DNA from: Xestospongia muta
Taxonomy: Eukaryota > Porifera > Demospongiae > Haplosclerida > Petrosiidae
Assembly (NCBI GenBank): GCA_963693285.1
Contig: OY848925.1
Span: 7,046,932-7,110,931 of the forward strand
Reading direction: 5' to 3'
Length of the DNA stretch: 64,000 bases
Below the pieces are notes generated by a model. It had not been told where the DNA came from. It worked only from the letters and a program-made list of their open reading frames with translations, and did not search any database. The translations under genes were made by a program, and so were the position numbers. How positions within the stretch are numbered: the stretch's first letter is position 1; each line of letters opens with the position of its first letter. This document shows, one piece after another, positions 1 to 64,000 of this stretch.

Positions 1-324
1 GTGGTCATCTCATATATTCTTATGCCACTTTATTACAAGCAATGTGCCATCGTATAGCTCACCAATGTTACCTTATTACAGATGGTGATAGTGAAGTATT
101 TAGTCCTACATTGGTAGGTACAGAAGGGTTTGTTAAAACACTGTTTCTATATAGTATTGACTTTATTAATAAGATCAATAAACAGAAGGTAACTTATTAA
201 TATATCAATTAATTATATCACAATGTACTAGGAGCCGACTGAACAACTTGATACTACAAATCTTGAGGAGATACGCAAAAACTTTAAACCAGCATATATT
301 GAACAAGGAGGGCTGGAGTCTTAA
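1..324 (+). pseudogene. Family B gene, 3' part (cut by window edge)
   Basis: The first 188 bases match the end of exon 2 of the complete family B gene (about 3251-3439) almost base for base. A GT donor at 189, a short intron and an AG at 230-231 lead to a last exon from 232 that stays open to a TAA at 322-324. Its C-terminus is seven residues longer than the complete copy (ends QGGLES) because the complete copy has TAA where this one has CAA. The 5' part is outside the window, so it may be an intact gene rather than a relic. Function unknown; helical, no recognised domain. Confidence 0.6.
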
Positions 325-869
325 CTTGCTATTAAGTCTTTATATTGCTACCTCAACTTATTATACTCATAGTGATTACTTTATTCTAATTATTTTTGTT
401 AAAGAAATATTTTTTTTGGATTGATGGCCAGGCAAAAATATAAAATGTTATCAATACATGTACATGTAGTAATGAAATGACTTACTGTCATGTATAATGA
501 CAACAAGTCAGTGATATAAGTACCTAACATTGGATCATAACTAATTCATTTAGTTCTACTAAAATCATAACAATATTTCAAATGTATACTAGCAGATGAG
601 GTATACTTGAATTAATACATTCAGTATGTAGAGGAAATAATTATTACTAGAAAGTACATATTCTGATGAACACATTTATAATAACTTAATATTACTTGTG
701 AATTACAGTCTTAACAAACAGTTCCTATGATTGGATAAGTTCATAGAAAATACATTTAGTTATCAGTAGTAACATTGTATAGTAATCCTGCCTCAATAGC
801 GATAAGCATTATCACTTCCTAGTACAAACCTACTAGATCCACACCTGTGACAACAATTATATTGTACTT

Positions 870-918
870 CTACTAGTGAATTCATCCAATATCAGCAACA
901 CGTGCAATATATCACTAA
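870..918 (-). pseudogene. Relic of acetyl-CoA synthetase exon
   Basis: The stretch around ATCCAATATCAGCAACAC followed by GCAATATATCAC repeats, with few changes, the part of the synthetase exon at about 8150-8191 that codes the conserved ADIGW region. Flanking bases are too diverged to align by eye and no reading frame survives. It suggests the duplicated block once carried this gene as well. Confidence 0.45.
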
Positions 919-1078
919 TATATGAAAATATGATGATGTCATTGAAACAATTTATAAAAGTATTTACTCATAACAAGTGTTATTATTATGTAATGGTACA
1001 AGTAAAGCTGATTGGTTAAGAATGTCAACAATTGTGACTATCACTATTATAGTCTATAGCTGTGATATAGAGCAGTAC

Positions 1079-1257
1079 ATAATGTGACATATAGTTTGAA
1101 TATAGTTACTACAAAACAATTCCTTATTTAGACTATTAGAATTATGTGACTTATAGTTTGAACATAATTACTACAAAACAATCCTTAATTTAGACTATTA
1201 GGATTATGTGACTTATAGTTTGAACATAATTACTACAAAACAATCTTTAATTTAGAC
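1079..1257. repeat. 62-bp tandem repeat, three copies
   Basis: The word TGTGAC starts copies at 1083, 1145 and 1207, giving a 62-bp period. Each unit includes ATAGTTTGAA, ACTACAAAACAAT and TTTAGACTAT. The last two copies are nearly identical and the first is more diverged. It lies about 110 bp upstream of the CCCH zinc-finger gene start. Confidence 0.85.
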
Positions 1258-1365
1258 TATGAAGGATGTATTTGTTATTAAAAGTTTATCTAAGGAATCT
1301 GACTCAGCAATAGTTGAATGAACAAGTTGCTGTGAAGACAGAGAAGGAAAGACTATACTAAAGAG

Positions 1366-2813
1366 ATGTCACAAGAAAAGATTGAAATACAGGAATTATA
1401 TGTAAGACAATAACCATATTAATAATATCTATATTATTATTATAAAGGAGAAACTGTTTATACAACACAAATTAAAACAAGTGTGTGTTGTATGTAGATA
1501 TCCAGTTAGTCATCACAGGTGTCCAAGAAATGGTGCTCATGAACTGTGCTGGATAAAGGAGAAAGAAACAAAAAACATTGTCGTTCGCCTGGAATCTTTC
1601 TCAGTTGATAAAGATCCTATAAAATGCACACAGTATGATAGAAATAAGTGTATTAAACCAAATTGTCCCTTTGCTCATGGAGACTTGGAGTATCATTTGT
1701 GGAGTGATATGAAATATATTAACAATGTTGTTTACAATCCACGACCTAAACCACCAAAACCTCAACTTGCCCCTAAAATGTGTACAAATATGACACAGAA
1801 AGGTCGATGCCAATACAAAGAGAACTGTGATTATGCTCACAGTGAAGGAGAATTCAAGAAATGGAAAGAACAGTTTGAAAAAGACAATAAAAGTAAGTAT
1901 AAAAGTCTTATCCATTTGGCATTAAATACTATCATAGAATATGAACCTAAAATAGAAGAAGTAAAGGTTAGTCTTTTAATTAACAAGGTTGGGGCTGATT
2001 ACAATCATAATCAATTAAATCAATTACTCTTTTGTTGTAAATGTAATTGTAATCATAATCAACTCTCTAAAAACATTGTACTCAGTACTTGTATTAATAA
2101 TCAGACAAAGTAATTGCTATAATCACAAGTGATTACAGCAATTACAGTAACATGGAAGTAGTACATGGAACAAGTGTATGTTGCCTCTGTTAGCACAATC
2201 ACAATCGTACTTTTTCCTTATAATCATAATTGTAATCACCTTGTGTAATCACTGTGTAATCGTAATTGTAATCATTCTCACGTAATTGACCACAACCTTG
2301 GTCTTTAATTTGAACACAGAGACAGACAGTATCATTGTCAGTATAATACTGTTATATTTAACAATAGGGCAAGCTGTTTCAAACTCACAAGCTACAAGCT
2401 GTCTGTCAGACTTGTTACAAAGATCAAGGTATTCTGGTACTTAAGCCTGACAGAACCAACCAGTGTCCTAAACATGGAGGAGAGTGGGATCCTGCCATCA
2501 TTTATCCTGCATTAGTTCGTCCGTTACCATCACATGCTAATCTACAACTATGTGATTATGGCATCTCCTGTCAAAATAAAGAGGGCTGTACTCGTGCTCA
2601 TTCTGAGTTTGAATTGTCAGTGTGGGAGGATGTGAAGGAGATAGAGAGAGCTATTAAACAACCTCGTAAAGAACCTCCTGAATATCGTACTCCACAGATG
2701 TGTAAATCTATGGAGAAGACAGGAAGATGTGATCATAAAGTAACTTGTAAGTTTGCTCATAGTCAGAGTGAACTGGATGAATGGAAAGAACGTATTAAAG
2801 AAATCAAAGGTTA
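1366..2813 (+). CDS. CCCH-type zinc-finger protein
   Basis: Proposed exons: 1366-1401 (begins MSQEKIEIQELY), 1448-1892, and about 2368-2813. The protein has two matching halves. Each has a Cys-rich lead-in (KLF..HKL..VC..C) and two CCCH fingers: CTQYDRNKC-x4-C-x3-H and C-x8-C-x5-C-x3-H in the first; C-x5-C-x5-C-x3-H and C-x8-C-x5-C-x3-H in the second. Fingers with spacing C-x8-C-x5-C-x3-H bind RNA in known families, and runs of them followed by a charged helix (H-S-E-x-E-x-x-x-W) recall ZC3H7 and HELZ, so an RNA-binding role is inferred. The join between the halves is uncertain: the first ends in phase 1 and needs a tiny exon near 2330-2340, or these are two genes. The intervening intron holds a repeat. 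Confidence 0.65.
1990..2290. repeat. MITE-like inverted repeats in intron
   Basis: The intron of the CCCH gene is full of short words of the type TGATTACAATCATAAT and the reverse-oriented ATAATCATAATTGTAATCAC. The outer copies (about 1998-2014 and 2221-2238) form an imperfect inverted repeat, with further copies inside. This is what a small non-autonomous DNA transposon can look like, but I see no clear target-site duplication. Confidence 0.35.
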
Positions 2814-2844
2814 ATAAATCAAATAAAACAAATTGTATTACAAT

Positions 2845-3557
2845 ATGTCCACAGAATCATATGATTTCTCCAGTTTAAAAGGGCCTGAGACAGCGGATAC
2901 ATTATTGGCTGTTATTGATAAAACTAATGATAAGTCCTTACGTTTGGTACTGGATTTACTGGTAGCATATGAGACACAACTATACAATGGTATGTTATTG
3001 ATGATGTCCAATGTTATTACTTATAACTCTATGTTTAGGCTATATACCTATTCAAATTATGGACAGAGTTAGTAATATTGTTGAAGTCTCTAAGTTCCTC
3101 AATGAACTTGCTAAATGTCTTCATAACCTTGTTTTCAGCACACCAATTCTCAAAGAGCAGTTTGAAGTCGACAGCAATGAAGAATATCAAGAGATGGATC
3201 TTCGTAAATTACTTGATGTTGTTCGACACAAATCTGAAGAATTATTTGATCAAAGTGCTCATCTCATATATTCTTATGCCACTTTATTACAAGCAATGTG
3301 CCATCGTATAGCTCACCAATGTTACCTTATTACAGATGGTGATAGTGAAGTATTTAGTCCTACATTGGTAGGTACAGAAGGGTTTGTTAAAACACTGTTT
3401 CTATATAGTATTGACTTTATTGAAGAGATCAATGAACAGGTAATTTATTATTATATCAATTAATTATATTACAATATACTAGGGCCTGACCATACAACTT
3501 GATACTACAAATCTTGAGGAGATACATAATGATTTTGAACCAGCATATATTGAATAA
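2845..3557 (+). CDS. Family B unknown helical protein, complete copy
   Basis: Three exons: 2845-2989, 3039-3439 and 3483-3557, with phases 1, 0 and a TAA stop; introns are 49 and 43 bp. The product is about 206 aa, starts MSTESYDFSSLKGPETADTL, and is rich in helix-forming stretches without signal peptide or membrane segment. I do not recognise a domain. The AG at 3037-3038 is the acceptor that keeps the frame open; the tempting AG after TTATGGAC does not. Starts only 31 bp after the CCCH gene stop. Related sequence at 1-324 and 5496-5630 shows this gene belongs to a duplicated block. Its stop codon is premature relative to those copies (TAA for CAA), losing seven residues. Confidence 0.7.
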
Positions 3558-3876
3558 GGAGGGCTGGGTCTTAACTTACTACTTTATAATTGATACTCAG
3601 TATACACATTGTTACATATGCCTGTATATAGTAACTAGTGTGTTCATATATTTTGCAGTATTTTACATATTCTAATAACAATATTACTATTAGAAAAAGT
3701 GTGTTTATATCTGTAGTAATTAAATGACTCATTACTAAGATAGTGATAGCTTAGTTAGTGGGAGAGGAGATATAGTTATTTGCTAGTCATGCAGCAATAG
3801 ATCCCCCTACACATAATGAGCTGCTACGACAAAGACAATTGCTCTGCGCTATATTGCTGAACTATGCTATGATATA
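3558..3876. promoter_or_regulatory. Upstream region of family A copy 1
   Basis: Gene-free 319 bp. Its last 170 bases resemble the region before family A copy 2 (6117-6261), including GACAATTGCT, ATTGCTGAA and GCTATGATATAATGG running into the start codon. Shared flanks mean the promoter was duplicated with the gene. No TATA box is evident. Confidence 0.45.
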
Positions 3877-5362
3877 ATGGCTGGACCAAATCCTAGAGGT
3901 ATAACCTCTCGTCAATACAGTCATCAAAGTAAATTAAAAACTATTTAATACAAATATTATCTAAATATATTACAGGAACTACCCAACAGTTTATACACGA
4001 AGCACAATTTGTAGCTGAACAAACAGTTAATCTTCATTCACAATTCAGCCCAACTCCTCCTCCACTCATACACTATCCACAAAGCTATGGACATCCTGTC
4101 TATCCTTCTCCAGTTCATTATGACTTCAGTCAAACTCCTAATCTACCAATCATACCACGAGTTAGATATCCTCATGACTCACAGGCTCGTTATAGTTCTA
4201 ATCATGTTACTTCTCCTTTGTTTAATGATGGTTCTGGTCCCAAACGCACATCTGCTTGTTCAGGTCCCAGTCCTGTTCCTATTATTGGTCCATCTAATCC
4301 CAGTGGTTTGACTCCACCCACTCATGAACTACCACATTATCAACCAAGAGAACAATTATTAAGAAGACAACTACCAAGAAGATCTATTCCTATTATGTCA
4401 TCTGTATATGAACCTATACCACATGTGTCATCTCTTCAAACTAAAGGTAATGTTTAGTAATCTATCTATAACATCATTGGGTTCTTATAGTACAACCATT
4501 AGGTCAAATACGAAGGGTAACAGATACAGTGGTTGGAAAAAATAACTATTCAATGGATCCTCTCTGTCCCTCTAATATTGATTTTCAACGACGTGGTATT
4601 GATGAAGGAGCTAAAATATTTCATAAAGTAATAAAATATGCTTCAGAACAAGGTCTTGACTTAAACTTTGAAGATCCAAAGTTACGAGACAAAGATAACA
4701 GAGGACTTCACAAAGATCCTTCAAGAGTTCTCGGAAAAGACTCACTTGATTTTCGCTGGCAAATGAAACATCTTTGTTATAATCGTACTGTCTATTGTAA
4801 GTTTGTATTTGGCAATATAATCAGTGAAGCTGACCTCCTTGACATAACTAAAAGGCTTGGTAATTTGATTGGTTCTATCGCCCATCAACAAAACCTTGCT
4901 GATCATTATAAAGAGGCGGAGCCAGAAGGAGGACCTAAAAAATGTGGAACAGTTAGCAGTATTGAGGAGTTCTTTACAATAATCACTGGCTTTGCAGACA
5001 AAGTGACAAAATGTCTTCAATCAGTTATCCCAGTAAGTTAGTTATAGTATAACTGTATGTAGTTAATACTCTTTGATTTTGTATAGGGATTAGAAACGCA
5101 CTGCAAGAATCTTCACAGCATTTATGACTCCTTTCATGAATATTGTCAATATCGTCGCATACATCATCTTAATCTCACTGCTACTGATAAAATGGACAAA
5201 GAAGAGAAGAGAGAAAAAGCAAGACAAGTGTTACAAGTTTTACAAAAAAATTTGAGTTCTACACATGGAGAGGAGGAGGATGCATTACTTGATCTAATTA
5301 CTGTACGTTTTGCGGCACAAATGAACCTATCTATCACTGATGTACCATCATTACATCACTAA
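3877..5362 (+). CDS. Family A unknown protein, copy 1
   Basis: Four exons: 3877-3928, 3976-4446, 4491-5032 and 5087-5362; all joins keep frame and the total is 447 codons including stop. Residues 1-17 come from the first exon. About 18-175 are a low-complexity Pro/Ser/Gln/His/Tyr-rich segment. The C-terminal 270 residues are a helical, charged domain with words such as DFQRRGIDEGAKIFHK, DFRWQMKHLCYNRTVYCK and LGNLIGSIAHQQNLADHYKE. No signal peptide or membrane span. I do not recognise the family. It is a close tandem paralogue of 6262-7738, with the second half nearly identical and the Pro-rich part changing faster. The disordered head plus folded tail could suit an adaptor, but that is a guess. 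Confidence 0.75.
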
Positions 5363-5495
5363 TGATGAGTACTCCCACCCCCAGCAAATATTGTATAGAT
5401 AATGTATATAGATAATGTACTAATAGTGTATATAGATAATGTACTGATAATGTATATAGTACTGATAGTGATAGATAATGTACTGAATACGACAA
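5363..5495. repeat. Degenerate short tandem repeat
   Basis: After the family A copy 1 stop the sequence runs through repeats of TAGATAATGTA and GTACTGATAGTG. The same kind of repeat follows copy 2 at 7760-7965, so it was probably part of the duplicated block and expanded separately. Confidence 0.6.
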
Positions 5496-5630
5496 GTTTA
5501 AACCAGCATATATTAAACAAGGAGGGCTGGAGTCTTAACTTACTATTAAGTCTTTATATTGCTACCTCAACTTATTATACTCATAGTGATTGCTTTATTC
5601 TAGTTATTTTTTGTTAAAGAAATATAGAAT
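5496..5630 (+). pseudogene. Family B last-exon relic
   Basis: Bases from AAGTTTAAACCAGCATATAT on match 286-420 almost exactly, covering the last 16 codons of the long form of family B (to GLES and the TAA) and its 3' flank. No upstream exon is present, so this is a truncated copy left at a duplication breakpoint. Confidence 0.7.
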
Positions 5631-6261
5631 TTAATGTTTAGCAATGATTAATATTTATTTACTTAATATAAATAGATGAATTATTGAATACATTCCATTT
5701 CTTATAATATTATAATGTTGAGTTTTAGTTTGTATATAGTCATTTTAGTTTTAGTTTAGAAACATTTGATTTAGTTTATTCAAACAGTTTACTTAGTTAC
5801 TAAATGTCAAAGGACACATATTAAAAGTACTTCAGTTCAAATCAGCACTATAACAATGTGTACTCATATACATTATATTATATATATATATATATACATA
5901 TATAGATACAATATATACTTAGTATAGTATATGTGTATACATTGTTATTATACATACTTACAAAGTATATAAGGTAGTCTTGTATTACATCATTTATTAA
6001 CAGATGAAGAGGCAATGGATATTTACAATATAAAGAAGATACATTATCTAATAATGATAATAATATGTAAAATTGTATATTTACATATTATAATTGTATA
6101 TATAAATGTAGTAATTAATGACTTGTTGCCAAGTATAATGACAACTTAGTCTGTGGGATGTGGAGCTATTTTGCTAGTCAGCAAACACTCCTACACAAAA
6201 TATAAGCTGTTACAACAAGACAATTGCTGTGTGATGTATTGCTGAAGTATGCTATGATATA
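5631..6261. other. AT-rich spacer and copy 2 upstream region
   Basis: No gene seen. Contains an AT dinucleotide tract near 5877-5905 and, from about 6117, the duplicated family A upstream flank ending in GATATAATGG at the start codon. Confidence 0.45.
5877..5905. repeat. AT microsatellite
   Basis: Run of alternating TA with one interruption (TACATA). Confidence 0.8.
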
Positions 6262-7738
6262 ATGGCTGAACCAATTCCTAGGGGTGTAAACTCTCGTCGA
6301 TACAGTTGTCAAAGTAAATTAAGAACTATTTAATGCAATTATTATCTAAATATATTACAGGAACAACCCAACAGTTTATACACGAAGCACAATTTGTAGC
6401 TGAACAAACTATTAGTCATCGTTCACAATTCAGCCTAACTCCTCCACTCATACACTATCCACAAAGCTATGGACATCCTGTCTATCATTCTCCAGTTCAT
6501 TATGAGTTCAGTCAAACTCCTAATCAACCACTCATAACACGAATTGGATATCCTCATGACTCACAGGCTCGTTATAGTCCAAGTCCTGTTACTCCTCGTT
6601 TTTTTAATGATGGTTCTGGTCCAAAACGCATATCTGCTTGTTCAGGTCCCAGTCCTGTTCTTATTATTGGTCCATCTAGTGGTTTGACTCCACTTACTCG
6701 TGACCTACCACATCATCAACCAAGAGAACAATTATCAAGAAGACAACAATTACCAAGACCTTTTCCTATTATGCCATCTGTACATGAACCTATACCACAT
6801 GTGTCATCTCTTCAAACTAAAGGTAATGTTTAGTAATCTATCTATAACATCATTGGGTTCTTATAGTACAACCATTAGGTCAAATACGAAGGGTAACAGA
6901 TACAGTGGTTGGAAAAAATAACTATTTAATGGATCCTCTCTGTCCCTCTAATATTGATTTTCAACGACGTGGTATTGATGAAGGAGCTAAAATATTTCAC
7001 AAACTAATCAAATATGCTTCAGAACAAGGTTTTGACTTAAACTTTGAAGATCCAAAGTTACGAGACAAAGATAACAGAGGACTTCACAAAGATCCTTCAA
7101 GAGTTCTCGGAAAAGACTCACTTGATTTTCGCTGGCAAATGAAACATCTTTGTTATAATCGAACTGTCTATTGTAAGTCTGTATTTGGCAATAAGATCAG
7201 TGAAGCTGACCTCCTTGACATAACTAAAAGGCTTGGTAATTTGATTGGTTCTATCGCCCATCAACAAAACCTTGCTGATCATTATAAAGAGGCGGAGCCA
7301 GAAGGAGGACCTAAAAAATGTGGAACAGTTAGCAGTATTGAGGAGTTCTTTAGAACAATCACTGGCTTTGCAAATGATGTGACAAAATGTCTTCAAGCAG
7401 TTATCCCAGTAAGTTAGTTATCGTACAACTATACATTGTTAATACTCTTTGATTTTGTATAGGGATTAGAAACACATTGCAAGAATCTTCACAGCATTTA
7501 TGACTCCTTTCATGAATATTGTCAATATCGTCGCATACATCATCTTAATCTCACTGCTACCGATCAAATGGACAAAGAAGAGAAGAGAGAAAAAGCAAGA
7601 CAAGTGTTACAAGTTTTACAAAAAGAATTGAGTTCTATACGTGGAGAGGAGGAGGATGCATTACTTGATCTAATTACTGTACGTTTTGCGGCACAAATGA
7701 ACCTATCTATCACTGATGTACCATCATTATATCAATAA
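6262..7738 (+). CDS. Family A unknown protein, copy 2
   Basis: Four exons with the same structure and phases as copy 1: start 6262, acceptors near 6360, 6866 and 7462, TAA stop at 7736-7738. It begins MAEPIPRGVNSRRYS. The Pro/Ser/Tyr-rich segment is slightly shorter than in copy 1 and has several substitutions, whereas the C-terminal domain is almost identical. Even introns and the 3' flank are alike, so the duplication is recent or the copies are kept similar by gene conversion. Function unknown. It lies tail to tail with the truncated acetyl-CoA synthetase. Confidence 0.75.
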
Positions 7739-8056
7739 TGATGAGTACCCCCACCCCCAGCAAATATTGTATAGATAATGTACTGATAGTGTATATAGAT
7801 AATGTACTGATAATATACTGATAACGTACCAGTAATATACTGATAGTATACCAATAATGTACCGACAATTTATCAATGTACTATTAATTTACTGATAATA
7901 TACTGTTAATACACTGATAATATACTGTTAATATACTGATAATATACTAACAATATACTGTATTTTAGATCATTATTTATATTATTGTAATTTTGTAATG
8001 GAAAGTAATTACATATTGTTATATCTGTTTACAATAGAACATATACATATTGTACT
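7739..8056. repeat. Degenerate 12-15 bp tandem repeat spacer
   Basis: From about 7760 to 7965 the sequence repeats variants of ATACTGATAATAT and GTACTGATAGTGT many times. This is where the missing downstream exons of the minus-strand synthetase gene would be expected, and none is present. No gene seen. Confidence 0.7.
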
Positions 8057-9356
8057 AACCTGGATCAGGATAGATGGGAATACTCTCAAATAATATAGAT
8101 GTTCCTCCGTTACTAAGGGGACCATATAATGCATGGGAGTGGCCAGTGATCCATCCGATATCAGCAACACACGCAAATATATCACCAGGTTTATAGTCAA
8201 ATACATACTACAATGGATACATAGATATTAATGGATACATAGGCTAAATAAATGGACACATAGACATATACACAATGGATATATACCTACCTGATGTGTT
8301 AGTCCAGCATATAGTAGATAACCAGCTTGTGTATGTAAGATACCTTTAGGTTTCCCAGTACTACCAGATGTATATAACATAAATAAAGGATCTTCACTAG
8401 ATAAAGGCTCAGGAGGACACTCCTTAGACTCTCCTTTCATTAAGTCTTCTAATTGGTAGTCCCTTCCTGGTACCATAGGTACATTAGCTCCAGTACGAGT
8501 AGCTACTAACACTCTCTTAATACAAGGACAATTATAGACAGCTTCATCTACTGTTTGTTTTAGAGGAATAGTTTTTCCTCCTCGTAGACCTTCATCAGCT
8601 GTTATGACAGTCTCTGCTTGAGCTATGGAAAAGAAAGATAAAAGAATAAGGAGAGAGAGAGAGACTTACCATCAAGAATTCTACTCTTTAAAGCTTCCGC
8701 ACTGAACCCTGCAAATACCACACTATTAAAGACTAAAATGACATTATTATGACATCATAGTACTCACCTATGTACAGCCCCAATTCGTGTACAAGCCAAC
8801 ATTGTGGCTGCTGCCTCTAATGATACTGGCATATAGATAGCTACCCGATCTCCTTTTTTAACCCCTTGTGATTTGAGGACGTTAGCAATTTGACAGGTCA
8901 TATCCTTTAATTGTCTATAATAATTAAAAAATAATTTAAAAAATACTATACCGCTGATAACATACTGATAAGTAATGTACTCTTGTTGACAGGGTTCATC
9001 TTTCTCCCAAATTAATGCAATACGACCAGGGTCAGTCTCAACAATACGATCAAGACAATTATCTAATAATAGAATAATTCTTATTGACATTTTTATAACA
9101 GTAATTACCAGAAACGTTTAATTTTCCTCCTTCAAACCATTTGAAATAAGCATCTTCCATTTTGCAGTTCATAACAGTATCAAAATCTTTCATCCATCTC
9201 AGTCTCTCTCGAGCTAAATCTCCCCAGAACTTTTCAGGTTGTTGAAGACTCTGCTGATACCAGAGGCCATGTTGATCTGAAACACTAGCTAAGGAAGAGG
9301 ATTTTCTCCATAGAGATGACCACCTAATCAAAGATGATCTTAAAGTCCTAGCCATT
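8057..9356 (-). pseudogene. ACSS: Acetyl-CoA synthetase, 3'-truncated gene
   Basis: Six exons code the N-terminal half of an acetyl-CoA synthetase (acetate + ATP + CoA to acetyl-CoA). Exon 1 is 9109-9356 and exon 2 starts at 9062; the others end near 8769, 8669, 8293 and 8057. The N-terminus (MARTLRSSLIRWSSLWRKSS) is rich in Arg and Ser with no acids, like a mitochondrial presequence, so ACSS1-like. Family words follow in order: [39 protein letters not shown], the AMP-binding loop [21 protein letters not shown], and IPIYPDPG. Then a GT donor leads into repeats. The exons for the rest (about half, with the adenylation core end and C-terminal lid) are absent from 7739-8056 and from the rest of the window. 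I infer a gene cut by the neighbouring duplication, unless its exons lie beyond position 1. Confidence 0.75.
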
Positions 9357-9461
9357 TTGTTATTATAATAATAAAAATTATTCAGCTCCACCCATTAAGA
9401 TTGAACTATTTCAGCCTCACCCATTAAGTTTGTTAATAAAATTATTTATAACATGATATTT

Positions 9462-9539
9462 TCAGATTGTAATCTGAGTTTTTCTTCCTGTTATTTCTTT
9501 CTCAATTATTTGCATTACAGATCGAGGAACAGCAGCTTT

Positions 9540-9578
<39 letters not shown>

Positions 9579-12500
9579 CTTTAATTTATTATATTATATT
9601 ATTACTTGATTTGGAGTGAAGTTAGTAACATGTTCAATAAATGGTACACGCAACGCTGTACTGGCCTATTGTGATAAGATAATATTATATATAATAAACA
9701 ATATTTAACCTCTAATATGCTCTCAAGTTGTTTAGGAGGAAGTTGAAGTAGAACTTGAAAGGAATGTGGTTTGATTGCCTATATATAGAAAGGGTTAATA
9801 ATTAATAATAATTATAGGGGTTACCTCACAACACTTAATAAACCCTTGCCATATTTTAGGTTGTTTCCAAACCTATATAATTATGACATCATATGACATC
9901 ACATGACATCATTACTTGTTTACTGATGAGCTTTGTAAGAATAGTCAATATAAAATTAACTAGACGAGGACACACCCCCAAACTTTGTATGACCTAATAA
10001 CAAAGAATTCAAGCAACATATAATGTCCATTAATACCGTTCTCATAAATAACAGTGGTACTGGAGTCTGTTCTACAAGTTGTTGCAAAACAACTGCTAAT
10101 ACTTCTTGAGTATAGACAGTTTTCTCAGAGAAACATAAATTAGTAGCTAGTTTTGGAGATAATTATATCGCTAATGACAGGGGTTCACTCACCTCTTATA
10201 ACTGCTTTCATTAAATTATCATCACCTCTACAATCAATGTTATGTAATGCTATCATTAATTCTGATGGAGATACTGGACTCATACTGACACTACCTTCAC
10301 CTATAAAGGGTAAATATCATATGACAGTCACATGACTTGATGGTACCTTTATAAGAGGTGAGGAGTCGTTCAAAAACTCCCTTCATAACATTTGGACTGA
10401 GTTTGATAAACTGAGGTAGAACAGCTATCACTTCTGACTATAATACATATCACATGACTTCTAAGACAAGTCACATGACTTACTTTTTGAAGTCCATGTA
10501 GAACAGGAATGAGAAAACGAACATCAGATGAGTTTCTTTGATGCAATTCTCTAACTCGTTTTACTAGTTCAGGTGATGGGGCAGCTAGAATAAACCCCAC
10601 ATTATTAAGTACTTAATTATAGTTATTAAATACTACCTTTTTCTGTTAATATATAAAGTATTCTCATTATCAAGGTCTCTGCTCCTGATGGACAATTCTG
10701 GACTAGTTCTAATAATTCTGGAGACCCCATACCAATAGAACGGACCTAAATATGATGTCATCATGACATCATTACATGTTACATGACATACTGGCTGATC
10801 CAAGAGTTTTAATAGAATTCTCTTTACATTAGGTGATGTATTAGTATATACAATAGCTAATCTGGTTATGAAAACAGGTTTAACTAGTTCATCAAGTAGT
10901 CTTGACTTACTCCTTTATAAGTTGACTATTAAGAGGTAAAAGAGAGAGAAATAATCCTGAACAGATTTTAACTGTATCTTCAGACCACTCTGATGCTACC
11001 TCTAGAGAGAGAGACAGTATAACAATTTAGTACTTCTTTTAAATACCAAGTTCAGTGTCCTGTTCAAATGATGGATGATCTGATAACAATTTCTGTAAAG
11101 TTTGTACTGCAAATTTCTATAACATAGTAAATATGATTTATTTCCTAATAATAGGAATTACTTCAATTTTACTGGAGAGATCAGGTTTGCCATAAAATCG
11201 TTTAGAAATATGTAGAGCTTGTGCACGAGCCTATAAAAAAAGATTTATTTTAACCCTTTGTTCACTTAATAAATCACTAACTAATTCTAAGTCACTTGTG
11301 GTAACATCCAACAAAGCCTCTAAGAAGTCACTAGTCCCTTGTGGTTTTTTAATAATAAGATCTCGTAGAGTACTTAATCCCAGAAAGGCCCTGTCCTGTA
11401 TTGTCATTATATAACTGTTGAATGTTGTAATATTTACTTACTTCATCTCTACAATACGATTTAATTATTATTAATGCATTAGGGGTTATCCTCGGGGCTT
11501 CAAGGACAAGTCGAGTGAATAATCTATTAACAAATAATTAATAGACTCGTTAAAAATAAATTACCTATCTCTGCCATCTAATTTAGAGTGAGCCCCTTTT
11601 AATAACCTAATTAAACAGGCATCATACTGGAAATTTTGGTGGGGTGTGGTCACATATTGCTCCTGTACACAATATTCTGCATATAGCCAAGATATGGCTA
11701 GATCAAAGTGAAGGCGTAGATCCTCTAATATAAACTCAACTAGAACTAAAGAGCAACTTATGAACTGGTATTTGATAATATGAGCAGTACCTTTATTGAA
11801 ATCTCCTCGAAATTGAGTGACCAAATGAATTATAAGTCTATTACGTATCTATAGAATAAGTATCACATGACAGTCACATGATTGTGTGGTACATACTTGA
11901 TTGGCTCCACTATGAGAAGCAACCTCTATCATACAACAGAAATAGTCATTCAGTTTATTTAAAGTGAACTTACTTTCAGCAGCTAATATTCTCTGGAAAG
12001 CAGCTACACTCATTGTATGTTGCTGTTCTTTAGTGAGTGGTTTAACAATACTAGATAAATCAAATAATTTGATCTTCTTTAATTTCTGAGGAGGAGCAGA
12101 CATTGCCGCAGATATCCTCCTTTTCCCTTTAATTGTTCCCTCCTCCTCCGCTTCTAATATAGACATTTATTAATGAAATGATATAGTTATGTAACACCTT
12201 CTGTTTCTTTAGTTTCAATAGCAACCAGCTGGAAAGAACCAATAGATCACATGACAGTCACATGACAACACTTACATTTGTTGATTGGATAGTATCTTGA
12301 GTAGTCTCCATTGGTTCAACATCTTGTTCTATTGAAGGTAAACTACCAAAAAATGCTGCATATGCTAATGGAAATTGTGGATCCATTATATCAGGTAATC
12401 CCAATAGAGAACCAAGATATGAAAGCTGAGCAATACTCTCTTCCAAATTGAGTTCTTCCTACAGACCACACCCACTAATTATATGATATATATTACGTGT

Positions 12501-14949
12501 ACATTACTGGTGGTTCTTCTTTAACTTGTGTTAGTTTTTCTCTCTCTCTGATCTCTCTTTCTCTTTCTTCTTCAGGAGTAGGAGCTCGACCACGTCGACG
12601 AGGGTCAGATACCACTGGCATATCTCCTTTCTATAATTACAATAAAGAGGGTGTGGTTAGTCATATTAGGTACTCACTGAACGTTGAGGTTGGATTCCTT
12701 TAGTCTGAGCTCCAATACCAATACCAGCAGCTGTCATTTGTGATGCTAATAAACGAGCTACTTGAGTCACCTGACAGTCACATGTAATCACATGATCTTG
12801 ATAATACCACACCCACCTGTGCATCTGTTCCGGCAGCAGCTATTGGAGTATATGAGAAACGAAAATTTTTAGGAATAATTGTCGGGAGATTGGTCATACT
12901 CTCAATGACTATTTCTGTAACTGCCTCAGGAGTTAATAAAGGTTTAAGATCTATTATATCATGTGACATTCACATGACAATCACATGATTAAATTACCTG
13001 TAGTTGTCATTTCAATGGCTTCCATTAGGCGGTTCACTCGTGTAGAAGACTCTGGTTCTTCCTCAACAGGTGGACTTTGACCCACTCTGGGTTTCTTGGA
13101 AGAGGAAGATCCTTCATTATCACCTCTAATAATTAATCATAATTATAGTCAAACAATTAATTAATTAACCTTGTTCTTTTAGTAGATACATCTTTGGGAG
13201 TATTTTTAGCAATCTATATAAAATATATTAATTATTATATATGATATTAAGGGGCAAACCTCATTTTGAGAACATCCTAAAGCAGTTAATAATGTTATTA
13301 GTTGAGCTCGACATTCAACTAAAATGTAAAAAATGACCACACCCATTGACATATTTAACTCACATGATGCTGGTTGTCGTAACACAGCTAACAATTGATT
13401 CTAATAACATATAAATATTACATAATATTACATAATATTACATAAAATTACATAACAATACATTATATTACATAATATTACATAATGGTACCTTAAGGTG
13501 TTTGGTAACGCTATTAATTTGAGATGAAGTATAGTTTGGAGGTAAGTTAGCTAGTAAAGTGTGATCCATTTAGTATATCATATTATCTAGTTACCATGTA
13601 ACAGTTCAAAGGTCTGTACTACTGTTGTCATATGAAGTGGTCGTTGACGTGCTATTGTACATAATGTACTGATACAGGTCATTAAATTCACACTATTAAA
13701 TATAGAATGTAATGTAAACCACACCCACTAATTAATACCTGGAGATATCTGGTGATGATGAGAGCTCTAATATTTGACCCAATAACATACCAGCTTCTTC
13801 TTTGAGTTCTGCTGTCTTTAATATGGGGTGATTTAGAGGAACCTAGGGTTCAAATAGGCATTAATTAGAATGTATAGAAGTTGTTTACCATATCTAATGA
13901 GAAGTCAATTTCATTACTTCGAGATGGTTCAGACCCCTATTATTAACGAGTAATTAGATAGCAATTATTATAATTAATTACCTGTTCCTTTTTAGTTTGT
14001 CCCAAAATGATCATTTCAATGAACTTAATAACCAGTGTCCTCACCCTATTATAAAGATTAATTAATCATTAATTACTTGGGATCATACCCATCATTATCT
14101 CCATTCAATTTATCATAAATTTCATTTTTAGCTTCTTTTAATGCCTACATTATAATGATGTCATATTACATCATTATGACATCATACCTCCCACATCTCT
14201 ACATTCTCCTCTTCAGCACTCTTCACTTTTACTAAATGCTACAAATAAAGACATTAGACCCTCCCATTAAAGAAACCACACCCACTTACAGTAAGCGCTA
14301 GTCGATAGAGTTGCATCAAACAGACAATGACTCTCTTTTCCACATTGATATTATCATCAGTCATCATATAACGTAACATTGGTACTGAACGAGTTAATAA
14401 GTGAGGGTCCTTTTTACTAATAGGAAATTATTAGTATAATCATTAGTATACTATCAGTAAATTATTAGTATACTATCAGTAAATTAGTATACTATCAGTA
14501 AATTATTAGTATACTACTAGTTGACTTACCAAGCATCTTCAATAAATCCAAGAACAAATTTCCTGACATCATTAGATGTATCCTGTTGAAATGCAGTCAC
14601 TTCCTAATACGACAATTGATATCATGTAGAGATAACATCAGATATGTACCTCAAAGAAACTGTCTAATAATGAAGGGTCCTTGTTGATAATTAGTTCTCG
14701 AACCTGTCAATATTATCATAAATTACATAACAATTGATCATGTGATCATCACCTGACTTAAACACTCTAATTTCTTGTCTTTAGAAACAAGCTGAGCCTC
14801 ATTAATTAATGAAATCACCTAATTAGTGGGTGTGGTTTTACTTTGTACATTATACGTATGTTTTATACTTTCTCTTGTGTACTGAGACTATCAAGAGCTT
14901 CTCGGTCTTCAAGTTGTTCTGCCAAAGGTACAAAACTTCGATCACTCAT
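9462..14949 (-). CDS. SYMPK: Symplekin
   Basis: A multi-exon minus-strand gene from [12 protein letters not shown] at 14947-14949 to the TGA at 9462-9464. Symplekin is the scaffold of nuclear pre-mRNA 3'-end processing, joining CPSF/CstF and the histone pre-mRNA cleavage complex. The N-terminal part has the HEAT-like repeats that bind Ssu72 (stretches like [40 protein letters not shown]). The middle is acidic and Pro-rich. The C-terminal symplekin domain includes [34 protein letters not shown] and [20 protein letters not shown], ending at [16 protein letters not shown]. Introns are tiny, and many carry ATGACATCAT, CACATGAC and CCACACCCAC words. Head to head with the coiled-coil gene at 15050, leaving a 100-bp shared upstream region. 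Confidence 0.93.
9546..9575. repeat. GA microsatellite in symplekin intron
   Basis: Fifteen GA units directly after the second-last coding exon of symplekin (minus strand). Confidence 0.85.
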
Positions 14950-15049
14950 TCTTTCTTATTTGTTCTTCTTCTCTTTTCCACGTGGTAGGTCACTAGTCAG
15001 TTTACAAAGGGTTAATAATAATGTTTGGTTGCTATGGTGATCCAAAATC
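14950..15049. promoter_or_regulatory. Bidirectional promoter region (symplekin / coiled-coil gene)
   Basis: Only 100 bp separate the two start codons on opposite strands. No TATA box is visible; it includes TTCCACGTGGTAGG with a CACGTG E-box at about 14979. A shared promoter is inferred from geometry. Confidence 0.5.
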
Positions 15050-18000
15050 ATGGCTGGTTCTGGTGGAGCTGGTAGTGTTGTGGAACTAACTACTGATGTT
15101 AATGCATCTATAGAGATATTAGGAGAGCTAGGTGTGTCTATGATAAAGTGACAACTAATATCCTCCTCTTAGGACGGCAATTGCAGCAAGACCAATTTGT
15201 ATTTGCTGAGAAATTTAATGAAGATTCATCTAATGTTGTACATTCTCTTCATGAACTGGTATATTGTGTGTGTGTGTGTGTGTGTATTGCTGATATTTAT
15301 AGGATAGAGTAAGGACAAAGGCACATCATCTTTTAGAAGCTGAAACTATTACAGCAAGTGTACTAAGACACAAACTCAACACTTATACTTCAAGACTTCA
15401 GGCTGAGGCTACTGGTATGTTATATAGAGAGAGTATATTTACTACATAATACCTTCTATAGCTGTAGTCAGCTCCGCCCGAGACTCTAATACAATTCATT
15501 TACAAAATTTACAGGTAATTACTTCTAATATAATTAGTTGTCTATATTATTTAATTATTTAGGGACAGTTATCATCAATGAGTGAGGAGGCTGGTCGTCT
15601 TGTTAAGAAACATGAAGTATTAGAATTGCATAATGACATGTTAATGTAAGGATAACCATGGTAATGAGATGATGATGTCATAATGATGTCATAGACCAGA
15701 GTTAAGAAAACTCCAAGTTATACACAGCGATCAAGTGAAAATATTAAATGAGAAAATGTTGCAACGAGCTGAGTTAGTTAATTGGTTGCTATAGTAACCA
15801 TATTCTATATTAATAGAATGCAGATTGCATTAAATGAGACCCTAGATCAGCTAAAAACCACTAAAGCTAAGGTATAATACCATATAAGGATATCTTAACT
15901 ATATCTATATGTAGATATCTAGTTTAGAAGAAGAAATGACTTCTTTAGAAAATGAATTACAACTTAAGAAAGAAACATTTGGGAAAGACAAAGATGAACT
16001 TCTGAAAACTTTAGTAAGTAATTATTTATGTTATCTGATTGTCATGTGATTTGCCATGTGGTATGTCATGTTATCTGAAGGTCATTTAGTATGTCATGAT
16101 GTGTCATGTGATATACCACGAGATATGTCATGTGATATATCATGTGATATGTCATGTGGTTTGGAACATGGTATGTTATGTAATATGTCATAGGATGTCA
16201 CAAAAGTTCAAGTCAATGAACAAAATCAAGAAAACCGAAAATTAAACAAGTACTGTGTCACATGACATCGATTGTTTTATCATGCAACTCAATTTTAGGG
16301 AATTGAGTCATTTTGAATATGAAGCAGTTGAGTCAGCATTAGCACTACAGGAGACAAATCGATGTCTTCAGGAGACAGAGACCAGTATAACTAAATTATT
16401 AGAAAGTGAACAAAACCTTAAACAGATAATCATTGAACAGGAGAAACAGACAACATCTCTAAGATCCATTAGGTACATTGATACAAACTATCTTGTTAGA
16501 TTTGTATCCTCTCTCTACCAGTAAGACAATAGAAGATGAGATGCAGAGACAAGCTGAAGAGTTTGCAGTTAAGAAACAACATGGAGAGGAAACCATTAAC
16601 CAGTTAATTCAAGAGGTTGAGTTAACATCAATAGAAGGAAAGAAATTAATGGAGTCTCGTAAAAAGATTAAAAAAGGTAAGTGATATTACATATTATAAC
16701 AATTATATATAATGTCTAAATAATCTTGTAATTGTCTAGAATTAAAACAAAGTACTGATATATTGGACAACCAAACATCTTCTCTCGCTAGTGCAAGAGA
16801 GAGGTCAGTAGTTTAGTGTGTTCTATTCAATTGATGTTATCATTGTGTAGTGTTAATGCTGCAAAGAAATCATTAATGAATGAATCAGAAGATGGTGCTC
16901 GTCTGCAAACAGAGAAAAAGGAATTGGAATATCGTCTTAACCAATTAAGAGAAACTCACAAGTTAGACATATAGTTAACTATCATATTATACTGGGACAT
17001 ATTAGAGTTAGTGTATTATTACTTAAAGAAGAAATAGCTGACTTACGAGAGAAGTTAACTAGTGAGAGGAAAACAAGGTACTGCCCCTATTATATTAATA
17101 CATTAATTATCTCTTAATTATTAGGCAAGCAATTGAGGACAATTATACTGACCTACAATCTCAAATACAAGTCCAGTTATCTGATCATTCAGAAATCATG
17201 TCATTTTTAACTAACAAATGTGACCTTGCTGAAGACGAGGGTAATAAAATGAGTGATAAGGTAAAGGGAACTGAACTGTCTGATACTAACTGATCTACTT
17301 TAATTAGGGGGTGGAGCTACAAGATGAGATAGTCCAATGTAATAGCAATATCATAGCTCTAAGACAAGAGTTAGATATGTTACATCAACGTCTGGTATAT
17401 ACAAGAGATGATTTAGAACATCAACTAATGACACTAGAAGTAAATATAATATTACTAATACTAATAATAGGGATATACCCATTTTATTAGAATAATATAT
17501 ATTACTAATACTAATAATAGGGATATACCCATTTTATTAGAATAATATATTAGTAATACTAATAATAGGGATATACCCATTTTATTAGAATAATATATAT
17601 TACTAATACTAATAATAGGGATATACCTATTTTATTAGAATAATATAGCTGAATTTACTGAAGACATACATGATCATGATCAAGTATTAGTTGAGTTAGA
17701 ACCTCAACATCATGAACTAGAGGAGAATTATACTGTACTTACTGATCAATATGAAGAACTGAAGAGAACAATGATAGGTAAGTTAATATGTCTTCCATTG
17801 TGTTAATATATTATATACTTCGTTATATTAGAATTGAAGAACAAGAAGTCTGGACTAGAGGATACATGTCTACGTCTTCAACGTGAATTAGAAAAAATGC
17901 ATATTCCTCAAGTATGTCCCTGTAAATTACTTGGATAATTAATGGTATTATTATTAGGATAAATTACGTATGGAGACTTTAAAATGTCGAACATATGCTC

Positions 18001-18865
18001 GTAAAAATTTGCAAGATCAGAAAGTCTTTGTACAAAATATGGAAAGCAAAGTACTAGAGAGAGAAAGAAAATTAAAAGCAATATTAATTGAAAATGACAA
18101 GTATGTTATTATATTATAATAGACTATTATATTGTTATATTATAATAGACTATTATATTGTTATATTATAATAGACTATTATATTGTTATATTATAATAG
18201 ACTATTATATTGTCATATTATAATAGACTATTATGTTGTTATATTATAATAGACTATTATATAGTTATATTATAATAGAGTATTATATTGTCATTTTATA
18301 ATAGACTATTATGTTGTTATATTATAATAGACTATTATATTGTTATATTATAATAGACTATTATATTGTTATATTATTGTAGATTTAAACGAGCATTGTG
18401 TCAGTTAGATAATGATTGTCATCATTTACAATCTCTGTATGAAAATAGTGCACACATTGAAGAACAACTTGTAAAAAAACTACAGGATATGAAAGGTAAT
18501 TAATTACTTCAGCTTATGAATATTAATGAGAGTATTTAGCATCTTTGGCAGCGCAATGGAAAGAAAATGAAACTATGGAGAGGGTGTGTCCACTAAATGT
18601 CGTTACATCATTATGATGTCATTGTTTTTAGGTTTATTCTGAACGAGACAAGATGACACTGGATTCATTATCTACATTACATGTAGAGAGCTCAGATGAG
18701 ATCAACCAATTAACAATGATCTCTGCACAATATGATATCCAAATGAAACAATTCACTGACTTTCTTAGTAAAATGGCTAGACCTAAAACTGGTCAAACTA
18801 GTTTTTCAAGGACTAAACAATCTAGTCAAACTGGTTATCATAAATTACATAAACTTATTAATTGA
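15050..18865 (+). CDS. Long coiled-coil protein, unidentified
   Basis: Starts MAGSGGAGSVVELTTDVNAS and ends at QTGYHKLHKLIN before TGA at 18863-18865; about 20 small exons joined by eye. Nearly the whole product is heptad-rich helix dense in E, K, Q and L (for example ENELQLKKETFGKDKDELLK and TIEDEMQRQAEEFAVKKQHG). No signal peptide, membrane span or globular domain. Such proteins are often ciliary, centrosomal or cytoskeletal, and CCDC178-type proteins are one possibility, but I cannot match it with confidence. Two of its introns have expanded into minisatellites (17447-17645 and 18108-18383). It shares its promoter region with symplekin. A polyadenylation signal AATAAA lies near 18931. Confidence 0.7.
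15265..15285. repeat. GT microsatellite in intron
   Basis: About ten TG units in a short intron of the coiled-coil gene, just after its donor. Confidence 0.85.
17447..17645. repeat. 50-bp minisatellite spanning an intron 3' end
   Basis: Four copies with starts of GGATATACCC/T at 17471, 17521, 17569 and 17619 (spacing 50, 48, 50). Each unit ends in CCATTTTATTAG followed by AATAATAT. The last unit supplies the real splice acceptor of the exon that begins at about 17641, so each repeat carries a potential acceptor. Confidence 0.85.
18108..18383. repeat. 26-bp minisatellite filling an intron
   Basis: About ten copies of a unit like ATAATAGACTATTATATTGTT with a 26-bp period (AGACTAT at 18121, 18147, 18173 and onward). 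The unit contains its own inverted repeat (TATAATAG / CTATTATA), so it can fold. It occupies nearly the whole intron between the exon ending at 18101 and the one starting near 18384. Confidence 0.85.
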
Positions 18866-19039
18866 AAGTAAACTTGTGTCAGTGATTAGATTAGACAATC
18901 TTCATATACTTATACAGTGTTTACAGTATATAATAAACTGGGAATTAACCTTGTTATTTTAAACATGTTATGTTTATTTTAAACATGCTATAGTACATTA
19001 CTTGCTAGTGTCGGTACCAAGTTCATTTTGCGGTCAACA

Positions 19040-20439
19040 ATGATTTTCTTATTTCTTCTGTTGTTCACTCCATTACTTGTTGGAGCTAGCTGTGAGTGAA
19101 ATACTTTTAATTTTTCTTCAATTTATATTCTCTTTTAGTACCAGCAGCCATTGTAGTACGTCCTACATTGTATTCCTCAGCTAAAGCCTCACAAAATATA
19201 CGTATAACATGTGTGGGATATGGTGACCCAACTCCTGTAATTAGCTGGTCTCGTTACTCTGGTAGCTCTTTGGTTAATGGTTCAGACTCTGTTATAATTC
19301 ATCAAGTCAATAAAACAGTGAATGGAACAGAGTTTGGTATTTCTGTACTTGAAATATGTTCTTTACAAGTAAATCATACTGATCAGTACACTTGTGTAGC
19401 TAGGAATGGAGTCCAAGGACGTGGTATTGCTGATGACTCAGCCAGTTTTTATCTTGCTGTGGCTCCAAACATTCAAGGTTTGAATATATTAATATTTGAC
19501 TGGTAATATTGTAGTATTTTTCAGAACCTCCAAATATCGTGGTACATCCTCCAGCAAACACTACAGTCCCTAAAGGTAGTACAGTTGAAATTGTCTGTGT
19601 CGCTTATGGCCAACCTTTGCCTTCCATTGTGTGGTCTCGTAATGACATTGCTAACCTCTCTGATCTTTCCTCATCAACTTCTAACACTGTTGCTCACGTA
19701 TATTCTGAGGTTGTCCGATATGGTGGTATTCATTTTTTAAAGTCAATTCTTCAAATATGTAAAGTATCAGTAGAAGATGATAATACCTACCAATGCATTG
19801 CTAGCAATAATGTTGGCACAAATGATAGTATAATATTCTCTTTACAAGTCAAGAATGCTTCAGGTAGTAACAGTATAATTCAATATACTATAATTATATG
19901 GTTTATTAATAGGAACTGGTGATTTGTCTACTACAAGTATTGATCCATCTTGTCTTCCAACAACAACTAGTAGTATTAGTAGTAGTAATAATATGACCTT
20001 TGTCATAGCTCTAGCTAGCGAGGGTGTTGTGTTTCTCATTGTTTGCATTGTCTTAATTGTGATTATCATTGTAGTTTGTCTTAGAGCCAAAAAAAATAAG
20101 GAAAAACAGGTTTTTAATACTAGGTATATTACATGTTATAGCGTGTAATGATGTGTGTTGTATTACAGAGGTACTGCTCATATATATGATAATAAGGATT
20201 GCAAGTAAGATATTGTCACTATTGTTATAAAAGTACATATATACTAGATTATCTGGTAACACTGCTGGCCCTTCCAAGTACGTCACTATATTCTATAATG
20301 TTATATCACAATGATTAGGTCAGAAGATCATGAACTCTATTACTCATCAATGATGGATACCAACCCTAATCCATCCTATCAAGCTCTTGGAAAGAAAGAT
20401 ATTATAAATGATCCTATTTATGAGGACACTGACATCTGA
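19040..20439 (+). CDS. Two-Ig-domain transmembrane receptor
   Basis: Exon 1 codes a signal peptide (MIFLFLLLLFTPLLVGAS). Exon 2 codes one I-set Ig domain, with Cys in ITCVGYGDPTP, Trp in ISWSR and the DQYTCVARN motif. Exon 3 codes a second, with VEIVCVAYGQPLP, IVWSRN and DNTYQCIASNN. Both have several N-glycosylation sites. A Ser/Thr stalk follows, then a membrane helix (IALASEGVVFLIVCIVLIVI) and a basic stop (RAKKNKEKQ). The cytoplasmic tail, made from several tiny exons, has tyrosines in YDNKD, LYYSSM, SYQAL and PIYEDT, usable by SH2 proteins if phosphorylated. It may be a sponge cell-adhesion or recognition receptor related to SAM/RTK-type Ig molecules; no kinase is present. One exon per Ig domain suits domain shuffling. 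Confidence 0.85.
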
Positions 20440-20829
20440 CAACATTTGTAATTATTACTGTAGCGTTTTACTGAAATAGTTAGAAATAGAATTTTTGTAG
20501 CTGTCAACGCTAATTGTGGGCGTGGAGTGGGTTGGGCAGGAAATTGCTGCCCCTATTTATTATGACGGAATTACTGATATTAATTAACACGGATGAGCTA
20601 TAAAAGATGACTGGCTATTATTAACAGATTCTCTCTCTTTCATTCTCTCTCTGTCACGGCAAGTTCGAAGTAAGTCATTTAAATACAACAGCTCTTGACT
20701 CATTTACTACTTAATATAAATATTGACTATCATAAAAGTTGTTAGGTCATTGAGATTTACTGGCTATTGTAGAGAATATATAATTTAATTCTCTTTGTTA
20801 TGGTATGTGGTAACATAGTCTCTAATAAC

Positions 20830-20869
<40 letters not shown>

Positions 20870-20885
20870 TCATTAATCTAATTAG
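20440..20885 (+). promoter_or_regulatory. SOS upstream region with TATA box and 5' exon
   Basis: Gene-free 446 bp. A TATAAAAG box lies at 20599-20606, with a GC/CACCC-type word (GTGGGCGTGGAGTGGG) at about 20516. Forty bases later a CT-rich stretch ends in AAGTTCGAAGTAAGTC, where GTAAGT looks like the donor of a non-coding first exon. An ATA/AAT microsatellite (20830-20868) precedes the coding start. Confidence 0.4.
20830..20868. repeat. AAT microsatellite
   Basis: About thirteen perfect AAT units in the presumed 5' intron of SOS, 17 bp before its start codon. Confidence 0.9.
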
Positions 20886-23800
20886 ATGACTTCTCAAGCT
20901 ATCTACGACTTTCTTAGTGAAGAGAACGAACAAAAATGGAGAGGGATGCTTAGTCCGGCACTCCGTAAAGTGAGTATCTTATCTGTTCATCTTCCCTTTA
21001 GTATGTTAGTTGTTATGTTGACAATGATTTTTTTGTTATATTTTCATCTTCACTGTATCCTGTTATATTGGTACATGTTATTATAAACTATACACTATGT
21101 GTATAGTATTGAATTCCATTTGAATCACATGACCTCAATGATAAATTATCTAATATCTATAGATTCAGAAACAAGTTCATCCAAGACTGGAAATTGAAGA
21201 TGAAGCACTAGAGTATTTGGAGACATTGATATTTCAATTGTTAGCTCAGATCTGTTCAGTTCAACCACATGCTTTAGCTGATGTTGAAACTCATGTACAA
21301 GCTACTTTTTCTTATCCTATTGATGTTTGGTCATTAAATGAAGCTCAAGAGAAATTAGAGCGATTTGCTGCACGGAAAAGAGGAGTGTTCCTTTTTCCTA
21401 TTGACAAGTTACATCAACAGTTAACTAAAGTACGAGTATTTAGTGGGTGTGGTCTGTTATTGATTGCCTTATTAGGAAGTATTGGGTTATAAAGTGGATG
21501 TCACTCTTATTCAGTTTATAATGGGAATTCTAGATTATGTTGCTGCTGATGTATTGAAGGTATATAATAAAATAATGAGTGGGTGTGGTTATTTTTTTAT
21601 TAGTTGGCAGGTAATTTTGTTAAGAACACTCGTAAACCAGCCATTATGATCATATTACGTGATGTACATGTATCAATGTCTGCTGATCCTGTAGGTCACA
21701 TGATTGTCACATGACTATTTATTTATATATTGTGTATAGGCACTTCAAGCCTTATTCAAACCGTTACAGTCAAATACAGAACCTATTGGGTCATTTAATA
21801 TTGGTGATCTTGAGGTAGTGTCCCTATTATTGATCTAATTAATTAATCTTTAATAATTAGGTCAATACTGATCGAGGCTCTATGAAATACGATGAATTAT
21901 TAAGAGATTTAATGGAAAATGAGAGTCAATTTGTGCGTCATTTAAACCTCATTTTAAAGGTACTACCCCTCTTTATGAAATTGAATTCTTTTATTTTATT
22001 ATTTTTGCAGGTATTTCAACCACCATTTCTTGAAAATTCCGGGTTATTTCCTAAAAATGAAGTGGACACAATATTTGAGCCTGTGACATATATCTATGAT
22101 CTGTCTGTGCAATTATTAGCATCAATGGAAGAGATGATAGAAATGGCCAGTGAAATGGAGGGTGGTGGAGGAACACGTTATCCACAAATCGGATTTTGTT
22201 TTGAAGAAATTGCTGAGGTAACTATCATATAAGACCACGCCCCTCGTTGACCACACCCCTCATTGTCTTATTAGAGTGGTGAGTTTTCTGTATATTTGAA
22301 TTATACTGAGAACTATCAACAAGCTGTCATGGAACTTGAAAATATTATTAAAGATCCTGATGTCTGCAGTTATTTTAAAGTGAATTAACTATTCTTGTTG
22401 TTTGTTGTAACGTTTCTTTTTAGGAACTTTCAGATTGTGGTAAAATACCCAAACTATTTAAAGAAGCTCTTCAATATGTTTTACCTAAAGCTCTACTTGA
22501 ACCAATATATCATTTCTTTTATTACTGCACTGTAATGCAAGTAAGAAGATCTCTTTCTCTCTATGGATATATTATATTTTGATGTGTTTCCTAGCACATG
22601 AGTAGAGTTACAGAAGATGAAGATGATGATACAGCATTTGAATCAGTAAGTGTTAAATTTACTTTATTATTTTATAATTGTTTGTTAGGCTATAAGTGGT
22701 ACTTTGGCTGATAAGTTGCATGTTGAAAGATTATCTCAACGTTTCCTACCTCGTAGAAGGTAACTGTGATGATGATGATGTCATAATGTGTCATTTCCTG
22801 TTAGAGAGGATGTCGGGATGTTTGGTCGTAGAGTAGGTATAAGATATTCAATGAAGAAACTTATTGACCTACAGTCCAGAATTGAAGGGTGGGAGGTAAG
22901 CATATCAGAGAGAGAGACCCTGTAATTAATTAATAATTAATTATACAGGGTCCTGATATTCATACTCAATGTACAGAGTTAATACGAGGTAGGTAGTGGG
23001 TGTGGTTTATGTCTGATGATGTCATATATTGTAGAGGGGTCATTGTCTATTACAAGAGAAGGAGGAAGAAGAGTAAGTAGTTAATAATGGGTGTGGTTTT
23101 AAGAGGGTGTGGTTTTGTAGACTGCAAGACAGAAGATGGAACGTTATGTGTTTTTATTGGATGGATTAATTATTTGTTGCAAAATAGTGAGTTCCTTTAA
23201 TTAAGTAATTAATGAGTTAATTAATATTGTAGAAGAAGACAGGAACAGCTACTAGTCCTCCAGAATACAAATTAAAAGAAAAACTCAATACAAGAGGAAA
23301 AGTAGAACTTATCGACCTTGACGACAGTGATGGTAACCATGACAACATTATCACCATGATGACTTGTAACTATTTATAGATCTCAAATTTGCATTTGAAT
23401 TACGTGAAGAAGATCAGCCCGGTATCATATTTATTACTTTATCACCTCCTGAGAAAAATGAATGGATGTGTGCCTTCACTATGTTAATGATCAGAAGGTA
23501 TGTGTGATCACATGACTATCACATGACTGCACTTATTACAGTGTACTTGAGCGCATGTTAGATGCTAAATTGAGAGAAGAAGAAAGACTGATTCCTGTTC
23601 TCGTTCCTGATGTACTCCATTACAAGTAAGGGATGATGTAAGAATGACATCATAAAATGTTCTTGATAGATTTGCTGAGCCAGACTCTGAGGACAATGTA
23701 ATATTTGAAGATGAACAAAGAGACAATCAAGTTCTTATCAAAGCAGCTACCATTCACAAATTAGTGGAGCGACTCACTTATCATGAATATGCTGGTATGA

Positions 23801-26414
23801 TATATACACATGTTGTAGCTCCACCCACTTTGTATTGACAGATCCAACATTTGTAAGAACATTTCTAATGACGTATCGTTCATTTTGTAAACCTGTCGAA
23901 CTCCTCAATTTATTGATCGAACGTTATCAGATCCCATCTCCACTCGACCCTGATGATTATGAGGCCAGACGAGACCCTTTACAAAGAGAGGCCATCAAAC
24001 GTTTTAAAACTAACTATGTGTCTCCTATACATTTGAGGTCAGTAATGTATTATAATTAACTTTAATATTGTGATATTATACTTAGAGTTTTGAATGTGTT
24101 ACGACATTGGGTTGAAAACCATTATTATGATTTTGAACAAGAACCCAGCCTGTTAGAACAATTAAAAGAGTTTGTAAGCACTGTTAGAGCTAAAAATATG
24201 CAGAAATGGGTTGCATCAATACACAGAGCATTGTCAAAGGTAACTTGTATTTTGTGGTTATATGACTGTTCATGTGATCTAACAGAGAGAGGGTGGAGAA
24301 CAAGGTCAGTCCAGTAAATCAGATCCAGTCTTCTTTGAACCTCCTCCTCCAATTGAATGGCATCTTACAAGAAACAAAGATGAATTTCATATACTAACAG
24401 TATGTCTCTCGTTGTTTGGACATAAAACTATCTTATTATGTAGCTCCACCCACTTGAATTTGCTCGCCAGTTAACTCTGATTTTATCAGACTTGTTTAGG
24501 TTAGTATTTCTTTTAATTAAAGGGTGTGGTTAGCTCCATCTTCTCGTTAGAGCTATTCGTCCTGCTGAACTAGTGGATGCTTCATGGACCAAAGAACATA
24601 AGAAAGAAAACAGTTCTCCAAATTTGTTAAAAATGAGTCGATTTGAGACTAAGGTATGTGACATAATGATATATCATATGTGTATTGTTATCAACTAGAT
24701 CACCAACTGGTTACGTCATACTATTGTATTTACTGAGAACTTTGAAGAGAGAGTAGCTCTTTGTTGTAGATTAGTGGATGTAATGGAGGTACTTATAATA
24801 TACATGTGATATAGTTACTAACAATTATAACTAGGAATTGAGAGCTCAAAATAATTTTGCAGCTCTTTTTGCATTAAATGCTACTTTCCAGTCATCGCAA
24901 ATATTTAGACTAAATTTAACCATTAAAGTAAGAAATAGTGGGCGGAGCTATTATATGATTTCTATAATAGGAGTTAAGTCGTCTCTCACCAAAACGTAAG
25001 CAGATATTGGAAGAAATTAAACAGTTAGCCTCAACTGATAGAGGCTATAAAAATTATAAACAAACTTTACGAGCCATTAATCCTCCTTGTGTACCTTTTG
25101 TGGGTAAGTATTGACTATATTAACTCTGCCCCTTTAATTAATAGTTTATTATTAGGTATGTACTTGTCTTGGATTGTTTTCATTAAAGATGGCAATGATA
25201 GTAAATTAAAGGGTAAACCCGATTACTTTATCAACTTCAAAAAGAGGTTAGTGACCAGTAATAAATTTATCATTAACACATGCTCTGTAGACGTATGATA
25301 GCTAACATCTTACAAGAGATACAACAGTACCAGAATACACCATATTGTCTTAAACCTGAATCAAGTATACAAGAGTATCTGACATCACATGATGTTAAAG
25401 GAGACATGGGAGACAACCAGTTTGAAGATTTTTTATATGATCAATCTGTAGAGATTGAACCAAAAGAACAACCATATAAAAAAGCAGTGAGTGTGTAATT
25501 ATATGCATCCATTGATGTACTATATATCCATTAATGCTTCATACATGAATCCATTAATATCTTATGCATCCATAATGCTGTGTGTACTACATTCTTTATT
25601 GAATTAGGCAAGGAAACACAAATTTGATTTGCGACCTCCTACTAGCACACAACCTACTGGGACTTTTGCTCACTTCTTAGAAGTTGCTACAATTCGTCGT
25701 CCTGGTGATAAAAAGAAACATTCCAACGTATCAGAAGAAGACTTAGCTGTAGTTCAACAGACAGCAGGTGGGGGGAGTGGCTCTGAGTCTCCAGTCACAC
25801 CCAGCACATCTCAACCTACTAATGATGACAATCTTGATGATACAACTCCACCTCCTATTCCTCCACGACCTCATAGTACAGTGTCTGCTCTAGATGTTAT
25901 GTCAATAACCACACCTCCTAAAATACCACCTCGTCCAAATTCACCCAGATTAGAGAATTTGCCAGAGAATTTCTTAACGTATCGTCCTCCTCGTCATCGT
26001 CCACCTCCTAGTATACCTAATAATGATATCATTAAACCTCCACCTCGCCCACCTAAAATTAAAGATCCTATTTCTCTTTCTCCTGTCTCTAAAGATTTTC
26101 CCAATATTGACATTCCTCCCCCTCTACCACCACCCCCCCAACGATCTTTTTCTCCACCCCCTTCTTTACCTCCATATACTGATAAGTTGAACTCTTCTCC
26201 CTTGCCCCCACCACGCCCACCTCCTCCTGTGAGGTCAAACTCTCCATCTTTCAATGTTGAAATGAATCACGGAGATAATAGACAAACTGTTTTTAATTAT
26301 GAAAGTGAGATGACCACACCTCCTGCTATTCCACCCCGCCCTACTTCCAGTGCTCCATTAATGATGTCGTCACCATCAGTAGCCCCACCCATCCCACCAA
26401 AGTCAGCGAGATGA
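20886..26414 (+). CDS. SOS: Son of sevenless Ras exchange factor
   Basis: A Ras (and Rac) guanine-nucleotide exchange factor acting downstream of receptor tyrosine kinases through Grb2. It starts [20 protein letters not shown], very like vertebrate SOS. Order: histone-fold region ([20 protein letters not shown]), a DH domain (about 21880-22560), a PH domain (about 22800-23500), the REM region ([20 protein letters not shown] then [18 protein letters not shown]), and the Cdc25 catalytic domain ([57 protein letters not shown]). The last exon (25608-26414) codes a Pro-rich tail with repeated PxxPxR SH3 ligands such as [16 protein letters not shown] and PPAIPPRP, the Grb2 docking type. Complete at both ends. 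Confidence 0.96.
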
Positions 26415-26537
26415 GTGACCTATTTTATATACTGGCTTACGAATTATTCATCGTTTTTTTGTGTTTTGTATTGTAGCAGTGAATTGTTGTATTAAAATGA
26501 TAATAATATTTTCTGATTTCTTTAAAATGTTTAAATG

Positions 26538-27421
26538 TTAAGTTATTGAGAACTTAAAGCTCATTTTATCTGAAACATCAACTTCAGCCAACGCCTACAA
26601 AGTAATGACAATTAGTAGTATTATAATGAAATGATTCTAGCACGTACCTCTTTGAACTCTGATAATGAAATAAAATCATCTTTATCAAGGTCAGCTTCTC
26701 TCATAGTTCGACGAACTATGGAATTAATTTGTTCTTGAGGTATGTTAACACCAACTAGACAAGAAAGAATCTAAGAAAAGACGTGTATAATTGATAATAG
26801 TTTAATCTTACGTGAGATAAATCCTTCTTTGATATTTTACCATCTTGGTCTTCATCATAGATTCGGAACACAACTATAAATGAACAATGACATCATAATG
26901 ACATCATACTATAATATTTTTACAATTTATTTTCTTCTCTTCACTACATGCATCATGAGGATGACGGTGATGGATCTTACGAAAAAGAGCTAAAATTCTT
27001 ACAAATTGACGAAAATTAACTTCATCTACAGATATCGCAGGATCTGAACTGGTAATTACAAGAATATAATAACGACATCACAATGACATCATTCTTACTC
27101 ATCAGAAAAAAAGACCTCAATGATTCTATTACCAAGTGGATTAACTGCCAAGTCTGGTATTAACATAAGATCTTGACGACTAAATCAAGTTATAAAATGT
27201 AGTCAAATTGATATGATTTAGTTACTTACGTAAGATAACCTTTACTTCCTTTATCAAGATGAGCAAATCGAGAATACAATCTTCTAATCTGACTGTTATT
27301 AACTATAGAGAGATAATATAATTTATGGTAATATATTGAAGAATAGTAGATTACATCCAGTCTCTTCGTGTATTTGAGCGTAATCTTCTTCAGTTAAAAA
27401 GTTACTGATTGCTCCTCCCAT
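26538..27421 (-). CDS. CHP1: Calcineurin B homologous protein
   Basis: Start ATG at 27419-27421, TAA at 26538-26540. A small EF-hand protein of the CHP/calcineurin-B family, cofactor of Na+/H+ exchangers and regulator of vesicle traffic. It begins MGGAISNFLTEED, with Gly2 for N-myristoylation. The first half has the degenerate EF-hands of the family (RLYSRFAHLDKGSKGYLSRQDL). EF3 is DEDQDGKISKKD and EF4 DLDKDDFISLSE, both able to bind Ca2+. It ends EVDVSDKMSFKFSIT, close to CHP1. It is head to head with KIF6, 240 bp away, and its stop is 123 bp from the SOS stop. Confidence 0.9.
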
Positions 27422-27661
27422 TGTCACAGTAAGAGTCACTGTCACAATTTGTATAACGGAGGAATGAAACGAACGTATGCTAAACAAATTTTAACCCTTC
27501 TGAAATTTCTATAGAAATACAATGCAGATAAAATATTAATTAACGTGAAACCACACCCACCTTCTTTTACGATATTTTCCGTGTACAATCGGATACTATC
27601 ACAATTGGTGAGAGGTGGACCTGAAACATTATTGGTTGTTATGGCAACTTAGACTCAAGCC

Positions 27662-29587
27662 ATGGTGAAATACAGTATTAAAATATTTGCAAGACTTCGT
27701 CCAACTAAAAAATCAATTGGAGTAAGGCAATTAATTTATGATAATAACCACACCCCTTTCCAGATCTACGACATTGGTGAAGATCGTGATGGTACATCGA
27801 CATTGTCCTTTACTGTTCCTCGAACTGAATCAAGTGGTTTAGTTAATAACAAAAGAGAAGTGTTTTTATTTAGGTATACTGGTCACATGATGCTAACTGC
27901 ATGACACATGACTATCACATGACACAGGTTTAACAAGACATTTGATCAAAACATAAAACAAGATGACATATTTGAACAAGTAGCAAGACCAGTTATTGAC
28001 AAGTAAGTTACAATAGTGATGATGTCATTATGATGTCATGTTTTGATTAGTTGTCTTCAAGGTTATAATGGTACTTTATTTGCTTATGGACAAGTAATTA
28101 TTTAAGAGTATGTCCCTACTCATTATAAACTATAATTAGACAGGTTCTGGCAAGACATTTACTATTACTGGAGGTGCTGAACGTTACTCAGATCGTGGTA
28201 TTATTCCGAGAACATTATCATATTTATTTCAACAATATCAGAAGGTATTATATGATATCATTATATGTAATATGACCAGGTGCTGTATTAGGTTATAGGA
28301 ACTGTGTTTACAACTGAAGTATCATATTTAGAAATTTATAATGAAAGCGGTTTTGATTTATTGGATCCAAAACATGAAGCTTCTAAACTTGAAGACCTCC
28401 CGTAACCACACCCCTCCTAATTACTAATATTTTCTAATGTTATAGGAAGGTATCATTGTTTGAAAGTTCTGATGGAATTATTCATTTAAAAAATTTATCA
28501 CTTCATCAAACAGCTAATGAAGAGGAAGGTATATATTTCTAATTAATGCTCACCTGTTACACGTCTATTAGCTCTTAATTGGTTGTTTCTTGGAGACACT
28601 AATAGAATGATAGCTGAGGTGAGAAACCCATTTAATTAATTAATTAATTTGACTAGTTCATAGACCCCAATGAACATGGCCTCTACAAGATCTCATTGTA
28701 TTTTTACTATCCATATATCAAGTCGAGAGGTTGGATCAGATACCATACGTAAAGCAAAACTTCATTTAGTTGATTTAGCTGGGTAAGTCCCTACATAATC
28801 ACTATACTAATTACAATCTAACTAATAGATCAGAACGAGTTGGTAAGACAGGAGTGGGCGGGACTTTATTGACTGAAGCAAAATACATTAATTTATCACT
28901 ACATTTTTTGGAACAAGTATGTATATATAGTCTTTAATTAAAGGGGTGTGTCTAGGTGATTGTAGCATTGTCTGAGAAGTCTCGTTCCCATATTCCATAT
29001 CGTAATTCCATGATGACATCTGTTTTACGAGATAGGTACATTAAATCACATGACATGTCACATGACTTGTTGCACATAGTCTTGGTGGTAACTGTATGAC
29101 ATCAATGATTGCTACATTGTCTGTGGATAAGAGAAATATTGAGGTCAGTATTATCAATAGAGGGTACTTATCATCACTATTTCTATAGGAGTCTATTTCT
29201 ACATGTCGATTTGCTCAACGTGTTGCACTTATTAAAAATGATGCTATCCTTAATGAAGAAGTTGATCCTAAATTAGTATATTTTGTGTTTGTATGTTCAG
29301 TATATTATATATCATTATATTAGATGGTAGCACGCCTCCAACAACAAGTAGACGACCTCAAACAAGAGTTAGTTATGGTGACTGGTGAACAGCGAACAGA
29401 TGAACTCACAACTGAAGAAACTCAACAGTACATTATGTATATATATAATGTGTTAATGTACTCTTCCTTTAGAGTAGAGAGTACAGTAATGAAATATGTT
29501 GAAGAAGTTAATCCTGACAGTCAACTCTTACTTGGTACAGATATGAGAAAGATTCAATTGGCATATTCTATTCTAAAAGTGAGAGTG

Positions 29588-29621
<34 letters not shown>

Positions 29622-31047
29622 TTAATTATTATTATTGTATATCACACAGAGACTAATACTAGAAATAAAGTAAGTATGTGTACATGTATGATGTAATTCA
29701 ACTTAATGTATTATAGAACAGCTTCTGTAAACCATGAGGCTGACCCTACATCTGCTGTTAATAATGAAGAAGTAATTAAGTTAGAAGATCGGTTAAGGCA
29801 AAGAGATGAAGAGATCAGTATGGTGTCATTTCTAATGATGTCATAATGATGCCATTGTAGATGTTCTCTTAAAAATGTTGAAACAAGAAAGAAGGCGTGT
29901 AGCTGAGAGCGAAGCCCTCCTTCAGGAGAAGGGTATTGAATGGAGTAGCCCATCAAATCCTCTCCTTGGCAAAACTAGTCCATTAAATGAGAAGAGATCC
30001 ATTATGACCACACCCACTACTGTATCCACCCCCACAACTGTATCCACACCCATTACTGTGACCACACCCACTAGTAGTTGTGATAGTCGAGCAACAATCA
30101 GAGCTGGTAAGTAGATATATCAACTTATTAATTGTAATGGGTGTGGTTAGAGTTATCTCAAGCTCGGCAAGTTGCATTTGATAGTTTTCGGCATAACATA
30201 GCAGATACTTCAGTTTTAAACAAACATAAAGAGACTTTAAAAACAAGGTGAATTAATATAAGTTATGATGTCATGATGATGTCATTATATTAGATATGGT
30301 GAGGCCAAGGCACTTGGTGAACAAGTTAATACTTCACGTTTATTGATCAGTGGGTGTATTGTTACCATGACAACATGGATTGATTTATAAACCACAGATC
30401 AATTAAAGACAAAGTTAGAAAAAGTTAGAATATCTCATAGATTGTTATCATCACAAGGTAACATGATGTACAAAATATTAATTTATTACTATAATTAGAG
30501 GATCGAGGGGATAATTATGAGGAGGAGGAGCTTAGAATACAATTAGAGAAAGAAAAGATTCAGTATGTGAATTAACTATTAGGATATATAAGCCACGCCT
30601 CTTGTTAATTAGGTTTAAAGAATTGTGCAGTCGATTGAAGAGTTTGAAGACTGAAATAGAACATGTACAACATTTAATGGAGAAAGCTAAAGTTCAGTTA
30701 CAACAAGACTTTGAAACATGGTGGAGCAGTCATCAAAAAGTAAATTATCCTTTATAAAAGAGGCAATTTATACATAATTTTCTAGAGGTCTCCTGTTAGA
30801 ACTACACCTGTCTTATCTCAAAAAATGTATACTATAAATAATGAACCACTTAAACTGGCTAAAGCAGTTCAACCTGTTTCACAGACCAGATACAATGTAG
30901 GCACTACAATACCTCTTACAGGTGACAGTCGTGCTGATGCTGATATAATAGCATTTTATAAAGCAAGACAAAAACTTATCAATAAAGTGAGGATGACCCT
31001 TTAGTTAGTTGTATAATCATATATTTCTCTTACAGGGACAGCACTAA
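27662..31047 (+). CDS. KIF6: Kinesin-9 family motor KIF6
   Basis: N-terminal motor starting MVKYSIKIFARLRP. Words in order: NNKREVFLFRF, FDQNIKQDD, the P-loop GQTGSGKT, GGAERYSDRGIIPRTLSYLF, LGDTNRMIAETPMN, switch I region STRSHCIFTIH, switch II HLVDLAGSERV, SEKSRSHIPYRNSMMTSVLRD, then CRFAQRVALIKND. These match KIF6 rather than KIF9. KIF6 is an axonemal kinesin of motile cilia. The neck and stalk follow with DDLKQELVMVTGEQRTDEL and coiled coils. The last exon is only four codons (GQH and stop) at 31036-31047. One stalk exon (about 29866-30107) codes a TTPTTVSTPT-type Thr/Pro repeat made from CCACACCCAC words. Confidence 0.94.
29590..29619. repeat. AT microsatellite in KIF6 intron
   Basis: Fifteen perfect TA units directly after the exon that ends in LKVR. 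Confidence 0.9.
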
Positions 31048-31128
31048 ATTTTCATTAATTTTAATAATACATTGTTGTATTTTTAATAAGTGGGTGTTGT
31101 TATAGACACACATGCCCTAATAATAACA

Positions 31129-32375
31129 ATGGCTGAAACAGGGATGAAAAGAAAAAACGAAGAGATAGAATGTCAAAGTAAAAAGCGAGCACTAGCGAAA
31201 AATGATAAACTTTGTTGTTTGAGAAGTTGTTCTACTCTAATCGAGGAAGATAGAGTAGAAATAGTTGGTAATACTGTAGGTTCAGATGATTATATCTTAG
31301 GCTGGGACTCCAAAGGAGGTGCTGTATTACACACCGAGTGTTGGAAAGAAGTGTTACGTAATGTTAGAAGATCTAAAGGTGTTACAATAAAGATCTCATC
31401 AGTTGAAAAAGCACTGATTAAAGAAGCAGCCAAAACTGCAGAGTTCCATGATTCACAAATTATTATTCAAAGCAAAGCTAAAAAAATAGCTGATCTCATT
31501 GTTAATTCCAAATATGGTATTGCTTTTACTGGAGCTGGGATATCAACGTCTGCTGGTATTGGTAAGGATATGTATCTTATCATATAACAATATGTTGTTG
31601 TTTGTGTGTAGGTGATTATCGTGGTAAACGTGGAAAATGGACTGAAAAAGATCGACAGGCGATAAATGAAGACACACCCACTAGCACTAATGATGATGGA
31701 GTATCTTATGAAGAGTTAAGACCAACCTATACTCATGAGGCATTAGCTAAATTAGTGGAAATGGGGTTAATAAAACATGTTATAAGTCAAAATTGCGATG
31801 GTCTACATGGTTTATCTGGTATCCCAAAAGACTGTCTCTCGGAACTTCATGGCAATGTGTGTTTAGAAACATGTGAGGATTGTGGTGAGGAATATGAGCG
31901 TCCATTTTATGTTCTTGATGATACCAGTAGTCAATACTATGAAGATATTAATGAGAGTGGACAAAGTTCTCTAGTTAAACCTTCGTATGCAGTTCAATGT
32001 ATGCAGTGTAGTCTATCACATCGTACTGGCCGATCGTGTGACAGCTGTGGAGGTTATCTCAAGGATAGTATCATTAATTTTGGTGATGATCTTCGAGAAG
32101 ATGTTATTACAACTGCAGAAAGAGTTGCTAAAGACTCAGATCTTTGCATAAGTTTAGGAACTACAATGACAGTCACTCCAGCTTGTGACCTAGTCCTTAT
32201 GGGTCAAAAACCGTTACATTTGGTAATTGTGAATAGGCAAAAGACACAGTTTGATTATTTGTGTATAACTAAAGACGATAAAAAGATGGACTGTGGTGTA
32301 AGGGTGTTTGGTGACTGTGATAGTGTAATGAGGGAAGTCATGGTGTATTTGATGAAGGAAAAAGATAAAAATTGA
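31129..32375 (+). CDS. SIRT7: SIRT7-type sirtuin with extra N-terminal Cys/His region
   Basis: Two exons: 31129-31561 and 31612-32375. NAD+-dependent protein deacylase fold: GAGISTSAGI then GDYRGKRGKW (NAD site), SQNCDGLHGLSGIPK (catalytic His in QNCDGLH, the SIRT7 form of the usual QNVDGLH), LHGNVCLETCEDC and CDSCGG (two Zn Cys pairs), DSIINFGDDL, and CISLGTTMTV. Between CEDC and CDSC there is an extra CMQC. Residues 1-105 are not typical of SIRT7: a basic start (KRKNEE, KSKKRA) and then C-C-L-R-S-C with a later HTECW, a possible zinc-binding module. SIRT7 acts in the nucleus and nucleolus on histone H3 and rDNA transcription; that role here is inferred. Tandem with KIF6, 81 bp downstream. 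Confidence 0.88.
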
Positions 32376-32482
32376 GTGGGAAAATGAGAGACAGATTAGG
32401 CTACAAGTTTATGATAAAAATAGAAAACAAAACAAATGACTATTTTACATAACATATTTCAGAGTATGAAGTAAAAAGATTG

Positions 32483-33301
32483 TTAACATTCATGTTCAAT
32501 GTTCAATGTGAAGCTTTGTTCTTCTAGAAATCCATGTAATTCATCAATTACTTTATCTGTATTGTTTAATAAATGTAGTTCACTCTGACCTTCAACTATA
32601 ACATGTCTAGTGTCTCTATTCTGTGGTGTGTCTTGATTACGAACTGTGTCTGCATTTTGAAATGTCATGGACCGTAAATGTTGTAAAGTTTTTAATTGAA
32701 GAAGAGCTGTTGATAACTCCTACGTAATTATCCATAATATAATGACACATTCTATACGTCACTTACATCCAGTACATGTTGTACAGGAGAATTGTCAACT
32801 TGCTCACAAACAACAGTATTTGTAAGAACGTTTTCGACATGTTCACTCTCTCTTACAAGGGTAGTCTATGTCAAACTAATGTTATAGTATATACATTATA
32901 AGAGCTTACTAGATAGTCTAAATCTTGTTGTAAGAAATTACTTTCAATCTCCTTCACTTTTCCTCTCATAAGTCTTCTTGTTTCAACTACTTTTTCAATT
33001 ATTTCTTCAGTTTCCTCATATAAGTTCTCCTTCAAAGAGAGTACCTCTAACAAAGACGTACATACAAGAAACATGACACATCACTCAAACCTGGATTAAC
33101 TGGCTTGTAACGAACTTCTGGATATGGCCAACCTTTTCTCTTACAATATTTCTTCCACCTTGCTTTACTCTTTTTAAATTGTCTTCTAATTACTTCTCTA
33201 CCATCTTCATTATCTAGCTCACAAAATTGCTGACAAATATAGTTCTCTAAAGTCTGACTCGGTGAGACTAAATCTGAAGAAGTGGTGCTACTGGTAGCCA
33301 T
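32483..33301 (-). CDS. Small coiled-coil protein, unidentified
   Basis: ATG at 33299-33301; about four exons, roughly 33302-33085, 33055-32911, 32868-32769 and 32718-32483; stop at 32483-32485. It begins MATSSTTSSDLVSPSQTLEN, then a basic helix (RRQFKKSKARWKKYCKRKGW), a coiled coil (LKENLYEETEEIIEKVVETR), and an acidic tail ending LEEQSFTLNIEHEC. About 225 aa. I do not recognise it. The layout, a short basic head with a coiled coil, is common among kinetochore and cell-cycle subunits, but that is only a resemblance. Head to head with COX20, 55 bp between start codons. Confidence 0.6.
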
Positions 33302-33356
33302 TTTATTGCCGCCAAAAAGTATTTAAAGCAAATGGGCGTGGTCAAATTAATTAATT

Positions 33357-33807
33357 ATGGATAATCCACTAGAGACAAACAAGGTCAGTATTATTATAAT
33401 TAAACTTTACATATTGTTGTTTTCTACAGAAGAAATGGTATTTAGATATTCAAAGAGTTCCTTGTGCACGTAGTGCTTTAATTTATGGTATATTAGGGGG
33501 TGGAGTCTCTGGTATTGTGTACTTCTTACGATCAGGTGGGTGTGGTGACTCAAGTACTTAATGTAATATGTTCTAGGTGTTGTAAGAAGATCATGTGATC
33601 TAGCCATTGGTGGATTTGTACTAATATCATTATTTAGTTGGTAAGTAATGATGTCATAATGACATCATTGTTATGTAGTTGATGTATAGGGAGTTTTGTC
33701 GTTATCAGAGAGCAAAAGTGAGAGCAGAATTAAAGAAAACAATTGATGTACTCAATAAACTAAACAGCGAAGAACAGCAAATAGACTCTAATATCATTAA
33801 AACATAA
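33357..33807 (+). CDS. COX20: COX20, cytochrome c oxidase assembly factor
   Basis: Exons start at 33357 (MDNPLETNK), about 33430, 33576 and 33690; TAA at 33805-33807. About 105 aa. Key family words: PCARSALIYGILGGGVSGIV (first membrane helix), then RRSCDLAIGGFVLISLFSW (second helix), then CRYQRAK, followed by a charged tail. COX20 is an inner mitochondrial membrane chaperone that stabilises newly made COX2. Its stop codon is 1 bp from the stop codon of the convergent HEATR5 gene. Confidence 0.9.
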
Positions 33808-33808
33808 A

Positions 33809-36800
33809 TCATTTAAAATTACTAAAGTCCATTTTAAGTGTTATTGTTGGTTTACTAGATGGACCTGTTCTAGTAACCTGTCTGTCTGGTTTAACAGCAC
33901 TCTGACTACTTTTAATAGCAGCTTCAAGACGAGCTTTAAGTTCAGGTGATGATGTCATCACACTGCGAAATGGTTGAGGATATTTTGGTCCAATAGCTAT
34001 TAGTCGTTGGAGTGCAGTATCATGAATCAATTGTCTTGATTTAGTAGCATTTTGAGGTGACTCAAGAAACAATGATATAAATAGTGGTATTAACATTGAC
34101 ATCATCACAGACTCTATAACAAAAATAATATTAATTGTATTATTATATATATCTCACTTTTCTCATCAATGGTAAGCTCTAATAAAACCTCAAGTAGTTG
34201 TATAGCTCGTGTCACTACATCTGGTGTGGTAGTATCCTGTTGAACTAGTTTGACCACTTCTGGTGCTAAGTGGTGAATAAAATGATTAGCTAGTGAAGTA
34301 TTAGCAGTGAAGAGAGTTTGATAAACTTGCAATGTTTTCAACTGTAGCTAAAGAAGGTACATTGTCACACACACACACACATCATGGGGAAACACTTACT
34401 TGAGATTGATGAAGACAACTCTTTAAGAATTCAACACAGTCTTTAAAAAGTTGAGAAGAAGAGCAACATAGTTCAGCTGATGGAGATACAAGTACAAGAG
34501 AAAGGACCACAAGTCTTGTATTAATTGACAGATTATTAAACTCATTATCGTCACCATTATTGACTAGACTGTGACACGTTGACTGAAGGATGGCTACTGG
34601 TAACTGTCCAGAACATAGAGATTTCCATGACTGAAGACAAACTGCTAATAAAGGACTGTCTTCAAGTACTTGAATGCTCATCAATATCATATAGATGATG
34701 CTTGGTAAGACAGAAGGTAGCACTGAGGGTGACGTCCATGTCACAACTGTAGGTAATAATTGAACAGCAACAGATTTTAACTCCTCATCAACTCCAGTGG
34801 ATTTTTTTAACAATGCACAACCAGCTAAGACTAATAGTGTATAAGCATATGACTTATCTTGATCCAAATGTTCTTCAGGTGGTAGAGAATCTGAAAGATT
34901 ACTAGCAAGAGAGAATGCTACTTTGAGAGAGAGTAGATGAAGTGTGTTGTGTGATGTCAACATAACTCGATGTAATACGTTAAATAACTCTATGACAAGT
35001 TGAGGCTCTCCAGATAATATCGACTTTGCTAATGATGTCTTCACAAGATTGTCTAAACATTGAAGACAACACTGAATGGTGTAAGTAGAATCATACATAG
35101 CTGGGTTACATAATGCTTGAACAGCCACACCCATTAACAAATGAAACATGTCATGTCTTTCATCAGTGGGTGGAGCTACGGTACCTAGGGGTACCATACT
35201 AGCAAATGGTGGAGCTAATGTTATAGTAGTCTGTTGTGAGTCAGACTTTTTATAAAGACCTCTTCTATTAGCCCATACTGATACAGCTTGTAGTATAGAT
35301 GGCCAGTTAGTAGTATAATATGGACGTACAAAGTGGACCATTACTGGTAAATAAAATGTACCTCCTAAAGGTGGTAATTGGCTACCAAATTGAGTAGGTA
35401 ATGATAAGTAGGCATGGTCTTTGATTGCTGCTAGCCAGTACTGACTCAGTAAAGGTAAATGAGGATCTACTAAGTCATTAGGTTGATCTCCACCCATTTC
35501 TGGGTCTGGAGTGGACTGCCTTTTTGGATCTTCAATGGACACTTTGATATATAATTCTGCCCACGCTTTCAAGACAGAGAGACTTTCCATTGTAGCAACA
35601 GCTTCACCAAATGAAGATGTCTCTTGTCTTTTTAATTTATCAAGAGAGCTCACAAGAAGTTGTTGAACTCTTTTGAGATCACCAATATGACGAGATACTC
35701 CACTTCCTAACCACTCACTACAGACTTGACAAGCCATTGCTGTCACATGAGGAGCAGTGTCTGGAGTAAAGGCAGGACGTAGGGCAGCCCCTATCTAATT
35801 ATTTAATAATATAATTAGAAAGCATTGAATTTACAAGTTACCTGAGCTTGATATTGTTCTAAAAGAACGTGTCCCTGGTAATCTGGATCTTTAGTGTTAG
35901 CAAATAACTCAATGACATCCTAATAATTTGAATATTCCATTCCACTGGTATCATAGTATGAGTATCTGACCTGTAATGCTTGATAACCAGCCAGCTTTAA
36001 CTGATCTACATTGGCTGTTGCTGCAATAAAGGAAGTCCGGACTAACTCTGAAAGATGCATAACTAAAAAATCTCCTAATAAATAAAATGCATCAAAGAAT
36101 TGAAATACAGCAGTTTATTCATATACCTCCAAACTGTCTTTTCTTTGTTTCAGCTAATGTCATGTCAAAGTGAGCAGGATCATTCTTGCAGACAGTATAG
36201 ATTTTTCTAGAACATTCTACAGCAAACACTTTAGTTGGCCATCTTGGTGTGATAAGGTTAGTTATTGAACTATCTTCACCAGTTGTGAATTTAGCCAAAT
36301 CTTCATCATCATCAGGCTTAGTTCCTCCTTCAGGTTGATCCTCTTGTAATGAAGGGGGAGCCCCTTCATTTTGTTGAGCAGATAACACTCCATTACATAA
36401 TAAAAGCCATTTCATTGGGTCATTGGGAGCTAATGATGTTAGTAAACTAAATAAAGTCTCTTTTAAATCAAATCTCAGCTTTTCATCTTGTTCAATGTCA
36501 AGTTTTGTGAGGACAGTATGTTCTAGACCTTTACCTGTTTCTTTATCTTGCAAAATATCCCAAACTAATGTTGGGTCTTGTTGACTAAATTGACGCAGAC
36601 CATTAGCAGATGATCGTCGTAGCAACAGATGAGAACTATGCAGTGATGCGTAGAGTCGTGGCACAACTGTTGTCATGGAAACTAAAGCAGGTGCAAAAAG
36701 TTGAAGTTGTTGGAGACAACTTATAGCTGTACTTTGTACCACAGGATCAGGATGACTCTATAATATATCATGGATTAACAATACAACAATAAACATATAC

Positions 36801-39800
36801 TAACTTGAATAATAGAACAAGCAGTCAAACAGGTTTGACGAGTACTTAACATTGTCTCTGAATCAATTTGCAACTCTGGACCAAGTGTTGTTAATAATGC
36901 ACTGAGGCAGTTACCAAGGCAACGGTACATTTTAACATGCACTGTTGATGTGTGGATAAGAAGAGACAGAAGCAAAGAGAGGGTAGAATCAACAAAATTG
37001 CGAAATAGAGGCCCTCCACTATCAGCAATGAGAGATAATGCATGTAAAGACCATACCTACATGATGAATGATTACATTAAAACTGTTTATCAAACAAATC
37101 AAAACCACACCCACAACAATAACCACATATTTATGAACCAGCTGTCTGTTTATATTGTTACATTAGTGAGGTGAGATAAACAAGACCACCTGTCTACACA
37201 CTACAAACACCAAAAGATTATACCTGAGCTGTGGGATTGGAGTAATTATTAGCAATCTCTTGAAGACTAGAGACACTAATTTGTAGATGTTGTCCAGAGC
37301 TCATGCCACCAACATAACGATGAAGACAACCAAGTGTTAATGCATGTCCAATTGGGATATCTTTAGTAGCTGTTTTAAGAGCATTAACACTCATTTGTAC
37401 AATTTGTGCCACAAATCCAACATTGGCCACAACTTGTGATAGACGACCTAATGCTTCACCAGCTGCACAACGTAATAATGGATTAGAACTGTCCAAGGCT
37501 CCCTATAATAATGAGATCATTAACTTTGCAATTAATACGGGGCAAACGCACAGCTGCTAAAGAATATGCAGCACTAATCAAGTCATCATCTCCAAATGAT
37601 CCTTTAGATTGAACTAAACCCTATTTAAAAGTAAAAGAAAGTATTTCTTTATGATATCTGTTACTTTTAATCCAGCTAATATAGCTGTAATAATGTTAAT
37701 TTGTATGGCCTGTTGTTGAGCAGACTTTGATTGTTTAACACATTCTTTGAAATGATTTAACAGCTGTAATCTGTGTTTTGGAGCAACAACAGAAAACACA
37801 CGTCCAAATAAGGTAATAGCAGCATCAATAACAGCTACTCCTAATGGCAAAGGATTCCTAAAATTGACATCCTAAAAAGAATTAAAATTTAATACATTTA
37901 TATACAAACACATACAGTGTTTGATGTGATATATGTTGACGCTGGATCGTGTTCTATAGCACCTGAACCAGCTGCACTGTTTGGTTGGAGCTAAAGAAGT
38001 AGAGATAGAGGAGATAATCAGAAAGTGTGTGTGGTGATTACCATTTCCTCTACATCTTGATGATCAGTTTCCTCAAGCCATGATCCTAATAATATACTGT
38101 CGTCATGGTGACACATTGAACGTAATAAAGAAGTAGTCGTAGTTGCCATATTTTCAGATAATGTAAATTCTGCCACAATTTCTCGTAATAAAGTGCTTAA
38201 ACAACCTAATTAGACTATATATTAAACAATGCTGCCATGGTAACAACTACCTTCATATGAAGTAGGAGGTAACAAGACTAAACATTGATATAATCGCAGT
38301 CTCATCATTGCACTTAATGCCTTCAAATGAACACCATGTACTTTGATTAAGTTTGATAACCTACCCAATAGGATCAATTTAAACACACAGCCCCTATTAT
38401 CTTACCCTGATGTCATAGCTAGTACAGAGTCCAGGGGTAACATAATTCTTTTAATGAGTTCCGTTGAAAGCAGGTCACCACATGATGTTGACAACAAAGC
38501 CACAATAGCTAATAATACAATAAAAAAAGTAATATTATAATTAATACTATAAGTCTTACAAGTGAGAGCACCGATTCTGTTCTCAAATGTGTGTTTCCAT
38601 GACAACGATGTTCCTGAGCTCATTTCTGTGGTTAATTCATTATGCGAATGAGGAAATACAGAATACCACAATGTGAGTATTGTTTTTAGTTGAGCACGGA
38701 TATAAGGTGGACCTATGAATAACTTAATGCTAAAAGGTCATTATAACACCATTCTTACCAAGACTAAGGTAGGCTCCAATTAAAGCCCAACCACACTGAA
38801 CTGATGCTAGAGCAAGGTTGCCCCCATCATTAGGTATCTTAATAAGATCTTGACCCATATTAAATACTTCTTCTGCTTTAGCTAAGGGGACACCAAGTTG
38901 ACTCTTTTGAGCTGAACTTAACACAGAAGCTAATGCATATCCATAACCAACTAGACCATGAGGATGACCACGATTCATTTTTACTTTCATTACAAGATAT
39001 TCTAATACTACTGTTAACTTTGAAGGTAAAGCTAAACCAATATTATACATGCAACGAGCCCCTGATAATCTAGAAGGAATTAACACTAATTAATAATGTG
39101 ATTAAGATAATTAGTACCTTGTTGCCAAGTTGGAGTGGATTAATACATTATTAAGTGCTTCAATTAAAGGGGCAGGACTCTCTCCACCCACTATTCCATT
39201 ATCATTAATAACTAGGGGCAATGCCGCAGTATTGAGAGCAAGAACTAATGACCCAATCTCTGAGAGAGCACATATAATCATGTGTGGTTTAGTTGACTTG
39301 TCTAGAGCCTCTTCTTTGTCAGCCCCTGTCATTATTTAACAATAATTAGAAAATTAATACTATATTTTTACCTTCATTTAGAGTCAGACCACTTATTAAA
39401 CGTGTTATCAATTTACAGAGATAAGTACCTGCTGCTAATTGTGAAGACTCTCCTAGTAGTCGACTAAAACTAGATCTCATTATAAACTGAACACATTTAC
39501 GAGAATATACAGCATCAATGTGAGTAGCTATTGTCTTAGGATGTGTCAATAATTCCAGAATATCACTAGATATAACTTGTAGATTACGTTCTAACCAAAT
39601 ACCCCCCATTTGGCACAGGAAGAAGACATAGGTCTAGAAAAGATAAACTAAATAAACACAGTTGAGGTTTCATAAAGGATGAAACAAGGAAGCTGTCCTA
39701 CTCAAACATACCAACCTGTGTCACTCCAACACGTACATCACGAGAGGCCAAACCACCTTTTAAAAGTTCTGGTCCACCAGTTTTTAAAAAACTAGCTGAT

Positions 39801-41180
39801 CCTCGCACAAATCCATTAGAAAGAAGAGAGAGAATATCATAAAGTGTTGGTTGTTTAACCTGTTGTTATAACCAGTTAGATAGGACATCAAATTATCACA
39901 TTTCACCTTTCCTTTGTACTGAGGTGGGAGGGGTTGTTGTGACAGTGCTAACAATGTACCCCATAATATAGCTATTGAACAACGTACATTATAATCACTG
40001 CCTTCCAAAGCTTTAAGACAGACTTGTGACAATGAGTCTAACTCTTGTGTATACAAAGTTGGTCCATGTTGAGATAGCTCAAGAATACACTAGAGGGAAT
40101 ATAATAGATAAAGGAGGTGTCCAGACAGTCATTTCCTAATCTATGGGGCTAACTTCTAGTAGTAAGACAACCAAGTTAGATAAGAAACCTTTTTGTTTTG
40201 TGGTCAATTGATAACAACACACACGACTGATGAGTAAGGTTGCCAAGCCTTACATATAATCTAATGTAAATCTACATAAGCTAACCACAAACCTCTAGTA
40301 ATGTCAATGAACATCAAGGCTAATTATAAAATAACAAACCAAACACTGATATTATATTATTATGGCTTCTACTGTGAACTAACTAATCAAGCTTATGATT
40401 ACCTTAGCAGCAGCACTTCGTACTGGTAACAATTTGTCTGTTAAACCACTCTTCAAATATTTGTATATATCTTTATGAGCTGATGAGGAGGATGTCCCTA
40501 ATCCTTTAATTAATTTCTCTAACGAGCTACACACATCACATCGATACTAGAAAACAATAACAAGGTTTCCGTAAAGGAAATGGTAAAAGTGAAACTATAC
40601 CTCATTTGACTTTGTTAGTTTAAGTAAAGTTTGTACAACATCTGGAAACAAACTACCACCCTATAATAATAATCTAATAATTAAACTAATGATTAATATC
40701 AATATTTACCATTCTACCATGTTCAGCAAATATATCACCAATACACTCAATAGCAGTTCTATGATAATAATTTATATACATGAATTAAATTTAAGTAGAT
40801 CTTACAATTTGTTATCAACATATGTGGAGTCATCTTTAAGTCGAAGAACCTCAATACATTTTGTGATTGTATCATATAGCGTACTGGTATCACCTGATGA
40901 ATATAATGCTACAAATGAACGTCCTAGGAGACTGCGAAGGGGAGGTGGTAGAGACCCCTGTAATCCATATTGATATAATTGATTAATTAATACTTTTTGT
41001 TTCTCCTTTAATTCTCCCTAATTGAAGAGGAAGATAATATAGCCACACCCACTTATTACAACTACTTACTCTGGGTGTTGAAGACAAAGTTTGAGGTAGT
41101 TGCTGTAGCCATTGAAGAAGAAAGAGTGTCTTCTTCTCTTCTGTCAATCCTTTTAGCTTTTCTTCTGCTAACAATAACAT
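33809..41180 (-). CDS. HEATR5: HEAT repeat-containing protein 5
   Basis: Start [17 protein letters not shown] at 41178-41180, stop at 33809-33811, with about 25 exons and product near 2,000 aa made of HEAT repeats. HEATR5A/B (Laa1 in yeast) binds AP-1 and aftiphilin complexes and works in clathrin transport at the trans-Golgi and endosomes. Diagnostic stretches: the start region ([34 protein letters not shown]), [56 protein letters not shown], and the tail [14 protein letters not shown]. The intron at about 40092-40402 is around 300 bp, long for this genome. Head to head with the b561-NOX gene (146 bp). Confidence 0.92.
34367..34381. repeat. CA microsatellite in HEATR5 intron
   Basis: Seven to eight CA units in a short intron. 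Confidence 0.75.
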
Positions 41181-41326
41181 TTCAAAGCAGTTTGCATGAC
41201 ACAGTCACAATTGTAGAGGCGTGGTTACAATAAATTTGCTCGATATTCGTATCAAAATTTAATGTGCTTGTATAAATCAAGACTGCACTGGCAAATTTCT
41301 TCATTTTGTTCGCAAGCAAGTTGGTG
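41181..41326. promoter_or_regulatory. Bidirectional promoter region (HEATR5 / b561-NOX)
   Basis: Start codons on opposite strands are 146 bp apart. No TATA box stands out. Shared regulation is inferred only from position. Confidence 0.45.
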
Positions 41327-44300
41327 ATGATGCCTTTCAAGACAGCGTTATTATTAACGTCAGTAGCTCTATTCATCTGCAGTATATCAGCATCTCCATT
41401 AGGTATGGAATCTAGTGATCATTTCTGTGCAGCAATGCAACAGATGAGAGAAATAGAGAGAGAGAGAGAGAGCAATTATTGTTATGTTATTATCAAACAC
41501 TTTGTTTGTATTATTATATCGTTTATTATAAATTAATAAAGTGCATTAATATTACTATTGTTAAAACTAGTGTAGAAAGAATCCTTCTAAAATTTGATAG
41601 TGTGGTTTTGCACTTGTGTCATGATTTAAATTCAAAAATTAGTTAATTTACTTTATTTGTGCTCATTTTTTATTTCTGCAGAGTTTTGCACAAACAGTCA
41701 GTATATTTTAGCTGGAGAGCATCTGAACTGGTCCATTAATGTCACTGAACTAATGTGTACAATTAATGGCAGACAGCTAAGTAAGTTTAATCAAGCAGTA
41801 CACATTTAAATTAGTATTTAGAGGATGTTGATAAAAGTCATTCAAAAGTGTCATTATGTATGCTCTTCCTCATATAGATGATGGAAGCGTGTTATTTTAT
41901 ACACCTGGTTCATATCAATATAATTGTCGTAATATGTCGGGAAATTTATCAGTTGTTGGTATACAACACAAGCTAGCATTCTGTTCAAACTGCACTCCAA
42001 ATTATCTGGTCATTTTTGCTGGTCAAGCAGTATCTTGGACAGGACCACACTGGAAGTGTTCACTTCAATTGGTTAATAACAGTTGCCATGGCAATGTCTT
42101 GAGAGACTTCAGTTCGCAAACTCTTGGTAAGTGTTATAGAAAGCCAATTTGACACAATTTCTGAGTGTAGTATGATTGCATTAACCACATCCTATTATTG
42201 TAAATATTTTGTAGGATTGCAACAAGTACATCATTTTCAAGAGCCAGGCACTTATCAGTTTTTATGTCGTGATAATTGTGAACCTTTGGCAACAGTCACT
42301 GTAGTAAATGTCAATGATACTGAACTAATAGAGTTCTGTTCTCAACCACAGCCTTTGATAGATGATGTCAAGTACAAAGAGTTAATTTATAGTCATGGTG
42401 CAATAATGGCTGTGACCTTTGGTATTTTATTTCCACTGGGAGCATTTCTAGCAAATATCAAGAAGCCAATAGCACACATGATACTTCAACCATTAGGAAT
42501 AGTGCTAGCTGTTATCGGGTTTGTATTAGCTGCTGTCTATAAAGGACTAAATGCCAGTAGTCACTTTAATCAGCTACATAGTATTATTGGACTATTATTA
42601 CTAGCAATAGTCATCATTGTCATACCAGGACTAAAGCTATCTCTATTAGCTCCTATTAAAGAAAAGTGGCAAAGACTAGTTATTATTTGGCATAAAAGAT
42701 TAGGAATTTCTGCTGTGTTTTTTGGTTTCTCTAATATTTTCCTGGTAAGTTTATATAAATGTGTTTGTTGGTGTTTTCATATCCTTTATTAGGGTTTGTT
42801 GGTCCTGTCTGATACACCAGTCTATATTAAAGTTATATATGGTGTATGGGTCTTTGTTTGTATTGTATTCTTTGTTATCTCTGGATCTGTCACCAAACAG
42901 GATGTCTATGATGATGATGAAGCACTGTCAGTGATGGTGACATGTTGTCGTTATCGAGCTGATAAAGTGACATTAAATCGTCAAGATCCTGTACGTTTAT
43001 CTAAACTCTCAAAAGATGTTCTAAGTGAAGGGAAGTACATTCAGGCAAGAAAGAAATCAGTGGACATGTTAGAAATGGCTGTAGAACCAGTAAAAACTTT
43101 TCCTCAACGTAAGGTGTCTAATGTTCATTTTGGTCCTGTTGATATAGCAGCAAATTTGACACCAAATATTGTTACCCCTCAATCTTCAAATCAATTTGGA
43201 TTCAATAATCGATTATCATCAGAAGATCTGAGTGATGACAGTGAAAGTGACCAAGAGCAGTCAACTGATGAAGTAGATGCTGAAATAAATGACAAAAAAA
43301 ATGTCCGTGACTCACAATTCAGTCTTAATAGTGTTCCCTCTGATGGTGGATCACTACGAATTACACGTCATTCTGATCGAGCTCACACTAAAGTTACTGA
43401 TCTATTTTCAAGAACTAACTCTATATCTCAAAATCCATCTCCTTTAATGACATCTCAACACATAAAACTTGATGACAACAATGATGACGACAATGAAAAA
43501 CACAAGAAGGAAGGTTCATCATCTAGTGAGGATGTGACCAAGTGTCCATTTCACAGATCAGGTAATTCAGACTCTGGCCTGCCATTACAACAGAGACGAA
43601 TGAGGAAAAATGCATTTGCTTCATCAGAAAATCCACCACCAATGACTTTACCAGGACAACAAAAAATTCAACGACAAATTTCAAGAAATTCTAGTTTTCG
43701 TCGCCAGTAAGTGAACAAATTGTATTATATTTATAATATTATATTTTACAGGCAACAAAAAAAGTTAATTGATAATACACTCCAATCAGTTATGGAGATA
43801 TCTGATGATGCTATTATTTGTGCTAATGCTCAAGGAGAAATAGTATTTTGGAGTGCTGGAGCTATGAAAATGTTTGGATATACTCCTGGTGAAGCAATAG
43901 GTAGCTCCTTACAAATGATCATGCCAGAACGCTACAAGGAGAAACATCAAAATGGAGTCAATGGACGAACTGAACGAGCATTAGATTATATTAGGTAAGT
44001 TTAAAGTCAACTCATTACATCAAATTAATGTTTATTTTAGAAAACATCATACTGCTCCGGAAGAACAAAAACACGCTCGACTCTATGCTGTGAGTAATAT
44101 ATTAGACAAGGATATGGTTTCAATAGTACTATAATTTATGATTATGGTTTTGAGTAGTAGTAGTTGGATCTGGTCCAAAGTAATTATGTCTCTCTCTATT
44201 ATTGCAGGTGCATGGAGTCTCAAAAACAGGAAAAGAGTTTGGAGTTGAAGCAGTAGTTACTAGTTTTGTCATTGAAGAAGACATATATTATACTGGCATT

Positions 44301-46906
44301 ATCAGTGAAGTTAAGCCCTTGACACGTCAACAATCATCATGTAGTTTGAGTAGTGAAACAGAAATTCGTGAGAAACATCAGAAGGTAAGTGTAATTTACT
44401 AAATTACATAATTTATTGGTTATTATAGGCAATGGCCATTGGTGCTCAAATGAAAATGGTTCATAAACTTCGGAATGCTGACTACATGACCAAAGTACTT
44501 TATTCCTTATAATAGTCAGTATTTTATCTTTATTTTACAGCGAGAATTGACTCGTATTTTAGAGAATAGTCTCCAAGCAGCTGAATTTGAAGTAAGTTTA
44601 TATTGATAATTATTGCTATTAATTGTTATTAATTTAATAATAACCTTTCTATTTCAGGTTCCTCCAGAAGATATCACTGTTATGGTTGACACTATATCTA
44701 AAGCTGCTGATAAAGATGAAACAGGAGTTATAAAATTTGTAGATTTAATTGATTTACTGGCTAAACATCAACTTTATATCAGTGACTCTGGTCTGATTGC
44801 CAAATATGGTAAAGCAAAGGCATCTGAGGGTAATTTAAGACCACGAGAGCGATGTTGCAATAAAGCTTTTGCATTTTTGTTCTCTCATATCGTCACCTTG
44901 AGTTGGGTCCTGGCCTACATCAGTCTTAACATAATTCTATGTATAATTGGAGTTTTGACTGAAAAAAGAAAAGGTTGGAGTAAAGTTTCATACGGTACTG
45001 GTCCAGTATTAAGTATGAATTGTGTTTTAATCCTATTACCTATGATGTATAGTCTGATCCATATCTTCAGAGGAAGTTCCTTTCTAATGAAGGTAATATA
45101 ATATCATTAATACAACATTGACTTATTATCATTATAGATTCTTCCATTGAAGCATTCTTTTCTATTTCATATCATTATTACAATGGGTATTATCTTCTGG
45201 AGTACAGTACACATAGCCACTCATTTGTGTTCATTTGATAATATCGATGAAAATGGAACATCACATGATAACTTTGAAGAAAATATCAAGACTCATCTTA
45301 TGCCATTAATCACTGGCATTAGTGCTATCTTTATAATAATCATATTGATAGTGTCATCTATTAAGCAATTACGATCGTTATGTCAATTTATTGGTTTCTA
45401 CAGTCTACACTGGATAGGCATAGCTCTATTTTATATTCTCCTGGTTCTTCATGGCAAAAACTATTATAATCCTTCTTTTTGGAAATGGTTACTACCAGTT
45501 CTCTTTGTCTACCTGCTGGAGAGGCTATATCATTATTGTGTGGTTACCAAATACTCTGTTGTTTTACAAAGAGCCGCACCTTATGATGAAATGTCAAGAA
45601 CCACAAAAATAGAAGTGAAAAAACCAAAACATTACAAGTTTATACCAGGACAATATCTCCTCATCAATATTCCTCAAATAGGTAAATTTTTATATTTGTT
45701 ATGCATTGAAGTATCAATAATTCTTGTAGGATATTTTAACTGGCAGCCATGTAAAATAGCTTCAACAAACAAAGAAAAAGTAAGTCAATCATTAACAGAA
45801 AGTATTTTTAAAAGTTACTTGTTCCAAATTAGGCACTAACATTATATGTACCTCATATTGGCAATGCCTGGATTGAAAAGGTCTTTAAAACTTTCATGAG
45901 TAATCCAATAAAACCAACAGCTGATGACCAAACAATTCCAGTCCTTACTGTCAATATAACTAATCCGTAGGTTATCTGGTAACACATTCAATGATGTATA
46001 TGTACATTAGATATGGAGTAGGAGCAAATGTTGTCTTTGATTATAAAGTAGCTGTTCTTGTGTGTGGAGGAGATGGACCACTTACATGTCGTAGTATTAT
46101 ACAGACATTTTTGGAATATAGGAAAGGCTCAAGTTGTCATTGTGGGTAAGTTTCTCCTTAATACATTTTAATTGATTATAATTATACTTTTATTTTCTCA
46201 GATGTCATCCACAATTAACTAAGTTATATTTTGTATGGGTCACACCAAGTGGCAATGATAATGAGGTACAAATAATTAAATTTTATTAAATTATAGGAGT
46301 CATTCTCTTCTTTAATATTAGTGGTTTACAGACTATCTGAGTGAATTAACCGAAGATGAAAACTTGAAGAAATACCTTGATATTCGCATTTTCTTGACTA
46401 ATATTAATAGTCCTCCTGATGAACTAGCATCAGCTTTACTCCACTTAGCTTTAAAAACAGGAGGTCCAGCATTGTCCGTTCGACGTCCTTCTCAACCACA
46501 ATTAAGCAAACTTTATGCGTATACATCTTATGGTATTCCTGATTTTGAAAATCTGCTTGATTGTAAGTTTTTATTATCTACCACAATCAATGTTATATAT
46601 CTATATAGTTGTATCAATGCAACAAGGGACGGCCTCTGATAAGGGAATGGAATGTGGGGTCTTCACTGCCGGTGATCTGCCACAAACTGTTAAAAAAGAC
46701 CTACTTCATTATTGTGCCATATGCTCCAAAAAGAAAGGACCACCTATTACAAACACTCCAGCAGACTCACCATACAAGTAAGAACTAAGACTTCCTTATA
46801 ATTTGGTTCAATTTGATATAGGCAACCTGTGGACTCCTCATCTGAACTGGAACAAGTACCAAGAGAATGGCATATTACTTTTACACAGCAAACACTAATT
46901 CTTTAG
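41327..46906 (+). CDS. Cytochrome b561-PAS-EF-hand-NOX5-like fusion protein
   Basis: About 19 exons, all joined in frame, coding near 1,430 aa. Residues 1-24 are a signal peptide (MMPFKTALLLTSVALFICSI). About 25-190 are a Cys-rich, glycosylated ectodomain. About 195-335 are a cytochrome b561 core with histidines in SHGAIMA, KPIAHMILQ, NQLHSIIG and IIWHKRLG, as in FRRS1-type b561. About 340-615 are an acidic, Ser-rich cytosolic linker. About 625-755 are a PAS domain (EISDDAIICANAQGEIVFWS; FGYTPGEAIGSSLQMIMPER). An EF-hand loop follows, DKDETGVIKFVD. From about 880 comes a NOX5-like module with haem His spaced 14 in FHIIITMGIIFWSTVH, then LHWIGIALFYILLVLHG and FWKWLLP. FAD/NADPH lobes show PGQYLLINIP, FNWQPCKIAS, VCGGDGPLT, EWFTDYLSEL and a tail WHITFTQQTL. 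Predicted role: transmembrane electron transfer with sensing. Confidence 0.85.
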
Positions 46907-46910
46907 ATAA

Positions 46911-46916
46911 AATAAA
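46911..46916 (+). terminator. Polyadenylation signal of the b561-NOX gene
   Basis: AATAAA begins 5 bases after the TAG stop. The next gene, on the other strand, ends 73 bp away, so 3' ends must be close or overlap. Confidence 0.6.
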
Positions 46917-46978
46917 GAACACATTACACGGACAACATTACTATTTATCTAAAGTTGTGTGATATTATTTTAATTTTT

Positions 46979-47721
46979 TTAGCGTAATCCTTTGACAGCA
47001 TGAATGACTTGATTAATATACCTAATTAAGTAATTATTACAAGAACAACAGAGTTATATAATACCTGTATAATTTAGACCACCAACTAGTGGGAGGGGCA
47101 GTGTTGCTTGTGTCACATGACTTGACTGAGTTATAACAATATCATTATGTCTTAAGATGATGCATAACTCACAATTATCAGACTTGATCTTTTTTGCTGG
47201 AGAATAAAACGATGCATTATGTTCTAAAGAGCGTTTACGAGAATGTTCTTGCTGTGTCACAGGAGATAGAACTAAAACAATAGTCATTTTATAAATAACT
47301 AGTTCATGATGTCCTTCAAAGATTTGAAGAGACTGTCCAGTTGACCAGGGTGTTAATTCTATGATGTCATAATGATGTAATACAATATGTAACGATACTC
47401 ACTTGGAAACACATCAACATAATTTCCATGAATTGGTAAAAGAGTGTTAGAATTTTGAAGAGTAGTTAAAATATATTTAGTAATTTTCTATAGCAACAAT
47501 GATATTACAAATATTATAACACTATCACGTACTGTGATTTCATCTTGAGTGGCTTGTAAGCTCAGTAGTTGCAGTATCTGATCTTCATGTTCCTCACTAT
47601 TTAGTACTATATAATATTATTTAGTGCAGTAAACTTAATGTTACCTTGTACGATATTTGAGTTTAAAGACAACATCTCCAAACAAATAAACAAACGATTC
47701 TGGTAGAGTTTTCAATTCCAT
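46979..47721 (-). CDS. Unidentified small protein
   Basis: Start ATG at 47719-47721, stop at 46979-46981, about five exons. It begins MELKTLPESFVYLFGDVVFK; then EEHEDQILQLLSLQATQDE, PIHGNYVDVFPSELTPWSTG and SRKRSLEHNASFYSPAKKIK (a basic, NLS-like stretch); and ends VIHAVKGLR. About 190 aa, no signal peptide or membrane span. I do not recognise it. The frame stays open through the joins only if the second-exon acceptor is AAATAG rather than the first AG, so exon 2 should be checked. Head to head with the small gene at 47813, 91 bp apart. Confidence 0.55.
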
Positions 47722-47812
47722 GTGGATTTGAGGAAAGACTTACCGCCCCTAGCTAATTAATCTAGTAATTAGTTGCTATGGTAACACGCTTTCACGTATA
47801 TGTCTTCAGATC

Positions 47813-48093
47813 ATGAACATTGAAAGTTGGTGTGCTGTGGAATGCAATTCCAATCAACAATGGACTAGAGCTGAACGTAAACATTGTCAAAATGCTTTTA
47901 GCAGTTCTGTTTTTGATTCCAGTGAAGCTCAGAGACATACTTTGGGACGATCTGATTGGTCAACAACAACCAATGTTGATATCAAGGTAGACAACATTAA
48001 GAAAAAAAGATCATTTCCTCAAAAATGTGAGTTATTATAATATATTGCAGTCATTATGATAATGATTTTATAGATTATACGAGCTTAAAATGA
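47813..48093 (+). CDS. Unidentified 77-aa protein
   Basis: Two exons: 47813-48026 and 48074-48093, intron 47 bp. Begins MNIESWCAVECNSNQQWTRA and ends SFPQKYYTSLK. Rich in Ser, Asn and Trp, with no domain I recognise. Short proteins with such aromatic, Asn-rich sequence sometimes sit inside ciliary microtubules, but I have no match. Its TGA ends 2 bp before the stop of the convergent GPATCH11 gene. Confidence 0.55.
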
Positions 48094-48095
48094 GA

Positions 48096-49032
48096 CTACA
48101 GTTGATGATCTTGTCTTGTATCTCCTGGACAAATCTGTAATATGCTGTCTTCATCTAATAAGATAATAAACATGACTCCTGTCATTATTAATATTAACAA
48201 AGTTTCTTACCACAGTATGTAGTACCACACCATAAACAATAATAATAATTTGAACGTAAATATTCTGTTAATAAACTCAATTGTTCCTCTTCCTAATATA
48301 CAATAATATTAACAACTAATTAATAAGTAATTAGAACACTTACGTCAGGAACATCCTCCTCCTCATCTTCATACCCTTCATTAGGCCAATACCAACTAAT
48401 TAGAGGTTCAGTAAAACCCTGTTAATTACATGATTATAATTACTAATAAATATATTGTACATACGTTAATTTCATCAAGATGTTGACAACTTTGTTTACT
48501 CTTATATAAGTCCATTCTGATTTGTCGCTGTGAGATAAGACCACGTTGATGACCTTGATAAATTTGAAGTAATTGGTGTTCTTGTTCCTTTTGTTTTTCT
48601 TGTGATTCTTTTACATGTTCTTCTCTACCAAGTCCTTGTCTGTCTTAAAATAGAACCACTCAATATACTCCTAGCAATATCACTGACTCTCACCTCCTTT
48701 TACTACTAGCGGTAATGGATCTGTACGACCAGTTCCTATATTATGGATGATATAGTGATGTCATAATGACATCGTGATAAACCTGATTTCCCTAATGCAC
48801 CTCCTGGTCTATAGCCCATCTTATGTAACATTTCAAAGCCTTTATTATCTTCAGAGATGGGTGTGGCTAAACCTTGAGTACGTACTGTTGACTCAAGCTC
48901 GTGTTTTAACTGTTTCTTTGTCTTGATAATCTTATTAGTTTGAGAGGGTCTTTTTCTTCCTTTGTTTTTAGCGTCTGGAAGTTCTGTTATAAAGACATCC
49001 GACATATAGTCTAACTCTTCTTCTTCTGCCAT
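48096..49032 (-). CDS. GPATCH11: G-patch domain protein 11
   Basis: Start MAEEEELDYMSDVFITELPD at 49030-49032, matching the family start MAEEEEDYMSD. Stop at 48096-48098. The G-patch lies at NKGFEMLHKMGYRPGGALGKSG, continuing into the next exon as TGRTDPLP. The C-terminal part has the family words ISWYWPNEGYEDEEEDVP and SNYYYCLWCGTTYCDEDSI, a CxxC-containing end that may bind zinc. It finishes CPGDTRQDHQL. GPATCH11 is linked to splicing helicases and, in vertebrates, to kinetochore and cilia phenotypes. Six exons. Confidence 0.9.
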
Positions 49033-49152
49033 AATTAAAGGGGCGTGTCTAGTGATAATTCTTATTAAATAATACAATAAAAACAACATATAACACGAGA
49101 TTGACAAATGAATGATCTAAAAAAGCATTTAAACTTGAATATGCATGTATGT

Positions 49153-52100
49153 CTAGAGACTGGGAGGGACAAAAGTGTCCAAGTTAAAAGGTGTATCATT
49201 ATTATCATCTGTGAACAAGGGATCATACAAATCTAATATACTGGAACTGTTTGAACTGTCAGAGTAACAGATATTAGAGTAACAATCTTCCCCTCCATAA
49301 GTTGGATAATAAGGTAGGCTTTGAACAGAACCAGTAGGAGAAGAAGCACTTTGACGAGCTAATTTTGGAGTAGTTGGTCGAGATGTAGGAGCACTTGTTG
49401 TCACATCAATTTGAGGTTCAAGAGATCCTCGGCCACTATGTGGGCGTGGCCTGACTATAGTTGGGCTGGGTGTGGCTACTAGCATTGATGTTCGATTTGA
49501 AATATCAACGGACTGTCGAGGTGATAAGGATGCTCCTGTAAAGGATTGTCGTGGAGATATTTGAGTATGATTTTCAGGAGATGATGAGAATCCACTTTTA
49601 ATGGAGCTAACAGTATCACTAAATAATGAATCCACTGATGTCGTGGGAACTGAAGTAGTGACTGCATTTGACAAAGGATCTAGATCAGCTAAAATTGATC
49701 TTGTTTGTGCAGGTATTGTCATAGAATTATCAAAATCAATTAAATTCTGTACATCAAAACTGCCTCCTGAGACATCAGATATTGAACTCTCTTTGCCTGA
49801 GTCTTGTGAGTGGGTGGAGTCAGTTGATAGTAATACTTTGGGACTCATTGGACTACTGTCCATAGAACCACGTTTTACAGAAGGATGATATCCAATAGGA
49901 AGTTGAAATGAATGAGGAAAAGATAAACGAGAAGAGGTTTCTATTAACATAACTAATACATATATGAGTAAAGGACACTATACTTACCAGTGGCTGGAGC
50001 TGCAGGAAGAAGATAAGGTACAGTACGAGGATCACTGGTTGTACGATCACGTACATGACCACTTAAATACGGAGACAACTGTTCAGCTTCAGTTTTATGA
50101 GTCTTTTCACGAAGAGATGTTCCTCTTTTTTCCATACGGTTGCCATAGCGACGTGGTAAAGGAGAAGTTTTACCAGGAGCATTACTAATTTCTAATGTGA
50201 CAGATATAATGAAGGGGTGTGGTCAATAAATAAATTACCTGTAGTTGTATCTGACGACTGACGTTTATGCCTTCCCAAATGAGGTAATGAACTTCGATGT
50301 TCTCCTGTTTTTAATGGTTTACCTAGAATACAATACCAGTTAAACCAGTTATCACAAATCAACTTTGTTACTTTCAAGGTCTCTTATTTTGGCTTGTAAT
50401 TCATGAACTATTTGTTCATGTTTAGCAAGTGAGTCACCACTCCCAGACTTTGAACGTCGTGGCTCACGACTTGATGATAACCACTCAATGAGTTTACGTG
50501 GAGAGAAGCGCTTTATTCTTGGGGGTCGTTTCTATAAATAACAAGAATATCAGTGAAATTCTAAAAATATAACTACAATATGTTGCTATTAATAGCAACA
50601 GTTATACTTTTCCAAATATGGTAATAAATTGAATTATCAACTTTCATTATGATACCTCTCTTTCTGTAGCCAGCTCTTTTAAATGTTCCTGAACTTTGTC
50701 CATCATTTGCACTAAATTTTGCTCTTTTTCCTCTAACTCCTTTTTCATTTCTTCAACTCGCATCTCCTGAATTTTCATACGATTCATTAAATCTTTTTCT
50801 TTAATTTCCAACTCCTGTTATTAACAACTAATTAATAACATCATTTATAATCAGGACACTTACTGTTTCAATTTTCTTGAGCTCTTTAAATCGTTTTTGT
50901 ATTTCAACTTTCCATGTACTTTGTAGTGATTTAAATTCTTCATCTGACGTATGACTAAATTCTGATTGCTGTATTTGTGATAGAGTTATGAGAACTTCAT
51001 GAAATGATGGTCTCTCTGAATGTTCTCTTTTCCAACAACCTACAGTATATAAACTAATACAATAAACAAAGGTGGAATTAACTCACAACTCATTAATTGT
51101 TCAAGTGACTTGGGGCAATGTTCCGGTATGGGTAATGTCAAAGTACCATGTCCAACTCCATATGCAACAACAAACATATTTAGACCACTATATGGCTTTT
51201 CACCAGTTAGAATCTCCCATAATACAACACCAAAACTAAATTATCCAATAATAATAATAAAGGAAATTATATTTAATTTAAGGGTCTTACCTCCAAACAT
51301 CACTCTTTTTAGAGAATTCTGAGGAGCGTATAACCTCAGGTGCCATCCACGGATATGTACCTGCTCCACTTAAATGAGTTGTATTTTCGATTTCTTTGGC
51401 TAAACCAAAGTCTGTAATTTTAATAATGTTTGCTCCCAAATTGTCAGGGTTGACCTCATACTGTAAGAGAACTAAAAGACAGGATCGTGAAAGCAAAATT
51501 CTTACACAACAAGGAAATACCATATATGGTATTCTCAATCCATACAACTAACATAATAATTATACAAACACATTACTTACTATTACTAGATTTTAAATCA
51601 CGATGTATTAACGAAGGACTAGCCTGATGATGTAAGTATTCCATTCCTTCTGACACTTGTCTACTCCAGTCAAGTATGACATCAATAGATAGTGAAATGT
51701 TACGTTCATGTAATACTTTAGACAATGGACCACCACGTGCATACTCCATTACTAAACAGACGTCTTTAACAAGACACACTCCAACTAAAGCACATATATT
51801 TTCATGAGCTAAATGAGCAAACTTTTCTGCTTCAGATAATACTTCAGTAATCACTTTAACAGTATCAAAACTAGTTTGCCGAGCTACTTTAACAGCGACA
51901 TCTTCTCCTTTATATGAGGCACGGTAGACTTTACCAAATCCTCCCATACCAACTACTTCACCTAACTGGACTTCATCTGAAGGAATTTCTAATGGATATC
52001 GATGGAGGTCAACCTCTTCTTGTGTAAAATCACCAGAAACAGAGGCTACCACTTTTACACTAGTAGCTGGAAATATGCCAATTTGGCCATGACTATTTCT

Positions 52101-52478
52101 GCCAGTCCACCATCCAATATTACGAGACACGACTGTATCTTTAGATATAATTTCAATTCTTTCTCCAACAGTTAGTGTTAACTCATCACAATATAAACCC
52201 TTGAAATCACCAATAACAATACCAACACTTCGAAGTGATCGTCTCTTAGAAACATTAACTGACTTGACTGACTCTGTACGAACAAATCTTTTTGATGGCG
52301 CTACAACTTGAGGTGAACGAGAGAGCGCCATTGCCGATAAGTTAACAGCTACTGTATCTACTGGAGTCGTAGCTACGGTTGCATTACCACTTGAACTTGA
52401 CGTCTTTTGTCCATCTTGAGTAGAGGGAGGTAGATCTGTAATAGTAGCATTAGATAAGTACTCCTCTTCTACAGACAT
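49153..52478 (-). CDS. Mixed-lineage MAP kinase kinase kinase (MLK)
   Basis: Start MSVEEEYLSNATITDLPP at 52476-52478; stop at 49153-49155. An SH3 domain at about residues 85-145 (GDFKGLYCDELTLTVGERIE; GWWTGRNSHGQIGIFPATSV) precedes a kinase domain of the MLK type: GMGGFGKVYRA (P-loop), VAVKVA (Lys), HRDLKSSNILL (catalytic), KITDFGLAKE (DFG), GTYPWMAPEVI. After it come a coiled coil/leucine zipper (about 50630-50960) and a basic stretch (RPPRIKRFSPRKLIEWL). Last is a long Ser/Thr/Pro-rich tail with SP sites. This order (SH3, kinase, zipper) defines MLK1-4 (MAP3K9/10/11/21), which activate JNK and p38. I do not see a clear CRIB motif. Confidence 0.92.
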
Positions 52479-52839
52479 ATTGAGAGAATTAATCACAATC
52501 TTTATTGAGAATTGTTAAATTTCCTTTCTTGTATACCTGGAATGAATGAAGGCGTGTTCATCATATGTTAACCGTATTGTTCTAATTAATCGTAGTAGTA
52601 TTATTACTAGAGATAGTGTGTGTGTCAGCAGGTCAGGTCAGGTCTGTTCAGGAAGAAAGGGAAACTATTTCTTCTTTTTTTCTGGATCAACAGAGTTATT
52701 GACATTCGACTGTAAGTAAATTGTATCATATATAATAACGTATATATTAACTGGGTAAGGGGCATTAAATAGATATTTTGTATAATTATGTTAATAATCT
52801 GATATCTTATTTTTGTCATCAGTTACCTGTTACTGAACA
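52479..52839. promoter_or_regulatory. Region between MLK and pecanex start codons
   Basis: 361 bp between divergent genes. GGTCAGGTCAGGTC at about 52630 is a short direct repeat. CGACTGTAAGTAAATT near 52708 looks like a splice donor, so a non-coding first exon of pecanex probably ends there, with the acceptor TTTGTCATCAG near 52821. No TATA box seen. Confidence 0.45.
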
Positions 52840-59507
<6,668 letters not shown>

Positions 59508-59613
59508 CATTTACAAACACAATGAAATATATTAATGTCTAGTCTGTATATGTGTGTGTGTGTATTTAACTGTTATTACTTTCTAGCACATACTAAAAAC
59601 AGCACTATCGTTT

Positions 59614-61582
59614 TAGACTTGAGTTAGGGCACTTATAGTAGCTCGAAGAATATTAAGTTGATTCTATAACAGAGAGACATTATGAGACGTCTCTCTAACA
59701 TTAACTTACTTTAGCGTGTTTAAGTTGTAACTCAGTCAGTTCAACCTACATTATATACAATGACTATATCATAAATAGTTGTTACAATCTTACCAAATTC
59801 TTCCTAAAGGCCTGAATACGACGTCCTTTAAAATTAGTCAGCTCTGATGCAAGAATATCATAGTCATCATCACATTATAGGAGAACTAACCTTGTTTTCC
59901 ATTTTCTGAGAGTTTATCAAACTTTTCTGTGCAATTTTTCTGTGTTGCTTCAGCCTACAAAATACATGTAAAGTTGTAAACACATATATGTATTATAATT
60001 ATAATTATATATATATATATACATATATATAATTTATATATATATATAATATGTAACTCACTTCAGTGACACCTTTGTTCTTTGCCCGAGCTTGTTCTAA
60101 CTTTTTGTTTGAGGCCTCAAGATTTGCCAAACTTCTCATACGACGATAGAGCAAATCCTGAGATTGTTATAAAGTAAATAATTAAACATTTCTTTTACTT
60201 ACAAGAGCAGCTTGAGAGTCTCGCTCGTAATATCGTAGAAGATCAGAACATTTAAGGTCTTCATCAGATGAAACACGACCTTCTAATTTCTATGATACAG
60301 AATGGTATATCATGTGATAGTCACATGATTATCTTACCCTCAATTTCTCAAAAGTGTCACTTGTTTTACGATAAATTCTATTACATAATATATGTGAACC
60401 AGTAAATTAGTGAATATGGTCAACTAACCCAGAGAGTGGGTCATCTTTAGTCATTGGTAAAAGAGCAAGATATGAAGCTACTCCAATAAATGTGTCAGCT
60501 ACTCTTTTGTGAGCTTTTGTCATACGATCAGCTGTTTTAGTTGACAGAAGGACTCTTAATGTTATACAGTAATATAATTGTACAACAATGAATGTACTTA
60601 CTGGATATGATAATCTGATAGAAATCGTTTCTCAGTTTCAAACCACGGATCAACATCTTTGTGGTTCTTTAAAATGATGTTTTCGTCCATACTTTTAGAA
60701 AAACCTTTAAACAAACTTCCCAAGCGTTCTCGAGTGTTTTTAGTTCGTACTCGTAACTATGGTAACATGTAATTATTGCAACAATAATATAAACAGACTT
60801 ACATCTCCTTCAAATTCCAGAAAAGTTTGAAAATTATAATCTTGTCTAAATGTTGGATGAGCAGATAGACGTTGCAAAAATACTTCATGCATAGCGACAG
60901 TCTTTTTGAATAAAGCCAGATACTCTCTAAAAGATATCACAATATAGTTGATTGATATGATGATGACTTACGCTTCAAGTTCTTGTTTCATTTTAGTATA
61001 CTCTTCTTTTGTCATTGTATCTTCACCTAAAAATAGTGTTAAATTGTAGAACTGATATAAAAATAGAGCTTACCCTCCCTTAGTTTCGCTAACTTTTGTC
61101 GTGGTTCATCAAAATCCGGACGAGGCGGAGCAGGTGGGATCTAAGGTTCTTATTATAAAATGTTAGTTGGTACCTACTTACAATAAAACCAGCAAAATCT
61201 TCATTCTCAACAAACTGGCTATGAAGCCATATAAACTCTTCATGCTCTCGAACAACAGAAAAGTCGGCCTTTTTAAATGATTTCAGTGTTGTCTATTATA
61301 ATAGTCATTGACATCTTATAATGTGGACACACCCACCTTAGTATGGACAGTAAACTTAACCCTTTCCTGTTCACTCAGAGCATCAGAGATATCGATAACT
61401 AATGAAGTATCTTTACTTAAATCTACAGTTACTGCCTGCAATAATAGATATGATCACTGTTCACAGATAGAGCAATACCTTAGGTTTAGAAGGAGGAGTG
61501 GCTGGTGACTCATCACCTCCAGTAGCCTGTGAAAAGAGAGTAATGTTATACACATTATAAAACGAAACAATTGAAATACCAT
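59614..61582 (-). CDS. SNX6: Sorting nexin of the SNX5/6/32 group
   Basis: PX-BAR protein, a part of the SNX-BAR (ESCPE-1/retromer-linked) coat on endosomes. The PX domain shows [63 protein letters not shown] and [14 protein letters not shown]; these are specific for SNX5/6/32, including the group's PX insertion. The BAR part follows ([60 protein letters not shown]), ending LTQV. The start codon forms its own coding exon: ATG at 61580-61582 is directly followed by a GT donor, and the next exon ([14 protein letters not shown]) begins at about 61527. Stop at 59614-59616. Head to head with DPY30. Confidence 0.92.
60006..60050. repeat. AT-rich microsatellite in SNX intron
   Basis: TA dinucleotide tracts with two short interruptions in a short intron. 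Confidence 0.8.
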
Positions 61583-61610
61583 CTTAATAATTGAGACTAG
61601 TTTATAGAAG

Positions 61611-61661
61611 ATGAATGGATCTGTCGAGGAACGCCCTTCTTTCTCTGTGGAAGATCACGTG
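61611..61661 (+). other. Possible upstream leader exon of DPY30
   Basis: ATG plus 16 open codons (MNGSVEERPSFSVEDHV) end exactly at GTGGTAAGC, a strong donor. If spliced to the exon at 61909 in frame 0 at the AG near 61894, the join reads poorly, so a 5' leader or alternative start spliced to 62005 (also frame 0) is more likely. Confidence 0.35.
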
Positions 61662-61908
61662 GTAAGCAAAGGGTGGATATTAATTTACGGAAGTAAACGG
61701 AAACATTCTATAAATTTATACAGAATAGATTGGCAAATGAAAATTTAATTCCCGTATACTATAAACTAATACCCCCTCCCAATTTTCAAGGTTTTTGCAA
61801 AAAGCTGTTTCTATTTGAGGTCTTTAGAGTAGTCTTCTGCACGAACCAAAGTGAAGTCAAAAATTACCACTATTTGAGAAGTAAATTACTATTAGTGTTT
61901 CTGTTGCC

Positions 61909-62267
61909 ATGGCAACTACTGGCACTGTGGAAGGTACAGGCTTACCTGAACAAGCTGAAGTAATAAAATATAGCTATGAATAAAACTTAAAACTCTTTTA
62001 TTAGCAACTAATGGAGTGTGAAGCAGCTGGAGTAAAGCGAGGGATGTCAAAAGTTGATGTTCAGTCTCTTAGCACTCGGTCCTATCTTGATCATACTGTG
62101 GTCCCTATCCTATTAGATGGCATGGCTGTTTTAGCAAAAGAGAGGTACAAAGATAGTGCAGTATGTATTATATGATACTTTCTCTTAGACCTCCTGATCC
62201 TATTGAATATTTAGCCAGTTATCTTTTAAAACACAAGACAATATATCAACAACAACCACATAAGTAG
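61909..62267 (+). CDS. DPY30: DPY30 histone methyltransferase subunit
   Basis: Three exons: 61909-61959, 62005-62144 and 62189-62267, all in frame; about 89 aa. It starts [20 protein letters not shown]. The C-terminal dimerisation helix pair is very clear: [52 protein letters not shown]30 is a core subunit of the SET1/MLL (COMPASS) H3K4 methyltransferases and binds ASH2L. An upstream ATG at 61611 opens a 17-codon exon ending in a good donor; it may be an alternative first exon or a 5' leader. The TAG lies 10 bp from the stop of the convergent ammonium transporter. Confidence 0.9.
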
Positions 62268-62277
62268 TCAGAAATTG

Positions 62278-64000
62278 TTAAAAGTCTTGTTGTTCCTCTT
62301 CTTCATATTCAAATAGAACTTGATTACTTCCTGTATATTTGACATCAGAGGACACACTATGTAATGCTGTACTATTAGTATGTGTCCCTATTGTACCCAA
62401 CGTCTCACGTCTCCTCACATTAGTAGCTCCATAGTCAGGATGAACATTACTAATACTAAGATTAGACTCAGATTCTGTATGGGCCAAGTTACCCATTACA
62501 CGGTCAGTTGGTAAAGGGATTTCCTCAGGACCTGTAAAAAGAAGGTTTCCTTCAAATTTGACATTCTCGTGGCCAAATGCTTTATTAAATATCCTATAAA
62601 TTCAGATAAGAGGTGTTACTAGTTTTGTTAGAGTAGATACCATAGAATAATGTTGTTATACATTTGAACATAGCGATTGTTTCCTGTAAGTGAGCTGGAT
62701 ATAGGAATGATATACAAGATCCCATAAGTTAGACACAAAATCACAGTTGTCAGTCCTATCATAATGAATGCTCCAATAAGTTGAGCAAAGAAACGTTCAC
62801 CAAAGCTCTAATTAAATATAATTAATCATAATAAAAACATTTACATTATACCAGTGGTGGTAATCTTATAGAACAATAACAAAGACCTTCAAATGTAGCG
62901 TGAAGAGTACATTTTGCTTCATCTGTTATAACAAATAGACCGACTGCTAACAGACTCCATAGACCACTAGAAAACTATGAAGTTAATACAAGATAGCATT
63001 ATATCTACCATGCTCCATGAACAGGAACAACATGGGCAGTATCTTCAATATTAAATTTGTATTCCACCCAACAGCTTATGTGATATATTATAATAGCAAT
63101 AGCTATTAATAAAGACATATTCTAAATTATGAATATTTTGTATGTACCTCCTATTAAACAAGCAGCCCAGTATTCAACAAAGGGACATCCAGCAGTAATA
63201 GCTACAAGAGCTGAAAGGACACCATTAGCTATTTCATTAGCATTCATAGACTCTGATTGAGAGCGCATCTATAAGAGAATAATTGACATAACATTATATC
63301 ATGACCTTACTTGTGCCCATGATGCAATGATAACTGCTAATGTACCACCTGAAGCACCAGCCATTATCATATTGACAGCAATAATTGATGGGACAGCATG
63401 AAATGGTATGGGCGCAGGAGGATTAGCTACACAATATACAAAAGTAGTCGGTCCATGAATTGTATGTACTTACACTGTACACTTTCAGTTGATCCACAAT
63501 TGAAAGCAAACCTTAAAAATAAACAGCCTTAAATGAAATATTACAGAGGAGGGATCTACTCACCAACAAAACCACAATATCAATACTCCTAAAGCAGCCT
63601 CACTTGTTGTTTCATTCCCTCCATCTACTGGATACATCCATTCCCAAAATGAACTACAAATATATACACATAATAAATAGACTTTATTGTGAAAGAGCTT
63701 ACCGTGATTGACGTGTATCACGTACTTCTCGAACAGGTAAACTATTAACAACACAAAATATAATTCAACTGTTCAAAAAATAATAACCTTGTATTAATTT
63801 CAACTAAAACATTCATTTTCTTGTCATCGCGATATTTTTGTAGTTTAGTTAGTAAACACAGAATAAGTCCAGCTACTCCACCTATAAAGTAATGGTACTC
63901 ACTCACCATTATTATACAAGTAATGTACCTAATAAATGAACAGCCCCTCCACCAGCAAAGTCCAAAATATAGAGTCTTTGTGATAAGTTCAACTGTTCAT
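62278..64000 (-). CDS. Ammonium transporter (Amt/Mep type), 5' end missing
   Basis: The window holds the 3' part; the start is beyond 64000. Reading down the minus strand: LDFAGGGAVHLLGG (Amt motif with the pore-lining His region), a Lys-rich cytosolic loop with an SSFWEWMYPVDGGN segment, LGVLILWFCWFAFNCGST, NMIMAGASGGTLAVIIASWA, NEIANGVLSALVAITAGCPF, IPVHGACGLW-like VVPVHGACGLWSLLAVGLF (second pore His), ERFFAQLIGAFIMIGLTTVI. A cytosolic tail ends LFEYEEEEQQDF. Amt proteins move ammonium across the plasma membrane. WFCW stands where many have WFGW, and NCGST where many have NPGS. At least nine exons here. Confidence 0.9.

Follow-up and report, generated by a model that had tools for sequence, protein, structure and literature searches.

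On the forward strand of the analysed window, a stretch of 64,000 nucleotides from the sponge Xestospongia muta, one gene extends from an ATG at 41327 to a stop codon that ends at 46906, and these start and end points agree with the initial annotation. In our hand-built model of 19 exons, GT and AG are found at 18 of 18 introns and the phases join into a single frame of 1436 amino acids, confirming the earlier description of exons with matching phases and no internal stop. Intron lengths, previously given as under about 110 bp, range from 44 to 118 bp, except for intron 1 with 279 bp. The encoded protein comprises, in this order, a signal peptide, two cupredoxin-like domains, a cytochrome b561 core, a linker, a PAS domain, a weak EF-hand, a NOX-type haem core and a dehydrogenase, and the features are as follows:

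41327..46906, + strand: DspNOX-type gene, 19 exons, 1436 amino acids (splice sites, phases, Pfam, orthologues)
41327..41402, + strand: exon 1, signal peptide, residues 1-25 (hydrophobic stretch 7-25; P0004 begins similarly)
41682..42363, + strand: exons 2-4 (start), tandem pair of cupredoxin-like domains that lack copper ligands, residues 26-190 (profile A4)
42364..42918, + strand: residues 191-360, cytochrome b561 core of five hydrophobic helices with His 202, 229, 263 and 301 (PF03188, PF10348, conservation, hydropathy)
42919..43767, + strand: linker, residues 361-628, acidic and Ser-rich, with a CPFH motif at 569
43768..44318, + strand: PAS domain, FixL-like, residues 629-757 (Pfam, PDB profile matches)
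43945..43947, + strand: His688, at the alignment position of the haem-ligating FixL His (His200 in B. japonicum)
44709..44744, + strand: EF-hand-like loop DKDETGVIKFVD, residues 836-847 (conservation; EF-hand_8 with 14.6 bits, below cut-off)
44841..45542, + strand: NOX-type transmembrane haem core, residues 880-1098, with His 974, 988, 1054 and 1068, His992 and Thr1022-Gly1023
45543..45949, + strand: FAD lobe, residues 1099-1200 (PF08022)
45744..45755, + strand: QPCK replacing HPF(S/T)
45956..46906, + strand: NADPH-type lobe and C-terminus, residues 1203-1436 (PF08030; conservation)
46063..46089, + strand: CGGDGPLTC replacing GxGxGxxPF
46535..46537, + strand: Ile1344 replacing the Arg of GRP (NOX2 R513)
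46668..46676, + strand: AGD replacing CG(S/P)

Searches for relatives gave 14 matches, 4 matches (best 8000 candidates scored) and 5 matches, these 5 all previously known, and the architecture was found in P0001 to P0005 only. The family alignment therefore has six rows, the X. muta protein and these five relatives, which represent about four lineages and are 40-44% identical to the X. muta protein over the full length. P0001 to P0003 are probably sponge sequences. In P0001 (1528 amino acids; longest contig 4965 nt) and in P0002 (1388 amino acids; contig of 5048 nt), b561, PAS and NOX regions lie in one unbroken frame, and since these contigs barely exceed the coding sequence while the X. muta gene has 18 introns, they would derive from spliced mRNA. 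Two EukProt gene models, Em0019g755a and Em0019g766a, presumably from Ephydatia muelleri judging by the prefix, present the same domain order with pieces missing. Because the phases join, P0001 and P0002 read through without a break and both gene models share the domain order, we rejected an artefactual fusion; the fusion gene is real, one gene rather than two or three, as first proposed, with probable transcript support from the relatives P0001 and P0002. That the model runs two or three separate genes together is very improbable, also because the architecture is in print for four sponges (PMC9524095).

Hewitt and Degnan (2022) described this architecture in A. queenslandica, X. bergquistia, T. 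wilhelma and E. muelleri under the name DspNOX, and the accessible part of their paper calls it a calcium-regulated, superoxide-producing NOX (PMC9524095). With the architecture published, the main novelty claim of the initial annotation, that no described animal protein has this order, falls. With b561/DUF2427 helices, linker, PAS and NOX core in one chain, the combination that defines DspNOX, the X. muta protein belongs, by its architecture, to the DspNOX family of demosponges; the E. muelleri sequence in print may be identical with P0004 or P0005. What is new is the loss of cofactor signatures in all six rows, the architecture being already known. No second DspNOX-like copy was seen in three genome searches, in which the gene's own exons on C9 were the sole DspNOX-like matches (match counts are lower bounds). 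Further matches in the same genome were three NOX genes (L001, L002 and L003) and the weak matches L004, by eye another flavin reductase, and L008.

The cupredoxin-like pair, which follows the signal peptide and precedes the b561 core, had been overlooked in the initial domain inventory. When profile A4 was compared with the PDB, all 14 matches at E ≤ 10 were cupredoxin-fold copper proteins by name and covered both halves, with a best E of only 0.035. The pair is N-terminal in the X. muta protein, P0001 and P0004. Blue-copper cupredoxins use the ligand set His-Cys-His-Met. In the three rows, a Cys stands in place of the upstream His and no downstream His/Met pattern was found; Cys-x-x-His was present only in domain 1 of P0004 among the cupredoxin-like rows compared. 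As the copper ligands are missing, a copper relay via the ectodomain was rejected.

The b561 haem core of the initial annotation is confirmed by a Pfam match of Cytochrom_B561 at 224-320 (38.3 bits, above cut-off) and by four His that form two pairs at opposite helix ends; DUF2427 covers the same helices, with 32.1 bits, also above cut-off. All four haem His are present in the X. muta protein, P0001 and P0005, and three of four in P0002, where one is replaced by Tyr; the gene model P0004 lacks the fourth, and P0003 the whole b561 region. Structure prediction for the b561 part (P0015) reached a score of 64.9, with strands followed by four helices, and Foldseek searches with this model gave 112 matches at E ≤ 10 and none at E ≤ 0.001, so that only helix content was gained. 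With the N-terminus outside and five b561 helices, PAS and dehydrogenase should be located in the cytosol.

A PAS sensor domain had also been predicted correctly, as Pfam places it at 633-752, above cut-off. In comparison with the PDB at E ≤ 0.001, the PAS profile gave 14 matches, of which 7 are FixL and 6 are DosP, YddU or haem-PAS by name, and the best of which is FixL with an E of 5.5e-14. The NCBIfam FixL model was matched by P0001 and P0003, far under its whole-protein cut-off. The proximal haem His of FixL is aligned and invariant in all four rows that cover the site, and distal Arg220 of FixL corresponds to Tyr719 of the X. muta protein, counted along the HMMER alignment. These matches suggest that the PAS domain possibly binds haem. 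The EF-hand, taken initially as a Ca2+ switch, fared less well, since the EF-hand_8 score of 14.6 bits lies below the Pfam cut-off of 28 bits. In the X. muta protein, the loop has Asp at positions 1, 3 and 12 and Thr at 5; in the relatives, Ser, Glu or Gly occupies position 3, and five of five have Asn or Gly at position 12. A scan of four relatives gave no EF-hand family at E ≤ 0.1, which is a weak test, as the piece of L001 gave none either. With position 12 not acidic in the relatives and no EF-hand family match, a calcium switch as a trait of the family is unsupported.

The NOX-type haem core missed the Pfam Ferric_reduct cut-off narrowly (27.8 versus 28 bits), and five of six NOX helices passed the hydropathy threshold. 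All four haem His are found in five of six rows, the gene model P0005 lacking TM3. The TM3 pair is spaced H-x13-H in the X. muta protein. In TM5, the spacing is H-x13-H in all six rows, compared with H-x12-H in NOX2 (209, 222), L001 and L003, and with one residue more the haem core, too, is not quite standard. His-101, His-119, Thr-178 and Gly-179 of NOX2 are said to mark ROS-generating NOX enzymes as opposed to metal reductases (accessible part of PMC3591440). Both His are kept in five of six rows (again, P0005 lacks TM3) and Thr-Gly in six of six; as judged from the alignment, the oxygen-side NOX residues are intact in the rows that cover these sites.

The dehydrogenase was recognized by FAD_binding_8 (38.2 bits) and NAD_binding_6 (35.8 bits), both above cut-off. 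In the domain search proposed earlier, Cytochrom_B561, PAS and these two families thus exceeded their cut-offs, whereas Ferric_reduct and EF-hand remained below. Its alignment to solved NOX5, to a bacterial ferric-reductase/NOX5 dehydrogenase and to NOX2 is clear. HPF(S/T) is intact in none of six rows, being replaced by QPCK, EPCY, QPCP or HRCY, with the His retained by P0003 to P0005. GxGxGxxPF is likewise intact in none and now reads C[GA]G[DNE][GS]P..[CAS], Pro and Phe being gone; CG(S/P) is replaced by [AIVL]G[DE] in all rows, and GRP has become G[IV]P in six of six, with loss of the Arg for the 2'-phosphate of NADPH. The terminal Phe is missing from the six rows as well, which is weak evidence since all six have an aromatic residue near the C-terminal end. 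Arg of FIWVTR, which is Pro in six of six rows, was not counted among the lost signatures, since Pro occupies this position in NOX2-like L002, too. Of the other NOX genes of this genome, L001 retains HPFT, GxGxGxxPF, CGP, GRP and FENF, and among the motifs covered L002 retains GxGxGxxPF, CGP and GRP and NOX5-like L003 retains HPFT, GxGxGxxPF and GRP. The SpNOX study terms HPF(S/T) and CG(S/P) strictly conserved and in contact with FAD or NADPH (accessible part of PMC11564096). The 'complete NOX-like module' of the initial annotation is therefore upheld for the haem core with its four His but not for the nucleotide site, where the motifs are missing. Relatives are 58-64% identical to the X. muta protein in the NADPH-type lobe, 40-48% in the NOX helices and 36-40% in b561, and among the eight segments compared conservation is highest in the PAS domain and the former NADPH lobe; since the lobe is so highly conserved, signature loss by decay was rejected. 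A structure model of P0003 (with four relatives), with a mean pLDDT of 36.5 and a pTM of 0.25, was discarded.

The DspNOX-type protein is perhaps something other than a usual NADPH oxidase. Our leading explanation, which we hold tentatively, is that the oxygen side of NOX was kept and the electron input replaced, under control of the PAS domain. The retained haem His and oxygen-side residues are best explained by electron transport. The relay suggested in the initial annotation, with electrons carried in and out again, is speculative, but loss of the NADPH signature makes an unusual electron source likelier than that annotation supposed. Outside the membrane there would be a disulphide-bonded, probably copper-free cupredoxin pair, leading to the two-haem b561 core; a cytosolic linker and the FixL-like PAS would precede the NOX5-like core with its two haems, which is followed by an FNR-type domain. 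If the FNR-type lobe no longer accepts hydride from NADPH in the standard way, the NOX haems would be fed by another donor, candidates being a partner reductase and ascorbate, the latter as in the b561 module. PAS, possibly with bound haem, and the conserved former NADPH lobe might gate the flow of electrons. These would be passed to the outside, where oxygen is the most likely acceptor and ferric or cupric ions are other options. The published reading, a working if unusual NADPH oxidase that tolerates its altered motifs and makes superoxide from NADPH under Ca2+ and PAS control (PMC9524095), appears unlikely to us, although it gains weight from the retained haem His and ROS-marking residues, from the above-threshold FAD_binding_8 and NAD_binding_6 matches and from xGxGx, which in the form written in the SpNOX paper (PMC11564096) still occurs in five of six rows. 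This last point, together with a first-position Cys in the bacterial dehydrogenase as well, means that a nucleotide could still bind. However, four cofactor elements are changed in six of six rows, Pro415His by itself disrupts NADPH binding in human NOX2 while FAD and assembly are normal (accessible part of PMC9674757), and position 12 of the EF-hand-like loop and, more weakly, the EF-hand scan of four relatives speak against calcium control.

An improbable alternative is a sensor or scaffold without net electron transport, in which NOX lobe and PAS together make up a signalling unit that senses redox state or gas, with haem cores that serve a structural role or act as sensors of potential; the conservation of PAS and former NADPH lobe and the lost donor signature speak for it, and it loses weight by the retention, in nearly all rows, of the haem His of both cores and of the ROS-marking residues. 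Quite improbable, too, is a dehydrogenase that has kept its FAD binding and works with NADH or some other nucleotide: the 2'-phosphate Arg is lost with xGxGx mostly kept, and SpNOX, with no Arg at the R513 place, runs on NADH and NADPH (accessible part of PMC11564096), but the losses in CG(S/P), Pro-Phe and HPF(S/T) touch nicotinamide and flavin sites generally and not just the 2'-phosphate. Extending our replaced-input explanation, it is possible, if rather doubtful, that DspNOX represents a NOX derivative of animals which abandoned NADPH, with up to five haems in a single chain (two in b561, two in NOX, perhaps one in PAS), the oxygen side kept, the former NADPH lobe turned into a conserved sensor or docking surface, electrons entering from a partner or from ascorbate, and a PAS that senses gas or redox state and sets the outflow. 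We know of no described animal NOX derivative that gave up NADPH. The label of calcium-regulated NADPH oxidase would need correction, as both a standard NADPH site and a conserved calcium site seem to be absent from the protein. If this is true, tallies of ROS-producing enzymes in early animals need to be re-checked, and DspNOX would be a natural experiment in which a NOX core was rewired to another electron donor beneath a haem-PAS-like sensor.

In comparison with known systems, the X. muta protein shares with published DspNOX the b561/DUF2427 helices, disordered region, PAS and NOX5-like C-terminus, and the b561 model scores better than DUF2427 in X. muta, A. queenslandica and X. bergquistia alike; the accessible part of the paper gives a cupredoxin pair for E. 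muelleri only, at the C-terminus and not N-terminal as here, and makes no statement on cofactor motifs besides HHHH (PMC9524095). NOX5 is the best solved match (6sz5, E 6.7e-35), with the same TM3 spacing, and a cysteine-rich stretch (CxCGC) lies about where NOX5 has its CXXC zinc insert. However, NOX5 has four EF-hands and intact cofactor motifs, whereas the X. muta protein has a single weak EF-like loop, lacks intact motifs as well as an exact CXXC, and has a TM5 spacing longer by one. FixL haem-PAS, alike as best PDB match and in its proximal His, differs in that the X. muta protein has Tyr in place of Arg220, about a dozen extra residues and no kinase. STEAP1 is a ferric-reductase-type conduit without an NADPH site of its own that is fed by another reductase; its assembly is unlike that of the X. 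muta protein, and the likeness is an analogy only. In FRRS1/CYBDOM-type and Dcytb cytochromes b561, as in the X. muta protein, an ectodomain precedes a b561 core that has four His; the X. muta protein differs by a cupredoxin-like pair in place of DOMON and by its fusion to PAS and NOX.

The initial annotation had joined a cytochrome b561, a PAS domain, an EF-hand and a NOX5-like oxidase in one gene, and its coordinates do delimit a single forward-strand gene of 19 exons, from the ATG at 41327 to a stop codon ending at 46906. A false gene model is highly improbable, as all 18 introns have GT-AG borders, the exons join in phase to give 1436 residues, and two relatives (P0001 and P0002) show the b561-PAS-NOX order in one open frame each. 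Pfam analysis bore out the anatomy, with the b561 core, PAS, FAD lobe and NAD lobe all above cut-off, Ferric_reduct slightly under it (27.8 versus 28) and EF-hand_8 far under it (14.6 versus 28); in P0001-P0004 no Ferric_reduct or EF-hand family was detected at E ≤ 0.1. Hydropathy exceeded the threshold in stretch 7-25, in five segments of the b561 core and in five NOX segments out of the six expected, and we infer an outside N-terminus with linker, PAS and dehydrogenase in the cytosol. Other ORFs in the window were recognized by eye:

3933-5041 and 6318-7417, forward strand: two ORF pairs (174/189 and 171/189 aa), near copies of each other, which look like a tandem duplication of one gene
31090-32375, forward strand: sirtuin-like deacetylase ORFs
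51573-52514, reverse strand: SH3 and kinase ORF, mixed-lineage-kinase-like

The domain order, at first thought new, was already in print as DspNOX, a novel calcium-regulated NOX of four demosponges, so the claim of novelty fails (Hewitt and Degnan, 2022; PMC9524095). Fe2+/superoxide functions were proposed there, an HHHH haem motif served as activity filter, and the EF-hands, initially missed by hmmscan, were later assigned via Gene3D and by hand. The available portions of that account contain no mention of altered nucleotide-site elements.

A protein search with residues 620-1240 returned 14 proteins, of which P0001-P0005 align over 98-100% of the query with 37-46% identity; the remaining nine are PAS proteins whose names or Pfam domains mark them as bacterial in type. 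P0001 (1528 codons in a 4965-nt contig) and P0002 (1388 codons in a 5048-nt contig) each read through as an open frame; given that the gene has many exons, this points to cDNA. P0004 and P0005 are the EukProt models Em0019g755a and Em0019g766a, a prefix we take to denote E. muelleri. Both have gaps, possibly from faulty gene models: each is missing a PAS segment, P0004 in addition some of b561 and P0005 some of NOX TM1-3. P0005 could be one of the E. muelleri DspNOX-like sequences without HHHH mentioned in print (PMC9524095). P0016-P0018, three exon-5 orthologues from close relatives, show 86-98% identity along 303-304 residues. Our analysis covers one genome and six sequences; as P0003-P0005 resemble each other closely (94% in the NADPH-type lobe), the six stand for roughly four lineages.

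Four nucleotide-site elements are changed in all six aligned rows when compared with L001, a NOX of the same genome: HPF(S/T), the Pro-Phe of GxGxGxxPF, CG(S/P) and the Arg of GRP (NOX2 R513 by chain numbering). The C-terminal Phe is also absent, though every row retains an aromatic residue a few positions upstream. Roles for HPF(S/T), xGxGx, CG(S/P), the 2'-phosphate Arg and the tail Phe are given for SpNOX (PMC11564096), and the loose xGxGx form used there is still satisfied in five rows. The human NOX2 variant Pro415His has disrupted NADPH binding but normal FAD and assembly (PMC9674757). L001 retains HPFT, GxGxGxxPF, CGP, GRP and FENF; two further NOX genes of this genome retain GxGxGxxPF, CGP and GRP (L002, covered without the HPF exon) or HPFT, GxGxGxxPF and GRP (L003, covered without the CGP exon). 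NAD_binding_6 scored 105.6 bits in L001 versus 23.9-39 in P0001-P0004, and at E ≤ 0.01 L001 matched 11 NCBIfam families, electron-transfer flavoproteins by name, each under its own cut-off, while P0001 and P0003 matched no such family. Missing motif residues do not prove lost binding.

Identities of the window protein to P0001, P0002 and P0003, within boundaries drawn by us, are 65, 66 and 66% for PAS, 49, 54 and 49% for the EF region and 38, 36 and 44% for the FAD lobe; b561 gives two values only (40 and 36%), P0003 beginning downstream of this core. Decay of the NADPH-type lobe was ruled out, its identity being 64, 58 and 63%, whereas the NOX helices reach 41, 48 and 40%. Among the invariant blocks are CxCGC, LYFVWV.PSGND.EWFTDYLS and PDELASALL. 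In P0002, a Tyr in b561 helix 2 replaces the second b561 haem His, so that b561 haem content may vary across the family.

The PAS profile matched 14 PDB entries at E ≤ 0.001, by name seven FixL, six DosP/YddU/haem-PAS (four DosP rows having no single stretch that passes alone) and one histidine kinase. The FixL proximal haem His (His194/His200; PMC10765370) aligns to His688, invariant in the four rows holding that exon but not universal among the bacterial PAS matches listed; FixL Arg220 is replaced by Tyr. The domain is a good candidate haem-PAS. A CPFH motif, resembling the Cys-Pro haem-regulatory motif, occurs in the linker of the window protein (43543-43554, residues 569-572), P0001, P0002 and P0016-P0018, and is absent from P0003-P0005. 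A three-sequence profile of ectodomain residues 26-190 gave 14 PDB matches at E ≤ 10, none significant alone, all cupredoxin-fold copper proteins by name and covering both halves; invariant Cys align with the upstream His and the Cys ligand of copper proteins, so a disulphide in copper's stead is likely.

Equivalents of the ROS-marking NOX2 residues His-101 and His-119 (PMC3591440) are both found in five rows, P0005 lacking TM3, and Thr-178/Gly-179 in all six, so the oxygen side appears retained. This is consistent with the published reading as a calcium-regulated NADPH oxidase, as is the loosely met xGxGx; the four elements altered throughout and the low EF-hand_8 score speak against it, and we regard it as possible but rather doubtful. 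The alignments show two putative di-haem cores and oxygen-side residues kept, the donor signature lost, and both sensor and former donor lobe conserved. We tentatively prefer, ahead of any other single reading, that electrons would arrive at the NOX haems by a route other than usual NADPH donation, with PAS gating their flow. That the protein is a sensor without electron transport seems unlikely, and a dehydrogenase using NADH slightly more so.

The TM5 haem His pair (45408-45452) is H-x13-H in all six rows, one residue wider than the x12 of L001, L003 and NOX2 (209, 222), which counts against a fully standard haem core. L001 (G000:C4:10280492-10283953) is DUOX-like by eye, and its catalytic part lies in a single intronless open frame, at least 671 aa long (738 by another search), unlike the 19-exon window gene. 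NOX5 gave the top PDB score for the window protein, and CxCGC lies at about the position of the NOX5 CXXC zinc insert (PMC11088703); together these favour a NOX5-lineage origin of DspNOX, whereas in the published tree, given with a long-branch caution, red algal NOXD adjoins it (PMC9524095).
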